Positions 1 to 64,000 of a DNA stretch of 64,000 bases are shown here, one piece after another. Below the pieces are notes generated by a model. It saw only the letters and a program-made list of their open reading frames with translations, was not told the origin of the DNA and searched no databases. The stretch is from Granulicella cerasi (lineage in GTDB: Bacteria > Acidobacteriota > Terriglobia > Terriglobales > Acidobacteriaceae). The first letter of the stretch is position 1. Each line of letters begins with the position of its first letter. Location of the stretch: the NCBI RefSeq assembly GCF_025685575.1, contig NZ_JAGSYD010000003.1:310001-374000 (forward strand), given 5' to 3'. Both the position numbers and the translations under genes were made by a program.

Positions 1-41
1 ACGCGCACCCCGCTCGAACGCGGTGGATGGGAGCACCTGCG

Positions 42-620
42 ATGACCGCTGAAGTTCACCTGACCTGGCCCGCAACCTGGAGCGCCAAGGTGCTGCGCAC
101 GCCGCCGCTCATCGCCCCCGCACGACAGTTCATGTACCCGCAGTACATTCCCGGCGAGGAAGACGCGATGACGCGCGGTGCCATGCTCGTTGAAGTGAAG
201 CCGGCAAGCGGCGGCACGTTTCTCGCGACATGTGCGCGTGGCTTCGAATCGCCTTCTTTGCCGAGTGGTGTGTGGTCGTGCCCAAACGCCGATGCGATGC
301 TTGCAGTTGCTGGCGGCTACGCGTACCTGATCCACATGATCGAGCCTGCGAAGTGCCTGCATGTAGAACAGCGCCCCGTCACCGAAGTGCTCGTCGCGCA
401 GGACGCAGGCCTGATCCTCCTGGCGGGATTCCAGAACATTGTCGCGCTCAACGCCAGTGGCGTTGCGTGGACGAGCGCACGGCTCACCTGGGAGGGCATC
501 ACCCTGGGCGAAGTGCGCGATGGCTCGCTCCACGGCACGGGGTGGAACATGATGGATGACCGCGATGTGCCGTTCGTGCTCGATCTCGCCACGGGCCAAC
601 ATACCGGCGGAGGCTTCTAA
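42..620 (+). CDS. Hypothetical protein, 192 aa
   Basis: I do not recognise this protein. The ATG at 42 is preferred over the one at 27 because a GGGAG sequence lies 8 bases before it. There is no signal peptide and no membrane segment. The second half alternates short hydrophobic strands with turns and reads like a small all-beta domain; it ends in a Gly-rich tail (TGGGF). Several Trp and Cys residues are scattered without a metal-binding pattern. The gene faces rsmD, with a 69-base gap that contains a small hairpin repeat. It may be the last gene of an operon that begins outside the window. Function unknown. Confidence 0.6.
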   Translation: MTAEVHLTWPATWSAKVLRTPPLIAPARQFMYPQYIPGEEDAMTRGAMLVEVKPASGGTFLATCARGFESPSLPSGVWSCPNADAMLAVAGGYAYLIHMIEPAKCLHVEQRPVTEVLVAQDAGLILLAGFQNIVALNASGVAWTSARLTWEGITLGEVRDGSLHGTGWNMMDDRDVPFVLDLATGQHTGGGF

Positions 621-640
621 ACAGCAGTCCGCAGGCGGTG

Positions 641-676
641 AAGCATATCTCGCTTCTGAGGTATGTGTTTGCGGGA
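641..676. repeat. Divergent copy of a dispersed hairpin repeat
   Basis: The core TCTCGCTTCTGAG is flanked by complementary CATA and TATG, giving a hairpin, and is followed by TTTGCGGGAT. The same core and 3' flank occur at about 18582-18632 and 54934-54984. This copy is the most degraded of the three. It lies between two convergent genes and could act as a terminator, although no T tract is evident. Confidence 0.45.
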
Positions 677-689
677 TTCGCCTGCGGCT

Positions 690-1283
690 CTACTCCGCCG
701 CTTCTTCCGCTACGCGATAAAAGCTCAACACCGCATCGCCTTGCTCGAGCAGTCGAAAACGCGACAGCGCGCCCACTCGCTCGGGCAAAGGCTTCTTGCG
801 CGTATGCTCGGCGACCACGATCGCACCGGCGTTCAGCAGCACATCATGCTGACGCGCCAACGTGCGTAGCGTCGCGTCATACTCCTCGGCGGCTTCGTAG
901 GGCGGATCGAGGAAAACGATGTCCGCGCCCTGTGCTCGTCCCAGCTTTGCTGCAGCCTTTGCCATGTTCTCCAACGCACGCGCTACGCTGCGCGTTTCAA
1001 GCTGCGTGCCTGCGGAGATCTTCAACATCGCTAGATTCTTGCGGAGTGCCGCCAGGGCTGGCGGCGCGTTCTCGGCGAAGATGCACGAGGCAGCGCCACG
1101 ACTCATCGCCTCAATCCCCACCGCTCCCGAGCCGGCGTAGAGGTCTACAAAGTGCGCGTCCTGTACATACGGCGCGAGCACGTTGAAGAGCGTTTCACGC
1201 AGGCGATCACTGGTCGGCCGCGTGTCCATTCCCTTCGGCGCGTCCAGCAGGCGCGAGCGATACGTTCCAGCAATAACCCTCAT
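690..1283 (-). CDS. rsmD: 16S rRNA (guanine(966)-N(2))-methyltransferase RsmD
   Basis: RsmD uses S-adenosylmethionine to methylate N2 of G966 of 16S rRNA in the 30S subunit. The protein starts MRVIAGTYRSR, typical of the family, and shows RPTSDRLRETLFN, the SAM-binding stretch VDLYAGSGAVGIEA and the catalytic motif FLDPPY. The length of 197 aa is normal. The frame stays open 25 codons further upstream, but the family N-terminus and an in-frame ATG place the start at 1283. The gene stands alone on the minus strand, divergent from the M50-like gene. Assignment is confident. Confidence 0.93.
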   Translation of the reverse strand: MRVIAGTYRSRLLDAPKGMDTRPTSDRLRETLFNVLAPYVQDAHFVDLYAGSGAVGIEAMSRGAASCIFAENAPPALAALRKNLAMLKISAGTQLETRSVARALENMAKAAAKLGRAQGADIVFLDPPYEAAEEYDATLRTLARQHDVLLNAGAIVVAEHTRKKPLPERVGALSRFRLLEQGDAVLSFYRVAEEAAE

Positions 1284-1397
1284 CACGCATGAGGATACCG
1301 CAGATGCGAGGTCCGAACGCGAGACGCGAAGCTGCAAGCCGCCCCGCTCCTGGAGCAACTCATATCTGACCTCTCACCGACATCATCCCCCACCACC

Positions 1398-1403
1398 TAC
1401 AAT
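1398..1403 (+). promoter_or_regulatory. -10-like element TACAAT, 5 bases before an ATG
   Basis: TACAAT is followed by GAGAG and then the ATG at 1409, so transcription would start at or within a base of the start codon. No good -35 is visible. This suggests a leaderless transcript for the M50-like gene, the same arrangement as before several other genes here. Confidence 0.35.
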
Positions 1404-1408
1404 GAGAG

Positions 1409-2518
1409 ATGATGTTTCGCTCGTCTATTCCGCTTGGCCGATTCTTTGGCGTGCATGTGCGTGTGCACCTTTCGTTCCTCCTGCTGCTCGCGCTCTTCGC
1501 GGGCTCCGCGCCTCTGCTCGGATACACGGTACTGCGCGGCCTCGGCCTGTGGCTCGCGCTGGTAGCTGCGGTCATCGTGCGCGAACTCGCGCGCGGCATC
1601 GCTGCAGCGTACGTCGGCATGGACCTGCGAGCGGTATTCCTCTTCCCCATCGGCGGCGTTATGGCGCTCGCGCAGGACGGCGCGCAAGCCGACAAGAAGA
1701 ACCAGCGCATCATTGCCATGGCCGGGCCCGCAGCGAACGTCCTCGCCGTGCTCATCATGGTGGGCACGGCTTACGCCTTCCAGCCTGGCTTGCATCTACT
1801 CCAGCAGCCGTGGCTCACCTTCGCGCACATCCTTCGTGCGTTTGTGTGGATGCAGGTCGTCATCGCCATCACGGGTCTGTTGCCCTCCGCGCTGCCCAAC
1901 CGCAAGCTGCTCGCGCGCCGCGGCGAAACCGATGCGCCGCGCAAGCCGATGGCCAGCACCACGCCACCGTTCCATCTCGGCTCGATGGTCGCGCTTGCCG
2001 TAGCACTCGCGGGCATCGCCATGATGAACCCGTGGATCATCGCCTTCGGCGGCGTTATCTTCCTCATCGCGCAGGTGAACTTCGCCAGCAAGCCGCAGAA
2101 CATTCCGCCAGCCATCTCGCCGCTCGTGCACGAAGTGATGCTCACAGACATCAAGCTCATCAGCAGCTCCGACACGCTCGCGGGGGCGCTCAACGCTACC
2201 GTGCACTCCATGCAGGAAATCTTCCCCGTCGTGCGTGGTGAGCAGCTCGTCGGCTCCGTCACGCGCGACACCATCATCACGCAACTGCGCGTGCATGGCG
2301 ACGGCTACGTGCAGGGCGTTATGAGCAAGACGCTGCACTTCGCCCAGCCCCAGGAAAAGCTCACCACCGCGCTCGAACGCTCTGCACAACTCGGCGCCAG
2401 CGAGTTCATCCCGGTCGTCGAAGAGGACGGTCGACTGCTCGGCATCCTCACCCCCGGCAGCCTCGCGCGTGCCGTGCAACTGGTGCGCGTAGCTACGCCC
2501 GAGCGCGGTGACGCCTGA
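1409..2518 (+). CDS. M50/site-2-protease-like membrane protein with CBS pair; protease motifs lost
   Basis: The layout is that of the M50 family with CBS domains: several membrane segments over residues 1-230, then two CBS modules from about 246. The family's zinc motif HExxH should fall at residues 58-62, where the sequence is RELAR, so both His ligands are Arg while the Glu remains. The surrounding context is family-like (VGMDLRAVFLFPIGGVMAL). The third ligand motif, usually LLPxxPLDGGR, reads GLLPSALPNRKLL and lacks the Asp. The protein is therefore very probably not a zinc protease and may act as a binding or regulatory pseudoprotease. Its stop codon overlaps the rsmI start by one base (TGATG), so the two are translationally coupled. 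Confidence 0.85.
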   Translation: MMFRSSIPLGRFFGVHVRVHLSFLLLLALFAGSAPLLGYTVLRGLGLWLALVAAVIVRELARGIAAAYVGMDLRAVFLFPIGGVMALAQDGAQADKKNQRIIAMAGPAANVLAVLIMVGTAYAFQPGLHLLQQPWLTFAHILRAFVWMQVVIAITGLLPSALPNRKLLARRGETDAPRKPMASTTPPFHLGSMVALAVALAGIAMMNPWIIAFGGVIFLIAQVNFASKPQNIPPAISPLVHEVMLTDIKLISSSDTLAGALNATVHSMQEIFPVVRGEQLVGSVTRDTIITQLRVHGDGYVQGVMSKTLHFAQPQEKLTTALERSAQLGASEFIPVVEEDGRLLGILTPGSLARAVQLVRVATPERGDA

Positions 2519-3390
2519 TGCAGCTTGAACCCAAACCCATCGCACCGGGGCTGTACCTCGTCGCCACGCCTATCGGCAACCTCGACGACATGACCCTGCG
2601 CGCGCTGAACGTGCTGACGAACGCCGACCGCATCGCCTGCGAAGACACGCGCCAGACCGCGAAGCTGCTCTCGCACTTCGGCATCTCGACGCCCACGGTC
2701 AGCTACCACGATCACAACGAGCTCTCCCGCTCTACGCAACTGCTCGAGCAGCTCAAACAGGGCGCGCGCATCGCCGTCGTCTCCGACGCCGGCACACCCG
2801 GGATCGCCGACCCCGGCGCGGTGCTCGCGGCTGACGCTATCGCGGCGGGAATCGCTGTCTTCCCTATCCCCGGCGCGAACGCCGCGATCAACGCATTGAT
2901 CGCCAGCGGACTCTCTGCCGAGGCCTTCGCCTTCCACGGCTTCCTGGCCGCGAAAGAAGGCGCACGCCGCACGCAGCTTGAAGAGCTACGCACACAGCTC
3001 GCCGCCTCAAAGAGCGGCGCAACGCAGATCTTCTACGAGACGCCGCACCGCATCCTCGGTGCGCTCGAAGACGTGCGCCTCGTCTTCGGCCCCACGCACC
3101 GCATCGCCCTCGCACGCGAGCTCACGAAGCTGCATGAAGAGTTCCTCCGCGGCACGGTCGCCGAGCTCGAAGCAACGCTCTCCGCCCGCGAAAACATCCG
3201 CGGCGAAATGGTGCTGATGATCTCCGGCACGGTGCAGGAAGAAGCTGCCGTTACAGGTTCACTCGCAAAGGAAGTCGCCGCGCTCATCGCCTCCGGCGTC
3301 ACCGAAAAAGACGCGCTAAAGCAAGTTGCCAAGGCACGAGGCCTTGGCAAGAGCGAAGCGTATCGCGAGTGGCAGCGCGTGAAGCGCTAG
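2518..3390 (+). CDS. rsmI: 16S rRNA (cytidine(1402)-2'-O)-methyltransferase RsmI
   Basis: RsmI adds the 2'-O-methyl group to C1402 of 16S rRNA, near the decoding site. The tetrapyrrole-methylase fold is clear: LYLVATPIGNLDDMTLRA at the N-terminus, CEDTRQTAKLLSHF, VVSDAGTPGIADPG and IPGANAAINALIASG, followed by FYETPHRI. The length of 290 aa is normal. The C-terminal tail EKDALKQVAKARGLGKSEAY resembles the helical extension found in many RsmI proteins. It is coupled to the preceding gene by a one-base overlap. No separate terminator is visible before the convergent gene 13 bases downstream. Confidence 0.93.
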   Translation: MQLEPKPIAPGLYLVATPIGNLDDMTLRALNVLTNADRIACEDTRQTAKLLSHFGISTPTVSYHDHNELSRSTQLLEQLKQGARIAVVSDAGTPGIADPGAVLAADAIAAGIAVFPIPGANAAINALIASGLSAEAFAFHGFLAAKEGARRTQLEELRTQLAASKSGATQIFYETPHRILGALEDVRLVFGPTHRIALARELTKLHEEFLRGTVAELEATLSARENIRGEMVLMISGTVQEEAAVTGSLAKEVAALIASGVTEKDALKQVAKARGLGKSEAYREWQRVKR

Positions 3391-3403
3391 CCCATTGCAT
3401 CTC

Positions 3404-4072
3404 TCATGAAAACGTCACCATGTTTGTCCAGCTTAGCGTGGACCATTTCCCGTTCTTCTTCTCAAGCGCGACCCACTCCCAGTTGCCGCAAAGCCCACCG
3501 CACCACATCCCTTGATGCACGAGCGCTAGCGTGTGCTGTGGATTGAAGTAGACCTCGGAAAATTCATGCAGCCCCGCAGCATCGGGAAACTCAACGACCT
3601 CGTTCTCCGCGTGGCGTCTGAATTGCTGCGCCTGATAACGCTTCTTCGCCGCTTCATCAAGAAGATGCACCGGAAGCACATCCCTAAATTTTCCACCATC
3701 CAGCGCAATGACGTCATGACAATGAGCATCGTAATCCGCCATCACCGCATCCCACTCAGCCTTGCGATCCTCCGGTGGACGAACCGCAGAATGTGGTCCG
3801 GCCCCGAGTAGTTTCTTGCCCTCATCGCAAGCGAAATTCATCGGCAGCGCGTAGGTCGTGGCCTCGAGTAACCATTGCTTGCGGGGAGCACTTCTCCCCT
3901 CAATGGGTCCCTGCTCAAGCAAGTACGAATAGATCACGTAGCTATCGTCCGACCGCTCCGAAGACATCACTTGAGCCTGTGCAAACTTGGGCTCCGCCTG
4001 CTTCGGAGCCTGCGCACGCCCGCGCAGCCAAAAAACACAGAGAACGACAGAGAGGAGCACCAGCTTTTTCAT
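3404..4072 (-). CDS. Secreted hypothetical protein, 222 aa
   Basis: The N-terminus MKKLVLLSVVLCVFWLRGRAQA is a signal peptide with a likely cleavage after AQA. GGAG stands 8 bases before the ATG. The mature part is mixed alpha/beta with several Cys residues and a conspicuous MWCGGLCGNWEWV near the C-terminus. That Cys/Trp-rich segment could form a disulfide-stabilised turn. I recognise no family. It is probably periplasmic. The gene is convergent with rsmI and has no evident operon partner. Confidence 0.65.
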   Translation of the reverse strand: MKKLVLLSVVLCVFWLRGRAQAPKQAEPKFAQAQVMSSERSDDSYVIYSYLLEQGPIEGRSAPRKQWLLEATTYALPMNFACDEGKKLLGAGPHSAVRPPEDRKAEWDAVMADYDAHCHDVIALDGGKFRDVLPVHLLDEAAKKRYQAQQFRRHAENEVVEFPDAAGLHEFSEVYFNPQHTLALVHQGMWCGGLCGNWEWVALEKKNGKWSTLSWTNMVTFS

Positions 4073-4157
4073 AAGAGAACTCCGAAAGATCTTCGCTACG
4101 GCAAAATCCTACAGATGCTCGCGCATATAGCAAGAAGAAGTTCCACCTCAAAGACAG

Positions 4158-4196
4158 AAACCCCGTTCATGCGCCAATCAGGCACATAAACGGGGT
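4158..4196 (-). terminator. Rho-independent terminator after the 141-aa protein gene
   Basis: ACCCCGTT pairs with AACGGGGT over a 21-base loop. Read on the minus strand the stem is followed by TTCTGTCTTT. It lies just past the stop codon of the gene ending at 4219. Confidence 0.55.
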
Positions 4197-4218
4197 CTGC
4201 GAGATCTTCAGAAAAATC

Positions 4219-4644
4219 CTAAACGTGCTCACGCCCGCGCAGGCGATCGTACATGTACACATCGCTCGTCGTGCCCATCGCTTCGTTGTACAACACCAGC
4301 GCGCCTGCGGCTTCCTTCAGCTCTTCGCTGAACTGATGAATGGCCCGCAACTGGTCGGCCGTTGCCGGAATCTCCAGCTTCGACGTCTTCAAAAACTTCT
4401 GATACCCGCGATCGAGGATCAGAGCGATCTCGCCGTTCAGCACCCAGCCGCCCTTCACCAGCAGACGTACCGCAGCGCCCTTCTCTGCCGAAGGAGCGAT
4501 CTCTGCCGCGCAGCCGTACTTCGACACGCGACGCGCGCCAGCCGAACGATTTGCACCCTCGGTCGCCGGCGAAACATCAAACTTCTCGTTGCCGAGCGTG
4601 GAAAGTACTTCATCGAACGTGGGTTGCGTCTTCGTCTTGGCCAT
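4219..4644 (-). CDS. Conserved-looking hypothetical protein, 141 aa
   Basis: This is a soluble protein with no signal peptide and no recognised motif. AAGGAT, a good ribosome binding site, lies 6-7 bases before the ATG. The first 45 residues look disordered; the rest predicts as a compact alpha/beta domain (VRLLVKGGWVLNGEIALILDRGY) ending in helices and YDRLRGREHV. It diverges from cysM across a 71-base gap. I cannot assign a function. The well-formed start site and terminator support a real gene. Confidence 0.65.
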   Translation of the reverse strand: MAKTKTQPTFDEVLSTLGNEKFDVSPATEGANRSAGARRVSKYGCAAEIAPSAEKGAAVRLLVKGGWVLNGEIALILDRGYQKFLKTSKLEIPATADQLRAIHQFSEELKEAAGALVLYNEAMGTTSDVYMYDRLRGREHV

Positions 4645-4715
4645 CGGAAATCCTTTGCTCGGGGGCGAACCGTGGGTTCGCCTGTTTCAGCTACACTCAA
4701 ACCACTGTCGCATAG

Positions 4716-5693
4716 ATGGCACAGGCGCTTCAAACGATGACTGCAAACGACACCAAGACTCTCGGCTCCGCACTGCTCGAACGCGTAGGAAATACGCCCC
4801 TCATTCGCCTCGATCGCCTCACGGCTGATCTGCCAGGCGTCCAGATCCTCGGCAAAGCCGAGTGGGCCAACCCCGGCGGCAGCGTGAAGGACCGCGCGGC
4901 CTCGGCTATCGTCGCGGACGCGCAGGCCAAGGGCCAGCTCGCACCCGGCAAACATCTGCTCGACGCGACCTCCGGCAACACCGGCATCGCATACTCCATG
5001 CTCGGCGCCGCCATGGGCTTCCCGGTCACGCTCTGCGTGCCGTCGAACGTCAGCCCCGAGCGGAAGCATATCCTCGCAGCCTACGGCGCGAACATCGTGT
5101 GGACCGACCCCGCCGACGGCTCTGATGGTGCCATCCGCATGGCGCGCAAGCTCTTCGCCGAGCAGCCCGAGAAGTACTTCTACGCCAACCAGTACGGCAA
5201 CGACAACAACTGGCGCGCGCACTACAACACCACCGCGAACGAGATTTGGCAGCAAACTGATGGCCGCGTGACGCACTTCGTCGCGGGCCTCGGCACCTCG
5301 GGCACCTTCGTCGGCACCACGCGCCGCCTCAAGGAACTGAACCCGAACATCCAGTGCTACTCCATGCAGCCCGACTCGCCGTTCAACGGCCTGGAAGGCC
5401 TCAAGCACATGGAGACGGCCATCGTTCCGCCGATCTACGACGCCATGCTCGCCGACCGTGACATCCCCATGGAGACCGAGCGCGCCTACAGGATGGCCAA
5501 GCGCCTGGGCCGCACACAGGGCCTGCTCGTCGGCGTCAGCGCGGCCGCCGCGGTCACCACGGCGCTCGATGTGGCCAAGGAAGAGGCCGCCGCCGGACGC
5601 GAGGCCGTTATCGTCACGATCCTCTGCGACTCCGCCGACAAGTACCTCAGCGAGCGCTTCTGGTCGGACCCGCGCTACGACGAGATTTCGTAG
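4716..5693 (+). CDS. cysM: PLP-dependent cysteine synthase, CysM type
   Basis: This enzyme makes cysteine from an activated serine (O-acetyl- or O-phosphoserine) and a sulfur donor. Visible motifs are VGNTPLIRLDRL, the PLP lysine in NPGGSVKDRAA, the substrate loop TSGNTG, the phosphate-binding GLGTSGTFVG, and GLLVGVSAAAA near the end. The length of 325 aa is normal. A second ATG at 4737 gives MTANDTK and may be the true start, because neither ATG has a strong Shine-Dalgarno. A JAMM hydrolase follows after 40 bases, and a sulfur carrier and its activator lie 3.6 kb on. By analogy with mycobacterial CysM/CysO/Mec, the sulfur source is probably a carrier thiocarboxylate rather than free sulfide. 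That last step is inference. Confidence 0.9.
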   Translation: MAQALQTMTANDTKTLGSALLERVGNTPLIRLDRLTADLPGVQILGKAEWANPGGSVKDRAASAIVADAQAKGQLAPGKHLLDATSGNTGIAYSMLGAAMGFPVTLCVPSNVSPERKHILAAYGANIVWTDPADGSDGAIRMARKLFAEQPEKYFYANQYGNDNNWRAHYNTTANEIWQQTDGRVTHFVAGLGTSGTFVGTTRRLKELNPNIQCYSMQPDSPFNGLEGLKHMETAIVPPIYDAMLADRDIPMETERAYRMAKRLGRTQGLLVGVSAAAAVTTALDVAKEEAAAGREAVIVTILCDSADKYLSERFWSDPRYDEIS

Positions 5694-5733
5694 CAGTTAC
5701 ACTTTTCATCAAGACAAACGAACAAGGAACGAC

Positions 5734-6168
5734 GTGAGCCTTCTCCTCTCCCAAGCCCTTTACGACGAACTTCGACAGCACGGCGTGGAAACCTATCCCT
5801 ACGAATGCTGCGGCATCATGCTCGGCAAGGCCGTGGGCGAAGGCCTGCGTGTCGAGAGCCTCATCCGCGCCGGAAACACCCGCACCGACTCTGCGCACAA
5901 CCGCTACAACATCGCGCCGCAGGAGCTCATCAAGGCCCAGCGCGAGGCCCGCACCGCCGGCCTCGACATCATCGGCTTCTACCACTCGCACCCTGACCAC
6001 CCCGCGCAGTGGTCCCAGACCGACTTCGCCGAAGCCCACTGGTTCGGCTGCGCCTACGTCATCACGGCGGTCGACCACGGTCACCCCACGGCGACGAACA
6101 GCTTCCTGCTCAGCGGCACCAGCGAAGAGGACAAACAGTTCCTCCAGCAGCCCATCGCGGTCGAGTAA
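5734..6168 (+). CDS. JAMM/M67 metallohydrolase, Mec-like (carrier-cysteine hydrolase)
   Basis: The JAMM zinc motif is complete: HSHP, six residues, then SQTD, with the upstream Glu in YECCGIMLGK. In the mycobacterial pathway the Mec enzyme cleaves cysteine from the CysO C-terminus. The protein has 144 aa and no signal peptide. The start is GTG at 5734, with AAGGAA seven bases upstream. It follows cysM as its operon partner. Besides releasing cysteine it could also trim the Cys-rich tail of the carrier encoded at 9303, since related JAMM enzymes are known to mature carriers of this type. Function by homology and context is strong; the tail-trimming role is inference. Confidence 0.85.
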   Translation: MSLLLSQALYDELRQHGVETYPYECCGIMLGKAVGEGLRVESLIRAGNTRTDSAHNRYNIAPQELIKAQREARTAGLDIIGFYHSHPDHPAQWSQTDFAEAHWFGCAYVITAVDHGHPTATNSFLLSGTSEEDKQFLQQPIAVE

Positions 6169-6193
6169 GCACCCGCACATTCCGCGCAAACCA

Positions 6194-6234
6194 CAACGCC
6201 CGCCACGAATTTCGTGGCGGGCGTTGCATTTCCT
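6194..6234. terminator. Strong hairpin terminator between convergent genes
   Basis: CAACGCCCGCCACGAA is followed, after one T, by its exact complement; 14 pairs can form around a five-base loop. The right side is followed by CATTTCCT. It probably ends the cysM-JAMM operon and may also work for the gene on the opposite strand. Confidence 0.75.
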
Positions 6235-6249
6235 AACCGACAGCCGCGT

Positions 6250-8403
6250 CTACGGACGCGCGCCGATCTTGTTCATTTTTGATGCCAGCGCCAGTGGCGC
6301 GACAACCGGCGTGCCGAGGCCGACATACATAACAATCGGGCCGGAGCTTGCGCCCATCACAGCCACCCACACGTTACCGGAGCCGTCGATCGCGATACTG
6401 TTCGGCGCGCCGATAGAGGTACTCACTGGTCCAGCCGTGCCTCCCGTCGTTCCCGCAGTGCCTGTGAATCCCGACGTCGGCGTCAAAGCAACACCGGCAC
6501 TCGAGAATTTCGAGATCGAACCGCCTGTCGTGTTCGGCACCCAGGCATTGCCTGAGCCATCAATTGCGATGGTTCGCGGAGCCTTGAGTCCGCCACCGGT
6601 GTAGGGCGGTTGCATCGTGTACGAAGTTCCCGATCCTGTAAATTTCACCAGCGCGTTGTTCGCACTGTCGACGACCCACACACTGTTGCTGTGGTCGATC
6701 GCCAGCCCCGACGGTGTTCCAATGGAGTTCGTATGGAATCGAGCATACGTATTCGGGTTTGCCTGCGAAAACACCGCCACGCCCCCCGGATTGCCGCCAT
6801 TGACCAGATCGATCCAGACATTGTTGTTTGAATCCACAGCAGCGTCCGGCCCAACCATATCTACAGGCAATCCATTCTGATAGTCCGTGTAGTCCCCTGA
6901 AAGGATCCTGAATCCCACACTGCTCGACAACGGTGTCGGGCCAAACGCGATCACTTCGGCACCGGCTTGAGAATTCAACGCGCACTCAGTGGTGTCGTTC
7001 TGATCGATAGCAAGGCTATAGCTATTCGAACAAAGGTCTTCGTTGTACGCCGAGGCGCCGTTGACAGGAAGCTGGTGAAGATAGGGCCCAAAGGTGTAGT
7101 CATAGTCAGTCATGTACACGTTGTGTTTGGAGTCCACGGCGACCGTAAGTAGATAGTCCCCGCCATACCCGTCCGCTACAGCCAACAAGCTCCCTGCATA
7201 TCCGGCCTTGCTGCCAGCAAGGCGACCTGCTGATGTGTAATAGCTGTTGGAGAAGCGATAGAAACCTGCTTGACCAACCCATACGTCGCCGTTCCAGTCC
7301 GTTGCAAGCACATACGGATCTGCGGCTTTGCCGTAGTCATCCACAGGAAGCTGCAGGCTGATTGCAAGCGTAAAGTCGTTCGGCGCTGTCGCGAGCGTGG
7401 GCTGGAATGGAACCTGCGACGGCATATCGCTGTACAGCTTCGCTAGCGTCACCGGCGAGGTCGAGACACCCACGGGGTTATGGGCCAGATTCATCATGGC
7501 CGTCACGGTATCTGCCGTGGTCGGCGTACCCGTAAAGGCATACAGATCTGCGCAGGGCGTGCTCGTAACGCCTGAAGTCTGAATGCAGTCCGCCATGATG
7601 TCGGCAATGGTGTTGATTGTTGCCGTGGGAACGGTACCGTTGCCCGCAGGCGTTTTGGTGAGCGCCGTGCCCGAGCCTTCGCTCACGAGGTTGAATACGT
7701 TGGAGAAAGCATTCGCCATGCCTGTGACAGCCTGCGCCTGAGTCGTGTTGCCTGTCACACCTTCGTCGTCGGAGATGTGCGTGGAATCCGTCGCGAAACC
7801 CGCCACAGCATAGGCTGCGGCCACGGTAGACACCTCATTCACGTTCACAACCGTCGCCGACGTCACGGTCGAGCATTCGCCGAGCACCGCCATCACAGCC
7901 GCTGTTGCGTTCACACCGTTCACGCCGCCGCTCTTCGTCGGGTCGCCGCCCATCGTGTTGCCGCCCAGCGCGTAGACATACAGCTGCTGCCCCGTTGTAC
8001 ACGGGCCCCACTTGCCCGTCAGGACGAAGCTGCCATCGGCGCCGCTGGTGACGTAGTAGTTGCCGTTCGTGTCCACGCTCGTGCCCGTGGTGCTCTTGAT
8101 CAGCGAGACAGACTTGTTCGTCGTAGCCGCTGCCAGCCCGGGACCTGCGTTGCCGGCAGTGCCTGCCGCAAACAGATACACCTTCGCGCCGTTGACCGGA
8201 ATGTTGCCGCCGATCACCTTGCCGGAGATCGCAACGTTATGCGCATCAACGATGTCGCCGCTCGGCGCACTGAGGTTCGACATACCGCAGCCCGTCAGCG
8301 CCAAAACGCCCAACAAAGCCGCAGAAGCCAGTGAAAGGTTGAACCACCGCGAACGATGATTTTGCGGAGAGCCACTCGATGAAAAAACGCAGCAATTGAA
8401 CAT
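6250..8403 (-). CDS. NHL/SMP-30-type beta-propeller lipoprotein, 717 aa
   Basis: The N-terminus carries basic residues, a hydrophobic stretch and a lipobox LTGC near residue 38, so this is a secreted lipoprotein. Residues of about 55-150 form an Ig/carboxypeptidase-like module ([23 protein letters not shown]). The C-terminal half repeats the blade signature of NHL propellers: [39 protein letters not shown] precedes the ATG. Such proteins are common in Acidobacteria and are usually of unknown role. It lies on the opposite strand between the two halves of the cysteine-pathway genes, which suggests insertion into an ancestral cluster. Confidence 0.8.
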
Positions 8404-8614
8404 GAGGATCCTTGGGTTTTATGGGTAAGAGGACGTCTGAGGAAATTCAAATGCAAGCGTTTGCCTAAGTCAACGCAATTCCGTCGGAGAAAGATATTTC
8501 CGCAAAGCGCTCGCTGGTGCGGAGTAAGCCACCAATCAACTCGCGGGTGACAGGAGTTCACTTCCGACAAGCCGACTTCACGGTACATGTACCCGTCACT
8601 TCGCAAGGCACCTG

Positions 8615-9058
8615 ATGAAAAAGGTAGATGTGGACTCCGACCTTAGTACAGCCTCAGCCGGACTCGTCTTGCGGTACGCTTCCAGAATGGCGAAGAAGAA
8701 AGATCTTCAGGGTGTCGCACACGATATTGCCCATCATGCAGGTAGCGGATTGAGCTATCTTTCACCGCATCTCGCCATGGCGATGAGAGAAGCATCCAGA
8801 CAGACTGTCACAATCGATCTGTCACGTGAAATGCCCTACCCGCAAGATGTAGCTGAGGTAAAGCCCTTGCGGCTGGCCCTTAAAGCTCTCCATTTGAAAG
8901 CGTCAGAGATTCTCAAGGGGTATGGCTTTGAATTTCGTGACCTGAGTTGCCTCATCCTGTTTGTCACACCAGACGCCAGCGATCAAGCCGGGTACACACT
9001 TCACACCAGGACGGTCATCGTTTGTGAGAGCAAGCAGTTTGACTCGGGCTGGCTCTAG
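8615..9058 (+). CDS. Hypothetical protein, 147 aa
   Basis: I do not recognise this protein. An alternative ATG at 8687 would give a shorter protein starting MAKKKD. The centre is helical (LRLALKALHLKASEILKG), followed by a beta-rich end with FRDLSCLILFVTP and RTVIVCESKQF. There is no signal peptide or membrane segment. It lies between the lipoprotein gene and the sulfur carrier gene with 244 bases free downstream. The base composition is somewhat less GC-rich than that of its neighbours, consistent with recent acquisition. Function unknown. Confidence 0.5.
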   Translation: MKKVDVDSDLSTASAGLVLRYASRMAKKKDLQGVAHDIAHHAGSGLSYLSPHLAMAMREASRQTVTIDLSREMPYPQDVAEVKPLRLALKALHLKASEILKGYGFEFRDLSCLILFVTPDASDQAGYTLHTRTVIVCESKQFDSGWL

Positions 9059-9263
9059 GCGTCTGCGCCATTCCATAACGTCGTTGGCGATGTGGCTTCG
9101 CGGACGGACAGATAGGTCCTGCTAAACGCCCTTGTAGGAAGAACAGGTGCTGACTCATCGGCGTGCGGCCTAGAAGCAGCTTGCACACAACATGAGAGAG
9201 CGCCGCTCCAATTTCGGCAAAGATGCGGCCCGGTCGTCGCTATGCGCCACCTGAGGATGAATC

Positions 9264-9293
9264 CTGACGCAATCCTCGCGCATCTCGTAGAAT
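9264..9293 (+). promoter_or_regulatory. Candidate sigma-70-type promoter before the sulfur carrier gene
   Basis: CTGACG, 18 bases, then TAGAAT. The ATG follows nine bases after the -10, so the mRNA leader would be only a few bases long. This suggests that the carrier and activator genes have their own promoter. Confidence 0.45.
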
Positions 9294-9302
9294 GGAAAAC
9301 AA

Positions 9303-9608
9303 ATGAAGATCCACATCCCCACACCGCTGCGCGCTTACACCGACAAGCAGGAAACTGTTTCCGTCGATGGCGCCACCGTGGCTGAAGGGCTTGAGGCGCT
9401 TACCGTCGCGTATCCCGCGATCAAGCAGCACCTCTTCTCCCCCGACGGCAAGCTGCGGAGCTTCGTCAACGTGTACCTTGACGACGAAGATGTCCGCTAC
9501 CTCCCGGAAAAGGAAGCCACCACCGTAGCTCCCGAAGCCGAACTCACGATCATCCCTTCCATCGCTGGCGGCTGTTGTAGCCCGCTGGCTGCCGGCTGTT
9601 GTCGCTAG
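9303..9608 (+). CDS. Ubiquitin-fold sulfur carrier (CysO/MoaD/ThiS-like) with Cys-rich tail
   Basis: The protein has 101 aa with a beta-grasp pattern ending in ELTIIPSIAGG, the terminus expected of CysO and MoaD, which carry sulfur as a C-terminal thiocarboxylate. The frame does not stop after Gly89-Gly90 but continues with CCSPLAAGCCR and then TAG. These 11 residues contain four Cys and must presumably be removed before adenylation. The E1-like activator follows 109 bases later, and the cysM-JAMM pair is 3.1 kb upstream. The leader has at best a weak Shine-Dalgarno. The identity of the fold and the role as carrier in cysteine synthesis are likely; the purpose of the tail is unknown. Confidence 0.87.
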   Translation: MKIHIPTPLRAYTDKQETVSVDGATVAEGLEALTVAYPAIKQHLFSPDGKLRSFVNVYLDDEDVRYLPEKEATTVAPEAELTIIPSIAGGCCSPLAAGCCR

Positions 9609-9717
9609 GCTAAGCTCCACCAGCCGCGAGAACCCGCAGCCCCGTTCCCCCTACAATCTGAACCAGCCTCTGCGTCGTGAGCCGTTGCTCGCGCTATCGC
9701 CTACACGAAGGAACCCG

Positions 9718-10944
9718 ATGCCAGCCACCTTTGAAGCACCCACCGCCACCGAGCTGCCGAAGCTCTCTAACGAAGAAATCGCCCGCTACTCGCGGCACCT
9801 CATCCTGCCCGAAGTCGGCATGGAAGGCCAGCAGAAGCTGAAGGCCGCGAAGGTGCTCTGCGTCGGCACCGGCGGTCTGGGTGCGCCGCTGGCGCTCTAC
9901 CTTGCCGCCGCGGGCATCGGCACCATCGGCCTCGTCGACTTCGACGTCGTCGATGAATCCAACCTGCAGCGCCAGATCATTCACTCGCAGTCCACCGTCG
10001 GCAAGCTCAAGGTCGACTCGGCCGAGATCATGCTCAAGGGCCTGAACAAGAACGTCAACGTCATCAAGCACAACACGATGTTGACCTCGGCCAACGCGCT
10101 CGAGATCTTCAAGGACTACGACGTCATCGCCGACGGCACCGACAACTTCCAGACGCGCTACCTCGTCAACGACGCCTGCGTGCTCACCGGCAAGCCCAAC
10201 GCCTACGGCTCCATCTTCCGCTTCGAGGGCCAGGCATCGGTCTTCGCCACCGAGGAAGGCCCCTGCTACCGTTGCCTCTACCCCGAGCCGCCGCCCCCGG
10301 GCCTCGTCCCGAGCTGCGCTGAGGGTGGCGTGCTCGGCATTCTGCCCGGCCTCGTCGGCGTCATTCAGGCGACCGAGGTCATCAAGCTGATCCTCGGCAT
10401 CGGCGAGCCGCTCGTCGGCCGTCTGCTGCTGGTGGACGCGCTGAACATGGGCTTCCGCACGCTGAAGCTGCGTAAGAACCCCGCCTGCCCGGCCTGCGGC
10501 ACTCGCGAGATCAAGGAACTGATCGACTACGACCAGTTCTGCGGCATCGCTCCGCCGACCGAAACCGGCCCGCTGGAAGTGTCTTCCTTCGGTTCGGTCG
10601 CGGCCGCCAACGTCGTGGACGGCATCCCGCAGGTGACGGTCGAAGAGTACAAGGCGCGCCTCGATAAGGGCGACAAGCCCTTCCTGCTCGACGTCCGCGA
10701 GCCGCACGAGTACGCGATCGTCAACCTCGGCGCACCGCTCATCCCGGTGGGCCAGGTCGGTTCGCGCCTTGCGGACATCCCCGTTGGCAAGGACGAGGAA
10801 ATCCTCGTGCACTGCAAATCTGGCGGACGCTCGCAGAAGGCCGCACTTGAGCTGAAGGCCGCAGGCTTCACCAACGTGAAGAACCTCGCCGGCGGCATCA
10901 CAGCCTGGGCCGAGCGCGTCGACACCAGCCTGCCCAAGTACTAG
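9718..10944 (+). CDS. E1-like adenylyltransferase/sulfurtransferase (MoeZ-like: ThiF + rhodanese)
   Basis: This enzyme adenylates the C-terminal Gly of a sulfur carrier and then sulfurates it. The ThiF/MoeB domain covers about residues 20-270: LPEVGMEGQQKL, the ATP loop VGTGGLGAP, the DGTDNF motif, and two zinc Cys pairs (CYRC, CPAC). The rhodanese domain covers about 310-408, with the active-site Cys in VHCKSGGRS. I start at 9718 (MPATFEAP), since GAAGGAA precedes it, although the frame is open 11 codons further. Its immediate neighbour is the carrier at 9303. In mycobacteria MoeZ activates CysO, so the same role is expected here. Confidence 0.9.
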   Translation: MPATFEAPTATELPKLSNEEIARYSRHLILPEVGMEGQQKLKAAKVLCVGTGGLGAPLALYLAAAGIGTIGLVDFDVVDESNLQRQIIHSQSTVGKLKVDSAEIMLKGLNKNVNVIKHNTMLTSANALEIFKDYDVIADGTDNFQTRYLVNDACVLTGKPNAYGSIFRFEGQASVFATEEGPCYRCLYPEPPPPGLVPSCAEGGVLGILPGLVGVIQATEVIKLILGIGEPLVGRLLLVDALNMGFRTLKLRKNPACPACGTREIKELIDYDQFCGIAPPTETGPLEVSSFGSVAAANVVDGIPQVTVEEYKARLDKGDKPFLLDVREPHEYAIVNLGAPLIPVGQVGSRLADIPVGKDEEILVHCKSGGRSQKAALELKAAGFTNVKNLAGGITAWAERVDTSLPKY

Positions 10945-10968
10945 TCCCCCGAAAGACGCATCCAACCT

Positions 10969-11011
10969 AGCGACTGCCGCGATACACTCAGGCAGTCGCT
11001 TTTACTTTCTC
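10969..11011 (+). terminator. Terminator hairpin with a -10-like hexamer in its loop
   Basis: AGCGACTGCC pairs with GGCAGTCGCT and is followed by TTTTACTTTCT. The 12-base loop contains TACACT, a possible -10 for the kinase gene that begins at 11025. The element may end one transcript and start the next. Confidence 0.7.
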
Positions 11012-11024
11012 CGCCGGGGCCCGC

Positions 11025-12218
11025 GTGACGACGACCATCGCTTCATCTCCGCAACTCGGCATAGAATCCCTCGAAACGCTGCAGCGCATCCACATGGCAC
11101 TGCTCGAGGACCACGACCCCGATACGCTCTGCCAGTCCATCTACGCGCCGCTGCATGAGCGCGCGGGCGTGGACGTCTACTTTCACTTCCTCACCGCGCC
11201 CGATGGCGCCCACCTCGAGCTGGTCTCCTCCGCTGGCAGCCAGGCCGTGCGCGCGATGCTTGGCACACGCCTGAACCTCGGCCAGGCGGTCTGCGGTTTC
11301 GTCGCCCAGCACCGCGAGCCGATGCGGCTGGAGAACATCGAATCCCGCAACGATGAGATGACCTCGATGGTGCGCGAGGCCGGTGTGCGCGCCTACGCCT
11401 GCTTTCCGCTCATCCGCCGCAATGAGGTGCTCGGCACCATCTCCTTCGGCAGCACGGTCTACTCCAATTTCACCGACGAGCAGTTCGAGCTGTTCGCGCT
11501 CATCGCCCACGGGATGGCCCTCGCCACCGAGCGCCGCCGCCAGACCGAGTATCTCCGCACCATCGAGCAGTTTGCCGCCGCCGGACGCATGAGCGCCATC
11601 CTCGCGCATGAGGTCAACAACCCGCTCGAGTCGCTCGCCTCCGTGCTCTATCTCCTGCAGGACGAGGTTCCCTCTCCGCACGGCCGCGAGTTGCTGGAGA
11701 TGGCCAACTCGCAGGTGACGCGTCTGGCCGAAACCGCACGACGCATTCTCGAGACCTTCCGCGGCACCGGCGCCACGCCAAAGATCACCGACATCTCGGC
11801 GCTCACTCGCGAACTTGTTGCGGACATCTCCCTGCCCCGCGACGCGCACCTCGTCACGGAGATCACCGACGGCCTTTGCTGCAAGGTCATCGCTGGCGAA
11901 GTGCGCCAGGTGCTCTTCAATCTGCTGCTGAACGCCGCACAGTTTTCACCCCTCGGCGGCCGCGTGCGTCTCTCGGTACAGCCCTGCGACGGCTATGCGG
12001 AGATCCGCATCAGCGACGAAGGCGATGGCATCAGCGAAGCCAATCGTGGCAAGGTGTTCCAGCCGTTCTACACCACGCGGGCCAAGGGCGGCACCGGCAT
12101 CGGCCTGTGGCTTTCGCATGAGCTCGTCGAACGCAACGGCGGCACACTGCGCTTCGAGTCTACGGCCACGCCCGGACACGGCACGACCTTCGTCGCACGC
12201 CTGCCGCTGGTGGACTAA
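11025..12218 (+). CDS. GAF-domain sensor histidine kinase
   Basis: This is a soluble kinase of 397 aa. The GAF domain covers about residues 20-170 (LLEDHDPDTLCQSIYAPL to FALIAHGMALATE). The DHp helix carries the phospho-accepting His in ILAHEVNNPLESL. The ATPase domain shows LFNLLLNAAQFSP (N box), DEGDGI (G1) and GGTGIGLWL (G2). The start is GTG, with no good Shine-Dalgarno. No response regulator is adjacent, so it is an orphan kinase. The ligand sensed by the GAF domain cannot be read from sequence. Its stop overlaps the stop of the convergent gene by four bases. Confidence 0.88.
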   Translation: MTTTIASSPQLGIESLETLQRIHMALLEDHDPDTLCQSIYAPLHERAGVDVYFHFLTAPDGAHLELVSSAGSQAVRAMLGTRLNLGQAVCGFVAQHREPMRLENIESRNDEMTSMVREAGVRAYACFPLIRRNEVLGTISFGSTVYSNFTDEQFELFALIAHGMALATERRRQTEYLRTIEQFAAAGRMSAILAHEVNNPLESLASVLYLLQDEVPSPHGRELLEMANSQVTRLAETARRILETFRGTGATPKITDISALTRELVADISLPRDAHLVTEITDGLCCKVIAGEVRQVLFNLLLNAAQFSPLGGRVRLSVQPCDGYAEIRISDEGDGISEANRGKVFQPFYTTRAKGGTGIGLWLSHELVERNGGTLRFESTATPGHGTTFVARLPLVD

Positions 12219-13471
12219 GGCTTCGCGAGCGCAGCCTTCAACGGCCCCAGCTCGCCATCGGTCTTCCCCGGCTTCAACTGCAGAATTTTCGCCACGAAGC
12301 TATACACGTCGACGTTGTCAAAGCTCTCAATCTTGGTACCGGGCTTCACGTCAGGGCCTTCCGCGTAGAAGATCGCCTTCATCTCCGGCGTCGCCATCGC
12401 GTTGAAGCCGTGGCTGCCCACGTACGGGTGCCCCGAAGGCTTCCGCGGATGCCACATCACGCTGTACGGCGCGTTCGGCACGATCACCGGATCGCCCTCG
12501 CGATCGTTGTCACGGTAGTAGAGCTCCTTCGGCAGATCATGGCGGCGATAGACGCTGAAGCGCGGGTCGTTTTTCGCCTTCAACTCGCGATAGATGCGCT
12601 CTTTCTCTGCATCCGACTTGGGATACACGAACGGCCCTTCGGTGCGCGCTCCACGCAGATCGACCATGGTGTCCAACACTACCGGCGTTTCGTCGAGCTT
12701 GATCATGCCGTGGTCGGCGGTGACGATGAGGTCCACCGGCAGCCCCGTCGACTGGATGCCCTCACGCAACTCGCCGATCAACGCATCGACATGCTCGACC
12801 GCTTCCTTCGCCTCCGGCGACTCCGGCCCATAATGATGCCCCGCATCATCGGTGTTCGCGTAGTACAGCGTGAGGAAGTGCGGGCGCTCGGCCTCGGGCA
12901 GCTTCAGCCACGCGATGATCTGCTCCACGCGCTTGTCGTCGTCAAGCTTGCCGTCGAAGTGCAGATAGTACGAAGGCCGCTTGCCCGCGATTTCCGCCTC
13001 CGACCCCGGCCAGAAGAAGCACGCCGAGCGCATGCCCTGCTTCTCTGCCAGCGACCACAGCGGCACGCCGCGATACCAGCTTCCATCCGAGTTCGTCTTC
13101 GAGTCCGAGTAGAGATAGCGCTCGTGCCGCGCAGGGTCCCAGAACTCCATGCCGACTAGGCCGTTGTGCTCCGGTCGCAGACCGGTCACCAGCGCGTAGT
13201 GGTTCGGAAACGTGATCGACGGATACGAAGGCCTCATACCCTTGGGCGTGCTCGCGCCGTCTGCGGCCATCGCATCGAGATGCGGCGTCGCGTATAGGTG
13301 CGAGTAGTCGTAGCGGAAGCCGTCGAGCGACACCATCACCACGTAATGCTTGGCGAGCGTCGCGCTTGCGTTCGGTGGATTGTTGGCGTGGATGACCGGC
13401 GTGATGTCCTGCGCAAACAGGACGGACGCCGATGCCATCGCCGCACTCAAGAGCCACGAACGCAAACGCAT
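12215..13471 (-). CDS. Secreted nucleotide pyrophosphatase/phosphodiesterase (NPP-like)
   Basis: This is an alkaline-phosphatase-superfamily enzyme with a signal peptide (cleavage near LFAQ). All the metal and catalytic elements of the NPP family are visible: Asp in VSLDGFRYDY, the nucleophile Thr in SITFPNHYALVTG, Asp and His in NTDDAGHHYGP, TADHGM and GSHGFN. It should hydrolyse phosphodiester or pyrophosphate bonds in the periplasm; the substrate is not predictable. The ATG at 13471 with GAGGTG in front is preferred over the in-frame GTG at 13477. About 418 aa, normal for the family. It lies 15 bases downstream of hom on the same strand and may be co-transcribed. Confidence 0.88.
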   Translation of the reverse strand: MRLRSWLLSAAMASASVLFAQDITPVIHANNPPNASATLAKHYVVMVSLDGFRYDYSHLYATPHLDAMAADGASTPKGMRPSYPSITFPNHYALVTGLRPEHNGLVGMEFWDPARHERYLYSDSKTNSDGSWYRGVPLWSLAEKQGMRSACFFWPGSEAEIAGKRPSYYLHFDGKLDDDKRVEQIIAWLKLPEAERPHFLTLYYANTDDAGHHYGPESPEAKEAVEHVDALIGELREGIQSTGLPVDLIVTADHGMIKLDETPVVLDTMVDLRGARTEGPFVYPKSDAEKERIYRELKAKNDPRFSVYRRHDLPKELYYRDNDREGDPVIVPNAPYSVMWHPRKPSGHPYVGSHGFNAMATPEMKAIFYAEGPDVKPGTKIESFDNVDVYSFVAKILQLKPGKTDGELGPLKAALAKP

Positions 13472-13486
13472 ACTCACCTCACAAAA

Positions 13487-14767
13487 TTAGTCGGTCGCGT
13501 GATCGTCGCTGGTGAGAATCTGCAGCACCAGCGGCGCTTCGAGCATGTACTCCAACGCCGCGATCTCGGCCACAGCCCTTTCCAGCGTCGAACGCAGGCA
13601 AGGCTCGGTCGTCACCACGAACGGCAGCTTCTCCGCCGCGTATCCACGATGCTGTAGCAGCGAATCGATGTTCACGTTGTACTTCGCCAGCGCGCCTGCG
13701 ATCGCCGCAACGATGCCCGGCTGGTCCGCCACCACGAAGCGAATGTAATGCGGCGCGGTCACGTCGCCGTCTACGCTCGAGGCCGTCGCCGGGAAGCGCA
13801 CAGCCGCAGCGCCCGCTGCAATGCGCAGCACGTCGCTCGTCACCGCCACCGCCGTCGGATGACCGCCAGCACCGTGGCCCGAGAAGACCACGTCGCCGCC
13901 GAACTCACCGCTCGTGACGACCATGTTCTGCGTGTCATGCGACCACGCAATCGGCATCTCCTTCGGCACCAGCATCGGACCGACTCGCGCGTGAACCTTG
14001 CCGCCCGCAACCTCTGCGCGCGAGACCTGGCGCAGCGTGCAGCCGAGTTCCTTCGCGTACGCAAAATCAATCGCCGCCACCGTCGAGATCGTCTGCGCCG
14101 GAACCTCATCGGGGTTCAACTCCGCACGCAGCGCGAGGCGCGACAAAACACACAGCTTCGCGCGTGCGTCGAATCCATCGACGTCCGCCGACGGATTCGC
14201 TTCCGCATACCCGAGGCTCTGCGCGGTCTTCAGCACGTCGGCGTATTCTGCGCCCTTCTCCATCGCACTCAGAATGAAGTTGCAGGTGCCGTTCAGAATG
14301 CCCGAGATGCGCGTGATCTTGTCGCCGCTGAGGCCCTGCGTGATGCCCGGAATTACCGGCACGCCGCCAGCCACCGCAGCGTTGTAAAGCAGGTGGACCT
14401 TCTTCTCCGCAGCCAGCGCCAGCAGCGTCGCGCCGCGATACGCAATGAGCTGCTTGTTCGCCGTCACGATGTGCTTTCCAGCATGGATCGCCGTCGTCAG
14501 CCAGCCTTCGATCGGCTCAAGCCCACCGATGACCTCAACGACCACATCAACATCTTCCGCAGTCACCACTTCGGTTGCGTCCGAGGTCCACTTCACCTCT
14601 GCGCCGACAAACTTCGCGCGCTCGTGCGATTTCTTGCGCTCTACGTCGCGGTTAAAGATGCGTGTGATGCGAACATCTGCGCCCGTCGCTGCAAGCACCT
14701 CTGCAAACGAACTACCGACCGTGCCAAAACCCAAAAGACCAACGCGCAACGCCACTGCCTCCTGCAT
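13487..14767 (-). CDS. hom: Homoserine dehydrogenase
   Basis: Hom reduces aspartate semialdehyde to homoserine, the branch point to threonine and methionine. Visible are the NAD(P)-binding LGFGTVGSS, the IGGLEP segment, TANKQLIA, the substrate loop AAVAGGVPVI, GILNGTCNFIL, and the catalytic region SLGYAEANPSADVDGFDA. A C-terminal ACT domain (IRFVVADQPGIVAAIAGAL) allows end-product feedback. 426 aa, normal. Its ATG directly abuts the guaD stop codon (TAAATG), with GGTGGAG inside the end of guaD, so the two are translationally coupled. The pairing with guanine deaminase is unusual. Confidence 0.94.
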   Translation of the reverse strand: MQEAVALRVGLLGFGTVGSSFAEVLAATGADVRITRIFNRDVERKKSHERAKFVGAEVKWTSDATEVVTAEDVDVVVEVIGGLEPIEGWLTTAIHAGKHIVTANKQLIAYRGATLLALAAEKKVHLLYNAAVAGGVPVIPGITQGLSGDKITRISGILNGTCNFILSAMEKGAEYADVLKTAQSLGYAEANPSADVDGFDARAKLCVLSRLALRAELNPDEVPAQTISTVAAIDFAYAKELGCTLRQVSRAEVAGGKVHARVGPMLVPKEMPIAWSHDTQNMVVTSGEFGGDVVFSGHGAGGHPTAVAVTSDVLRIAAGAAAVRFPATASSVDGDVTAPHYIRFVVADQPGIVAAIAGALAKYNVNIDSLLQHRGYAAEKLPFVVTTEPCLRSTLERAVAEIAALEYMLEAPLVLQILTSDDHATD

Positions 14768-15250
14768 TTAGTACTCCACCTTGAAGGGACTCTTCTCCCA
14801 GGCCGCAAAGCTCTCCCACGCCTCGGCGGAGAGCAACGGCTTGATCGGCTTTTCGCGCTCCTCGTGCGGGCGCTTCAGTTCTTCGTAGAACGCCGCGTCG
14901 TCGAAGCCGACCTTCGCCGCATCTGCTGCACTGTTGCCGTAATAAATCGTGTCGATGCGCGCCCAGTAGATGGCCGCCAGGCACATGGGGCACGGCTCGC
15001 AGCTCGTGTAGATCTCGCAGCCGTTCAGCATGAACGTGCCCAGCGCGTTGCAGGCGTTGCGTATCGCGGTGACCTCGGCGTGCGCCGTAGGATCATTGCC
15101 CGCCGTCACGCAGTTCGCGCCCGTGGCAATCACTTCGCCGTCTTTCACGATCACAGCGCCAAACGGCCCACCATTGCCGCTGGTGACGTTGGTGGTTGCA
15201 AGCTCAATCGCCTGCTGCATGAAGCGCGGTTCTGCCTTGTGCTCACCCAT
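14768..15250 (-). CDS. guaD: Guanine deaminase (cytidine-deaminase fold)
   Basis: GuaD converts guanine to xanthine and ammonia. The zinc site is clear: HAEVTAI with the catalytic Glu, and CEPCPMCLAAIYWAR. The C-terminal stretch AAKVGFDDAAFYEEL is typical of Bacillus-type guanine deaminase rather than of tRNA adenosine deaminase TadA. 160 aa. The gene is divergent from allantoinase across a 75-base gap that contains a perfect 12-base palindrome, which supports co-regulation with the ureide genes. Xanthine dehydrogenase, needed to link xanthine to urate, is not in the window. Confidence 0.88.
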   Translation of the reverse strand: MGEHKAEPRFMQQAIELATTNVTSGNGGPFGAVIVKDGEVIATGANCVTAGNDPTAHAEVTAIRNACNALGTFMLNGCEIYTSCEPCPMCLAAIYWARIDTIYYGNSAADAAKVGFDDAAFYEELKRPHEEREKPIKPLLSAEAWESFAAWEKSPFKVEY

Positions 15251-15273
15251 CGATTACGTATTTCCGTTTCCGG

Positions 15274-15285
15274 CCTTCCGGAAGG
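15274..15285. promoter_or_regulatory. Perfect 12-base palindrome between guaD and allB, candidate operator
   Basis: CCTTCCGGAAGG lies in the 75-base gap between the divergent guaD and allB genes. Its position suits a repressor or activator serving both directions. The regulator is unknown and none is encoded nearby. Confidence 0.3.
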
Positions 15286-15310
15286 AGTTTCAACGGCCCA
15301 GTCTGGAAGG

Positions 15311-15316
15311 CATAAT
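15311..15316 (+). promoter_or_regulatory. -10-like element CATAAT, 9 bases before the allB start
   Basis: CATAAT ends nine bases before the ATG at 15326, with no strong Shine-Dalgarno between. The leader would be about 3 bases. No convincing -35 is visible. Confidence 0.3.
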
Positions 15317-15325
15317 CAGAAGTTA

Positions 15326-16726
15326 ATGGTACACGCTATCCGCAGCCGCCGTGTGGTCACGCCCGAGGGCGTTCGTGATGCTGTCGTCGTCATCGACGGC
15401 GAATGCATCGTTGCCGTCAAGCCGTTTGCAGAGCTTGCCCCCGGCACGCCTGTCGAAGATCTCGGCGACGTCGCACTGCTCCCCGGCCTCATCGACGCAC
15501 ACACGCACATCAACGAACCCGGTCGCACCGAGTGGGAAGGCTTCGCCACGGCGACGCGCGCGGCCGCTGCCGGCGGTTTCACCACGCTCATCGACATGCC
15601 GCTCAACTGCCTGCCGGAGACGATCAACGTCGCCTCGCTCGAGATCAAGCGCGAGGCCGCCAAAGGGCAATGCCTGGTCGACTACGCGCTGTGGGGCGGC
15701 GCGGTCGATGGCAACGAGCATGAGCTCGAGCCGCTCGCCGTCGCCGGCGTGCCCGGCTACAAGTGCTTTCTCATCTACCCCGGCTGCGATGGCTTCACCT
15801 CCATCGATCGCGAGAACCTCGAACTCGCGCTGCCGCACATTGCGAAGACCAGGCTGCCGCTGCTCGTGCACGCAGAGCTCGCCGCCCCCATCGACGCAGC
15901 CGTCGCAGAACTCAACAGCAGCGGCGCAAACTGGCGCGAGTACAAGACCTATCTCGCCTCGCGCCCCGACGAAGCTGAACTGCAAGCGATCGAGATGCTG
16001 CTGGAGTTGCAGCGCAAGTACGGCTTCCGCCTGCACATCGTGCACCTCGCCACGGCGAAGGCGCTGCCCATGCTGCGCGCAGCGAAGGCGGAAGGCCTGG
16101 CGCTCACCGTCGAAACCTGCCCACACTACTTGCATCTTGTTGCTGAAGAGATCGCCGATGGCGCCACGCTCTTCAAGTGCGCGCCACCGATTCGTTCTGC
16201 TGCCAATCGCGATGAACTCTGGCAGGCCCTGCTCGACGGCACGCTCGACCTTATCGCCACCGACCACTCCCCTTGCCCGCCAGAGATGAAGCGCCTCACG
16301 GCGACCGAACCCGGCCAGGAGTGCGGCCGCTTCGACGAAGCCTGGGGCGGCATCGCCTCTCTCAGCACCGCGCTGCCTGTGTTGTGGACCGAATTTGCGC
16401 GCCGCGGCATCGGTCTTGAAAAACTCGCGCAGTGGATGTCACTCGCGCCCGCGCAGCTTGCAGGGCTCAGCGAATCCATCGGCTCCATCGAGCCCGGCAA
16501 GCACGCGAACTTCGTCGCGTTCGACACCGAAGCCAGCTTCACGCTCACCGAAGCCGATCTGCATTATCGCCACAAAGTCTCGCCGTATCTCGGCGAAACG
16601 CTGCAGGGCGTGGTGCGCGGCACCTGGCTGCGCGGCGCAAGACTCTACACCAACACCAGCGGCAGCGGTGTGTTCGCCGACACAGCGAACGGCCGCGAGT
16701 ACGCACTATCCTGTGCTCTCGACTAA
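15326..16726 (+). CDS. allB: Allantoinase
   Basis: AllB opens the hydantoin ring of allantoin to give allantoate. It is an amidohydrolase-fold enzyme of 466 aa. Metal-binding and catalytic features are visible: DAHTHINEPGRTEWEGF, the carboxylated Lys in GYKCFL, VHAEL, HIVHLA and the Asp in IATDHSPC. The frame is open more than 500 codons upstream, antisense to guaD and hom, but family alignment and the ATG after AGTTA place the start here. It begins a run of four tightly spaced genes (allB, uraD, uraH, uaZ) ended by a hairpin terminator. Confidence 0.94.
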   Translation: MVHAIRSRRVVTPEGVRDAVVVIDGECIVAVKPFAELAPGTPVEDLGDVALLPGLIDAHTHINEPGRTEWEGFATATRAAAAGGFTTLIDMPLNCLPETINVASLEIKREAAKGQCLVDYALWGGAVDGNEHELEPLAVAGVPGYKCFLIYPGCDGFTSIDRENLELALPHIAKTRLPLLVHAELAAPIDAAVAELNSSGANWREYKTYLASRPDEAELQAIEMLLELQRKYGFRLHIVHLATAKALPMLRAAKAEGLALTVETCPHYLHLVAEEIADGATLFKCAPPIRSAANRDELWQALLDGTLDLIATDHSPCPPEMKRLTATEPGQECGRFDEAWGGIASLSTALPVLWTEFARRGIGLEKLAQWMSLAPAQLAGLSESIGSIEPGKHANFVAFDTEASFTLTEADLHYRHKVSPYLGETLQGVVRGTWLRGARLYTNTSGSGVFADTANGREYALSCALD

Positions 16727-16735
16727 TCTCGATCT

Positions 16736-17308
16736 ATGTCTTTGAACTTCACTCCATCCTCGAACCCGATTCTGGAAGCATGGAACCGCACTGAGCAGGA
16801 CACGGCCACGCAGACCATCCTGCCCTGCAATGGCTCGCGCGCGTGGGCCATCGGCGTTGTGAACGACTACCCTTACGACACGCCCGAGCAGCTCTTCGCT
16901 TCGGCCGACAAAGTCTGGTGGTCGCTCGACGCAGGCGCATGGCAAGAGGCCTTTGACTCGCATCCGCGCATCGGCGAAGCCAAGGCCAAAGCGGCCACCG
17001 AGAAGTCGCTCTCGTGGAGCGAAGGCGAGCAGGCAGCCGCAAACCCTGACGATCTGGTGAAGGCACAACTCGCCGCCGCCAACAAAGAGTACGAAGCAAA
17101 GTTCGGTCGCATCTTCATCGTCTGCGCGACAGGAAAATCTGCCGCAGAGATGCTCGCCATCCTTCAAAAGCGCATGAGCAACGACGCGGCCACCGAGCTC
17201 CGCGAAGCCGCTGAACAACAACGCCAGATCACACAGCTTCGCCTGCGCAAGTGGCTCGAACTCCCGCTCGATTATCCCGCTGCGCCTGCGATCAAGGAAG
17301 CAAAGTAA
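16736..17308 (+). CDS. uraD: 2-oxo-4-hydroxy-4-carboxy-5-ureidoimidazoline (OHCU) decarboxylase
   Basis: UraD performs the second step after urate oxidase, decarboxylating OHCU stereospecifically to (S)-allantoin. The family motif with the catalytic His, DSHPRIGE, is present, as are LNFTPSSN near the start and the EYEAKFGRIFIVCATG block. 190 aa, slightly long but normal. It lies nine bases after allB and its stop overlaps the uraH start (TAATG), so it is coupled to the next pathway enzyme. Confidence 0.94.
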   Translation: MSLNFTPSSNPILEAWNRTEQDTATQTILPCNGSRAWAIGVVNDYPYDTPEQLFASADKVWWSLDAGAWQEAFDSHPRIGEAKAKAATEKSLSWSEGEQAAANPDDLVKAQLAAANKEYEAKFGRIFIVCATGKSAAEMLAILQKRMSNDAATELREAAEQQRQITQLRLRKWLELPLDYPAAPAIKEAK

Positions 17309-17643
17309 TGGGTCTCTCCACACACATTCTCGACGTCAATCTCGGCAAGCCCGCAGCGGATGTTTCGCTCGTCCTGAGCTGCCTCAACGAAGATCAATGG
17401 GACGAGCTCGGTCGCGGCTCCACCGATGCCGATGGTCGTTGCCGCACGCTGCTCGGCGATCATCATCTCGAGGTCGGCACCTACAAGATCCGCTTCGCCA
17501 CCAGCGAGTACTACGCCGCGCAACACATCACCGGCCTTTATCCTTACGTCGAAATCGTCTTCAACGTTCGCGAACCCGAGCAGCATTACCACATCCCGTT
17601 GCTGCTGACAGCGCACGGCTACTCGACGTATCGCGGCAGCTGA
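17308..17643 (+). CDS. uraH: 5-hydroxyisourate hydrolase (transthyretin-like)
   Basis: HIUase hydrolyses 5-hydroxyisourate, the product of urate oxidase, to OHCU. The protein has 111 aa with the three family signatures: STHILDVNLGKPA at the N-terminus (active-site His), the central Arg in DGRCR, and the C-terminal tetrapeptide YRGS preceded by YHIPLLL. It forms a tetramer in known homologues. It overlaps uraD by one base and is followed by uaZ after 47 bases. Confidence 0.95.
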   Translation: MGLSTHILDVNLGKPAADVSLVLSCLNEDQWDELGRGSTDADGRCRTLLGDHHLEVGTYKIRFATSEYYAAQHITGLYPYVEIVFNVREPEQHYHIPLLLTAHGYSTYRGS

Positions 17644-17690
17644 CACCACTCCCCCGAGAAGCAGATCCACACGAAAGAGGAAACACATCG

Positions 17691-18554
17691 ATGGCAATCG
17701 CAAAACTCGCTGACAACCGTTATGGCAAATCGCTCGTGCGCATCGTGCGCGTCACCAAGCACGAAGACCACCACGACCTCGACGAATGGACCGTGCAGAT
17801 TCTGCTCACGGGCGACATGGAGACGGCGCACACCGAAGGCGACAACTCGAAGATTCTGCCAACGGACACGATGAAGAACACCTGCTACTTCGTCGCCAGC
17901 GAATCGAAAGCCACATCGATCGAGGAGTACGCGAAGGCGCTCATCGACTACGTCCTCACGCGCCAGTCGCACATCACCAGCGCCGAAGTCATCGTGAAGT
18001 CGCACCTCTGGAAGCGCCTCACCGTCGACGGCAAGCCATATCCCACGGCCTTCATGCGCGGCTCAGAAGAAGTCGCTACGACGCGCGTCGTGCGCCAGCA
18101 GGGCGGCGAGTTTGAAGTCGTCAGCGGCCTCGATGGACTCTTCGTGCTGAAGACCACGCAGAGCAGCTTCGTCGGCTACATCAAGGACCACCTCACCACG
18201 CTGCCCGAGACCACCGACCGCCTCTTCGGCACCGTCGTAAAGGCCGAGTGGACCTATACCGACGACGTCAATATCGCAGGCTTCGACTTCAACGCCACAC
18301 GCGAACTCATCCGCGAGACGATGGTTCAGACCTTCGCCAAGCACGAATCGCTGAGCGTGCAGCAGACCCTCTTCCAGATGGGCGAAGACGCGCTCGCCGC
18401 GACCGACACCATCGAGAGCGTCTACATGCTGATGCCGAACAAGCACAACCTGCTGATCGACCTGAAGCGCTTCGGCCTCGAGAACCCGAACCACATCTTC
18501 GTCCCCACCGACGAGCCGCACGGCACGATCGAAGCCACAATCGTCCGCGCGTAA
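17691..18554 (+). CDS. uaZ: Urate oxidase (cofactor-free uricase)
   Basis: Uricase oxidises urate with O2 to 5-hydroxyisourate and H2O2. The protein has 287 aa. Recognisable are the N-terminal NRYGKSLVRIVRV, the catalytic Lys/Thr region GDNSKILPTDTMKNT, and LMPNKHNLLIDLKRFGLEN near the end. It has no bound cofactor in the family. AAAGAGG stands about 11 bases before the ATG. It is the last gene of the allB-uraD-uraH-uaZ run; a terminator lies downstream. Confidence 0.95.
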   Translation: MAIAKLADNRYGKSLVRIVRVTKHEDHHDLDEWTVQILLTGDMETAHTEGDNSKILPTDTMKNTCYFVASESKATSIEEYAKALIDYVLTRQSHITSAEVIVKSHLWKRLTVDGKPYPTAFMRGSEEVATTRVVRQQGGEFEVVSGLDGLFVLKTTQSSFVGYIKDHLTTLPETTDRLFGTVVKAEWTYTDDVNIAGFDFNATRELIRETMVQTFAKHESLSVQQTLFQMGEDALAATDTIESVYMLMPNKHNLLIDLKRFGLENPNHIFVPTDEPHGTIEATIVRA

Positions 18555-18581
18555 ACACCACCTCCGAGTGCCCATCTCGCT

Positions 18582-18632
18582 CACCACGAACGGGTGCCCC
18601 AGGTCTCGCTTCTGAGACCTGGGTTCGCAGGA
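18582..18632. repeat. Dispersed hairpin repeat, copy 2
   Basis: ACCACGAACGGGTGCCCC is followed by the hairpin arms CAGGTCTC and GAGACCTG around GCTTCT, then GGTTCGCAGG. Nearly the same block recurs at 54934-54984, with the arm changes (CAGG/CATG) compensated on the other side. It lies between uaZ and its terminator. Confidence 0.65.
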
Positions 18633-18645
18633 TCCCTCCACCAGC

Positions 18646-18680
18646 AAGCTCTCTCCTCACCGAGAGAGCTTTGTTCTTTA
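18646..18680 (+). terminator. Rho-independent terminator after urate oxidase
   Basis: AAGCTCTCTC pairs with GAGAGAGCTT around a six-base loop and is followed by TGTTCTTTA. It separates the allB-uaZ operon from allC. Confidence 0.75.
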
Positions 18681-18755
18681 CTCACCACGAACGCCATCGC
18701 GCACCGTAGCGCCCTCCGCAGTTTCCTTTCCTTCCCCCGCCCCACACGCAACCAC

Positions 18756-18761
18756 TACAAT
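18756..18761 (+). promoter_or_regulatory. -10-like element TACAAT, 6 bases before the allC start
   Basis: TACAAT is followed by six C residues and the ATG at 18768. Transcription would start on the start codon itself. There is no Shine-Dalgarno. Confidence 0.4.
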
Positions 18762-18767
18762 CCCCCC

Positions 18768-19997
18768 ATGACCCCGAACGACCGCGCCGAACGCATCATC
18801 GCTCGTTGCCGCGAACTCGCACGCATCTCTGACGTCGAAGGCGAAACCACGCGCCTCTTTCTCTCGCCGAAGACCCGCGACGCGCACACATTGCTCTCCT
18901 GGTGGATGCGCGAGGCCGGGCTCGAGGCGCGCACCGACGACATCGGCAACCTGCGCGCCGTGCGTCGCTCGGCACACGACGACGCGCCCACGCTCGTGCT
19001 CTTCTCGCACATCGATACCGTGCCCAACGCTGGCGCCTTCGACGGCCCGCTCGGCGTCATTCTCGGCCTCGAAGCCATCGCCGCCCTCGCGCAAACGCCG
19101 CTCCCCTTCCATATCGAACTCATCGCCTTCAGCGAAGAAGAAGGCGTTCGCTTCGCGTTCCCGTTTCTCTCCTCACGCGCCGCAGTGGGCGAACTCACCG
19201 ACGAACATCTCGCCCACACCGACAAAGACGGCATCACAGTCGCCGACGCACTCCGCAACTTCGACCTCGATCCGGCACGCATCGCCACGACCGCGCCCTT
19301 CGCATCGAACACCTTCGCGGCAATCGAGGTGCACATCGAGCAAGGCCCGGTGCTCGAAAGCGAGAACGCCTTCATCGCCGTCGTCGAAGCCATCGTAGGC
19401 CAATCGCGCCTCTCCTTCACCTTTGAAGGCCAGGCCAACCACGCAGGCACCACGCCCATGGCGCTACGGCATGATGCGCTTGTCGCCGCCGCGCACTTCA
19501 TCATCGAGGTCGACAACTACGCGAGCAATCATCGCCAACTCGTCGCCACCGTCGGCCGCATCGAGGCCCTGCCCGGTGCGATGAACGTCGTGCCCGGCAC
19601 CGTGACCTGCACGCTCGACGTGCGCCACCCGAAGGACGAGTCACGCCACGCTGCCGTTGCCCACCTCGTCACCAAGGCCCAGGCCGCAGGCGAGCATCGC
19701 GGCGTCAAGGTGAAGGCCACGCTGCTCAGCGAGCAACGTGCTGTGCCGATGGACCACGCGCTCACGCAGAAGCTCCACGCGGCGGCCGAGCGCGCGGGCC
19801 ACGACGCACTGCAACTCTTCTCAGGCGCAGGCCATGACTCCATGATCGTCGCGTCGCATGTGCCGACGACGATGCTCTTCGTGCGCTCCCCCGGCGGCAT
19901 CAGCCACAACCCCGCCGAGGACATACGCGCCGAAGACGTCGAAGCCGCGCTCGGCACCCTCGTTAACCTGCTGCTGCACCTGCATCCGCACCAGTGA
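18768..19997 (+). CDS. allC: Allantoate amidohydrolase (M20 family)
   Basis: AllC hydrolyses allantoate to ureidoglycine, CO2 and ammonia. It is a two-metal M20 peptidase-fold enzyme of 409 aa. Metal-site motifs are SHIDTVPNAGAFDGPLG, SEEEGVRF and EVHIEQGPVLE; the dimer-domain signature is QANHAGTTPM. The C-terminal SGAGHDSMIVAS and GGISHNPAE fit allantoate hydrolases better than the second M20 enzyme encoded at 20859. The start at 18768 follows the family N-terminus. It opens the second half of the ureide cluster. An N-carbamoyl amino acid hydrolase is the main alternative, made unlikely by context. Confidence 0.88.
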   Translation: MTPNDRAERIIARCRELARISDVEGETTRLFLSPKTRDAHTLLSWWMREAGLEARTDDIGNLRAVRRSAHDDAPTLVLFSHIDTVPNAGAFDGPLGVILGLEAIAALAQTPLPFHIELIAFSEEEGVRFAFPFLSSRAAVGELTDEHLAHTDKDGITVADALRNFDLDPARIATTAPFASNTFAAIEVHIEQGPVLESENAFIAVVEAIVGQSRLSFTFEGQANHAGTTPMALRHDALVAAAHFIIEVDNYASNHRQLVATVGRIEALPGAMNVVPGTVTCTLDVRHPKDESRHAAVAHLVTKAQAAGEHRGVKVKATLLSEQRAVPMDHALTQKLHAAAERAGHDALQLFSGAGHDSMIVASHVPTTMLFVRSPGGISHNPAEDIRAEDVEAALGTLVNLLLHLHPHQ

Positions 19998-20003
19998 GTC
20001 GCA

Positions 20004-20079
20004 GGTTCTAAGTTCTACGTTGTAAGTAGGACGTCGGCACCAGCCAAAACTTACAACATAGAACGTACAACTCAGAACC
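20004..20079. repeat. Long imperfect palindrome, intergenic (1 of 3)
   Basis: The left arm GGTTCTAAGTT...GTTGTAAGT pairs with the right arm ACTTACAAC...AACTCAGAACC around a GC-rich loop of 21 bases; the right arm has seven extra bases. Similar long palindromes built from short repeated words lie at 30169-30240 and 54123-54232. It is placed between allC and allE. Confidence 0.6.
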
Positions 20080-20092
20080 ACTCCGGCTCCGC

Positions 20093-20098
20093 TATACT
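20093..20098 (+). promoter_or_regulatory. -10-like element TATACT before allE
   Basis: TATACT is followed ten bases later by the allE ATG, with no Shine-Dalgarno. The long palindrome lies just upstream, where a -35 would be expected. Confidence 0.35.
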
Positions 20099-20108
20099 CA
20101 CTCCACCT

Positions 20109-20849
20109 ATGCATCATCTTGGACACACGACCAGCTCGAACAAGCGCGACCACCTTCTGCTCGCGCCCGACACCTTCATCCGCACGCCGATGCCCGGCAT
20201 CACGAAGGGCTTCGCCATCGTGCATGTTGCGCCGCAAGCAGGCGCGGCGTTTACGCAGATGACCGTCGAGCTGGACGCCAACGGGACGCTCACGGAAGGC
20301 CCGACGCAGCGCCTCATCTACGTGCTCGAAGGCAAGCTGACACTGCAGGAGCCGAGCTCCAAGAAGCAGCACCAGCTCGCGCCCGGCAGCTACGCCTACC
20401 TGCCGACGGAGCATCCGCACACGATCACCGCGAAGACCAAGGCGCGCCTCGCCGTCATCGACAAGCCATACATGCCGCTCGAGACCGAGCCGAACCCGGA
20501 GTTCTTCATCGGCCGCGAGCAGGACCTGAAGCCCACCGCGCTCAACGGCGACCCCGACCTCGAAGTCCGCGCGCTCATGCCCGACTCACCGCAGTTCGAC
20601 TTCGCCTGCAACACGATGACCTATCAGCCCGGCGCGTCGTTGCCACAGGTGGAGATCCACTACATGGAGCACGGCCTGCTGATGCTCGAAGGCGGCGGCA
20701 TCTACCGCCTCGGCGACGCGTGGTACCCCACCCAGGCCGGCGACTTCATCTGGATGGCTCCGTACTGCCCGCAGTGGTTCGGCGCCATCGGCAAGAAGCC
20801 CGCAAAGTACCTCATCTACAAGGATTTCAATCGCCACACGCTGGCGTAG
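20109..20849 (+). CDS. allE: (S)-ureidoglycine aminohydrolase (bicupin)
   Basis: AllE hydrolyses (S)-ureidoglycine to (S)-ureidoglycolate and ammonia, using Mn in a cupin site. The protein has 246 aa with two cupin halves: residues of about 40-115 (GPTQRLIYVLEGKLTL, LAPGSYAYLPTEHPH) and about 165-240 (YQPGASLPQVEIHYMEHGLLMLEGGGIYRL, with Glu and His metal ligands, and FIWMAPYCPQWFGA). The end YLIYKDFNRH is typical of the family. It lies nine bases before the ureidoglycolate hydrolase gene. Confidence 0.93.
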   Translation: MHHLGHTTSSNKRDHLLLAPDTFIRTPMPGITKGFAIVHVAPQAGAAFTQMTVELDANGTLTEGPTQRLIYVLEGKLTLQEPSSKKQHQLAPGSYAYLPTEHPHTITAKTKARLAVIDKPYMPLETEPNPEFFIGREQDLKPTALNGDPDLEVRALMPDSPQFDFACNTMTYQPGASLPQVEIHYMEHGLLMLEGGGIYRLGDAWYPTQAGDFIWMAPYCPQWFGAIGKKPAKYLIYKDFNRHTLA

Positions 20850-20858
20850 AGACGACCG

Positions 20859-22181
20859 ATGACTCTCACCATCAACACCGACCGCCTCCTCGCCGAACTG
20901 CATCACCTCGCGCGCATCACCGACTGCCCGCCGACCACGGACACGTCTCTGCCCGCACCGACGCAAGCCGTCACGCGCATCGTCTTCACGCCGCGCGACC
21001 TCGAAGCGCGCGCATGGCTGAAGCAACTCGCCACCGACACGGGCTTCACCGTCCGCGAAGACGCCGTCGGCAACACCTTCCTGCGTTGGGAAGGCTCTGA
21101 CCCGACGCTCGGCGCAGTCGGCACCGGTTCGCACACGGACGCCATCCCTCACGCGGGCATGTACGACGGCACCGTCGGCGTGCTCGGCGGACTCGAAGCG
21201 ATGCGCTCGCTCAAAGAGTCCGGTTTCAAGCCGCGTCGCTCCATCGAGACGCTGATGTTCACCAGCGAAGAGCCCACGCGCTTCGGCATCGGATGCCTCG
21301 GCTCGCGGCTGCTCGGCGGCGTGCTCGATCCCGATGCGGCCGACGCACTCCCTGACCGCCTAAGCGAAACCGAAGCCGACGCGCCGAAGGGCCTCACGTT
21401 GCAGCAAGTGCGCGCGCAGGCCGGCTTCACCGGCTCACTCGCCAGCGTGAAGCTTGCCAGCGACTACTACGACTCCTGGGTCGAGCTGCACATCGAGCAA
21501 GGCCCGCTGCTCGAGCGCGAAGGCATTGACCTTGGCATCGTCACCAACATCGCCGCGCCTGCGAGCTATCGCTACACCGTCGAAGGCTTCGGCGGCCACG
21601 CCGGCGCGCTGCTCATGCCCGACCGCCGCGACGCGCTCACCGCCGCCAGCGAACTCATCCTCGCCATCGAACGCTTCACCCGCGAAGCCAACGCCCAATC
21701 CGCAGCCGCAGGCCAGACCGGCGTCGACTCCGTCGCGACCGTCGGCAAGGTAGATATCTTTCCCGGCGCGGTCAACTCTGTGCCTTCGCGCGTGCAGTTC
21801 ATGCTCGACATTCGCGACACCGACGTCGCGCGACGCAACAACAGCATGACGCGCCTGCGCGCAGAGATCGACCGCGTGAGCCGTGAGCGCGGGGTGAAGA
21901 TCACCGAAGAGGTCATCAACTCCGATGAGCCCGCGATCTCCGCGCCGAAGATCCTCGACGCGCTCGTGGCCTCTGCAAAAGCCGAGAACGCGAGCTATCG
22001 CATGATGGTTTCGCGTGCGTACCATGACTCCAACTTCATGGCCCGCGTCGCGCCCATGGCGATGCTCTTCATCCCCTGCCGCCACGGCGTCTCGCACAGG
22101 CCGGACGAGTACTCCACGCCAGAGCAGATCGCGCTCGGCACACGTGTGTTGGCTCGCACCCTGGCCGCGCTGGCATCGTAA
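20859..22181 (+). CDS. Ureidoglycolate amidohydrolase (M20 family, plant UAH-like)
   Basis: This enzyme releases the last two ammonia molecules, converting ureidoglycolate to glyoxylate. It is M20-fold, 440 aa. Motifs: GTGSHTDAIPHAGMYDGTVGVLGG, FTSEEPTRFGIGCLGSR, ELHIEQGPLLE, FGGHAG. The C-terminal YHDSNFMARVAPMAMLF and GVSHRPDEYS resemble plant ureidoglycolate amidohydrolase and differ from the AllC signature GAGHDSM of the paralogue two genes upstream. Having two distinct M20 enzymes on either side of allE supports the split of labour. It is co-directional with allE, 9 bases apart. Confidence 0.87.
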   Translation: MTLTINTDRLLAELHHLARITDCPPTTDTSLPAPTQAVTRIVFTPRDLEARAWLKQLATDTGFTVREDAVGNTFLRWEGSDPTLGAVGTGSHTDAIPHAGMYDGTVGVLGGLEAMRSLKESGFKPRRSIETLMFTSEEPTRFGIGCLGSRLLGGVLDPDAADALPDRLSETEADAPKGLTLQQVRAQAGFTGSLASVKLASDYYDSWVELHIEQGPLLEREGIDLGIVTNIAAPASYRYTVEGFGGHAGALLMPDRRDALTAASELILAIERFTREANAQSAAAGQTGVDSVATVGKVDIFPGAVNSVPSRVQFMLDIRDTDVARRNNSMTRLRAEIDRVSRERGVKITEEVINSDEPAISAPKILDALVASAKAENASYRMMVSRAYHDSNFMARVAPMAMLFIPCRHGVSHRPDEYSTPEQIALGTRVLARTLAALAS

Positions 22182-22203
22182 AGCGCAGTAAACTGTTGGC
22201 ACG

Positions 22204-23562
22204 ATGGCAATTGAGTCTCGCAATCCCGCAACCGGCCAGCTCCTTCGCGCATACGACGCGCTGACTCCCGACGCGCTCGAGCAACGCCTCGCCCTTGCCC
22301 AGCAGGCCTTCCGCAACGGCACGCGCATGGAGGATCGCATCTTCTGGATGCGCCGACTCGCCTCGCTGCTCGACCAGGACCGCGACGAGATCGCAGCGCT
22401 GATGACCAGCGAGATGGGCAAGACCCTTGCCGCAGCCCAGGCCGAGGTGGAGAAGTGCGCCGTCTGCTGCCGCTTCTACGCCGAGCATGCCGAGAGCTTC
22501 CTCGCGCCGGAGATGATCGAGACTGAACGCAGCGCCAGCTTTGTGCGCTGGGACCCGCTCGGCGTCGTGCTCGCCATCATGCCGTGGAATTTTCCACTCT
22601 GGCAGGTCTTCCGCTTCCTCACGCCCGCGCTGATGGCCGGCAACGTGGGCCTGCTGAAGCATGCGAGCAACGTGCCGCAATGCGCGATCGCGATCGAAGC
22701 GCTCGTACGCCGCGCAGGCTTCCCGCGCGGCTGTTTCCAGACGCTGCTCGTCGAAGCGCGCCACGTCGAAACTATCCTCGCCGACGATCGCGTCGCCGCA
22801 GTCACCGTCACCGGTTCGGAAGCTGCAGGCCGCGCGGTCGCCGCACAGGCGGGTTGGCTCATCAAGAAGACCGTGCTCGAACTCGGCGGCTCCGATGCGT
22901 TCATCGTGATGCCCTCCGCCGATCTCGAAGCCGCCGTCACCAACGCCGTAAAGGCGCGCATGATCAACAACGGCCAGTCCTGCATCGCGGCCAAGCGCTT
23001 CCTCGTCCATGAGAAGATCTACGCCGAGTTCCAGAGCCGCTTCATCGCCGAATTCGAGAAGCTCAACGTCGGCGACCCGATGAAGCCGACGACCGACATC
23101 GGCCCGCTCGCTACCCCGAAGCTCGTCGATGATCTCGAAGCCCAGATCGAGGCCTGCAAGACTGCGGGAGGCCGCATCCTCAGCGGCGGCGAACGCATGG
23201 TCGGCAATGGCAACTACTTCGAGCCAACGTTGATCGCGGAAGTGCCACGCACCGCAGCCGTCGCCAAGGAAGAAACCTTCGGCCCGCTCGCATTGCTCTT
23301 CCGTGTGAAGGACCTCGACGATGCCATCGCACTCGCGAACGACACGCCGTTCGGCCTCGGCGCAAGCTGCTGGACGAACGATCCTCGCGAACAGGATGCC
23401 TTCGCGCAACGCCTCGAAGCAGGGAGCGTCTTCTTCAACGCGCCCGTCGCCAGTGACCCGCGCCTGCCGTTCGGCGGTGTGAAGAAGTCCGGCTACGGCC
23501 GCGAACTTGCTGCTGCAGGTATGCGCGAGTTCCTCAACGCGAAGACCGTCGTCAAGGCCTGA
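22204..23562 (+). CDS. NAD(P)-dependent aldehyde dehydrogenase (succinate-semialdehyde dehydrogenase-like)
   Basis: Aldehyde dehydrogenase superfamily, 452 aa. Visible are IMPWNFPLWQVFRFLTPAL, VTGSEAAGRAVAAQAG (nucleotide binding), the general-base Glu in LELGGSDAF, and the catalytic Cys in NNGQSCIAAKRF. Closest in style to succinate-semialdehyde dehydrogenases (GabD/SSADH). It begins 22 bases after the ureidoglycolate hydrolase gene and is probably in the same operon. Its substrate in ureide catabolism is not obvious; oxidation of a semialdehyde formed from glyoxylate or an amine is possible. The exact substrate is uncertain. Confidence 0.85.
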   Translation: MAIESRNPATGQLLRAYDALTPDALEQRLALAQQAFRNGTRMEDRIFWMRRLASLLDQDRDEIAALMTSEMGKTLAAAQAEVEKCAVCCRFYAEHAESFLAPEMIETERSASFVRWDPLGVVLAIMPWNFPLWQVFRFLTPALMAGNVGLLKHASNVPQCAIAIEALVRRAGFPRGCFQTLLVEARHVETILADDRVAAVTVTGSEAAGRAVAAQAGWLIKKTVLELGGSDAFIVMPSADLEAAVTNAVKARMINNGQSCIAAKRFLVHEKIYAEFQSRFIAEFEKLNVGDPMKPTTDIGPLATPKLVDDLEAQIEACKTAGGRILSGGERMVGNGNYFEPTLIAEVPRTAAVAKEETFGPLALLFRVKDLDDAIALANDTPFGLGASCWTNDPREQDAFAQRLEAGSVFFNAPVASDPRLPFGGVKKSGYGRELAAAGMREFLNAKTVVKA

Positions 23563-23578
23563 GCCTCGATCCAGAAAC

Positions 23579-23612
23579 AACAGGGGCGCGATCCGTGTGG
23601 ATCATGCCCTTG
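23579..23612. terminator. Imperfect hairpin between convergent aldehyde dehydrogenase and TonB receptor genes
   Basis: CAGGGGC-GCGATCC pairs with GGATCAT-GCCCTTG around GTGT, with two mismatches. There is no clear T tract. It may be a weak bidirectional terminator. Confidence 0.3.
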
Positions 23613-23630
23613 TCTGCATTGCGTTTCGCG

Positions 23631-26600
23631 CTAGAAGTTAAACGAAGCCTGCACGGAGATGCGCTGCAACGAGTTGTTGCCCGTGTACGTTCCGCCTGCC
23701 AACTGCGTGCTCTGGCCGAAGTTCGGCGAGCTGATGATGCCCACCGGCGACGAGTAGTCGTGGTTGTTGAACAGGTTCATCACCTGGAAGCCAACCGCGA
23801 GATTGTACTTCTGGCCGGTGCTTGCGCCACCGCCACCCATCATGCCGCCGGGGCCGCCACCGCGCGAACCACCACCGCCACGCGAGCCGCCACGGCCACC
23901 GCCCGGAGGCGGTCCACCTTGACCGGGACCACCATCGCCACCGCTCTGCACGTCGGTCTTGTTCTTCGATCCACCGAAGCCGAAGGTCTTCGTCACGCGG
24001 ACGTTCGTGGTGAACTGTGCGGGTCCCGAGCAATCGTTGATCGGAGCAATCGACATCGTCGCCGCGTTCGCATTCGACGCCGTGCGCGAAAGGAACGAGC
24101 CGCAGCCTGCATACTTCACCGAGTTCGGCGTGCCGTCCGCTACGAGGTACGGGCGATCGTTGAAGACGCCGTCCTTGTTGACGTCCTGGCCTTCGAGGAT
24201 GTTCACCGGGTTGCCGCTCTGCGCGATGATGAACGGCGAAACCGAGATGAACTTCGGCAGTGTGATGCTGCCCATCACGAACGCGCGCTGACGAACGTCA
24301 TAGGTCGTGCGGCCGATGTCAGCATTCAAGTTGCCAGGTGTTGAAACGAACGAGCCCGCGCCTGAAGCGTTGCCGCGCGCCGAGTTCAGCATGTAGAAGC
24401 CGAAGATCGAGAGCCACTTCGTCGTCTGCACACGACCGTTCAGCATGAGCTGGTTCTGATGGAACGCGCCCTGGCTGAAGTACTGATCGTTGAGCGTGCC
24501 CGTCGTGCCGCAAGTCTGTCCCACGGCGAGGATGCCGCAGCTTGCGTTCTGAATCGCAAGCTGATGCAGGCCAAGCGAGTGAATGTAGTTCACCGACATT
24601 GTGCCGATCTTGCCGAGGTTGCGGTCCGCACCGAGTGCAAACTGCTGCACATACGCTGTGCGCAGGTTGCCTGCGGTGGAGTACTGCGTCGAACCGGTCG
24701 TCGACGATGCTGCGCAGTTGGTCGCCGAAATCGGCAGCGTCGGTGTGCAGTTTGTCGGGTTCGTCAGCGTGTAGATCTGCTGGTTCTGTCCGTTGTAGCG
24801 CAGCGTGTTCAGGATGTTCGACTGGCCGAAGCGATCGTAGAAGATGCCGTAGCCGCCACGCAGCACAACCACAGGCTTCTTCGGATCGCCCACACCATAA
24901 GCGAAGGACAAGCGCGGAGCCACGTTGTTCGAGCTGCTGAGGTGGTTCTGAATTTCGTAGCGAACGCCGTAGCTGATCGTCAAGTTGCTCATCGGCTTCC
25001 AGTCATCTTCCGCATACAGACCAACGTCCGCCAGGGTGAACTTCGTTACCGGTGTGTTGATCACCGTGCGCGAGAACTGGCTCAGCGTGGGCGTGGCACT
25101 CGCGTAGTTGCCGATGCTCGAGTACGTGAATGCGCCGTTCGAGCCCGCGTAGGAGCTGATGGCTTCACGCGTCGTGCGCAGACGCCCACCGAAGCGCAGG
25201 AAGTTCTTCTTCAACTGCACCGAGGTGTAGTTCTGCACTTCGAAGTGGTCCTGGTGATCGGAGCTGTACTGCCCCGTGTAGCCACCGGTGGTGAAAGCAC
25301 CCGAAACCATAATATTTGCCGCCGTGGAGAAGGGCGTCGTCGCCGTATGCTCGCGCTCATACTCGAAACGCGTCTCGTTGATGACGTGCGCGCTAAGCGT
25401 CTGCGTGTCGCTGATCTGCACAATGTTGCTTTGGCTCGTCTCGTTGTAACCGGCAGACGGCAGGACGAAACCAGAGATGCCCTGGTTGTTCTGATCGTTC
25501 TGGTTGAACTGGTAGCGGATCGTCAGCACGTTGTTCGCGCCGAGCGCGAGATCCACACGCGGAGTGAAGTCCGTACGCGACTGCGGCGTCTTCGTCGCTA
25601 CTGTCAGGCCGGTCGTGATGCAACCTGTTGCTCCCGGCGAGCACGGCGTGATCGAACCAGCAGCCGTCGTGTAGATCGTGCCGTTGGTGATGCCGAGGTC
25701 CTGGATGTCACGGTGCGAGCCGCCGATGGAGAACGACGCCCACTTGCTCAACGGTCCCGTGATGCTGCCGAATATGAAGAGCGTGTGGTACGGCGCCTGG
25801 TAGGTATTTGACGAGATCAGCGGGTTCGCCGTGTTGAACTGCGACGGGTTGTAGTTCGTCTGGAACTGACCATGCAGCTTGTCCGTGCCGGGCTTGGTGA
25901 AGACCTCGATGCGGCCGTAGCCGAGCTTGTCATACTGAGCCGAAAATGGGTTCTGGTTGATGCGGATTTCGCGGATCGACGACTTCGGCGGAAGCTGTCC
26001 GCCGGTGAAGCCGTCCACGTAAATCTGGCCGCCGTTCGGTCCTGCGGAAGGCCCGGCCAGCGCCGACAATTCGCTCGAAAGCTCATCGGGATCGTCCGAC
26101 AGCGCGTCGAGGTCCTTGCCGCTGAGGATCATGGCGCTCGCGTTATTGTCCGGGTCCACGCTTACCTGCACCGCGCTCGCGTCCACATTGATGACCTGCG
26201 TCGTCTCGCCAACCTTCAGCTTCGCATCCAGCGTCGTCGCGGCCACGGCGGGAATCTTCACACCGGTCGCCGAGTAGGACGAGAACCCCTTCATGGACAC
26301 CACGATCGTATACAGGCCCGGCGCCACCGACAACGAATACGAGCCGTCAGCGCCCGCCGTGGCCGAAATGCCATTACCCTTGCTGGGCGTCAGGTTTACC
26401 GTCGCGCCGGGGATCGGGTAGCCGTCCGGATCGCTAATGGTGCCGTGCACCTTGGTGCCGCCCAGTTGCGCCGACTGCGCACCGGTGCCCAAGGACTGAA
26501 TCGGCGAGCTCACGGCCTCCGCCGGCGAAGGCTTCTGCGTCACCGTCACGGGTACCTGCTGTTGACCGGCCGTCGCGGGGACGTTCGCCGGGGTGGAGGT

Positions 26601-26678
26601 CTGGGCAGCGCTGATCAGCGGCAGGCAGACTGCCGCAGTACACACGACCGCGCTATACCATTTGTGGTGCAAAGGCAT
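23631..26678 (-). CDS. Oar-like TonB-dependent outer-membrane receptor, 1015 aa
   Basis: An outer-membrane beta-barrel of the Oar/SusC-like type common in Acidobacteria. The start at 26678 (MPLHHKWYS) has AGGAG in front and gives a signal peptide ending in ISAAQ. Residues of about 70-150 are a carboxypeptidase-like regulatory domain (VHGTISDPDGYPIPGATVNL, GLYTIVVSMKGF). Then come a plug-like region and a long barrel ending in RISVQASFNF, with a terminal Phe as in outer-membrane proteins. A Gly/Arg/Pro-rich stretch lies at about residues 909-953, between the last barrel strands. The DUF5666-like gene upstream is probably co-transcribed. The transported substrate is unknown. Confidence 0.9.
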   Translation of the reverse strand: MPLHHKWYSAVVCTAAVCLPLISAAQTSTPANVPATAGQQQVPVTVTQKPSPAEAVSSPIQSLGTGAQSAQLGGTKVHGTISDPDGYPIPGATVNLTPSKGNGISATAGADGSYSLSVAPGLYTIVVSMKGFSSYSATGVKIPAVAATTLDAKLKVGETTQVINVDASAVQVSVDPDNNASAMILSGKDLDALSDDPDELSSELSALAGPSAGPNGGQIYVDGFTGGQLPPKSSIREIRINQNPFSAQYDKLGYGRIEVFTKPGTDKLHGQFQTNYNPSQFNTANPLISSNTYQAPYHTLFIFGSITGPLSKWASFSIGGSHRDIQDLGITNGTIYTTAAGSITPCSPGATGCITTGLTVATKTPQSRTDFTPRVDLALGANNVLTIRYQFNQNDQNNQGISGFVLPSAGYNETSQSNIVQISDTQTLSAHVINETRFEYEREHTATTPFSTAANIMVSGAFTTGGYTGQYSSDHQDHFEVQNYTSVQLKKNFLRFGGRLRTTREAISSYAGSNGAFTYSSIGNYASATPTLSQFSRTVINTPVTKFTLADVGLYAEDDWKPMSNLTISYGVRYEIQNHLSSSNNVAPRLSFAYGVGDPKKPVVVLRGGYGIFYDRFGQSNILNTLRYNGQNQQIYTLTNPTNCTPTLPISATNCAASSTTGSTQYSTAGNLRTAYVQQFALGADRNLGKIGTMSVNYIHSLGLHQLAIQNASCGILAVGQTCGTTGTLNDQYFSQGAFHQNQLMLNGRVQTTKWLSIFGFYMLNSARGNASGAGSFVSTPGNLNADIGRTTYDVRQRAFVMGSITLPKFISVSPFIIAQSGNPVNILEGQDVNKDGVFNDRPYLVADGTPNSVKYAGCGSFLSRTASNANAATMSIAPINDCSGPAQFTTNVRVTKTFGFGGSKNKTDVQSGGDGGPGQGGPPPGGGRGGSRGGGGSRGGGPGGMMGGGGASTGQKYNLAVGFQVMNLFNNHDYSSPVGIISSPNFGQSTQLAGGTYTGNNSLQRISVQASFNF

Positions 26679-26758
26679 GGAATGCTCCTGAATGTTTTGC
26701 AAGAGGGACTGAAGGCTGGGTGAGCCCCTGCTCTTTTGGATTCCTACTGTGAAAGACG

Positions 26759-26815
26759 GGTGGGAGCGGAAAAAGCCGCCAGAAATAGTGGCAAACCCTC
26801 CCACCTATCGAAAGA
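26759..26815 (-). promoter_or_regulatory. Inverted repeat in the leader of the TonB receptor gene
   Basis: GGTGGGAG and CTCCCACC can pair around a 41-base interior that itself has short complementary parts (GCC/GGC). A second small hairpin, CTATC-TTTC-GATAG, adjoins it. It lies in the 171-base gap between the DUF5666-like gene and the receptor, about 80 bases before the receptor start, and could be a structured leader. It matches no riboswitch class I know. Confidence 0.35.
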
Positions 26816-26849
26816 TAGTCAGCGGCATTCAACGAACTGCCGTCAGCGG

Positions 26850-28046
26850 CTACTGCACGCCGCCTGCGGCTTCGGCTCCGCTGGAGCCGCCAAGACCCCA
26901 CGGCGAGAGCGTCATCGTATCGCCGCTCGGTGCCGTCAGAATCGCGTCCACGCCGACCAGCATGGTTACCGCGGAAGGCGTCGTCGAGTCCGCCGACGAC
27001 TGTGTCGCCACGATCATCACGGCTTCACCGGTCTTCAAACCGCTGAGCGTTTCCGTCGGCAGACGCTGCATGATGCTGCTCAGGCCCGAGCCTTCACGCT
27101 GCGAACGAGCGCGGGCATCGCCGCCTTCGCCGCCACCGTTCCAGCCGCCCGCAGGACGACCGCCGGCAGCAGGAGAGCCCGCAGCTGCAGCACCCGAAGG
27201 TGCCCCAGCCGAAGCCTGTCCCTTCAAACGCATCGCAATCATCTGCGCCATCTGCGGCGGCAGACGGCGCACGTCGCTGTCCTTGGTCACCTCGACCTTT
27301 ACGACTTTCTTGCTCGCGAGGTCCTTCAGCGTCACCGCGCCCGTCGCCGGATCAATCGCCGTCACCAGGCCCGAGAAGTTGCGGAAGGTACCCGCGACCA
27401 TCTCATCCGCCGTCAGCGCCGTGCCGTCCGGAGACTTCGTGCCGCGTACGCGAATCTGGTCACCTACGCCGATCGAGCCCAGCGTGCTCACGGTCGCATC
27501 CGCAAAGCGCACAGACCCGCCCGAGTAGCGGCGCACGATCGTTGACGGCGTTGTCGAAACCGCGATCATTTTCTGGCCGCTCGCCACCATCAGCTTGCCC
27601 GTCGTGGGATCCACAGACTTCACAATGCCGCCGATGCCCTGCGTCCACGCAGCTTCTTCGGCAGCGTGCGCTGTTTCAATCGCCGCGGACTTCATGACGA
27701 TCACGCGCAGCACCGACGGAGTCGCCGGAGCGGCCTCCGGGGTCGCCGTCACCAGCGCGCGGTCACCCACGGAGATGTCCGTAGCCGCACCCGGTATGGC
27801 CGACTTCAGGTCTTTGCTCCCCGGTGCAACCAGCAGAATTTTGGCCGCGTCCGGCAGCGTCAGCGCGACGTCACCGTTGGCAGAAGTGATCACCAGCGAG
27901 CCCGCACCTACAGACTTCACTGTGCCCGTGACCTTGAGCGAAGTAGCCGCAGCCGCTGGCGCAACCTGCGCGAAAGCTACGCTACCCAGCGAAATCGGAC
28001 CGAGAGCTACCGCCGTTGCCAGAATCGCGGATCGAAAACGAATCAT
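26850..28046 (-). CDS. Secreted DUF5666-like repeat protein, 398 aa
   Basis: The start at 28046 (MIRFRSAILA) has AAGGAG nearby and gives a signal peptide ending near VAFAQ. The mature part holds three or four OB-like beta modules of the DUF5666 kind: TGTVKSVGAGSLVITSANG, GGIVKSVDPTTGKLMVASG, SGLVTAIDPATGAVTLKD. Each has the paired VxVGDxxxV-type strand (ISVGDRALVTA, IGVGDQIRVRG). A Gly/Ala-rich linker lies at about residues 280-330. Likely periplasmic or surface associated; role unknown. It lies directly upstream of the TonB receptor on the same strand. Confidence 0.75.
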   Translation of the reverse strand: MIRFRSAILATAVALGPISLGSVAFAQVAPAAAATSLKVTGTVKSVGAGSLVITSANGDVALTLPDAAKILLVAPGSKDLKSAIPGAATDISVGDRALVTATPEAAPATPSVLRVIVMKSAAIETAHAAEEAAWTQGIGGIVKSVDPTTGKLMVASGQKMIAVSTTPSTIVRRYSGGSVRFADATVSTLGSIGVGDQIRVRGTKSPDGTALTADEMVAGTFRNFSGLVTAIDPATGAVTLKDLASKKVVKVEVTKDSDVRRLPPQMAQMIAMRLKGQASAGAPSGAAAAGSPAAGGRPAGGWNGGGEGGDARARSQREGSGLSSIMQRLPTETLSGLKTGEAVMIVATQSSADSTTPSAVTMLVGVDAILTAPSGDTMTLSPWGLGGSSGAEAAGGVQ

Positions 28047-28196
28047 TGAATAAACTCCTTGGAAACCGTGCCGCACTGCAATGCCTCTATTGCACACATC
28101 AACGCTTAAGACGCGCTGAAGTTACCGTGCCGTACCAGATACGTTCCAGCCACGCGCAAAGTCGCAAACACATCCAAGGATACTGACAAATTTTCC

Positions 28197-30128
28197 TTAC
28201 GGCAGAGTGACCGTATCCGGCACGTTTACATCGAGATGCGACGGATATCGCGCCGAGCCGAAGATCGTGATCGTCTGTTTCTGATACGCCTCCGCCGGAG
28301 CCGTCATGATGTTCGGCACCCAAGTCTGCGGATTGCGGTCATACAGCGGGAACCACGTTGACTGCACCTCGACGCGGATGCGATGGCCCTTCAGGAACGT
28401 GTGGTCCACGCCGTGCAGGCTCCACTTGTACTCGGCTACCTCTCCCGGCTTCACCGCTTCGGGCTTCTCGAAGCTCTTGCGATAGCGTCCGCGCAGGATC
28501 TCGCTTGCGACCATCAACTCATACCGCTGCGTCTTCGGCGCATCCTCTGCCGCGGTCGTCGGGAATCCCGTGCCATCGGGGTAGATGTCAATCAGCTTCA
28601 CGATCCAATCACCATCGCTGCCGGTCGTCGCCGCGTACAAATCCGCCAGCACGTCGCCGGTCACCGTCACATCTTTGTCGAGAACCGGCGTGTCGAAGTT
28701 CGCCACATCCGCACGGTCTTCGACGAAGCTCTGATCTTCCACCAGCCACTGACGCCAGATCGAGTGATCACCATACGTCGACTGCACCGGACGATGACGA
28801 TACGGCACCGGGTTCGCCGGATCGCTCACATAGCTGCCCGCGCGGCTCTCGACGGAGTTCTCCTTCACCTCGGCCGGCGCCTTACCCGTCAGCATGTGGT
28901 TCGCTTCCAGATAGAATTTCGCGGGCTTGAAACCCTGCACCGGCGGCCACGCCGCATAGCGATGCCATTGGTTCTCGCCCGTGCGGAAGCTTGCCGTGTC
29001 TTCCAGATCAAAGCCCTTGCGGTCCTTCAGATACCACTCAAAGAACGGCGCTTCAAACTGCGTGCGGTACTGTTGTCCTGTCGCTTCAACAAACTGCGCG
29101 CGGCCGAAGGTGTTGCCCAGCGAACTGCCCGGTCCGCGCGCCCAACCGCCGTGGTTCCACGGTCCCAGCACCATGAAGACCTTGTGCTTCGCGTCGCCGG
29201 CTTTCTCCTGCGCGCGCTGTGCGGTGTACTCCGCCTGCGGGCCAAACATGTCTTCCTGATCCCAGAAGCCACCGACCTGCAGCACCGCCACCTCGGGCGC
29301 GCGAAGCTGGCGCAGCTCGCTCTTGTCACGCCAAAGCTGCGTGTAGTTGGGGTTGGTCAGGAACAACTGCGCCGTCGGCAGGTTCGTCATGCCCGCGCTC
29401 GCAGCCGCATCGGCAAAGTTCGTGTGCTTCAGGAAGAAGTCGTACTGGTCTTCGCTCGAGTCCTGACGCTTGTCGGTCTTCTGCGCCTCAAGCTGCTGCA
29501 CGTAGTCAAAGCCATACGTCTCGCGGAACGCGCCGTTATGGAAGAAGTCGTCGCCCAGCCACACATCGCCCATCGGCGCCTGCGGGCTCACAGCCTTCAC
29601 CGCCGGATGCGCATGAAGCCCCGCCATCATCGCCAGAAATCCGGGATAGCTGATACCCCAGGCGCCGACGCGGCCGTTGTTGTTCGGCAGGTTCTTCAGC
29701 AGCCACTCAACCGTGTCATACGTGTCGGTCGTCTCGTCGATGTCCTGCTTCGTCTTGTGCTCTACGACCGGGCGCATCATCACAAACGTGCCGCCCGACT
29801 TGTAGCGTCCGCGAATGTCCTGAAAGACCCAGATGTAACCACTCGCGGCGAGCTCCGGCTTGCCGCCGGTGATCGTGATGGCCTCATAGCCGTCCACGCC
29901 ATACGGCGTGCGCTGCATCATGATCGGCAGCTTCGGCCCGTTCGTCTCGCTCCCCTTCGGCCGCAGGATTACGGTATGCAACTCGACGCCATCGCGCGCC
30001 GGAATCATCACCTCAGTGCGCACATACTCCGGCATCACCACGCCTGCAGGCTGCGGATTGCGCTGCGCGGAAACCGAGGCTCCCGCAGAGAAGACGATGA
30101 TCGCGAACACCCGCAGCACTCGATGCAA
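28197..30128 (-). CDS. Secreted CocE/NonD-type alpha/beta hydrolase (S15 family)
   Basis: 643 aa with an N-terminal signal peptide ending near VSAQ. The start is TTG at 30128, with GGAGG five bases before. The S15/CocE fold is clear: RDGVELHTVILRP, MMQRTPYG, the oxyanion region FQDIRGRYKSGG, the nucleophile Ser in GAWGISYPGFLAMM, LQVGGFWDQED around the catalytic Asp, and LGPWNHGG with the His. The C-terminal jelly-roll domain starts near residue 390. Probably an esterase, acylase or glutaryl-7-ACA-acylase-like enzyme; X-Pro dipeptidase activity is less certain. Substrate unknown. Confidence 0.88.
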   Translation of the reverse strand: MHRVLRVFAIIVFSAGASVSAQRNPQPAGVVMPEYVRTEVMIPARDGVELHTVILRPKGSETNGPKLPIMMQRTPYGVDGYEAITITGGKPELAASGYIWVFQDIRGRYKSGGTFVMMRPVVEHKTKQDIDETTDTYDTVEWLLKNLPNNNGRVGAWGISYPGFLAMMAGLHAHPAVKAVSPQAPMGDVWLGDDFFHNGAFRETYGFDYVQQLEAQKTDKRQDSSEDQYDFFLKHTNFADAAASAGMTNLPTAQLFLTNPNYTQLWRDKSELRQLRAPEVAVLQVGGFWDQEDMFGPQAEYTAQRAQEKAGDAKHKVFMVLGPWNHGGWARGPGSSLGNTFGRAQFVEATGQQYRTQFEAPFFEWYLKDRKGFDLEDTASFRTGENQWHRYAAWPPVQGFKPAKFYLEANHMLTGKAPAEVKENSVESRAGSYVSDPANPVPYRHRPVQSTYGDHSIWRQWLVEDQSFVEDRADVANFDTPVLDKDVTVTGDVLADLYAATTGSDGDWIVKLIDIYPDGTGFPTTAAEDAPKTQRYELMVASEILRGRYRKSFEKPEAVKPGEVAEYKWSLHGVDHTFLKGHRIRVEVQSTWFPLYDRNPQTWVPNIMTAPAEAYQKQTITIFGSARYPSHLDVNVPDTVTLP

Positions 30129-30168
30129 TGAAGCCTCCTATGCGGCTCAGGGCCGCGTAAAAGTAGTG

Positions 30169-30240
30169 AGTGGTTAGTCGTTAGTCAGAGACTCCGCTCG
30201 CAAAGCGAGCGAAACCGCTGCCGACTAACCACTAACCACT
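30169..30240. repeat. Long imperfect palindrome, intergenic (2 of 3)
   Basis: AGTGGTTAGTCGTTAGTC pairs with GACTAACCACTAACCACT with one mismatch. The centre holds a second perfect hairpin, CGCTCGC-AAA-GCGAGCG. It fills the gap between the CDGSH and S15 hydrolase genes and might stall or end transcription. The centre resembles that of the palindrome at 54123-54232 (GACTC, then AAACCGCT). Confidence 0.7.
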
Positions 30241-30249
30241 TGTTTCTCT

Positions 30250-30480
30250 TTACTGCCCGGTCAGATTGCCTTCGGGCTTCGTGTTGCACTGCCATCCCTG
30301 ACGCGCATGAGCGCCGTCGCAGAACGGACGCTTCTCGCTCAGGCCACAGCGGCAAAGGCTGACCGCAGGCTTGCCCGTCAGGTCCCACTCCGCGCCGTCG
30401 GCGTCCTTCAGTACGATGTGTCCTTCGACACGCAGCGGTCCGTTAGGACGAACCGTAATGTGAACTGCTTCATCTGCCAT
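30250..30480 (-). CDS. CDGSH-type iron-sulfur protein
   Basis: A 76-aa protein with the complete CDGSH ligand set CRCGLSEKRPFCDGAH: three Cys and one His bind a 2Fe-2S cluster as in mitoNEET. The N-terminal half carries a short beta segment (VHITVRPNGPLRVEGHIVL) as in bacterial single-motif proteins. No membrane anchor, so cytosolic. It is the last gene of an apparent rph operon. A redox or cluster-transfer role is inferred from the family. Confidence 0.9.
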   Translation of the reverse strand: MADEAVHITVRPNGPLRVEGHIVLKDADGAEWDLTGKPAVSLCRCGLSEKRPFCDGAHARQGWQCNTKPEGNLTGQ

Positions 30481-30538
30481 GTGTGTTGCCCTCCCAACCG
30501 GCTCAGAATAGCAGCCGTCGCCGTGGATGACGCGTCCG

Positions 30539-30811
30539 CTAGTCGAACTCGACCATCACCTCATCGACATAGCACCATCCCCAGCTCTCGCCGGGCTCCA
30601 CGGAACGGATCGTCGGATGCTTCACCGCGTGGAAATGCTTGGTCGCATGTTTGTTCTTCGAGGAGTCACAACAGCCCACGTGCCCACACTCCAGACACTC
30701 GCGCAGATGCAGCCATCCATCGCCCATCGCGATGCACTCCGCGCAGCCCTTGGCGTGTGCGGCCTTCGCGCTGTCGTTGATCTCAATCGAATCGAAGTGA
30801 TGACAAGCCAT
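30539..30811 (-). CDS. UBP-type (ubiquitin-protease-like) zinc finger protein
   Basis: A stand-alone ZnF-UBP domain of 90 aa. Zinc ligands are visible in GCAECIAMG, LRECLECGHVGCCDSS and HATKHFHAVKHP; the CYVDE end matches the family. In eukaryotes the domain grips the free C-terminus of ubiquitin. Here the Arg that usually contacts ubiquitin (CGRRYF in isopeptidase T) is replaced (CGHVGC). Bacterial free-standing copies have no agreed function. It lies between a small secreted protein gene and the CDGSH gene. Confidence 0.87.
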   Translation of the reverse strand: MACHHFDSIEINDSAKAAHAKGCAECIAMGDGWLHLRECLECGHVGCCDSSKNKHATKHFHAVKHPTIRSVEPGESWGWCYVDEVMVEFD

Positions 30812-30822
30812 GCAGGACTCCT

Positions 30823-31206
30823 TTAGTTCGAGCTTTCGCCAACAACCTTGAACATCACGTGCGTACCGTCATCAAAGAGCAGTTCGTACTGACGCGAATA
30901 CCAGCCCGCTTTCGACTCGTTGATCTTCAACTCGCGGCAGCGAAACTCTCCCGGATGCAACATCCCCGAGGCGTTTGTCTTCAGCTCATACTTCGTGCCG
31001 TCGATGATCGCCTCCACATGCAGCTCCGACGAACCGGCGCCTTCTGCCGCGCCCATCACCGGCACCAGGAACGCGTGCGTCACATGCGCAACCAGCGGGT
31101 ACTGCAACTCCACGTCGCCTGAGGACGAGTAGCGCGACTTCTGCGCCGACGCCGCCAACGGCAGCATCATCCCCAACGCCAAAACACCCATCAACACTCG
31201 ACGCAT
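30823..31206 (-). CDS. Small secreted protein, 127 aa
   Basis: The ATG at 31206 gives a signal peptide MRRVLMGVLALGMMLPLAASAQ. It is three bases past the rph stop codon, so the two are tightly linked. The mature part is beta-rich (VELQYPLVAHVTHAFLVPVMG, ELHVEAIIDGTKYELKT, YELLFDDGTHVMFKVVG) with one Cys (FRCRELKI). I recognise no family. Probably periplasmic. Confidence 0.7.
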   Translation of the reverse strand: MRRVLMGVLALGMMLPLAASAQKSRYSSSGDVELQYPLVAHVTHAFLVPVMGAAEGAGSSELHVEAIIDGTKYELKTNASGMLHPGEFRCRELKINESKAGWYSRQYELLFDDGTHVMFKVVGESSN

Positions 31207-31208
31207 CG

Positions 31209-31949
31209 TTACACCGCCCTCTGCAAGCATTCCTGCTGCGCCTTCAACAACTGCTGAATTCCCGCTTCCGATACACGCAACATCTCATCCAGCTGCGCCC
31301 GCGAATAAGGCTCGCGCTCGGCCGTCGCCTGCGTCTCCACAAATCCGCCCGAGGCCGTCATCACCACGTTCATGTCAACCTCCGCACGAGCATCTTCCTC
31401 GTACGCAAGATCCAGCAACACGCGGCCGTCGACGATCCCCACCGAAGTCGCCGCCACCATCTCGCGCATCGGCGAAGCCTTCAGCGTGCCCGCAGAGACC
31501 AGCTTGTTCAGCGCAATCGCCAGAGCAGTCGCCGCACCGGTGATCGCCGCCGTACGCGTACCGCCGTCGGCTTGAATCACGTCGCAGTCCAGCACAATCG
31601 AACGTTCGCCCAACGCCTTCAGGTCCATGACCGAGCGCAGCGAACGACCGATCAGCCGCTGAATCTCATGCGTGCGCCCGCCAATCTTGCCGCGCTCGCT
31701 CTCGCGTGGTGTGCGCGTCAGCGTCGCGCGCGGCAACATCGAATACTCTGCCGTCACCCAGCCCTTGCCGGAGTTGCGCATCCACCCCGGCACCGTCGGC
31801 TCAATGCTCGCGTTGCACAGCACGCGCGTATGGCCAACCTCGATCAGTACCGATCCCTCGGCCGTCTGCACAAAGTTCGGCGTCATCTTCAGCGTGCGAG
31901 CCTGGTCGGCTGCACGGCCTTCACTACGAAAAAGTTCTTCCACTGCCAT
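31209..31949 (-). CDS. rph: Ribonuclease PH
   Basis: RNase PH trims tRNA 3' ends by phosphorolysis. 246 aa. Typical family blocks: [39 protein letters not shown], the phosphate-binding region [14 protein letters not shown], and [18 protein letters not shown] with the catalytic acids, followed by [18 protein letters not shown]. It begins the operon rph / small secreted protein / UBP finger / CDGSH protein on the minus strand. Confidence 0.95.
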
Positions 31950-32372
31950 CCCGTAATCCTAGCCCACCCACTACCGTCGTCGCACCGCCCATGCACGGCG
32001 GTAACCGCCGCCAGTGCCCAGTGCCATCCCCCAAACCGGGAAACTTGCCAGTTCAGAACCACAGTGGTTACCTTTTCCCGCACCAAAACGATTCAGTAGG
32101 AAGATTTCACCACCGGAACGCGGGAAAATATTCCCAATACCGGAATAAAAACCAAATCGGGAATTCGCTCTTGCGGGAATTTCGCCCCATTTTCGTGCAA
32201 CCGGTCGCGTCCAGCCCATATTGGGAAAATACGGCGATCATCATGCGTTACTCTCAAAATCGTAAGACATTCATTTCAGAACACTTGACCGCAATGTTCC
32301 ACTTTGGCACGCAACGTGTAACCAAGGAATCACAACACCGGTAACCACATTTCCTACAACCCGGAGAACCCT
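31950..32372. other. 423-base gene-free regulatory region before the sigma-54 activator operon
   Basis: This gap is less GC-rich than its surroundings and dense in short motifs. GGTAACC or its complement GGTTACC occurs at 31999, 32066 and 32340, with a near copy TGTAACC at 32317. GGGAA words recur, including the inverted pair GGGAA-AATA-TTCCC at 32122-32135. TTGGCACG at 32304 matches a sigma-54 -24 element. No reading frame in it looks like a gene. Confidence 0.5.
32304..32320 (+). promoter_or_regulatory. Partial sigma-54-like promoter
   Basis: TTGGCACG fits the -24 element well. At the correct distance the -12 region reads GTGTA, where consensus would be TTGCA, so GG-N10-GT replaces GG-N10-GC. 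It lies about 53 bases before the kinase start, which suits an autoregulated operon, but the match is incomplete. Confidence 0.25.
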
Positions 32373-33209
32373 ATGCAGGCGCACTCGCTGAGCAACAGAG
32401 CCGCAAGCACCCCCCTCCCGTTCGCCGTCGCCGACACGTCGACCGCTCACGAAGTCACATCCTCCATCGCAGAAGGCGCAGGACTCGCGCACGACGCCAA
32501 CAACCTTCTCGGAGCGCTCTCTCTTTATTGCGATCTGCTGGACGCGCCCGGCGTCCTTCAGCCCGAACACAAGCACTACATCGAAGAGCTTCGTCTGCTC
32601 TCGGCCCGTTCGAGCAGCCTGATGAATCGGCTCGTCGCCCTCTCCGACGACCGTGACCGCGTCGTGGAGAGGGTTCCCGGCGAAGCGCCGGTGACCCTGC
32701 CGACACAGCCCGTCGCCAGCGATGTCCTGCACGCGCTTCGCCCGCTGCTGGAGCCACTTGCTCGCCCCGCGCAGCTTCGCCTGACCACCCCCAGCCGCGC
32801 GACGCTGCCTGCCGCGCTTACAGCCGAGATGCTGGAGCGCATGGTCGTCAACCTCGTTCGCAACTCCGCCTCGGCGCTGCGGCGATCGCGGCGCCTCTCT
32901 CGCCACATCGACATCACGCTTACGGACTCCTGCGGCCGCTTGTGGCTTACCGTGGCCGACAACGGCCCCGGCATGGAGATGGTTACGGCTGCACGCTTCG
33001 CCGGTTCCACCGAGGACGCGAAGCCCGGCCCGCGCGGCGGCCTCGGCCATCGCATTCTGCAGGAGCTTGCCGCGGCCAGCGGCGCACGTATGGAACTCAC
33101 CGTGCATCCCGGTCAGGGCACCATCTTCGTCTACTCCTGGGCGCGCACCGACCTCAGCGAGCAAGTCTGCCAGGTCATTTCCATCGAAAGGAAGTGCACC
33201 TCATGCTAA
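32373..33209 (+). CDS. Soluble histidine kinase, NtrB-like
   Basis: 278 aa without membrane segments or a recognisable sensor domain; the first 35 residues are the only extra sequence. The DHp helix has the phospho-His in GLAHDANNLLGAL, the HD-xNN form seen in NtrB-like kinases. The ATPase domain shows VVNLVRNSASALRRS, VADNGPGMEM and GPRGGLGHRIL. The stop codon overlaps the start of the response regulator by seven bases, so they form a cognate pair. The signal must arrive through protein partners. Confidence 0.85.
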   Translation: MQAHSLSNRAASTPLPFAVADTSTAHEVTSSIAEGAGLAHDANNLLGALSLYCDLLDAPGVLQPEHKHYIEELRLLSARSSSLMNRLVALSDDRDRVVERVPGEAPVTLPTQPVASDVLHALRPLLEPLARPAQLRLTTPSRATLPAALTAEMLERMVVNLVRNSASALRRSRRLSRHIDITLTDSCGRLWLTVADNGPGMEMVTAARFAGSTEDAKPGPRGGLGHRILQELAAASGARMELTVHPGQGTIFVYSWARTDLSEQVCQVISIERKCTSC

Positions 33210-34735
33210 GTGGACGTCCCGCTCCGCGAGATGCTCGCCCCGAGGCCCCGCGCCGCACCCCGCTGACGCAAACCGCCGCGGAACGTGTCGCCGCCGCGGG
33301 CACGCCGCCCATGGAGGTGCTCGTCGTGGACGACGACGCCTCCGTGCGTCGCGCCTGCGCCGAGATCGCCCGCACTCTCGGCTTCCAAGTCACCGAAGCC
33401 GCTGACGCGCTGCAGGCCCGTGCGGCCCTGGCCGAGCGCGCTACCGACCTCCTGCTGCTTGACCTGCATATGCCCGGCGGCAGCGGACTCACGCTGCTCG
33501 ACGAAGTCCGCACCGCACATCCATCGATGATCGTCGTCGTGATGACGGCGTACGCGTCGGTGAAGACCGCCGTAGAAGCCATGCGCATCGGTGCAGGCGA
33601 TTACCTTACCAAGCCCTTCACGCTGGAGGAGCTGACCACTACGCTCGAACGCGCCGCACAACGCCGCACCTTCGACGCCGAAAGCCGCGCGCTGCGCGAG
33701 AAGCTGCGCACCGGCAACGGTCTCGGCATGTTGGTCGGCAAATCGCCCGTGATGGAGAAGCTGTATCGCATCCTGAGCAAGGTCGCCTACACCACACACC
33801 CTGTGCTCATCCTCGGCGAGTCCGGCACGGGCAAAGAGCTCATCGCACGCTCGATTCACCAGAACGGCCCCAACAAGTCACGGCCGTTTATCCCCGTGGA
33901 CTGCGGTGCACTCGTACCCACGCTGATCGAGAGCGAACTCTTCGGGCACGTGAAAGGAGCGTTCACCGGAGCCAACCGCAGCAAGGTCGGTCTGCTGGCC
34001 GCCGCCGAGCGTGGCACCGTCTTCCTCGACGAGATCGGCGAGCTTCCTCTCGACCTGCAAGCGAAACTCCTGCGCGCGCTGCAGGAGCGTGAGGTGCGTC
34101 CGGTCGGCGCAACGCACTCGGTACCCATCTCGGCGCGCATCGTCGCGGCCACGAATCGCGATCTCGCACAGATGGTCGAGCAGGGCCGCTTCCGCAAAGA
34201 CCTCTTCTTCCGCCTGAACGTCGTGAACATCCGCGTTCCGCCGCTACGCGAGCGTAAGAGCGATATTCCGCTGCTGGCCGCGCACGTGCTCGACCGCATG
34301 AGGCGCGAGAACAGCATGAACTACACCTTCGCCGATGATGCGATCTCGCTGCTGATGCAGTATGACTGGCCTGGCAACGTGCGCGAACTCGAGCACGCCA
34401 TCGAGCGTGCCTGCGCGCTGTCGAGCGGCCCGGTGCTGCACCTCGGCGACTTCCCCACGCAGATGCAGGACCACCGTTTCCACCTCGCGGGCGGCCAGTC
34501 GCAGTACCTCGAGCCACACCACATGCCCACCGCCGTCCCGGGCATGACGATGGCCGCCAACGGCCAGCCCGTTGTGCAGTCCATCGCCGAGATGGAGAAG
34601 CAGGCGATCCTCAACACGATCCGTCAGCTTCGCGGCGACAAGCTGATGGCTGCCAAGCTACTCGGCATCGGCAAGACGACGCTCTACCGCAAGCTCAAGG
34701 AGTACGGCCTCGGCGATGACGCCGACCTCCGCTAA
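33203..34735 (+). CDS. NtrC-family sigma-54-dependent response regulator
   Basis: 510 aa in three domains. Receiver, about residues 37-155: VLVVDDDASVRRA and phospho-acceptor Asp87 in LLLLDLHMPGG. AAA+ activator, about 175-410: Walker A GESGTGKE, the sigma-54-contacting loop GAFTGA, Walker B VFLDEIGELP, and the sensor-like RIVAATNRDL. C-terminal Fis-type helix-turn-helix at about 465-505 (AAKLLGIGKTTLYRKLKEYGL). It should drive sigma-54 promoters when phosphorylated by the overlapping kinase. Its targets are unknown; a shared GGTAACC motif points to its own promoter and perhaps to the EPS locus. Confidence 0.94.
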   Translation: MLSGRPAPRDARPEAPRRTPLTQTAAERVAAAGTPPMEVLVVDDDASVRRACAEIARTLGFQVTEAADALQARAALAERATDLLLLDLHMPGGSGLTLLDEVRTAHPSMIVVVMTAYASVKTAVEAMRIGAGDYLTKPFTLEELTTTLERAAQRRTFDAESRALREKLRTGNGLGMLVGKSPVMEKLYRILSKVAYTTHPVLILGESGTGKELIARSIHQNGPNKSRPFIPVDCGALVPTLIESELFGHVKGAFTGANRSKVGLLAAAERGTVFLDEIGELPLDLQAKLLRALQEREVRPVGATHSVPISARIVAATNRDLAQMVEQGRFRKDLFFRLNVVNIRVPPLRERKSDIPLLAAHVLDRMRRENSMNYTFADDAISLLMQYDWPGNVRELEHAIERACALSSGPVLHLGDFPTQMQDHRFHLAGGQSQYLEPHHMPTAVPGMTMAANGQPVVQSIAEMEKQAILNTIRQLRGDKLMAAKLLGIGKTTLYRKLKEYGLGDDADLR

Positions 34736-34759
34736 CGCCACCAGAAAGGAACCGCCACG

Positions 34760-35248
34760 ATGCCCTACCCCATCCTCATCGTTTCGCCCGAAGCCAGCGG
34801 CCGCCCTGTCGCCGACGCGCTGCGGCGCGAGCTTGATCGCGCGCTCGAGCTTGCGCCGAACCGTCGCGTCGGACTCGCGCAACTGCGGCGCAACGAGTAC
34901 AGCGTGGTACTGCTTGACGAAGAGCTGACCGCGCCCGATCAGGAAGCCACCGACGCGCTCTATCAGAACGCAGGCGGCGCGATCGTGCTGGAGATGAGCT
35001 TCTCGCTCACCGGCGTGCCACGCATCGCGCGTCAGGTGAAAACCGCTCTGCGTCGCCGTGCGCATGATCAGCAGATCGCGCATCAGCAAGCGGCGATCGC
35101 GCTGCAAAACGAGTTGAACGCCTCGCTCACCGGCCTGCTGCTGGAGTCGCAACTCGCCCTGCGCGAAGCCACACCGGCGACCGCGCCGAAGCTGCGGCAT
35201 CTCGTCGAACTCGCGGGCGATCTGCGCGACAGGCTGCGAGCACTATAG
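34760..35248 (+). CDS. Pseudo-receiver / DHp-like protein without the phospho-His
   Basis: A 162-aa protein 24 bases after the activator gene. The N-terminal 100 residues have a receiver-like alternation (YPILIVSPEASGRPVADALR, YSVVLLDEELT, GAIVLEMSFS) but lack the acidic pocket. The C-terminal helix reads ALQNELNASLTGLLLESQLAL, closely resembling the HELNNxLTGxLxxxELAL DHp helix of histidine kinases, with Asn117 where the phospho-His should be. It looks like a degenerate kinase/receiver relic or an adaptor that dimerises with the upstream kinase. The family assignment is my inference. Confidence 0.6.
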   Translation: MPYPILIVSPEASGRPVADALRRELDRALELAPNRRVGLAQLRRNEYSVVLLDEELTAPDQEATDALYQNAGGAIVLEMSFSLTGVPRIARQVKTALRRRAHDQQIAHQQAAIALQNELNASLTGLLLESQLALREATPATAPKLRHLVELAGDLRDRLRAL

Positions 35249-35315
35249 CGTCCGCGCATCGCACGAGTGCGCGATATTCGTGCGGTGCGCGGCGACTCCT
35301 CTCACTTTTGCTGTG

Positions 35316-35321
35316 TAAAAT
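35316..35321 (+). promoter_or_regulatory. Extended -10-like TGTGTAAAAT before the aldolase gene
   Basis: TAAAAT preceded by TGTG resembles an extended -10. No clear -35. A leader of about 50 bases with AGAGGAGA before the ATG would result. Confidence 0.3.
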
Positions 35322-35377
35322 CCGCCTTGAGAGACACGCGCAGCAGAATGTGCGTCTCATCCAGCAGAGGAGAACGC

Positions 35378-36367
35378 ATGATTACATTGACCCCCGGTAA
35401 GCTTGCAGGACTCAAGGCCGTTTCCGACGCGCGCGGCGTGATCGCTGCAGCCGCCATGGACCAGCGCGGCTCGTTGCAGAAGTCGATCGCCAAGGAGCGC
35501 GGCGGACAGTCAAGCAGCCACGATCTCGAAGTCTTCAAGACCAACGTCACCGACGTACTGACCAAGCACGCATCGGCCATCCTGCTGGACCCCGAGTACG
35601 GTCTGCCCGCTGCGCAGAACCTGAACGGCAAGGGCCTTCTGCTCGCCTACGAGAAGACCGGCTACGATGCAAACACGCCCGGCCGCTTGCCTGATTTGCT
35701 CCACGTCTGGAGCGTCCAGCGCCTTAAGGAAGCTGGCGCGGACTGCATCAAGATCCTGCTTTACTACACGCCCTTCGACACCAAGGAAGTGAACGAGTTC
35801 AAGCACGCATGGATCGAGCGCATCGGTGCAGAGTGCAAGGCTTTTGATATTCCCTTCTTCCTCGAGTTCGTCGGCTATGACGCCGAGGGCGGCGATGAGA
35901 AGACCGTCGAGTACGCAAAGAAGAAGCCATCCATCGTGCGTGGTGCCATGGAAGAGTTCTCCAAGCCCCGCTACGGTGTAGACGTGCTGAAGGTCGAAGT
36001 GCCGATCGTCATGGAGTTCGTGCAGGGCACGAAGGCCTTCAAGGGCGAAGCCGCTTACACGCGCGAAGAAGCGAAGGCGCTCTTCGTGGAAGTCGCTTCG
36101 GTCACCGAGCTTCCGTTCATCTATCTCTCGGCTGGCGTATCGAACCCGGTCTTCATCGAAACGCTCGAACTCGCAGGCGAATCTGGTGTGAAGTACAACG
36201 GCGTTCTCTGCGGTCGTGCAACGTGGAAGGACGGCATCTCGATCTATGCGAAGGACGGCGAAGCAGCCTTCCGCCAATGGCTCGAAACCACCGGCGTCGA
36301 GAACATCGAGAACGTGAACCGCGCGCTCGCCTCTGCAACGCCATGGACCGAGAAGGTCAACGCATAA
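35378..36367 (+). CDS. lacD: Tagatose-1,6-bisphosphate aldolase-like class I aldolase (LacD family)
   Basis: A LacD/DeoC-fold class I aldolase of 329 aa that should split a ketose or aldose phosphate to dihydroxyacetone phosphate and an aldehyde. Family features: AAAMDQRGSLQKSI near the N-terminus, ILLDPEYGLPAA, DCIKILLYYTPFD, the Schiff-base Lys in VDVLKVEVP, and YLSAGVSNPVFIETLELA. AGAGGAGA precedes the ATG and a strong terminator follows. In organisms without a tagatose pathway these enzymes may act on related sugar phosphates or sulfosugar intermediates, so the exact substrate is open. Confidence 0.85.
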   Translation: MITLTPGKLAGLKAVSDARGVIAAAAMDQRGSLQKSIAKERGGQSSSHDLEVFKTNVTDVLTKHASAILLDPEYGLPAAQNLNGKGLLLAYEKTGYDANTPGRLPDLLHVWSVQRLKEAGADCIKILLYYTPFDTKEVNEFKHAWIERIGAECKAFDIPFFLEFVGYDAEGGDEKTVEYAKKKPSIVRGAMEEFSKPRYGVDVLKVEVPIVMEFVQGTKAFKGEAAYTREEAKALFVEVASVTELPFIYLSAGVSNPVFIETLELAGESGVKYNGVLCGRATWKDGISIYAKDGEAAFRQWLETTGVENIENVNRALASATPWTEKVNA

Positions 36368-36408
36368 CTCCGAATCGTCTTCCTGAAAGGGTTCCACGAC
36401 AACGAAAG

Positions 36409-36440
36409 AAAGCCCGCCATCACGGCGGGCTTTCTCTTTT
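36409..36440 (+). terminator. Strong Rho-independent terminator after the aldolase gene
   Basis: AAAGCCCGCC pairs perfectly with GGCGGGCTTT around ATCAC, followed by CTCTTTT. Confidence 0.88.
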
Positions 36441-36452
36441 CCGCATGATCCG

Positions 36453-37529
36453 CTACTGGATGTACCAGAGCCCGTACAGCCCCGCGTCAGCGTCATAGAG
36501 CACGTCGTAGTGATACAGCGCGCGAAGGCCCGTGTTGATGAATGTGCCGTGCGACGGATTCGCATAGCTCACGCTCGTCGGTGTTGCGCCACTCGTTCCG
36601 CCAACCGTGATGATGTAGTCATGCGTGCCGACGTACACGGTGATCTGCGTCCCGCTCGCCACCGTGCCACTCGAAGCCAACGACGAGTCCTCGATGATCA
36701 TGTTCAGCAGGCCGGTATCAACGAGCGAAGTGCCGACCAACTCACTGCCCGTACCGATCGCAAAGCCACCCGTCGGCGTCACCCAATCGTTATGCGTACC
36801 CGAGGCTGGCGTACCCGCGCTGGTCAACTGCTGCGTGCCGAAGCTATCACCCACCGTTGATGGCGTGAGCCCGAGATACAGACCTGCGCGCTTGATCAGA
36901 TAACCACGCCGCATCGTACCCGCAACCATCTCGGTCAGGTTCAGTGCTGCGTTATACGGAGGCGAAGTCGTCAACGTCGTGCCGCGGCCGAAGCCGATGC
37001 CCAGCATATGGGGAATCGCGCCGGTACAATTCGCCGAGTTCACACCAGTACCGAGGCACGTTCCGCTCGTTACGGCCAACACAGGAATCGTCGCTGTGGC
37101 TGCTACGCTGCTACCGCTCTCATTCGTGGAGTCCGGAAAACTCACCGTCACGGTGGACCACGTTCCCGTCAGCTTCAACCCGCTCGACGAATACGTGATG
37201 CTTCCCGCCGTGCCCGCAGGCAGGTTCGGGATCTCGCTCGCCGGCAGAATCATGCCGACCGATCCGGTGTCGACCGTGAACGAACTCACCGTGCCACCAT
37301 TGGCCTGCGCATGAACCTTCAGCGTGCTTGTCAGGTTGGAGAAATCGGGCGAGCCGACAAACGGCACCTTATAAAACTGCGAGTAGTTGCTGTAGTACGT
37401 GCTCGCAACCGAGGGCGTCGCGATCTTCGTAATTCCACTGTTCGAGGCAAGGGGCCCAGCACCGCATCCTACGGTTGCCATCACTACCAAAGCGCTACAA
37501 ATCGATGCCACCAACGACTTCTTCTGCAT
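36453..37529 (-). CDS. Lipoprotein with two-lobed aspartic-protease (pepsin-like) fold, paralogue A
   Basis: 358 aa. GGAGG precedes the ATG at 37529. The N-terminus is a lipoprotein signal (Cys near residue 22, MATVGC). Two DTG motifs lie 184 residues apart: Asp87 in FTVDTGSVGMILPA and Asp271 in LVDTGLLNMII, as in the two lobes of pepsin. Between them SITYSSSGLKLTGTW resembles the pepsin flap (IxYGTGS) and IPHMLGIGFGRG the GILGLGF strand. One Cys pair is present (SGTC, ANC). The protein may be a surface-anchored acid protease or a DUF3443-like relative. The fold is inferred from motifs; activity is untested. It is adjacent to a close paralogue. Confidence 0.7.
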   Translation of the reverse strand: MQKKSLVASICSALVVMATVGCGAGPLASNSGITKIATPSVASTYYSNYSQFYKVPFVGSPDFSNLTSTLKVHAQANGGTVSSFTVDTGSVGMILPASEIPNLPAGTAGSITYSSSGLKLTGTWSTVTVSFPDSTNESGSSVAATATIPVLAVTSGTCLGTGVNSANCTGAIPHMLGIGFGRGTTLTTSPPYNAALNLTEMVAGTMRRGYLIKRAGLYLGLTPSTVGDSFGTQQLTSAGTPASGTHNDWVTPTGGFAIGTGSELVGTSLVDTGLLNMIIEDSSLASSGTVASGTQITVYVGTHDYIITVGGTSGATPTSVSYANPSHGTFINTGLRALYHYDVLYDADAGLYGLWYIQ

Positions 37530-37599
37530 CAGGTATGTCCTCCGTGCGGCGAGTGTATGTCGACGCACGAAGGATCGCTGCATTACGAAAGGATGTCGT

Positions 37600-38643
37600 C
37601 TACTCTGGTCGCAAACCTGCGTAGCCACCATCAGCGTCGAAGAGATAGTCGAAGTGCCCCAGCGCGCGCAGGCCCGTGTTCATGAACGTGCCATGCGAAG
37701 CGCTGGCGTAGCTCACGCTCGTCGGCGTCTGCACGCCGCCGTCGGTCACCGCAAACGAGTAGTTCTGGTTGCCGATCGTCACACCCATCTTCGTGCCCTT
37801 ACTCAGGGTTCCGCTCTGCGGCAGGCTTGCATCTTCGACGATCATGTTCAGCAAGCCGGTATCCAGCAGAATCGTTCCCGAGTAAGGCCCACCGCTGCCT
37901 ACTGTAAAGCTGCCACTCACCGTCGTCCAATCATTCTTCGACCCCGAAGCGGGTGTGCCCGCGCTCGTGAGCTTCTGCATCGCGAAGCCGGACGCGCTCG
38001 TCGTCGTAATGCCGAGTGTGATGCCCGTGCGCGCAATCGAATATCCACGACGCATCGTGCCTGCGGTCATCTCCGCAAGGTTGAGGAACGCGTTATACGG
38101 CGGCGACGTCGTCAGGTCTGTGCCGCGGCCATAACCCACGCCCAGCATGTGCGGAATCGCGCCCGTGCAGTTCGCGGAGTTCACGCCGGAGCCGGTGCAA
38201 GTGCCACTCGTCACAGCAAGCACCGGTACGTTCGCCGTCGCGATACGCGATCCACCACCGGAGAAGGTCGCCGAGGGGAAGCTCACAGGCAGGGTCACCC
38301 AGGTGCCCGTCAACTTCAGGCCACTCGAGGAATACGTCAGGCTACCGACCGTGCCGTTGGACGGCAGATTCGGAATCTCGCTCGCAGGAACGACCACGCC
38401 CACCGAGCCGGTATCGACCGTATAGCTCGAGGTCGTGCCACCGTTCACCTGTACGCTCACCTTCAACGTCGTGGTGAGGTTGCTGAAGTCGGGCGAGCCC
38501 ACATACGGCACCGTGTAAGTCTGCGAATAGCTGCCGTAGTTATCCGTATATGCGCCCATGGACGCGGTGTTTGAGTTCGACGAGCAGCCCGAAAGCGCTG
38601 CAATACATGCGACCGCAGAAAGTCGTGCAAGGGTAGAAATCAT
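37600..38643 (-). CDS. Lipoprotein with two-lobed aspartic-protease fold, paralogue B
   Basis: 347 aa and clearly homologous to the protein encoded immediately downstream, with long identical stretches such as SPDFSNLT and GAIPHMLG. The ATG at 38643 gives a lipoprotein signal with ALSGC. Asp77 in YTVDTGSVGVVVPA and Asp261 in LLDTGLLNMIV are the predicted catalytic pair; LTYSSSGLKLTGTW is the flap-like segment. The two genes have arisen by tandem duplication and may be co-transcribed. A non-catalytic carbohydrate- or peptide-binding role is possible, but both Asp residues are kept in both copies. Confidence 0.7.
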   Translation of the reverse strand: MISTLARLSAVACIAALSGCSSNSNTASMGAYTDNYGSYSQTYTVPYVGSPDFSNLTTTLKVSVQVNGGTTSSYTVDTGSVGVVVPASEIPNLPSNGTVGSLTYSSSGLKLTGTWVTLPVSFPSATFSGGGSRIATANVPVLAVTSGTCTGSGVNSANCTGAIPHMLGVGYGRGTDLTTSPPYNAFLNLAEMTAGTMRRGYSIARTGITLGITTTSASGFAMQKLTSAGTPASGSKNDWTTVSGSFTVGSGGPYSGTILLDTGLLNMIVEDASLPQSGTLSKGTKMGVTIGNQNYSFAVTDGGVQTPTSVSYASASHGTFMNTGLRALGHFDYLFDADGGYAGLRPE

Positions 38644-38681
38644 TTGTAGGAGCCTTGACCACAAGCATACCCAAATCAACC

Positions 38682-38707
38682 TCTCTGAACACGACGAGTT
38701 CGAGAGA
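38682..38707. promoter_or_regulatory. Inverted repeat between divergent genes, candidate operator
   Basis: TCTCT-GAAC and GTTC-GAGAGA face each other across seven bases in the 92-base gap between the aspartic-protease-like lipoprotein and the glycosyltransferase gene. One extra base breaks perfect symmetry. Confidence 0.3.
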
Positions 38708-38735
38708 GATATTCTGTGTGCAGCGATATCCGCAC

Positions 38736-39740
38736 ATGATCTCATCGTCCGACACAACACGCGCCGACATCAGCATCGTTATGGCCACGTGCTCGCGCGC
38801 ACCGCAACTGCGCGAAGCGTTAGCGTCGCTGTTTGCGCAGCAGGACCTCGACGATGTGAAGATCGAGATGGTCATCGTCGATGATCAATCCACGGACAAC
38901 ACGGCCGAGATGCTCGCAGAACTCGCACAGCATGCACGCTTCCCTATGCGCTTGCTGCGCGGCGAAAAGCGCGGCGTGGCTGCAGCACGTAACCTGGCCG
39001 CGAGCAATGCTGCGGGCACCTGGCTTGCCAGTTTCGACGATGATGAAATCGCCGAGCCTGACTGGCTCGTACAGCTCTATCGCTGCGCGCTGCAGCATGA
39101 TGCAGACTGCGTAGGTGGCTCAACGCTGCTTCGCTTGCCAGCACCGCACATCGCCGCACACTACGGCACGCGCGCGCGACGCCTGCTCGGCGAGACCCTC
39201 CCCGGCGGCAGCACGCGGATCTATCCGCAACGTCAACTCCCCGCCACCAACAACGCGCTCATGCGGCGCGAAATGTTTCTCTCACTCGGTGGTTACGATG
39301 AACGCTTCACCGAAGGTGGCGAGGACACCGACTTCTTTCTCCGCGCACGCAATGCTGATTTTTGCCTCTGGCTTGAACCCTCCGCCATCGCGCATCACGT
39401 TATTCCCGAGCGCCGCACCAGCATCGCCAGCATCGAGCAGACAGCCATGCGAATCGGCGTAGCCGAAGCGCGCATCACCGAACTGCGAGAGCCCGCCACG
39501 CGCGCGTGGGCCACGATCCTCTCGCGCAGCATGCTGGGCTTATTGCGTGATCTTCCTCAGCTCATCGCAGCCAGGATCACGCGAAGACAGTTGAACGCAA
39601 CAGATGCGCGCCTGAGCCTGCTGTATACCCTCGGCTTCACGCGTGCGACCGTATCGCGCGGCGCTCGTCGCGATGCTCTACGCTCGCGTATGGACTTCCG
39701 CATGAGGCATGGCGAGCGCGACGATCCGACGCGACGCTAA
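38736..39740 (+). CDS. Family 2 glycosyltransferase (GT-A fold)
   Basis: 334 aa. The start at 38736 (MISSSDTTRADIS) leaves the first beta strand ISIVMATCSRAPQLREAL intact. GT2 landmarks: VIVDDQSTDNTAEML, RGVAAARNLAASNAAGTWLASFDDDEIAEPDW (the DxD-like metal site), and GGEDTDFFLRA for acceptor binding. It lies at the edge of the exopolysaccharide locus but on the opposite strand, and its stop overlaps that of the last EPS gene by four bases. Probably adds a sugar to the same polymer; donor and acceptor unknown. Confidence 0.88.
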   Translation: MISSSDTTRADISIVMATCSRAPQLREALASLFAQQDLDDVKIEMVIVDDQSTDNTAEMLAELAQHARFPMRLLRGEKRGVAAARNLAASNAAGTWLASFDDDEIAEPDWLVQLYRCALQHDADCVGGSTLLRLPAPHIAAHYGTRARRLLGETLPGGSTRIYPQRQLPATNNALMRREMFLSLGGYDERFTEGGEDTDFFLRARNADFCLWLEPSAIAHHVIPERRTSIASIEQTAMRIGVAEARITELREPATRAWATILSRSMLGLLRDLPQLIAARITRRQLNATDARLSLLYTLGFTRATVSRGARRDALRSRMDFRMRHGERDDPTRR

Positions 39741-40822
39741 CGCACGCGCAACAACGACAACGTCTGCGCGCGATCGCTCGCATTCGCATACAGCGACTGC
39801 CCAACCACCTGGGAACGGTAGAAGCTCAACACCACATCGTTGTCTTCGAGGCGACCATCGCCCCACTCGGCCCACTGCGGGTACTGTGCCCAATCCCAGT
39901 CGATGTAGCAGAACGCCTTGATGCCACGTGAGGAACGCAACAAGCCGAAGTAAGGTGCGAACCACGCATCCACACTCGCTTGCCCACCACGCACGGAGGC
40001 CGCGCGCGGCGTTGATTCGCCAACCATCACCGGGAAGTGTGCTCGATCCGCATCGTCAAGGAACGCTCGTGTGACCGCCGCAGCAATCTCCTCCGGCTCG
40101 AAGAGATCGAGCGACCACCAATCCACCGACGCATCGCCGGGGTAGTATTGCTGCCAGCGCGCTCGAGCCGTAGCAGCGTCATCCCTGCCGCTTTGCGTAT
40201 CCAACTCCGCGCGAGGTGACCAGTTCCACACCATCGCTATCTGCGGCGAGCAGCTATGCATCGCCGCAGCAATATGCATAAACGAGGCACGATACGCTGC
40301 CGCTTCGTAGCCATTCCACGCGCCGTTGAACTCGTATCCCACGCGTAAGAACACGGGCCGGTCCAGCGAACGAATCCCCGCACAGAGCGCCGCGAGACGA
40401 GTATCATCCACACCGCGTGCGGTCTCGGCTTCATAGTGCGTCGCCGCATTGCCTTTGTTCAGCGAGAGCCCGATCTGCGGCACGAGGAACTCATGATGAG
40501 CTTCCAGCTCCGTCTTTGTGCGAGCGAAGAATGCCGCAAGATCATCGCGCAGATCTACATACTTCATCGTCAACATCGGGCGCGCTGGGCTCAACGCCGC
40601 AGTGTAGTTGTTGAATGAGCCTTCATCGCTCTGCCCCGCGCCGTGCAGGATCACGTTCGAGCCCGGCTCCAGCCGGCGACCATAGAACGCACGCGGCACG
40701 GCCTTCGCCACCGCAAGACGCTCCGCTGCAGCCGCATCGCGCGAAGCATCGCGACGCGTGTGCCACAGCCACGCCGCAGCTACGAGCGCGAGGACCGCAA
40801 GCAGCACAAGCACACGCCGCAT
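39737..40822 (-). CDS. GH26-like glycoside hydrolase, membrane anchored
   Basis: 361 aa with an N-terminal hydrophobic helix (VLVLLAVLALVAAAWLW) that anchors it. The TIM-barrel features of GH26 are visible: the acid/base Glu in LRVGYEFNGAWNGY, VWNWSP, YYPGDASVDWWSLDLF, and the nucleophile Glu in VMVGEST. GH26 includes beta-mannanases and related enzymes. As the last gene of the EPS operon, translationally coupled (TGATG) to the preceding glycosyltransferase, it may trim or release the polymer. Substrate inferred only by family. Confidence 0.77.
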   Translation of the reverse strand: MRRVLVLLAVLALVAAAWLWHTRRDASRDAAAAERLAVAKAVPRAFYGRRLEPGSNVILHGAGQSDEGSFNNYTAALSPARPMLTMKYVDLRDDLAAFFARTKTELEAHHEFLVPQIGLSLNKGNAATHYEAETARGVDDTRLAALCAGIRSLDRPVFLRVGYEFNGAWNGYEAAAYRASFMHIAAAMHSCSPQIAMVWNWSPRAELDTQSGRDDAATARARWQQYYPGDASVDWWSLDLFEPEEIAAAVTRAFLDDADRAHFPVMVGESTPRAASVRGGQASVDAWFAPYFGLLRSSRGIKAFCYIDWDWAQYPQWAEWGDGRLEDNDVVLSFYRSQVVGQSLYANASDRAQTLSLLRVR

Positions 40823-41796
40823 CACGGCTGCGCCTCCGCCGCATTTGCCTGCAACGAACGCTTCCACGCAGCATGAAGCAGCGCGTTCGGCATCATCGCG
40901 ATGCCGATGAAGAAAGCCCACTCCAACATGCCCGGCGACGAAACCCGCATCTCGCGATAGATCGCACGCAACCCGCTCCAGTCGCCCGCCCGCTTCGCCT
41001 TCAACGCAACCTTCGTGCTGAGAAACGACGCCGCTGCGCGGCCCCCAATCCACGCACGATACTGCTGCAGCCATGCCAGCGAATCCTGCCAGTTCATGCG
41101 CCGCGAGCGTGAGACGCCTTCAGTGTCGATGTTGTAAAGCGCCAGCGTGTCCCACACGAACTCAACACGCGCGCCCGCGAGATGCCATGCTTCCAACAGC
41201 CACGCCCAATCCTCATGGTCGCGGTGAGAGGTAAACGGCACCTGCTGCACGAGGCTGCGATGCATCAGCATCGATTGCAGCGAAAGCACTCCAGGCCGCG
41301 ACAGCAACCCTGGCCGCAGCAGAATGTAATCGGCCACATCTTCATCAGCGCCGATCGGTCGCTCCGGATGGATGTCATCGCGAACGCCGTGCCGATAGAC
41401 AACGCGGCAAGCGATCATGCGCTTCGGTTGAGCACGATCTGCGAGGCGCATCTGATGCTCAATCTTCGTCGGCATCATCTCGTCATCATCGTCGAGGAAC
41501 GCGATCCATTCCCCGCAACTCAGGCGTACCGCAACGTTGCGCGCTTCGGCAGGCCCGCTGTTCTGCGCCAACTCGTAATAGCGCAAACGCGAATCCATGC
41601 CTTCGAGGATCGCGCGAGTCTCCGCGTGAACACCATCGGAAACAACGATCACCTCAAGAGCGCGATACGTCTGCGCCAGCGCCGTCTCTACCGCGCGCAG
41701 TACCTCCTGCGGCCGCCGATACGTCGGGATCACCACAGACACCAGGCCCGCTTCCACGTCGGAACAGAACGGCGGCAACTCGGTGATGACGCTCAT
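40822..41796 (-). CDS. Family 2 glycosyltransferase
   Basis: 324 aa. VSVVIPTYRRPQEVLRAVETAL at the N-terminus, IVVSDGVHAETRAIL, and GEWIAFLDDDDEMMPTKIEHQ with the metal-binding Asp cluster are classical GT2. HEDWAWLLEA supplies the probable catalytic base. The start at 41796 overlaps the stop of the ligase gene by four bases (ATGA). Cytosolic, likely membrane associated; builds the repeat unit of the exopolysaccharide. Confidence 0.9.
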   Translation of the reverse strand: MSVITELPPFCSDVEAGLVSVVIPTYRRPQEVLRAVETALAQTYRALEVIVVSDGVHAETRAILEGMDSRLRYYELAQNSGPAEARNVAVRLSCGEWIAFLDDDDEMMPTKIEHQMRLADRAQPKRMIACRVVYRHGVRDDIHPERPIGADEDVADYILLRPGLLSRPGVLSLQSMLMHRSLVQQVPFTSHRDHEDWAWLLEAWHLAGARVEFVWDTLALYNIDTEGVSRSRRMNWQDSLAWLQQYRAWIGGRAAASFLSTKVALKAKRAGDWSGLRAIYREMRVSSPGMLEWAFFIGIAMMPNALLHAAWKRSLQANAAEAQP

Positions 41797-43247
41797 GCGC
41801 GACCTCCCGCCAGAAGCTTCGTCGCCTCTGCGTGTTGCTCGGCAGGCAGACGCTCCAGGTCCGCAGGCGTCAGCGTTGTGACGAACTCCTGTTCGCCCAC
41901 AAAGGCATCCGCATCCTTCTCCGAACCTGCTACGAGACACATCTTCATCACGCACGCATAGGCCAACAATGTTGGCAGATACGCATCAATCGGCGCAGAC
42001 TCCGTGAGTCCTTCCAACGCAAGCCAAGTGAGCAGCACAGCGATCAGCAGCGCGCCCGCATCGCGGCTCGCGCGATAACGCCGCCACGCCGCGGCACACG
42101 CCCACCACAAGACCATCGCATAGAAGAACGCGCCCACCACACCCAGCGAAAGCACCTGGTCGAGATAACTGTTGTGCGCATGAGGCACCGTCCAACCCTG
42201 GTCCGCAGAGATGCGCGCCACGCGGTCGGCGTTCCAGAACGCTTCATAGCCAAAGCCCAGCAAAGGCTTCTCCGCAATGCTTTCGCTCAGCTCCTGCCAC
42301 AGCGGCATACGGTTAGAAAGGCTCGCAGTATTCTGCGTATCATCACGCCCCAGCATGAACGCCGTCTGCACCGCGCGACTCCCCTTGCTCACTGCCACAT
42401 AAATCAGCGCGGGTAACACCACAGCCACAGCAGCGACCACGATCATCGCGCGAGACGCTGCCGACCAGCGCGTACGCGCATGGCGCACCAGCATGAAGAA
42501 GACCATCACCGTACCGAGCACAAAGCTCATACGCGATCGCGTCATGAACAGGAGCCCCCACGCGATCACAGCCATCGCGCTCAAACGCCCTGTCCATGAA
42601 GGTTTGCGGTCCATCAATGCGGCGATGCAGAAGAGCAACACGCAGAGACTCATCGCCTGAAAGTTCGCCGTCGTCACGCCTTGAAAGCGGTACTCCGCAT
42701 TCGATGGCGAGAAGATGCGCTGCATCACGACATCACTGTAAACCGCGAGCGCTGCGACGCTGCCGGTGGCCATGAAGCCCATCAACGCCAGCTCCATCGT
42801 GGAGAAAACGCGCGCCACCATGTACGCGAAAAGAAGGTTCAGCAGAAAGACAACGATGCGCTTCGCTGAAAGCGCCGGGCTCTCGCTCCAAGCCACGCTC
42901 ATCACGGCCCACACAATGTACGCGATGACGAAGTAGGCCATCCGGCCACCGACGCGGCCTCGCTTCGGTAGGCGCCACAACAGGAAAACTGAGAGCACTC
43001 CGACCAGTGGCATCGCAATCTGACGACTCAGATTGCCCGCCTGCGCATCGTTCGCTGCAGACGCTGCACGGTCCAACGAATTACCCGGTACGAACGGCAA
43101 TACATACGGGACCGAGTACCAGAACGCGACAGCAAACGCGATCATACAAAGCAGCTTCAGCAAGCGCACGCGGAGCGCTGCACGCCCCAGCTCCACGCGC
43201 AGTCGCTCGCTGCCTGCGGCAGCCATCCATCCAGCCGCGACGCTCAT
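41793..43247 (-). CDS. O-antigen ligase / Wzy-like polymerase membrane protein
   Basis: 484 aa with about 10-12 membrane helices. The large periplasmic loop holds the family signature around FGYEAFW...HAHNSYLDQVLSLGVVG, with the conserved His and Asn. Such proteins either polymerise repeat units (Wzy) or ligate polymers (WaaL). In this operon, with a flippase, SLBB export protein and Wzc-like protein, polymerase is more likely. It is coupled to both neighbours by ATGA overlaps. Confidence 0.87.
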   Translation of the reverse strand: MSVAAGWMAAAGSERLRVELGRAALRVRLLKLLCMIAFAVAFWYSVPYVLPFVPGNSLDRAASAANDAQAGNLSRQIAMPLVGVLSVFLLWRLPKRGRVGGRMAYFVIAYIVWAVMSVAWSESPALSAKRIVVFLLNLLFAYMVARVFSTMELALMGFMATGSVAALAVYSDVVMQRIFSPSNAEYRFQGVTTANFQAMSLCVLLFCIAALMDRKPSWTGRLSAMAVIAWGLLFMTRSRMSFVLGTVMVFFMLVRHARTRWSAASRAMIVVAAVAVVLPALIYVAVSKGSRAVQTAFMLGRDDTQNTASLSNRMPLWQELSESIAEKPLLGFGYEAFWNADRVARISADQGWTVPHAHNSYLDQVLSLGVVGAFFYAMVLWWACAAAWRRYRASRDAGALLIAVLLTWLALEGLTESAPIDAYLPTLLAYACVMKMCLVAGSEKDADAFVGEQEFVTTLTPADLERLPAEQHAEATKLLAGGRA

Positions 43248-44566
43248 GCGCGCCTCATTTCGCGGCTATAGAAAATTTGTCGCACGATCACAACCACTAC
43301 GCTGCCGATCGCAAGCGCTGCGGCGGCGCCAGGCAAATGATAAGCGCGCACCAGCCAGAGGATCACCACCGCTTGCACCAACATGCCGATCACATTTGCA
43401 TAGAAGGTCAGGCCTGCGCGATCGATCGCCGTCAACGCATAGCTCTGCGACATCGTCATCGCAAACGCGATGAAGTTCAACGCCAGCAGCACGAGAATGC
43501 TGCGCGCATTCGCCGGCGCACCCTTGAAGATGAACTCCGCCACCCAAGGCCCCAGCGCGACGATGCCCACGGAGAAGGCGACTGCGCCCAACAACAGCAG
43601 ACGATCGAAGCGAGTCACCGCGCGACGCAAAGCGGCCTTGCCGCCCGCGTGATACTCCCGCGCGAGCACCGGTCCCAGCGTGTTCTGCAGACTCGTCAAT
43701 GCCACGCGCGGGATGTTCACAACGCTCTCGCACTTCGTATACGCGCCCACACTCGCGCCGCCCATCACCGAACCGATCACCCACGGGTTGCACTGCGAAC
43801 TCACCATAAAGACCATGTTCGATCCCAGCAACCAGCGTCCCAGCCGGAAGTTGTGCGCGAAGTCGGCCACTACTTCCTGCAGACGAACCGTGAATGACTT
43901 CCACTCCGTCGCGAGCCAGTACAGCGACACCACGATGGCTCCGAGCGACAACGCCCACAACGTATGCGGTACGTCGAGCGCATGGCGATAGTACAGCCAC
44001 TCTACGCCTGCAATCTGCAACCCGACGGTGGCGACATCGGTCCAGAACGCAGCCTTGAAGCGCATGTACGAGAAGTACGCGCGCCGCGTGAACTCACGAA
44101 AGAGAATGCCAATGCTCGCCAGTGCCAACGGCGCAAAGGTGTCGCGATACAGCACGTGCGCCGACGCATTCGACCAGATGCCAAGCCCCCACAACAACAG
44201 CGCCGCCAGTACGCACGCGATCACCTGCTGCAGAATCAGGCTGCCGTAGTAGCGTGTTCTGCGCTCCTCTGCAGTGCCGGGCAGATGGAACGTGAACGGC
44301 GCCCAGAGGAACACGTTGCAGAGTTGAATCAATACATCCATGCTGCGTTGCGTGAGGATGTAAATTCCAAATTCGCGCGACGCCGTGTGACGGCTCAGCA
44401 GCGCGGCCACGACCATATTGCCGAAGCTATAGATGACCTGATCGCACAGCGCATATCCCGCTCGCGCTCCCGCCATCGCACGCAGCCGCTGCCACCCGCT
44501 CTGCGGAGCGGACAGCAAAACCTCATCGGCTTCAAGGCCGATGCCAGCTTCGGGCAGTTGCGTCAT
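43244..44566 (-). CDS. Wzx-like polysaccharide flippase (MOP family)
   Basis: 440 aa with about 12 membrane helices and no soluble domain. The N-terminal GYALCDQVIYSFGNMVVAALLSRH and the repeated helical pattern fit lipid-linked oligosaccharide flippases of the MOP superfamily. It should move the undecaprenyl-linked repeat unit across the inner membrane. Starts and ends inside four-base ATGA overlaps with its neighbours. Confidence 0.86.
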   Translation of the reverse strand: MTQLPEAGIGLEADEVLLSAPQSGWQRLRAMAGARAGYALCDQVIYSFGNMVVAALLSRHTASREFGIYILTQRSMDVLIQLCNVFLWAPFTFHLPGTAEERRTRYYGSLILQQVIACVLAALLLWGLGIWSNASAHVLYRDTFAPLALASIGILFREFTRRAYFSYMRFKAAFWTDVATVGLQIAGVEWLYYRHALDVPHTLWALSLGAIVVSLYWLATEWKSFTVRLQEVVADFAHNFRLGRWLLGSNMVFMVSSQCNPWVIGSVMGGASVGAYTKCESVVNIPRVALTSLQNTLGPVLAREYHAGGKAALRRAVTRFDRLLLLGAVAFSVGIVALGPWVAEFIFKGAPANARSILVLLALNFIAFAMTMSQSYALTAIDRAGLTFYANVIGMLVQAVVILWLVRAYHLPGAAAALAIGSVVVVIVRQIFYSREMRRA

Positions 44567-45816
44567 GCGCCCATGTTCTCACGTTGCGAAAGCTGGCGGT
44601 ATAGCGCGTTGACGTAGTCACCGTTGCGCTTCCACAAAAAGTCTCGCGCGCGTTCGGTGGCGGCAAAACTCATCGCCAGCATTACCTCTGGCTGCTGATA
44701 CAAGCGCTCCAACGCGTCTCGCCAGGCCTCCACAGCTTCGCGTGGGTTGCTCACCGCGATCTTGATGCCGCACGCCTGCGTGACGATATCGCCCACGCCC
44801 TGGTGGTCGAAGCACACGACCGGCACACCGGCGGCCAACGCCTCCAGCACCACGTTGCCGCTCGTGTCGCGCAGGCTCGTGAAGCAAAACACATCGGCCT
44901 GCTGCATCGCAGCGACGGCCTCCGCAAACGGCAAGCGCCCGCGAAAAAATACACGATCCTCCAGCTTCAGCTTTTGCGCTTCTGCTTCCCACAACGACCG
45001 CATCGGGCCGTCGCCAAGCACCGTCAACCGAAACGGCATATTCGTCTTCGCCAACGCACGCAGCAGGATCGGCAACGCCTTCCGTGTTTGCAACTCGCCA
45101 CTCCACAGCAGCTCTAGCGGTCGAGCCTCTCCGGCAACACGCTGCGCAAAGCGCGCACGATCAGGCTCCTGCACCGCAGTGAGGCCCGTCTCCAGCAACA
45201 GCTCTACCGGCCGATGCCACGCGCGTTCATAGTCGCGCTGATTCGTCGAATTCGAGGCCAACACCACCTTCGCTCCATGCGCCGCCGCCAGCACACGCCG
45301 ATTGCGGCGCAGCGTCCACTCGTTCACCACTCCGCGGAGGAACTCCTTCGCCGCTTCCTTCCACGGAAGCATCGACAGGAAGCTGCGCGGAAAGTTCTGC
45401 GAGCCGCCCACAGGTCCCCAGAGAAACGGCGCGTCCAGCTTCCAGCCGTAACCTGGCTCGCGAAACGTGTTCACCGTCACCTGATGCACGATGTCGAACC
45501 GCTGCTCCCAGTGCAACTGCACGATCAACTTCTGCGCGAGACGCTGCCAGTGGTGATACGCCGCATAGTCATAGGCGAACATGCCTGCGTGAGGATCTTT
45601 GCGCCGTAAGCGATCATCTGGCGGCGGTGTATGCAGACGCACATTCGCAGGCAGAAAGCCTTCACGCGTTGCTTGCTGCAGTGCCTTGAAGTTCTCTTCG
45701 CTCGTGACGACGTGCACCTCCGCTACGCGCGCAGCCTGTAGCAAACGACCCCAGCCCACGGCCCACTCGGAGCCGCGGTACGGACTGCACTCATACGCCA
45801 TCAGCAGGATTTTCAC
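44563..45816 (-). CDS. Family 4 glycosyltransferase (GT-B fold)
   Basis: 417 aa. N-terminal MKILLMAYECSPYRGSEWAVGW (acceptor side) and C-terminal LLWSGELQTRKALPILLRAL, FRLTVLGDGPMRSLWE and the nucleotide-sugar site FTSLRDTSGNVVLEALAAGVPVVCFD are typical GT4. The start codon is GTG. Fifty-five bases separate it from the SLBB gene upstream; the downstream flippase overlaps by four bases. Confidence 0.9.
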   Translation of the reverse strand: MKILLMAYECSPYRGSEWAVGWGRLLQAARVAEVHVVTSEENFKALQQATREGFLPANVRLHTPPPDDRLRRKDPHAGMFAYDYAAYHHWQRLAQKLIVQLHWEQRFDIVHQVTVNTFREPGYGWKLDAPFLWGPVGGSQNFPRSFLSMLPWKEAAKEFLRGVVNEWTLRRNRRVLAAAHGAKVVLASNSTNQRDYERAWHRPVELLLETGLTAVQEPDRARFAQRVAGEARPLELLWSGELQTRKALPILLRALAKTNMPFRLTVLGDGPMRSLWEAEAQKLKLEDRVFFRGRLPFAEAVAAMQQADVFCFTSLRDTSGNVVLEALAAGVPVVCFDHQGVGDIVTQACGIKIAVSNPREAVEAWRDALERLYQQPEVMLAMSFAATERARDFLWKRNGDYVNALYRQLSQRENMGA

Positions 45817-45871
45817 GCTTGCGTTCTCTTCTCTACGGCAAAGCTTGCGGCGCGTATCGGCGCGCGTTGCA

Positions 45872-46615
45872 TCAACGGACGATCGAATAGCCGTTCAACG
45901 GCTGCAGATACACGCCGAGATTCATCGTCTTCACAAAGCGGCCGATGCTCTCCAGATGATCATGCCCCACGAGGATCGCATCATCCGGCTGCAGCACCAT
46001 ATCGTTCTTTGCCATCGTCGTGCGGTCGTAGTGGCTTAGCTTCAACACATGCACTTCGCTCGTATCCGCGTTGATGCGGCGGAAGAGCACCACACGCCCC
46101 ATCGCCGCGATCTCCTTCGGTCCGCCCGCAGCCATGATCGCCTGCATCGCCGTCGTCGGCTTGCGCAGATCCTGTCGCCCCGGCGTGTTCACTTCGCCGG
46201 CGATCGTCACATGTGGCCGATCGAAATCCTTCAACAGCACCGCCACATCCGGGTTCACCAGCTTCGAGGTCGAGCCATGCTCGATGTTCTGCTGCAACGC
46301 ATTCAGCGTCAGTCCGGCCGCCTGAATCGGCCCGGTGCTCTTCAGCACCACGCGGCCATCAGGCCCCACCACAGCTTCGTCATTGAACTCAGGAGTGTAG
46401 CGGAAGACGACGTCGACCGTATCGCCTTCATGCAGCGTGTACTCCCCTGCACTCTCGGCTGGACTCGTCATCGCCGCAGTGTTGTGCACTCCCGTCAGCG
46501 CGCTGCCCGCTCCGCGCTGCTGCGCCAGCGTCGGCAAGCTTACGGAGACGAAGCACGCCACCAACCCGCGAAGAATCGAGAGAGTTCTCACCCGTCCAGC
46601 ATCGCGCAGTGCCAC
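45872..46615 (-). CDS. Polysaccharide export outer-membrane protein (Wza-like, SLBB)
   Basis: 247 aa. The N-terminal hydrophobic segment ending in LPTLAQQ acts as a signal peptide; there is no lipobox. A Poly_export domain (EYTLHEGDTVDVVFRYTPEFN, GPDGRVVLKSTGPIQAAGLT) is followed by one SLBB domain (HVTIAGEVNTPGRQDL, QAIMAAGG). The start is GTG at 46615, with a weak ribosome site; another GTG lies eight codons later. It should form the periplasmic/outer-membrane part of the export channel with the Wzc-like protein encoded upstream. Confidence 0.87.
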   Translation of the reverse strand: MALRDAGRVRTLSILRGLVACFVSVSLPTLAQQRGAGSALTGVHNTAAMTSPAESAGEYTLHEGDTVDVVFRYTPEFNDEAVVGPDGRVVLKSTGPIQAAGLTLNALQQNIEHGSTSKLVNPDVAVLLKDFDRPHVTIAGEVNTPGRQDLRKPTTAMQAIMAAGGPKEIAAMGRVVLFRRINADTSEVHVLKLSHYDRTTMAKNDMVLQPDDAILVGHDHLESIGRFVKTMNLGVYLQPLNGYSIVR

Positions 46616-46667
46616 GTTCGTGGAAAGAACCTACTTAGGCACACCTGTCTTGTGCGGGTCCAACAGA

Positions 46668-48773
46668 CTAGCCGATCAGCCCGTAGATCCACCGCGGCAC
46701 TGGATACGTCCGTCGCGTCAGTACCCAGCCCAGCAGCGGAGCCGTGATGCCGGTGAGCGCCGCGTTCATGCCCTCGATATTCTGCTTGCGCGCATAGCCC
46801 GCGCCCACCACCGCCACATAGCCGTCAATGGTGCGCGCCAGTTCAGGCGCCAGCGTCGAATCCTGCAGGCTCGGGCAGTCGATGAAGATGAAGTCGAACT
46901 CCCGACGCGCTTCGATCAGCATCGGCCGCAGACGCGACGAGAACGTCTTGTGCAGGCTCGTCGCGGCGGTCGTCTCTCCCGCACCAACGCTCAGCCCAGG
47001 TTCAGCGATGTCGAGCACCCAGAAACCGCGCTCCTCATCATGTCGAACAGCGAACGTCAGGTCCTCTTCCGTCTCAAACTTCCGCAGCAGGAGACGCGCG
47101 TCCAGAACGGCCACCTTGTGGAAGCGCTCACGGCTCGCCTCGCTGGCCAACTGCGTGGCCAGGTGCGAAGAACCCTCTCCGCGTAGCGCAGAAACGAACG
47201 CCACGCAGTACCCCGCCAGCGATCCGTCCTGCTCCGCCGCCGTGTGTCCGGAGCGCCCGCCGCCCTGCACATCCAGGCGAGACTCCAGCCCCTGCCGAAT
47301 CGCCAGCAGAATCCGCTGGTACTCCAGCCGGTTCGCCTCGGAGACGCCACCGTCTTCCTCGGCCAGCGTGGCGATCGTCCGCATCCCCGTGCGCTGGTCC
47401 AACTGCGAAGGGTTATAGACCTGCTCACCCACCGTGTCCGCGTACAAAGCGGCCAGGATGCCCAGCAGCAACGCCGCCACCGTTCCCGCCGCCATATAAA
47501 CGACCGGCTTCGGGCGCACCGGCAGACTTGAAGCCATCGGAGCCTCTGCCAGCGACACGTTGAACATCCGCGCCTTGTCGAGCGCTTCGGAGATGCGGGC
47601 CTCATCGCGACGCTGCGCATAGAGCGTGAAGTCCGCCTGCGCCTGCGCCAGCTGCCGCTTCAGCTCGTTGTACTCCGCCGTCGCCTGCTCCAACTCTTCC
47701 AGACGTCCTTGCGCCGACTTCATCTGCGCGCGAATCTCCGCCACCTGCGCGGATTCCGCACTTGCCTCGCCCTGCGAAAGCGCCACCGCGGAGCTCAGCT
47801 GCTGATACACCGGGTTGACATCCGTCGTCGTCTCCGCCGCCGGGTTCTCACCCGCCTGCGCGATCGCCGCACGCGTCGTTGCGATCTTCTCGTTGGCCTC
47901 AACAACCTGCCGGTCGGTTGGCGGATAGCGCTTCATCAGCTCCGTACGGCGGTTCTCCAGGTCCACAAGGCTCGTGCCCAGCCGCTCCTGCGAGTACTGG
48001 TTCGTCGCCGTGCGCTCCACCGTGCGCGAACGCGCCGGCGTCAGGCTCAACTCGCGCTTGTTCGCTGCCGTCCGGCTGCGCTGTGCGGCAAGCTGCGCCT
48101 CTGCCCCGCGCATCTGCGCCTGCAGACCGGAGATGCTTTCCACCTGCAGCTTCTTCTGCTCGTCCAGATCAGCGATGCCGTGGTCCACCTCGAACTGCGT
48201 CAACTTCTGCTGGTCATCGGCGATCTGCTGGTTCTTCGCTGCCGCCTGGCGATCGAAGAACCCCGCCGCGCCGCTCGAAATCCCGCTGCCGCCGCGCTCC
48301 TCGAAGTACGCGTTCAGCACCCGGCGCAAGGTGGCGGTCGCGTCAGCCGGGCTCTTGCCCACCATCTCCACATGGATCAGGTTCGTCTGGTGGACGGCGT
48401 CCACGGTCAGGTGCCGCTCCAGCGTCTGCGCGTCCTGCTCCTCGCTGCGCGACTGCGGCGCGGTCAGGCTCTGGCCCAGCGCCCGGCGGGCCACGCCCTG
48501 GCTTTGCAGCAGCGAGACCTCGCTATTGATCTCCTCGGGCGAAACCTGATTTGCTGCCACCAAACGATCCGTCGGCGTCGTCGTTAGCGGCCCGGTCGCT
48601 CGAACCGGCTGCACCATCAGGCGCGCCTCAGACACATATCGCTTTGGAATCGCGAAGCTCGCCAGCAGCGCCAAGCCGAAAACCACCAGAAAAACACGCC
48701 AAAACACCGTCTTCCGGCGGAAGACAGCTTCGGTAACCATCTGGCGCAACTTCGGCGGCGTGAGTCCGGTCAT
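46668..48773 (-). CDS. Wzc-like chain-length/export protein with degenerate tyrosine-kinase domain
   Basis: 701 aa. Membrane helix at about 23-43, Wzz periplasmic domain, long coiled coil at about 170-400, second helix at about 425-447, then a cytosolic P-loop domain from about 510. In BY-kinases Walker A reads GEGKS/T; here it reads SALRGEGSSHLATQLA near residue 530 and has no Lys. Walker A' is VAVLDARLL, missing its second Asp, while Walker B FIFIDCPSL is intact. There is no C-terminal Tyr cluster (ends PRWIYGLIG). It probably keeps the scaffold role in EPS export without kinase activity. First gene of the minus-strand EPS operon. Confidence 0.87.
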   Translation of the reverse strand: MTGLTPPKLRQMVTEAVFRRKTVFWRVFLVVFGLALLASFAIPKRYVSEARLMVQPVRATGPLTTTPTDRLVAANQVSPEEINSEVSLLQSQGVARRALGQSLTAPQSRSEEQDAQTLERHLTVDAVHQTNLIHVEMVGKSPADATATLRRVLNAYFEERGGSGISSGAAGFFDRQAAAKNQQIADDQQKLTQFEVDHGIADLDEQKKLQVESISGLQAQMRGAEAQLAAQRSRTAANKRELSLTPARSRTVERTATNQYSQERLGTSLVDLENRRTELMKRYPPTDRQVVEANEKIATTRAAIAQAGENPAAETTTDVNPVYQQLSSAVALSQGEASAESAQVAEIRAQMKSAQGRLEELEQATAEYNELKRQLAQAQADFTLYAQRRDEARISEALDKARMFNVSLAEAPMASSLPVRPKPVVYMAAGTVAALLLGILAALYADTVGEQVYNPSQLDQRTGMRTIATLAEEDGGVSEANRLEYQRILLAIRQGLESRLDVQGGGRSGHTAAEQDGSLAGYCVAFVSALRGEGSSHLATQLASEASRERFHKVAVLDARLLLRKFETEEDLTFAVRHDEERGFWVLDIAEPGLSVGAGETTAATSLHKTFSSRLRPMLIEARREFDFIFIDCPSLQDSTLAPELARTIDGYVAVVGAGYARKQNIEGMNAALTGITAPLLGWVLTRRTYPVPRWIYGLIG

Positions 48774-49111
48774 AAGAAAGTGCTGTGCCGCCTCTCCATG
48801 CGGCCTACCTGAGAATCAGTGGGGCTGTCCAGCCAAGTGTATCAACGTGGTTATTGCCTAGCGAGGAAATTACTCCAACAAAACCCTGCAAAAACAGGGA
48901 ATAATACAGGACGATGGATCATTGACTACAATCACAACAGGGTAACCAAATCAACAAGTTACCAAAGGTCATGACCCCTTCGCGCTACGACACTCACCGG
49001 TTTGTACGATGAACTCGCCACCGAAACATGATGTTCTAACGTCACGATCGCTGTAAAAATCCAAGCAACCGAGCCGAAAGGCATTTGCTTGATGGAAATC
49101 AGGTGAGTTGA
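48774..49111. other. 338-base divergent promoter region of the EPS locus
   Basis: An AT-richer gap between the Wzc-like gene and the phosphoglycosyltransferase gene. It contains the inverted pair GGTAAC / GTTACC at 48941-48963, a small hairpin CCCTG-CAAAAA-CAGGG near 48884-48899, and a minus-strand promoter-like TAGTCA, 16 bases, TATTAT (48901-48928). No gene is visible. The GGTAACC motif is shared with the region upstream of the sigma-54 activator operon. Confidence 0.45.
48901..48928 (-). promoter_or_regulatory. Candidate promoter of the EPS operon
   Basis: Read on the minus strand: TAGTCA, 16 bases, TATTAT. The leader to the Wzc-like start would be about 120 bases. The -35 matches the consensus in four positions. 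Confidence 0.3.
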
Positions 49112-50632
49112 GTGCACGCGCAAACCACGTCTCCCATCACGATCCCCGCAGGCCTTGCCGCAGAACAAGCGGCCGCTTCGTCGTGGTCCTGGTACAGCCC
49201 TCAATCTCCGGCATCGCTGGTGCGTCGCATGTGTTCGTCTGCCGCCCGCGTTGCTGACCTTGCATCTCTCGCCATCGCCCTGATGCTGGCGCTACTGGCC
49301 TCTGACGCAGGCAATGCCTTCTCGTTTGCCCACCTCTTTCAGGTCCGTTTCTCGGTCGGCTCGCTCACCATCGCCGCCATGCTCTTCGCCGCCTGGAAGG
49401 CGGTCTTCTGGATGAGCGGCATGTATGAGCCGCGTCTCAATCGCACCCCCGGCGCATTTCTCTGGCGCGTTCCGATGGCGATGAGCTTCTGCGCTGTCGT
49501 CGCGCTCGCGGTCTTCCGCTTTGAACTGCACAGCTTCGTCGAGGCCGCTCGCTCCGCAGGCGTCTTCTGGTTCGCGGGCATGACGCTGATGTTTGCGGTG
49601 CGCATGGCCTACGTCACCTACGACGAGTACGTCCGCCCCTCGCGCCGCGAGCCGCGCAACCTGCTCGTCATCGGCACCGGTGGCCGCGCGCGCTCCATGA
49701 CCATGGCGCTGGCCTCGCACCCCGAGTATCGCTACCAACTCACCGGCTTCGTGGACTCCGATCCGCAGCCCGGCTGCGCTGGCGTCGCTCCCGTTCTCGG
49801 CGGAGTCTCCGACCTCGAGCGCCTGCTGATGCAGCAGCCCATCGACGAAGTGCTGATCGCCCTGCCCGTCAAGAGCCGCTTCGATGAGATTCAGGAAGTC
49901 ATCTCGATCTGCGGTCGCGCAGGCGTCACCACCCAGTACAACGCGGACTTCGTGAACACGACCGTGGCGAAGCATCAGACCTATGACCACGCGACCGGCT
50001 CGCAGGTCGTGGAGATGGTGCACGACGATCACCGCCTCTACCTGAAGGAAGCCTTCGACCGGTCCGCCGCAGCCATCGGCATCCTGCTGCTCGCGCCGGT
50101 CTTCGCGGTCGTCGCGCTTGCGATCCGTCTTGAGAGCAAGGGACCGGTCTTCTTCATCCAGAAACGCTACGGCCGCAACAAGCGCACCTTCGGCATGTTC
50201 AAGTTTCGCTCCATGGTCGTCGACGCAGAGGCGCAGATGGTGAACCTCGAAGCGAAGAACGAGAACGACGGCCCGATGTTCAAGATGCGCAACGATCCGC
50301 GCATCACTCGCGTTGGCCGCCTGCTGCGCCGTACTTCGCTGGACGAGTTGCCGCAGCTGCTCAACGTGCTCTTCGGCCACATGAGCCTCGTCGGTCCGCG
50401 CCCCCTGCCCAACCGCGACGTCGAACGCTTCAGCGAACTCGACGCCACGCGCCGCTTCTCGGTGAAGCCCGGCATCACCGGTCTGTGGCAGGTCTCGGGT
50501 CGTTCGAACACAAACTTCGAGCAGACCATCCAGCTCGATCTTCGCTACATCGACCGCTGGAGCCTTCTGCTCGACACGAAGATCCTCGCGCGCACGCTCA
50601 GCGCGGTGCTGCGCGGCTCGGGCGCGTACTAG
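49112..50632 (+). CDS. Initiating phosphoglycosyltransferase (WbaP/WcaJ type)
   Basis: 506 aa. It transfers a sugar-1-phosphate (glucose or galactose) to undecaprenyl phosphate and so starts the repeat unit. Four N-terminal membrane helices and a Rossmann-like domain (LLVIGTGGRARSM) precede the catalytic domain from about 310: KEAFDRSAAAIGILLLAP, FKFRSMVVDAE, RRTSLDELPQLLNVLFG and SLVGPRPLP with the Asp-Glu pair. The start is GTG at 49112 with AGGTGA upstream. Divergent from the EPS operon and followed by a strong terminator. Confidence 0.92.
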   Translation: MHAQTTSPITIPAGLAAEQAAASSWSWYSPQSPASLVRRMCSSAARVADLASLAIALMLALLASDAGNAFSFAHLFQVRFSVGSLTIAAMLFAAWKAVFWMSGMYEPRLNRTPGAFLWRVPMAMSFCAVVALAVFRFELHSFVEAARSAGVFWFAGMTLMFAVRMAYVTYDEYVRPSRREPRNLLVIGTGGRARSMTMALASHPEYRYQLTGFVDSDPQPGCAGVAPVLGGVSDLERLLMQQPIDEVLIALPVKSRFDEIQEVISICGRAGVTTQYNADFVNTTVAKHQTYDHATGSQVVEMVHDDHRLYLKEAFDRSAAAIGILLLAPVFAVVALAIRLESKGPVFFIQKRYGRNKRTFGMFKFRSMVVDAEAQMVNLEAKNENDGPMFKMRNDPRITRVGRLLRRTSLDELPQLLNVLFGHMSLVGPRPLPNRDVERFSELDATRRFSVKPGITGLWQVSGRSNTNFEQTIQLDLRYIDRWSLLLDTKILARTLSAVLRGSGAY

Positions 50633-50649
50633 GCTCGGCAGATCCCCCA

Positions 50650-50686
50650 ACAACGGACACGGCTTCGGCCGTGTCCGTTGTCTTTT
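50650..50686 (+). terminator. Very strong terminator with UUCG tetraloop
   Basis: ACAACGGACACGGC pairs with GCCGTGTCCGTTGT around TTCG, followed by CTTTTG. It ends the phosphoglycosyltransferase gene. Confidence 0.9.
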
Positions 50687-50709
50687 GCGGTGATACGAGT
50701 CGCAGGGAC

Positions 50710-50715
50710 TACACT
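50710..50715 (+). promoter_or_regulatory. -10-like element TACACT, 9 bases before the ftsY start
   Basis: TACACT, then AAGAAAGCA, then the ATG. There is at most a weak Shine-Dalgarno (AAGAAAG), so a very short leader is possible. No convincing -35. Confidence 0.3.
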
Positions 50716-50724
50716 AAGAAAGCA

Positions 50725-51717
50725 ATGGCCTTCTCGTTCTTCAACCGGCGCAAAGATGAGCCGGAAACTCCCGCAGCAGAGTCTTCCCCCGAAGCCAATG
50801 AGCCGCGTTCGCTTTTTGAGCGGATGCGCTCGGCCGTCACGCGTACCCGCGAGTCGCTCTCGACGACGCTCGGCACCGTCGTCGCGCTTACGCGCGAAGT
50901 GGACGACGCCTCGCTCGACGACCTCGAGTTCGCGCTGCTCGCCTCCGACATCGGCGCGCCAACGACTAACGAAATCATCGGTCGCCTCCGTGACCGTGCG
51001 CTGCGCCAGGGCATTGCCTCCGGCGCCGAACTGCGCGAACTGCTGAAGGCCGAAATCCTCCGCATCCTCACATCGGTCGCCAAGCCTGTTTACGCTCCGT
51101 CGAACCCGCCTGAAGTCGTCATGATGGTCGGCGTCAACGGCACCGGCAAGACGACGACCTCCGGCAAGCTCGCCGCGCTCTACCGCCGCGAGGGCCGCTC
51201 TGTGCTGCTCTGCGCCGCCGATACCTTCCGCGCCGCCGCCATCGAGCAACTCGAAGTCTGGAGCCAGCGTTCTGGCGTCGACCTCATCAAGACCAAGCAG
51301 GGCGGCGATCCCTCAGCCGCGCTCTTCGACGCGGCCAGCGCTGCGAAAGCACGCGCCACCGAAATTCTCCTCGTCGACACCGCGGGCCGCCTGCACACCA
51401 AGGCCGACCTGATGAAGGAGCTCGACAAGATGGTGCGTACTTCGGACAAGGTTGTCCCCGGCTCGCCGCACCAGACCCTGCTCGTCATCGACGCCACTAC
51501 GGGCCAGAACGGCCTGCAGCAGGCCCGCCTGTTCACCGAGGCGGCCAAGGTCACCGGCATCGTGCTGACGAAGCTCGACGGCACCGCCAAGGGCGGCATC
51601 GTCGTCGCCATCGCGCACGAACTCGGCCTGCCGGTCCGCTATGTCGGCATCGGCGAAAAGATCGAGGACATCATCGAGTTCGACCCGGTCGCGTTTACCG
51701 AATCGTTACTTGGTTGA
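50725..51717 (+). CDS. ftsY: Signal recognition particle receptor FtsY
   Basis: FtsY is the membrane-side GTPase that receives SRP-bound ribosomes. The short acidic N-terminal A region (about 30 aa) is followed by the four-helix N domain and the GTPase domain: GVNGTGKTTTSGKLA (G1), the insertion ADTFRAAAIEQLE, VDTAGRLHTKADLM (G3), VIDATTGQNGL and TKLDGTAKGGIVVAI (G4), then VRYVGIGEKIEDI at the end. 330 aa, normal for forms with a short A domain. It stands between two terminator-bounded units. Confidence 0.96.
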   Translation: MAFSFFNRRKDEPETPAAESSPEANEPRSLFERMRSAVTRTRESLSTTLGTVVALTREVDDASLDDLEFALLASDIGAPTTNEIIGRLRDRALRQGIASGAELRELLKAEILRILTSVAKPVYAPSNPPEVVMMVGVNGTGKTTTSGKLAALYRREGRSVLLCAADTFRAAAIEQLEVWSQRSGVDLIKTKQGGDPSAALFDAASAAKARATEILLVDTAGRLHTKADLMKELDKMVRTSDKVVPGSPHQTLLVIDATTGQNGLQQARLFTEAAKVTGIVLTKLDGTAKGGIVVAIAHELGLPVRYVGIGEKIEDIIEFDPVAFTESLLG

Positions 51718-52049
51718 AACAACGTTCATCTGACACAAAAGCCCCATATCTGCCCCCGGTGGAGGCATCGCCAACTCTAGTTGGTGGCGTCTATCGTCAT
51801 GTTGTGTCCTGCAGCGATGCACGAAGTCGCCAAAGGATGCAATTCTCCGATATAGTCCTGCGGGCGGTCAGATATCATGCATTTCCTCACCGTATTTTTC
51901 GCGTTTCTCTTCACCTTCGGCCATGCGCAGTCAGCACAGCGCTCTGCAGTGCACGACGAGTTCGTTCCGCCAGCTGAATACGCTGGGACCATCGAATACG
52001 CTGTGCCGTCGCATCAAGACATCCTCAACCGCACGTATGCTGTACAAGG
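51718..52049. other. 332-base gap between ftsY and ribD with a doubtful small secreted ORF
   Basis: No FMN riboswitch signature is visible before ribD. A short hairpin (GCCAAC-TCTA-GTTGG) lies near 51772-51787. A 72-codon frame from 51877 encodes a signal-peptide-like start (MHFLTVFFAFLFTFGHAQ) but lacks a ribosome site and runs into ribD. Within it GAATACGCTG occurs twice, 18 bases apart. I do not call it a gene with any confidence. Confidence 0.35.
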
Positions 52050-53189
52050 ATGCCCTGGCTGCCAGATGACGAACGCTTCCTACACCACGCGCTAACGCTC
52101 GCCGCGGACGCTGCTGCGTTCGCCTCACCGAACCCCGCCGTCGGCTGTGTGCTGACGACTGCCTCGGGACAGGTGCTTGGCGAAGGCGCACACCACTACG
52201 ACCAACGCGACCACGCCGAGATCGCCGCGCTAAAGCAAGCTGCGGCTCTCGGGCGAAGCGTCCAGGGCGCCACCGCCTACGTCACCCTCGAACCTTGTTC
52301 CATCACCGGTCGTACTGGCCCCTGCGCGGATGCGCTCATCTCTGCAGGCATCGCTCGCTGCGTCATCGCGACCGCCGACCCGAACCCCGCCGTCCACGGC
52401 AACGGCATCGCGAAACTCCGTGCCGCTGGCATCGAAGTCGAAGTCGCCACCCCAACATCCCCACTAGGCCAGCAAGCCCGCCGCCTCAACGACGCATTCG
52501 CCTTCAGCATCGTTCACGGACGCCCCTTCGTGACGCTCAAAGCCGCGCTTTCCACCGACGGCAAGCTCGCTCCTCCGCCAGCAAGCCGCATGTCCACAGC
52601 GCCGCACTGGCTCACCGGCGAAGCCGCGCGAGCCGACGTCCAACAACTCCGCCACGCTTCCGACGCGATCCTGACCGGCATCGGCACCGTGCTCGCTGAC
52701 AATCCTTCGCTCACCGACCGCACCGGCTTGCCGCGCCGCCGCCCGCTGCTTCGCATCGTGCTGGACTCGCAACTGCGCACGCCGCTCGACTCACAGCTCA
52801 TCCGCACCGCGAGCGACGACCTGCTGCTCCTCGCCAGCCACGATGCCCCACAGGCCAACGAGCAGCAACTCCTCGCAGCCGGCGCGCAGATCTTCCGAGG
52901 CACCTTCGCCGAAGCCCTCCAACACCTCCACACGCTCGGCCTCCGCAGCCTTCTCATCGAGGCAGGGCCTACGGTCAATGGCGCGTTCCTGAATCTGCAA
53001 CTCGCGGACAAGCTCGTCCTCTACTTCGCCGAAAGCGAACTCGGGCCGCAAGCCGTTCCCTTTGCCGCGAATGGCCTCTCACCCTTTGCGCTACAGGAAA
53101 CGCTCACAAGCCCCACCCGCACCACCTTCCCCCACGGCAACGGCGAGGACATTCGCATCACCGGCTACCTGCACGATCCGTGGAAGTAA
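52050..53189 (+). CDS. ribD: Bifunctional diaminohydroxyphosphoribosylaminopyrimidine deaminase / reductase RibD
   Basis: RibD carries out the second and third steps of riboflavin synthesis. The deaminase domain (about 1-145) has the zinc site HAEIAALKQA and LEPCSITGRTGPCADALI. The reductase domain (about 150-379) shows RPFVTLKAALSTDGKLA, SDAILTGIGTVLADNPSLTDR and LIEAGPTVNGAFL. 379 aa, normal. ribE follows 190 bases later; together they suggest a partial riboflavin cluster without ribBA and ribH here. Confidence 0.94.
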   Translation: MPWLPDDERFLHHALTLAADAAAFASPNPAVGCVLTTASGQVLGEGAHHYDQRDHAEIAALKQAAALGRSVQGATAYVTLEPCSITGRTGPCADALISAGIARCVIATADPNPAVHGNGIAKLRAAGIEVEVATPTSPLGQQARRLNDAFAFSIVHGRPFVTLKAALSTDGKLAPPPASRMSTAPHWLTGEAARADVQQLRHASDAILTGIGTVLADNPSLTDRTGLPRRRPLLRIVLDSQLRTPLDSQLIRTASDDLLLLASHDAPQANEQQLLAAGAQIFRGTFAEALQHLHTLGLRSLLIEAGPTVNGAFLNLQLADKLVLYFAESELGPQAVPFAANGLSPFALQETLTSPTRTTFPHGNGEDIRITGYLHDPWK

Positions 53190-53269
53190 GAACGGTATCC
53201 CAGAGAAATCGATGGAAGCCCAGAGCGCTGGCAGTCGAACCTCCTCGCTCTCCCACCTCTCCAAAAATC

Positions 53270-53298
53270 GGGACGTGGGGCACCCGGCGTTTGTGGCT
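53270..53298 (-). repeat. Partial, inverted copy of the dispersed repeat
   Basis: GTGGGGCACCCG followed by TTTGTGG matches the complement of the first half of the repeats at 18582 and 54934 (CTGGGGCACCCGTTCGTGG). The hairpin half is missing. It lies between ribD and ribE. Confidence 0.35.
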
Positions 53299-53367
53299 CT
53301 TCGACAAGGAAGCTCTCATGAATCGGAAGCGCATCCCACCGCGCATCCTCCATTGCTGCAAACCATC

Positions 53368-53373
53368 TAAACT
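53368..53373 (+). promoter_or_regulatory. -10-like element TAAACT, 6 bases before the ribE start
   Basis: TAAACT is followed by AGAACC and the ATG at 53380. There is no Shine-Dalgarno, so a leaderless transcript is possible. No -35 is evident. Confidence 0.35.
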
Positions 53374-53379
53374 AGAACC

Positions 53380-54117
53380 ATGTTCACCGGCTTGATCGAA
53401 ACCACCGGCACCGTTCTCTCGCTCTCCCCCGCAGCAGGCGGAGCCATGCGCCTCATCGTCGCCGCGCCCGCCCTTGCGGGCCGCTGGGAGACCGGCGACT
53501 CCATCGCGGTCAACGGCACCTGCCTCACCGCGATCCCCGTGCAGGACGCAGGCAACGAGCATCCTGGCCGCTTCGCCGCCGACCTCGCCGAAGAGACGAT
53601 CCGGCGCACCACGCTCACGCGGCTTGTCCCGGGCTCGCTGGTCAACCTCGAGCTTCCTACACCGTCCGGTGCGCCCATGGGCGGACACGTTGTGCAGGGC
53701 CACGTCGATGGCGTCGGCACGCTCATCGCACTCGAGGCGCTGAACGCCGACCTCGACCGCACTGACTGGCGCATGACCGTGCAGGCCCCGCCAGCGCTCG
53801 CGCCCAGCATCGTGCAGCAAGGCTCCATCACCATCGACGGCATCTCGCTCACGGTCGCTAAGCTCCACCCGACCGCAGCCGACGGCAGCGCACGCCTCGA
53901 AATCGCGGTCATCCCGCACACCTACAAGTCGACCAATCTGCGCTCGCTGCTCTCTGGCGCCGAGGTGAACCTCGAAACCGACGTGCTCGCTCGCTACGCC
54001 GCACGCCAGGCCGAGTTCGCCGCGGTGCAAGCGCCCATGATCGACTACACCCTGCAACCCGCAGCCCCCAGGCCCGGCGGGCTCACCATCGCGTCGCTCA
54101 TCGCGCGCGGCTACTAA
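53380..54117 (+). CDS. ribE: Riboflavin synthase alpha chain
   Basis: The enzyme dismutates two 6,7-dimethyl-8-ribityllumazine molecules to riboflavin. The two lumazine-binding repeats are visible: MFTGLIETTGTV with GDSIAVNGTCLT, and GHVVQGHVDGVGTL with GSITIDGISLTV. 245 aa, somewhat longer than the usual 200-215, mainly through a C-terminal extension rich in Ala and Pro. It is preceded by ribD and followed by a long palindrome. Confidence 0.95.
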   Translation: MFTGLIETTGTVLSLSPAAGGAMRLIVAAPALAGRWETGDSIAVNGTCLTAIPVQDAGNEHPGRFAADLAEETIRRTTLTRLVPGSLVNLELPTPSGAPMGGHVVQGHVDGVGTLIALEALNADLDRTDWRMTVQAPPALAPSIVQQGSITIDGISLTVAKLHPTAADGSARLEIAVIPHTYKSTNLRSLLSGAEVNLETDVLARYAARQAEFAAVQAPMIDYTLQPAAPRPGGLTIASLIARGY

Positions 54118-54122
54118 GAAGC

Positions 54123-54232
54123 GTGGTAAGTGAAAAGTGAAAAGTCGTAAGTTCCTTGACTCGCTTCGCTCACCAAACCGCTTCTCGTAGCGAAGCAATC
54201 ACTTACTACTTTCCACTGAAGACTTTCCACTT
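54123..54232. repeat. Long imperfect palindrome, intergenic (3 of 3)
   Basis: The left arm, ending GTGAAAAGTCGTAAGT, pairs with the right arm, beginning ACTTACTACTTTCCAC; shorter repeats of AAGTGAAA and GGAAAGT extend it. The centre holds GCTTCG and CGAAGC. The word structure and the central GACTC...AAACCGCT resemble the palindrome at 30169-30240. It lies between ribE and the HAD gene. Confidence 0.6.
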
Positions 54233-54262
54233 ATCCTCTGCACTCTCCCAAGGACCTTACTC

Positions 54263-54877
54263 TTGAAACTGACCATTCCCCAAGGCGACTTCGACGCCTA
54301 CCTCTTCGATTGCGACGGCACCATCGTCGACTCCATGCCGCTGCACTACGTGGCCTGGCACAAGATGCTCGCCGAGTACAACTGCCCCTTCCCGGAAGAG
54401 CAGTTCTACGCCTACGGCGGCCTTCCCGTGGAGACGATCCTCGAAATGCTCAACGAGCAGCACGGACTTTCCATGCCCGTGAAGCAGGTCGCGCACGAGA
54501 AGGAGCTCTACTACCAGGGCCTCGTACACACCATCGACGGCATCCCCATGACCATCGACCACATCCACGACAAGCACGGCAAGATTCCCTTTGCCGTCGT
54601 CAGCGGCTCGCCGCGCAAATCGGTCGTGGATAGCCTCGAAGCACTTGGACTCCTCGACAAGTTCGAGGTGCTCGTCTGCGCCGGCGAATACAGCAAGGGC
54701 AAACCACACCCCGAACCGTTCCTCAAGGCCGCCGAGTTGCTTGGCGTCGATCCGAAGCGCTGCCTCGTGTTTGAAGACGCCCAACCCGGCATCGACGCCG
54801 CAGAAGCCGCAGGCATGCAGTGGGTCCGCGTCCCGCTGCCGAAGGAACGCCTCGCCGCCGCAGAAGCCGCGCGCTAA
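54263..54877 (+). CDS. HAD-superfamily phosphatase (beta-phosphoglucomutase / YqaB-like)
   Basis: 204 aa. Motif I is YLFDCDGTIVDSMPLHYVAW with both catalytic Asp residues; motif II Ser lies in FAVVSGSPRKS; motif III Lys in KGKPHPEPF; motif IV in LVFEDAQPGIDAAEAAG. The helical cap (about 20-90) is of the C1 type. Closest in style to fructose-1-phosphate phosphatase YqaB or beta-phosphoglucomutase; the cap does not settle which. The start codon is TTG, with AAGGA eight bases upstream. A strong terminator follows. Confidence 0.88.
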   Translation: MKLTIPQGDFDAYLFDCDGTIVDSMPLHYVAWHKMLAEYNCPFPEEQFYAYGGLPVETILEMLNEQHGLSMPVKQVAHEKELYYQGLVHTIDGIPMTIDHIHDKHGKIPFAVVSGSPRKSVVDSLEALGLLDKFEVLVCAGEYSKGKPHPEPFLKAAELLGVDPKRCLVFEDAQPGIDAAEAAGMQWVRVPLPKERLAAAEAAR

Positions 54878-54897
54878 ATCATCTACAGCCAAAGGCA

Positions 54898-54930
54898 AGA
54901 GCCACTCCTACAGGAGTGGCTCTTCTTTTC
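54898..54930 (+). terminator. Strong terminator after the HAD gene
   Basis: AGAGCCACTCC pairs with GGAGTGGCTCT around a short loop, followed by TCTTTTC. Confidence 0.85.
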
Positions 54931-54933
54931 TCC

Positions 54934-54984
54934 AACCACGAACGAGTGCCCCATGTCTCGCTTCTGAGACATGGGTTTGCAGGA
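54934..54984. repeat. Dispersed hairpin repeat, copy 3
   Basis: AACCACGAACGAGTGCCCC, then arms CATGTCTC and GAGACATG around GCTTCT, then GGTTTGCAGG. Compared with the copy at 18582, the arms differ by changes that keep the pairing. It lies directly behind a terminator. Confidence 0.65.
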
Positions 54985-55091
54985 AGTCTCCGCTCTCCGG
55001 CTCAACACTTCACCACAAATTTGTCATCCTGAGGGCAGTGAAGGATCAGTTTGTCGTTAGCGCAGGCAAGCCTCTTACCGAGGCGATCCAC

Positions 55092-55826
55092 TCAGTCGTC
55101 AGCCTTCCCGACAACACACGTGTAGCGCAGGGAAATATGCGTCACATGCTTCTCTGCCGCCGCTTCAGGGTCCATTGCTATATAGCCATCAATATCCCAA
55201 GGCTTCGCCTCGGGCGTTCCTTCAAAGCTCGTAGCGTGGAAGCCGTCCGCACAATACGCATAGAAGGCAAACCCGCCTGTCAGCATGTACGACGCATAAG
55301 CCTGCCAAGGCGTCAGCTTTCGACCGTGGCTCTCAATCTGCGCATGAACAGGTTCGTCAGCGCCATAGTGAAAACGCATTGACACGACGTAACTCCGGAT
55401 TCCCTTCGAGGGCTTCGCATGAGAATAATCAGGAAATACGGACTGCAGCTTACACTCACCTACAGGTTCAATCGACGCGACCTGTTGGTATAACTCTGCT
55501 GAGAAATACCCTGTCCCCGTAATCCCCAGCACACCCTTCGTCGTTACCCTGCAACCACGCAAGCGCTGCATCCGCTGAAGCTGGCGCCTAGCTGCCACCT
55601 CAGCGTCAGAAAATTTCGGCAAAAGCTGAATGACATCCTCACCACATACTTTGTGATCCAGCTTCAGCTCAAACCATCCACGTATGTCGTTATGGAAAGT
55701 AAGCTCGCCCTTGAGCTCACGAGAAATCGAGTTCGTCAGCGGCCCATCAGAATGGGCGACGGGACACTCTTGCCCACGCAGAGGCGCAACAGCGATCAAC
55801 AACACAAGCACCAAGAGCCAACGCAT
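55092..55826 (-). CDS. Secreted hypothetical protein, 244 aa
   Basis: The N-terminus MRWLLVLVLLIAVAPLRGQ is a signal peptide. The mature part has six or more Cys residues (QECPVAH, HKVCGEDV, LRGCRVTT, GECKLQ, YCADGF, RYTCVVG), so disulfides are likely in the periplasm. A beta-rich pattern fills the rest. No family recognised. The ATG has no Shine-Dalgarno. It is convergent with the HAD gene and downstream of rho on the same strand, separated by a terminator. Confidence 0.65.
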   Translation of the reverse strand: MRWLLVLVLLIAVAPLRGQECPVAHSDGPLTNSISRELKGELTFHNDIRGWFELKLDHKVCGEDVIQLLPKFSDAEVAARRQLQRMQRLRGCRVTTKGVLGITGTGYFSAELYQQVASIEPVGECKLQSVFPDYSHAKPSKGIRSYVVSMRFHYGADEPVHAQIESHGRKLTPWQAYASYMLTGGFAFYAYCADGFHATSFEGTPEAKPWDIDGYIAMDPEAAAEKHVTHISLRYTCVVGKADD

Positions 55827-55859
55827 GGCGCAACACTAGCACGCTTCGCGATCACCGTA

Positions 55860-55901
55860 TAGAAACAAGAAGGGCGCAGGCCTCCGCGCCCACGCCCTTC
55901 T
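55860..55901 (-). terminator. Terminator after rho
   Basis: AGAAGGGCG pairs with CGCCCTTCT over a 16-base loop. On the minus strand the stem is followed by TTGTTTCT. It lies about 50 bases beyond the rho stop codon. Confidence 0.6.
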
Positions 55902-55948
55902 CTCCAGCCGAGCCCGCGATCTCTCGCGTTCCCGTATTCATCACTCCA

Positions 55949-57265
55949 TTAGAGCGACGACATGTTGTGCAGGAACTCCTGGTTGTTCCTCGTCTTGCCG
56001 AGCTTGTCCGAAAGCAGTTCCATCGCTTCCACCGCCGAAAGCGGGTTCAGCACCTTGCGCAGAATCCACGTGCGCTGCAGGTCGTCCTTCGGGATGAGCA
56101 GCTCTTCCTTACGCGTGCCCGAGCGCTGGATGTCGATCGCCGGGAACACACGCTTGTCGACAAGCTTGCGGTCCAGGATCACTTCCATGTTGCCCGTGCC
56201 CTTGAACTCTTCGAAGATCACTTCGTCCATGCGCGAGCCAGTATCGACCAGCGCCGACGCGATGATCGTCAGCGAGCCGCCCTCTTCGATGTTGCGGGCC
56301 GCGCCGAAGAAGCGCTTCGGGCGCTGCAGCGCGTTGGAGTCCACACCACCCGAAAGCACCTTGCCGCTCGGCGGCACAATCGTGTTGTACGCACGTGCCA
56401 GACGCGTGATCGAGTCCAGCAGAATCACCACATCGCGCTTGTGCTCGACCAGGCGCTTCGCCTTCTCGATCACCATCTCCGCGACCTGTACGTGACGCGC
56501 TGCCGGCTCGTCGAAGGTCGAAGAAATCACTTCGCCCTTCACCGAACGCTGCATGTCCGTCACTTCTTCCGGACGCTCGTCGATGAGCAGAACGATCAGC
56601 ACCACCTCAGGATGGTTCGCCGTGATCGAGTTCGCGATCGACTGCATCAGCACCGTCTTACCGGTACGCGGCGGAGCGACGATCAGACCACGCTGGCCCT
56701 TACCGATGGGGCAGAGCAAGTCGGTGACGCGGCCCGAGATGTTCTCGCGCACGGTCTCCATCTTGATGCGCTCTTGCGGATACAGCGGCGTCAGGTTGTC
56801 GAACAGAATCTTGTTGCGCGTCTCTTCGGGCGACTCAAAGTTGATCGCTTCGATCTTCACCAGCGCAAAGTACTTCTCACCCTCGTGCGGCGAGCGCACG
56901 TTGCCGGAGATCGTGTCGCCGGTCTTCAGATCGAACTTGCGGATCTGGCTGGGCGAGACGTAAATGTCATCCGGGCCGGGCAGGTAGTTGTAATCCGGCG
57001 AGCGAAGGAAGCCGTAGCCATCCGGCAGGATCTCGAGCACACCTTCAGCGAAGATGTGTCCTTCCTTCTCGCTCTGCGCTTGCAGAATCTTGAAGATCAG
57101 GTCCTGCTTGCGCAGACCGCTTGCGCCGGGGATGTCGAGACCGCGCGCGAGCTTACCCAGCTCCGCAATGCTCTTCTCCTTGAGTTCGGAGATGGTCATG
57201 TCCTTCGCGATCGCTTCGGGCTTTTCGGTTTTTTCGGTCTTGGGGGAGGTCGTTTCAGTAGGCAT
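55949..57265 (-). CDS. rho: Transcription termination factor Rho
   Basis: Rho is the hexameric RNA helicase that ends many transcripts. 438 aa. The N-terminal helical domain ([19 protein letters not shown]) and the RNA-binding cold-shock domain ([38 protein letters not shown]) precede the ATPase: Walker [26 protein letters not shown], Walker [17 protein letters not shown], the Q/R loops and [23 protein letters not shown]. About 20 acidic/Lys-rich residues extend the N-terminus. rpoZ lies upstream on the same strand. Confidence 0.96.
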
Positions 57266-57507
57266 GTTTTTCCAGAAAGTAATTCAGGCGTGAGGTCGGG
57301 TGCACTGCGAAGAGGGGAAGCTTCGAGGTAGGACTGAAACCGCGCGCAGGCGGTCCGGAGGTGTTGCAGGGAAAAATGCGGAACAACTTCGAACTGCGGA
57401 GTAGATGGGTACAGCGTAGCAGAACGCTCGCCGTGGAAATCCGGGGTGAAACTCGGTTGGCCTTTCCAGCTTCGGGCGAAGTCTCGAAGGCCAACCGTAA
57501 AACTTGT

Positions 57508-57705
57508 TTAGGCGACGGTGAGTTCCTGGTCCACTTCCACGTTCATCGGAACCGTGTCCTTAAAGCGGTCAAGCACTTCGTTCGTCGTGTCCTGCAGACG
57601 CGTGTTCGGCTTGTGCAGCTTGCGGGTCGCCTTTGAGGCGAGTTGGCAAAGCTTGTAACGGTTCTGCACGTGCGTAAGGGCACCAAAAATCAGGTCAGAG
57701 CGCAT
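57508..57705 (-). CDS. rpoZ: RNA polymerase omega subunit
   Basis: 65 aa; omega helps fold beta' and assemble RNA polymerase. The pattern NRYKLCQLASKATRKL matches the conserved region, and the protein starts at MRSDLIFGAL. AAGGAG lies before the ATG. It precedes rho on the same strand with a 242-base gap. It has an acidic C-terminus (VEVDQELTVA). Confidence 0.85.
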   Translation of the reverse strand: MRSDLIFGALTHVQNRYKLCQLASKATRKLHKPNTRLQDTTNEVLDRFKDTVPMNVEVDQELTVA

Positions 57706-57930
57706 CAGTTTTCTCCTTGGAGAGTTTGCGGCAAGGTGTCGGGTCGACTGATGGGCCGGTATTTCGGCGCTGCGTCGTTCCTGACATCCACCTGCGAGCG
57801 TTTGGAAACACGTCCACTGCGCGGGGCTCGCTTCCGGCAGGGTTTTTCTGCTAACTCATTACATTAGACGCACCAGCAATCCTATAAGGTGCATCGCTCT
57901 ACGATTCTGCTCCATGCAACACAAATCACA

Positions 57931-58075
57931 GGGTTTAGCTGCGGTTTGCACCGTGGATTCGAAGCTGATCTGTCAGGATCGGGGAGGAATCCGGCGGCTC
58001 TAACGGCCACCCAGGAGAGAAACACAGAACTCAAGCCCGCCTCAAGGCCAAAACAGAAGCGTATAGCTGAGTTCT
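57931..58075 (+). ncRNA. Candidate structured RNA, two domains
   Basis: Domain 1 (57931-58012) nests GGGT/ACCC, TTAG/CTAA, CCG/CGG, GGATTC/GAATCC and GATC/GATC. Domain 2 (58026-58075) closes with AGAACTCA(A)GC / GCTGAGTTCT, ten pairs with one bulge. Orientation is uncertain because the pairing works on both strands; plus is chosen because the next gene is on that strand. No known family recognised. It could be a leader of the GT87-like gene or an independent RNA. Confidence 0.3.
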
Positions 58076-58194
58076 CTTTGCACCATAACGTGTGAAAACC
58101 CGAGGGTCAATAGTTTTTTCGTACCATGGGGCGCCACGCCAAATGTGCTTTCAGCTCGAGCAGCCACGGCAAAAGCTGCGCGCGATCCGGATGC

Positions 58195-58200
58195 TATGAT
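58195..58200 (+). promoter_or_regulatory. -10-like element TATGAT, 9 bases before the GT87-like start
   Basis: TATGAT, then TTGGCCTCA, then ATG. No Shine-Dalgarno is present, so the transcript could be leaderless. No -35 visible. Confidence 0.35.
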
Positions 58201-58209
58201 TTGGCCTCA

Positions 58210-59478
58210 ATGGCTCAACGTGAAACCCGCACCTGGCAGTGGCTCCTGCTCATACTGGGCGTGGCGGCCTTCCTGTGGACGGCGCGCTCTGAAGGCTCCT
58301 ATGGAGATTTCATGCCCGTCTACGGCAGCACGCGCGCGGCAGCCGAGGCCCACAATCCCTATCTGACGCAAAATGCGGAACAGGCGCTGCTGCACAGCGG
58401 TGCAAAGCCAGAGTGGATGGCTCCTCCGTTCTGGCAGGAGCACTCTCTGGTATATCCGCCGGCGACGTACTACGCGCTACTGCCGCTCGGCTGGATGAGC
58501 TACAGCCATGCCACTGCGCTCTGGTTCACCGCACTGGCCATTGCCCTCGTCGGTGCGAGCATCCTTCTGCTGCTTCTGGCGCCGCCTCCGGCGAAGAGTT
58601 CCGTTGCGGTAGGGGTCATGCTGGTGCTGGCCACGAGCGGTGGTCTCCTTCGTCTTGGGCAAATCAGTGCGCTCGCCATCGGCCTCGCGGCTATCGGCGG
58701 CATGTTGATGGCCGTCGGACGAGCTCGCGTCTTCGGCTGCTTTTGTCTCGGGCTGGCAGCTATCTACAAGCCGCAAATCGGTGCGCCAATCCTGCTCTAC
58801 TTCTGCTTTCCCCAAAGGACACGGAAGTTTGCCGCAGTTGCGTTGCTCTCGTTTGTTCTGCTGGAGGTGGCGGCCGGCATGGCGCTTTCGGGAGAGCTCC
58901 ACACTACCGCCTGGAAAGCGGATCTTCACGACCAGCTGCAAGGCGGCTCCTCGCTCCATATCGTGCGCGGCGGAAAACCTGACACCGGCCTGATCGACGC
59001 CCATGCGCTCACGGTTGAGGTATTTCCGACTGACAGAAGTGCCGCGCTCGCAGCCGAACTCATAACGCTCGTCGGCGTCGGTCTGCTGGCGGTCGGGCTC
59101 ACTCGGGCGGCCCCGCAGGATGGCACGACCCGGGATCTGATCGGGCTTGCTGCCGTCTCCGTCCTGCTACTGTTACCGGTCTATCACCGCAGCTACGACA
59201 TGCGGATGCTGCTGCTCACGCTGCCGGCGCTTGGAGTGCTTTGGAGAATAGCGCCACGGTGGGCGGCGGCGATTTCCCTAGGCAGCGTCTTCCTGCTGTT
59301 CTCGACCGCGAAGATCATCCTCGACCATACGCACTTCAGCTTCGCCACGCAGCAGAGCGTACCGTTCAAGCTTCTGGTGGTGCATCAGCAACCGCTCTTC
59401 GTGCTGATCGTTGCCCTGCTTTGGGGCGGAGCCGCGCTCGCTCTCTCCAGATCCCACGACATCAAGTCTTCCAGCTAA
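58210..59478 (+). CDS. GT87/DUF2029-like membrane glycosyltransferase
   Basis: 422 aa with about 10 membrane helices. The N-terminal loop [23 protein letters not shown] carries the acidic residue typical of polyprenyl-phosphate-dependent GT-C enzymes, and [16 protein letters not shown] and [13 protein letters not shown] match the DUF2029/GT87 style (alpha-mannosyltransferases in Actinobacteria). The start at 58210 is chosen over an ATG 28 codons upstream because of the family N-terminus. The acceptor is unknown. Its stop overlaps that of comM by four bases. Confidence 0.8.
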
Positions 59479-61058
59479 GACCAGTAGCCACGATCCAGCG
59501 TGCGGTACTGGATCGCCTCAGCGATATGCGGCACTGCGATGGATTCCTGCCCTTCCATATCGGCGATCGTGCGCGCCACCTTCAGAATGCGGTCATGCGC
59601 TCGGGCGCTCAGACCTCGCTGCAGCATCGCGCGTTCGAGGATCCGCTCGGCCTCGCTGTTCAGTTCGCAATGCTGGCGGATATCACTCGTCGACATCTGC
59701 GCATTGGCAAAGACCTTTCGAGCTTTCGGGTTCGCTCCACGCTGCGCCAGACCGAACCGCTCGTGCTGCTTCTCACGCGCACGCAGCACGCGGTCACGGA
59801 TCTCCGCAGAGCCTTCGCCGACCTGCCCGCTGCGAAGCTCCTTGTACTGCACCGCCGGCACCTCGATGTGGATGTCGATGCGGTCGAGCAGTGGTCCGCT
59901 CACCTTGCTCACGTACCGCTGAATCATCGGCGGCGTGCACATGCAGCGCTCTTTGTCCGGATAGTAGCCACAGGGGCAAGGGTTCATCGCCGCGGCGAGC
60001 ATGAAGCGCGCCGGGAAAGTCATACTCATCGCCGCGCGCGCGATCGTGACATTGCCATCTTCGAGCGGCTGGCGCATCACCTCCAGCACGTTGCGCGGAA
60101 ACTCCGGCAATTCATCGAGGAACAGCACTCCGTTGTGCGCCAGAGAGACCTCGCCTGGGCGCGGGTTCATCCCGCCACCAATCAAGCCCGCGTCCGAGAT
60201 CGTATGGTGCGGCGAACGGAAGGGGCGATGCGTTACGAGGCCCTTGTCGCGGTTCAGCACGCCGGCGACGGAGTGGATTTTCGTCGTCTCCAACGCTTCT
60301 TCAAAACGCAGCGGCGCAAGGATCGACGGCAGTCGCTTCGCGAGCATTGTCTTGCCCGAGCCCGGCGGCCCGATCATCAGAATGTTGTGCCCACCGGCAG
60401 CCGCTACTTCCAACGCACGCTTGGCGACGTGCTGTCCGCGAACGTCCTTGAAGTCCGGCACGCCTTCTTCTGCATGAGCGAGCATCGCGCGCGAGTCCAC
60501 CTGCAACGGCTGCAGCAAGGATGCCTGTCCGCCCTGCGCGAAACTGTTCAACAGCTCACGCACTTCAAGCAGCGAACGCACCGGCCAGATGTGGATGCCC
60601 TCGACCACCGCAGCTTCGCGCGCGTTCGATTCCGGAATCACCAGATGCTTCACGCCCGCAGCACGAGCAGCCATCGCCACCGGCAACATGCCCTGCACAG
60701 CGCGCAGTGTGCCATCCAGGCCCAACTCGCCAACGAGCACAACATCCTGCATCTCCATCGCGGCCAGCGCACCGTACGCGCCGAGGATGCCGATCGCAAT
60801 CGGCAGATCGAAGCCGGAGCCTTCCTTCTTCAGGTCAGCGGGCGCAAGGTTGATCGTGATCTTCGTCGAGGGAATTTCAAAGCCGGAGTTTTTGATCGCT
60901 GCCTTTACGCGATCGCGGCTCTCACGCACAGCAGCATCGGGAAGCCCGACCACCGCAAACACTTCTCGCTCGAGCGGCACACCGAGGTAGTCCACCTCAA
61001 CGTCGATAAGGTGCGCGTCGATCCCGTAGACCGCCGCGCTGCGCGTCTTGAACAGCAT
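59475..61058 (-). CDS. comM: YifB/ComM-type Mg-chelatase-like AAA+ ATPase
   Basis: ComM helps branch migration during natural transformation. 527 aa. The N-terminal Lon-like fold starts [23 protein letters not shown], followed by [22 protein letters not shown] and the [23 protein letters not shown] block. The AAA+ core shows Walker [35 protein letters not shown], Walker [12 protein letters not shown], and the Cys-rich [13 protein letters not shown]. The C-terminal helical domain ends in [12 protein letters not shown]. The frame is open 175 codons upstream, but homology fixes the start at 61058. Confidence 0.94.
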
Positions 61059-61221
61059 GGAGAGAACCGCCTGATGAAGCCAATGAGGCCGAAGAATTGT
61101 CGCCAGTCTAGCATTCACTTCGTACTCTTCCGAAGAGCAAGCATCCATTGCGTAACCTTCCGCCGTCCTATAACGCGGGCCTTCGTTCCAAACCACTACA
61201 TACGCTCGAGAAGACACGACC

Positions 61222-62118
61222 ATGCTGAAGCACTTGAAGTTCCCTGCCCTCGTTACCCTGACCCTCTCCGCAGGTATGGCGTTTGCAGCCCCTGCAAGCA
61301 AGCCGCAAGACAAGCCCGCAGCCGCGCAACAGGCCACACCGCCGGAAACGCCCGCCGAAAAGCAGATTCGCGCCTGGCACATCCTCACCGACGGTGTGCA
61401 GGACGCCAAGCATCCTGACATGCGCACGCAGGCGCTGTCGGCCCTCTCTGATCTCGGCTCCAACCCTAAAGCCAATGAGCTGATCGCAGCTGCGATGAAG
61501 GATCCCGACCTCGACGTGCGGTCCGCGGCCGCACTCGCCGCCGGCAAAACAAAATCGCGCACCCTCGTTCCTCCGCTGCGCAAACTGCTCGACGATCAGG
61601 AACCGCAGGTCGTCTTCACCGCCGCCAGCGTGCTGTGGAAAGAGTTCCATGACCACTCCGGCGAAGACATCCTCGACGCCATCGTGAGCGGCAAGCGCAA
61701 GGCGAATCCGACGCTGATCCATGGCGCGCAGCATCAGGCCTCGAAGACGCTGCATAACCCAGCAGCACTCGCGAAGCTCGGCGTTGAAAACGGCGCAGGC
61801 TTCTTCCTCGGGCCCTTCGGCTTCTCCATTACGGCCATCGAGTACATGCGCAAGAACGGCACGGATACCGCCCGTGTCACCGCGCTTGAGTTGCTCGCCG
61901 AAGACAAGTCACAGAACACGCGCGATGATCTGATGGATGCACTCACCGACAAGGACATCGGCGTTCGCGCCGCGGCCGCACGTCTGCTCGGCAAGTTCCA
62001 TGAGCACCGCTACGCCACGGCCATCGCTCCTCTGCTCGATGACGAGAAGCTGCCCGTACGCCTCACCGCAGCGGCAGGCTACATCAACTGCAACGCAGCC
62101 GGTGGTGCGAAGAAGTAA
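61222..62118 (+). CDS. Secreted HEAT-repeat protein
   Basis: 298 aa with a signal peptide ([23 protein letters not shown]). A Pro/Ala-rich linker follows to about residue 45. HEAT-like helical pairs then repeat: [55 protein letters not shown], and near the end [28 protein letters not shown]. The central part ([19 protein letters not shown]) is less regular. Probably a periplasmic scaffold; partner unknown. Divergent from comM across 163 bases. Confidence 0.8.
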
Positions 62119-62200
62119 AGCCAGAGCATCCAGCAACCAAGACCTCACTGACAGCAAGACCTCATTGACAGCTCATTGCCAAGCTTGAGGAGATACTTCT

Positions 62201-62241
62201 AACGCTCGCGCCTACAATAAAGGCCGCGAGCGTTTTCTTTT
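62201..62241 (+). terminator. Terminator hairpin abutting the sdaA start, with TACAAT in its loop
   Basis: AACGCTCGCG pairs perfectly with CGCGAGCGTT, with CCT/AGG extending it, followed by TTCTTTT and at once the ATG of sdaA. The loop holds TACAAT, a good -10. It may end the HEAT gene and provide the sdaA promoter. sdaA has no Shine-Dalgarno. Confidence 0.7.
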
Positions 62242-63741
62242 ATGCAGACCAGCCTCTTCGAGCTTTTCAAAATCGGTATCGGCCCCTCGTCCTCTCACAC
62301 CGTAGGACCGATGCGCGCTGCCGTGCGTTTTGGCCGCGACCTCAACGCGCAGGGACTACTGCCACGAACGCAACGCGTCTGCGTGGAGCTCTACGGCTCG
62401 CTCGCGCTCACCGGTATCGGCCACGCCACCGACCGTGCAGCGCTGCTCGGTCTTCTCGGTGAATCACCAGACACCGTCGCGCTCGCGCAGATCGACACGA
62501 TGCTCGCGCGCATCCAGGTGGAGCACCGCCTGAATCTGCTTGGCGTCGCTGACATCGACTTCAATCCCGCGACCGATCTGCTGTGGCATCGCGATCAGAT
62601 GTATCCCGATGCCAGCAATCCTGCGCATCCCAACGGCATGAAGCTTACCGCTTTCGACGCCGCAGGCAGCATACTGCTCAGCGAGACGTTCTACTCCGTC
62701 GGAGGCGGCTTTATCCTTTCAGCCGACGAGTTCGCGAACCAGGCGACGAAGCAGGAGCGCTCCGTGCCGTATCCGTTCTCCTCGGCGGACGAACTGCTCC
62801 GTCTCTCCGAAGAGCATCAGCTCTCGATCGCTGAGGTTGTGCTCGCAAACGAGATCTCGCTGCTCGCTGATCCGACGATCACGCGCCGCATCGATCGCAT
62901 CGTCTCACCTGCGCGTCCCGACAACGAAGCCCCCATCGACCTCGCCGCGCTCACACCCCGCGAGCAGATCGAGGCCGCGGTGCTCACATTGTGGCAAGCG
63001 ATGGCCGACTGCATCGAGCGCGGCATCCACACCGAAGGAACGCTGCCGGGTGGTCTCAACGTTCGCCGTCGTGCCCCCGGACTCGCCGCCCGTCTCGCGC
63101 GCCTCGAAAGCGAAGGCATGCCGCGCGACCCGCTCGCACCGCTCGACTCCGTCACACTTGTCGCGATGGCGGTCAATGAAGAGAACGCCGCCGGTGGCCG
63201 CGTCGTCACCGCGCCCACCAACGGAGCCGCGGGCGTGATCCCTGCGATCGCGCATTACTACCTGCACTTCGCGAGCGGAGACATCACCGAAGCCGAGAAG
63301 CGCGCAGGCCTGCTGCGTTACTTCTTCACTGCAGCAGCGATCGGCATTCTGTACAAAGAGAACGCCTCGATCTCCGGCGCAGAAGTCGGTTGTCAGGGCG
63401 AAGTCGGCGTCGCATGTTCGATGGCTGCAGGCGGACTCGTCGCTGCACTCGGCGGCAACAATGCTGCCGTCGAACACGCTGCAGAGATCGCGATGGAGCA
63501 CAACCTCGGCATGACCTGCGACCCCATCGGCGGTCTCGTGCAGATCCCTTGCATCGAACGCAATGGCATGGGCGCGGTGAAAGCCGTGAACGCGGCGCGC
63601 CTCGCGCTGCATGATCCCGGCCCGCACAAACTCTCGCTCGATCAAGTCATCGACACGATGTATCGCACCGGCATGGACATGCAGTCGCGCTACAAAGAGA
63701 CTTCGCTTGCAGGCCTCGCGTTGAACATCATCGAGTGCTGA
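62242..63741 (+). CDS. sdaA: L-serine ammonia-lyase (iron-sulfur type)
   Basis: SdaA deaminates L-serine to pyruvate and ammonia. 499 aa, a little longer than the usual 455. The beta domain begins [21 protein letters not shown]; the alpha domain carries the substrate loop [12 protein letters not shown] and the three Cys ligands of the 4Fe-4S cluster ([32 protein letters not shown]), with AVKAVNAA following. The extra length sits mostly in the middle, around residues 215-250. The ATG directly follows the T tract of a terminator-like hairpin, so it probably lacks a ribosome site. Confidence 0.94.
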
Positions 63742-63884
63742 TCGACGAAGCGGAGCGTGATGCGGCGCGCATCATTCAACACTCACTCGCGTTCGCATGA
63801 TGCCACCGCATGAGCCTCACAATGTGACGTGCACGATCTCTCAACATGAAGAGAAAAATCTCGCAAACAATTTGTACTTTTCGC

Positions 63885-63913
63885 TTGACTCTGTCTCACG
63901 CAAAATCTATACC
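63885..63913 (+). promoter_or_regulatory. Strong sigma-70-like promoter at the window end
   Basis: TTGACT, exactly 17 bases, then TATACC, inside an AT-richer stretch. This is the best match to a vegetative promoter in the window. Transcription would run to the right, out of the window. Confidence 0.65.
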
Positions 63914-63935
63914 TTCGTTAGTTGCTTCATTCATC

Positions 63936-64000
63936 ATGAATGCGACGTCGATGTCCGCATCGAGTAATGGGAGCGCAGGCAAACGCAACCAGGCAAAGCA
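63936..64000 (+). CDS. Possible start of a gene cut off by the window edge
   Basis: An open frame begins with ATG at 63936 (MNATSMSASSNGSAGKRN) and runs off the end. It lies 22 bases after the -10 of a strong promoter. There is no Shine-Dalgarno. The Ser/Asn-rich start is not informative, so it may be a short leader or a spurious frame. Confidence 0.3.
   Translation, partial: MNATSMSASSNGSAGKRNQAK

Follow-up and report, generated by a model that had tools for sequence, protein, structure and literature searches.

Sulfur carrier locus and partner genes

The window, the whole stretch of 64,000 nucleotides of Granulicella cerasi DNA that was analysed, contains a sulfur carrier, CysM, a JAMM peptidase and a MoeB-rhodanese protein, that is, the set of genes of a CysO-type cysteine pathway. 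The features of the locus are given here by position.

4716..5693, + strand: CysM-type cysteine synthase
5734..6168, + strand: JAMM peptidase, with motif HSHPDHPAQWSQTD plus an upstream Glu; HxH...S..D intact
9264..9293, + strand: sigma-70-like promoter match just 5' of the carrier (9/12, a consensus match only)
9303..9608, + strand: CysO/ThiS-type sulfur carrier ORF, in which GG is internal and is followed by a Cys-rich tail of 11 residues (translation, Pfam, PDB match, AlphaFold2 model)
9567..9572, + strand: codons of Gly89-Gly90, the expected mature C-terminus (CysO alignment; GG invariant in a nine-row alignment)
9573..9605, + strand: Cys-rich tail, interpreted as a cysteine leader fused to the carrier, with Cys codons TGT at 9573-9578 and 9597-9602
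9597..9608, + strand: TGTTGTCGC and TAG, 5' arm of a putative Cys-codon stem
9626..9633, + strand: GCGAGAAC box 3' of the stop codon, present in some Granulicella only; it may pair with GUUGUCGC
9634..9683, + strand: C-rich, G-poor stretch 5' of moeB (C 23, G 10 in 50 nt), a candidate Rho loading region
9718..10944, + strand: MoeB-rhodanese (E1/sulfurtransferase), the gene 3' of the leader, with CxxC at 183 and 257 and CKSGGRS at 366

Translation of 9303-9608 gave 101 residues with the C-terminus SIAGG followed by CCSPLAAGCCR and a TAG stop, which confirmed the reading in the preliminary description. Residues 3-90 matched Pfam ThiS (PF02597, E 1.1e-9), in keeping with a ThiS-family beta-grasp domain, and the best solved match over the same residues was Mycobacterium tuberculosis CysO (PDB 3dwg_C, E 5.4e-14). 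Sulfur carriers have a C-terminal GG that is free when active, and CysO 3dwg_C itself terminates there, whereas Gly89-Gly90 of the gene product is succeeded by 11 further residues. Cysteines occur at positions 91, 92, 99 and 100 and nowhere else in the protein; they are encoded by two TGT pairs, the second directly 5' of CGC-TAG. In the AlphaFold2 model the blocks up to residue 80 had mean pLDDT values of 83-91, while residues 88-101 fell below 50 and the last blocks reached only 40.

The gene set resembles the M. tuberculosis CysO-CysM-Mec+-MoeZR pathway in having a CysO-like carrier, CysM, a JAMM protein and a MoeB with a rhodanese domain, although the two CxxC motifs of the MoeB protein are, according to the same source, a mark of MoeBR rather than MoeZR (PMC3227635). 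In most loci compared, cysM, the JAMM gene, the carrier and moeB form a compact operon in this order. The JAMM partner that had been proposed from the window alone proved to be real: the gene has an intact motif and belongs to the operon. In the window an ORF of 717 residues on the opposite strand (6250-8403, -) separates the JAMM gene from the carrier, which elsewhere mostly lie in a compact operon. At approximately 15300-20000 of the window there are ORFs that, judged by eye, resemble a cluster for the breakdown of purines or allantoin, with a hydrolase, a decarboxylase, a urate oxidase-like protein and an amidohydrolase.

Residues beyond the Gly-Gly motif in related carriers

A carrier match was found in 161 of 200 genomes of the family. 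We read 136 distinct orthologous carriers, 129 from the family search and seven Granulicella loci from a poly-Cys pattern; these pattern-chosen loci (L172, L174-L179) were left out of the main counts, which are based on the 129. One locus without GG (L047), matches below 85 bits (paralogues, e.g. L002) and copies with identical first 270 nt were left out of the carrier set, and 15 carrier matches with E <1e-20 lie outside the sample. For the gap enrichment, carriers without a moeB match, with a gap of <40 or >600 nt, or fused to MoeB were omitted, which left 96 relatives. The paralogue L002 is a second carrier in the genome of the window (G000:C4:106768-107037); it is 36% identical and ends SIAGGLL, two residues beyond GG.

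Fifteen of the 129 carriers continued in frame into MoeB with GG internal, and 113 of the 114 unfused carriers had at least one residue after GG (none, 1; one, 30; two to four, 33; five or more, 50). Of 80 named loci that made up a further set, one ended at GG and 79 went beyond it, 28 of them by more than 45 residues, and 27 of these 28 extensions carried a MoeB-like RYSRHL motif. The tail counts in both sets indicate that residues beyond GG are the rule in this group, and the comparison bears out the earlier claim that the carrier is made as a proform. Nine loci with the carrier and its own MoeB-rhodanese in one frame were L039, L041, L044, L049, L072, L075, L076, L088 and L091; L205, L207, L210, L214, L220 and L224 bring these fusions to 15. 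Such a carrier-E1 fusion should be a natural polyprotein, for which a cut after GG is expected. The JAMM gene lay 313-622 nt upstream in 14 of the 15 fusions, the fifteenth having only ~240 nt of upstream sequence. Among the unfused carriers it was present in the stretch obtained for 94 of 114; the other 20 were without it, some owing to a short flank, and at L052 no JAMM gene was found within 7 kb upstream of the carrier.

The thiocarboxylate is formed on the C-terminal Gly of the carrier, as described for the M. tuberculosis system, in which Mec+ hydrolyses the CysO-cysteine adduct (PMC3227635), so that tails of any sequence, even a whole E1, should need a cut. As in a JAMM-matured carrier, the window carrier extends past GG and is accompanied by a JAMM gene whose active-site motif is intact. 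We consider that the residues after GG are probably removed by the JAMM peptidase of the operon, which is likely to trim the tail as well as to release cysteine. In Pseudomonas thioquinolobactin synthesis, where the proteins are QbsE and QbsD, the C-terminal dipeptide of QbsE is removed by a JAMM protein. The window carrier is like QbsE, which is named as a sulfur carrier (PMC3053476), in being made with residues after GG and having a JAMM partner; unlike it, the tail there has two residues and no codon run, and the pathway is different.

Cysteine was the commonest residue at position +1 after GG (25/114). Ten carriers (L014, L016, L021, L026, L027, L040, L042, L060, L200 and L212) ended exactly in GG-Cys-stop, mostly with TGC, the gene-encoded equivalent of the CysO-cysteine adduct. 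These observations, together with the near universality of residues after GG (113/114 and 79/80), agree with an explanation in which the tail has no role beyond that of a maturation peptide, which the JAMM enzyme cuts to control activation and whose cysteines mimic the CysO-cysteine substrate. Against this, the M. tuberculosis adduct is reported to be produced by CysM and not by translation (PMC3227635), and such a role leaves unexplained the features of the tail described below, namely its TGT codons, the occurrence of the Cys run as a separate ORF and the bases shared past the stop codon. We regard it as unlikely to be the whole account.

Poly-Cys runs as separate reading frames

The survey of homologues found Cys-rich tails after GG in relatives, as had been suggested for checking the first reading. 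The tails of the closest relatives read CCSLPAEGCCR (L179) and CCSLPAAGCCRS (L178), both loci being found by a pattern search that included TGTTGT, and a carrier of Granulicella sp. L46 ended in SAATGCCR. A stop-codon or sequencing error as the origin of the tail was ruled out, the tail being common to close Granulicella relatives.

In 18 relatives the poly-Cys run was a separate short ORF between the carrier and moeB (for example MPRYSACCCCCCPSCCCR, MARTSQYRPACGCCCCCMCCCR and MNATCHTRRCCCCCR, each directly followed by a stop), so that this type of run occurs as an ORF of its own at the corresponding position in other genera. Fifteen of the 18 started within -4..+5 nt of the carrier stop codon (12 with ATG, three with TTG or GTG), which suggests coupled translation, and the separate ORFs stopped 29-80 nt 5' of moeB. 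L048 looked like an intermediate: its Cys run continues the frame of the carrier, and the tail contains in-frame ATGs. In four loci the poly-Cys ORF lay between the JAMM gene and the carrier (L024, L038, L050 and L074), and in L227 a poly-Cys leader was located ~100 nt 5' of cysM. The distance from the tail to moeB reached 2.3 kb in L056 and 1.4 kb in L058.

Four Cys within eleven residues had also been taken to point to redox or metal control, that is, to a switch in which metal binding or disulfide formation by these Cys decides whether the carrier matures. The comparison did not support this part of the preliminary description. Tails ranged from 0 to 32 residues and many were Cys-free, the number and spacing of Cys varied freely, the run can be a separate peptide, and the last blocks of the carrier model had the low pLDDT given above; a switch of this kind is barely credible.

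Cysteine codons and enrichment between the carrier and moeB

In the 129 relatives not chosen for Cys, the carrier cores contained one Cys in 11,515 residues and the tails 130 in 786. With the pattern-chosen loci left out, the tail Cys codons were TGT in 87 cases and TGC in 43, as compared with 85 TGT and 982 TGC in moeB of the same loci. The Cys run was positioned at the end of the reading frame, adjoining the stop codon. At least three Cys in the last 10 residues of an ORF were present in 32 of 96 gaps (40-600 nt from GG to moeB), while dinucleotide shuffles gave an expectation of 2.26, the reverse complement two and moeB interiors none. With at least four Cys the figures were 27 of 96 gaps against 0.20 for shuffles, one for the reverse complement and none for moeB interiors, and a stretch of equal length 5' of the carrier gave 4/95 (at least three Cys) and 3/95 (at least four); it is in this upstream stretch that L024, L038, L050 and L074 have their poly-Cys ORFs. 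Including the seven pattern-chosen loci, 35 of 103 gaps had a run against 2.35 expected. Since the relatives are not independent, these enrichment figures count records and not events.

The run was not universal: no run of at least three Cys was found in this gap in 64 of the 96 unselected relatives, and the tail of genome G116 (L055) was Cys-free. This, and the wide variation in tail length and sequence, would fit a neutral tail, in which anything after GG is tolerated, given its removal by the JAMM enzyme, and the Cys run arose by drift. However, such drift is hard to reconcile with 32 gaps of 96 where 2.26 were expected, with the TGT bias and with the separate leader ORFs, and we consider a neutral origin very unlikely.

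On a larger scale, the 64-kb window contained two ORF ends with four Cys in the last 10 residues and CC, counting both strands. The pattern TGTTGTCGCTAG showed no genome-wide enrichment, with 61 places across 200 genomes and more for its reversed control, and TGTTGTTGTCGC occurred genome-wide at 20 places in 11 genomes as compared with 18 for the reversed control. A gapped box pattern gave 104 matches in 28 genomes, some of them overlapping, against 75 in the control. Many pattern matches were ordinary coding sequence; of those to the gapped pattern, we followed the ones with a stop just after CGC, plus a few more.

Shared boxes, RNA structure and termination

In eight aligned Granulicella loci TGTTGTCGCT and the post-stop GCGAGAAC were invariant, while much of the tail and gap was divergent, although this conservation is weaker than it appears because most of the eight loci were found by searching for both boxes. 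The box search placed both boxes at the carrier in 10 of 28 genomes. Among seven Granulicella genomes taken without a box search, three had TGTTGTCGC and GCGAGAAC and G140 had GCGCGAAC; G116, G158 and G174 were without the box pair at the carrier.

GUUGUCGC and GCGAGAAC can pair at 7 of 8 positions, with one G-G mismatch and the stop codon in a 20-nt loop, and the stem reached 11 pairs in the MFE folds of L052 and L174. Because the MAFFT alignment put leaders that have one additional codon ahead of the stop out of register, a script was used to count the pairs. Over 17 elements (11 carriers and six leaders of TonB-type receptors) the 12-position stem paired in 147 of 204 cells (0.72), and sliding the register by -3 to +2 gave 0.38-0.55; a slide of +3 scored higher (0.80, with fewer cells) because the UGU repeats allow a second register. 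Covariation consisted of one U-A pair that changed to C-G in L180, a clear compensatory change, and to U-G in L181, a wobble. Compared with shuffles, the stem had z values of -2.2 to -3.4 in L052, L057, L059 and L174, loci that were picked for showing a stem, and was weak in the window itself (z -0.54; longer stretch, -1.06). L057 and L059 belong to another genus, and there the partner of the UGU codons is a different 3' arm. For the window, we set aside a complete four-segment attenuator, the fold having a z of -1.06. We also rejected a known Rfam RNA family as the identity of the element: there were no matches at the gathering threshold in 12 loci and none at E up to 5 in the window at 9200-9800.

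No intrinsic terminator was found in 9100-9800, and hence none between the carrier and moeB. The 50 nt past the box contained 372 C and 127 G over the 17 elements, whereas the 50 nt preceding the carrier, taken from 11 of these loci, contained 163 C and 146 G. Because a C-rich, G-poor stretch is present and an intrinsic terminator is not, Rho-dependent or translational attenuation at the carrier-moeB gap is favoured over a classical terminator. Rho has been proposed for the mycobacterial cys leaders, which likewise have no conserved terminator, by Seliverstov (PMC1262725).

The tail as a probable cysteine-responsive leader

The tail is best read as an RNA-level signal because of its TGT codons, its position by the stop codon, the separate leader ORFs, which are the most telling, the enrichment in the gap and the shared boxes. 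We propose that it is probably what an attenuator leader responsive to cysteine encodes, and that this leader has been joined, in frame, to the carrier gene at its 3' end and controls moeB-rhodanese. Regulation dependent on cysteine codons was the last-named idea of the preliminary description; the comparison, with the free-standing poly-Cys ORFs as the main evidence, bears it out and extends it as a prediction from sequence.

In the proposed mechanism, a shortage of charged tRNA(Cys) would cause the ribosome to stall on the UGU codons, where it would keep the GUUGUCGC/GCGAGAAC stem open and cover the stretch past the stop codon, allowing transcription or translation to proceed into moeB. With ample cysteine, it would finish and depart, and moeB would be attenuated, perhaps by Rho acting on the C-rich stretch. 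The tail peptide would be waste, and the JAMM enzyme would cut after GG, with the same chemistry as Mec+ on CysO-cysteine, to give the free carrier Gly. An in-frame leader fusion would be tolerated because the residues after GG are, by this scheme, removed.

The locus is like the poly-Cys leaders and attenuators described in Actinobacteria in having a Cys-codon run beside the stop of an ORF 5' of sulfur genes (PMC1262725; Canestrari 2020, as given in PMC13236596 and PMC9094748). Those leaders are free-standing short ORFs at the head of an operon in a different phylum, whereas in the window the run forms the 3' end of the carrier gene inside the operon, the free-standing form being present in the 18 relatives. 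It would work like a poly-Cys attenuator but lacks the free-standing ORF, and we therefore describe it as a variant and do not file it as a member: a putative cysteine leader that is fused to a sulfur carrier and probably trimmed from it. TnaC senses free Trp through its nascent peptide, and in this the present leader, in which the codons would sense charged tRNA, would be unlike tna. It would be like the tna-type Rho-dependent attenuation of Escherichia coli named in PMC1262725 in that a ribosome stalling where the leader ends could protect a Rho site beside the stop codon.

Neither a cysteine leader in Acidobacteria nor a leader fused to a sulfur carrier was found among the literature matches listed, which came mostly from outside subscription journals; leader genes in Acidobacteria are reported in general by a source that does not mention cysteine (PMC4833913). 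In this locus a functional protein would have taken up an attenuator leader, something that a pathway with its own protease for trimming after GG would allow. It would also be a case of a regulatory leader that changes place inside a single operon, being found ahead of cysM, ahead of the carrier, behind the carrier or fused to it, and it suggests that unusual C-termini of small proteins can reflect signals at the RNA level. How bacterial ubiquitin-like carriers mature, E1-fused ones included, becomes directly testable.

Poly-Cys leaders at other genes

Poly-Cys leaders were also present 5' of other genes, among them genes matching PF01507 and PF03601, which we take to be cysD and yeiH, respectively. 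In the genome of the window, inspection upstream of PF01507 matches revealed the poly-Cys ORF MRVLRAIAMCCHQAPAACCCH 5' of cysD (L254). The leader MKQNLTTVANACCMCCCMPRCCAGVCLL 5' of yeiH (L267) was followed by an 8-pair stem and UUUUGUAUUUG (z -2.0); a consensus scan showed only a shorter stem behind this leader. Behind yeiH, and 5' of a gene for a TonB-type receptor (L181), a pattern search found MIKLFTKMCSCCCRR, with GCGAGGAC past the stop codon. Relatives had leaders at cysD (L147, L251), yeiH (L157), a sulfatase gene (L110/L184) and others. Those at the TonB-type receptors, at L147 and L157 and at the sulfatase were retrieved by pattern, so they serve as examples and give no rates. Speaking against a general rule, six of nine Granulicella cysD genes had no leader with at least three Cys, and the same held for 17 of the family's 19 yeiH loci, the exceptions being L265 and L267.

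These leaders raise the possibility, which we hold tentatively and at somewhat less than even chance, that one tail serves two systems, its codons being a cysteine sensor for E1 expression and its peptide a prosegment removed by the JAMM enzyme, and that the leaders form a cysteine regulon. If so, cysteine supply, carrier maturation and the level of E1 would be wired through the same eleven codons, and because the first Cys codons directly follow GG, starvation could stall the ribosome at the just-made mature GG end. The cysteine regulon of the Acidobacteriaceae would then comprise moeB, cysD, yeiH, the TonB-type receptor and the sulfatase; an acidobacterial regulon of this kind was not found described in the literature matches listed.

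At L267:980-1160 (G000:C3 ~111,165-111,345) the yeiH leader and a hairpin with a U-rich tail resemble a classical cysteine attenuator. L253 and L254 have common stretches around ACCCTACCCGG and GAGGCTCGCAACACC between the leader position and cysD; these persist even when the leader no longer has a Cys run and may be a further RNA element.
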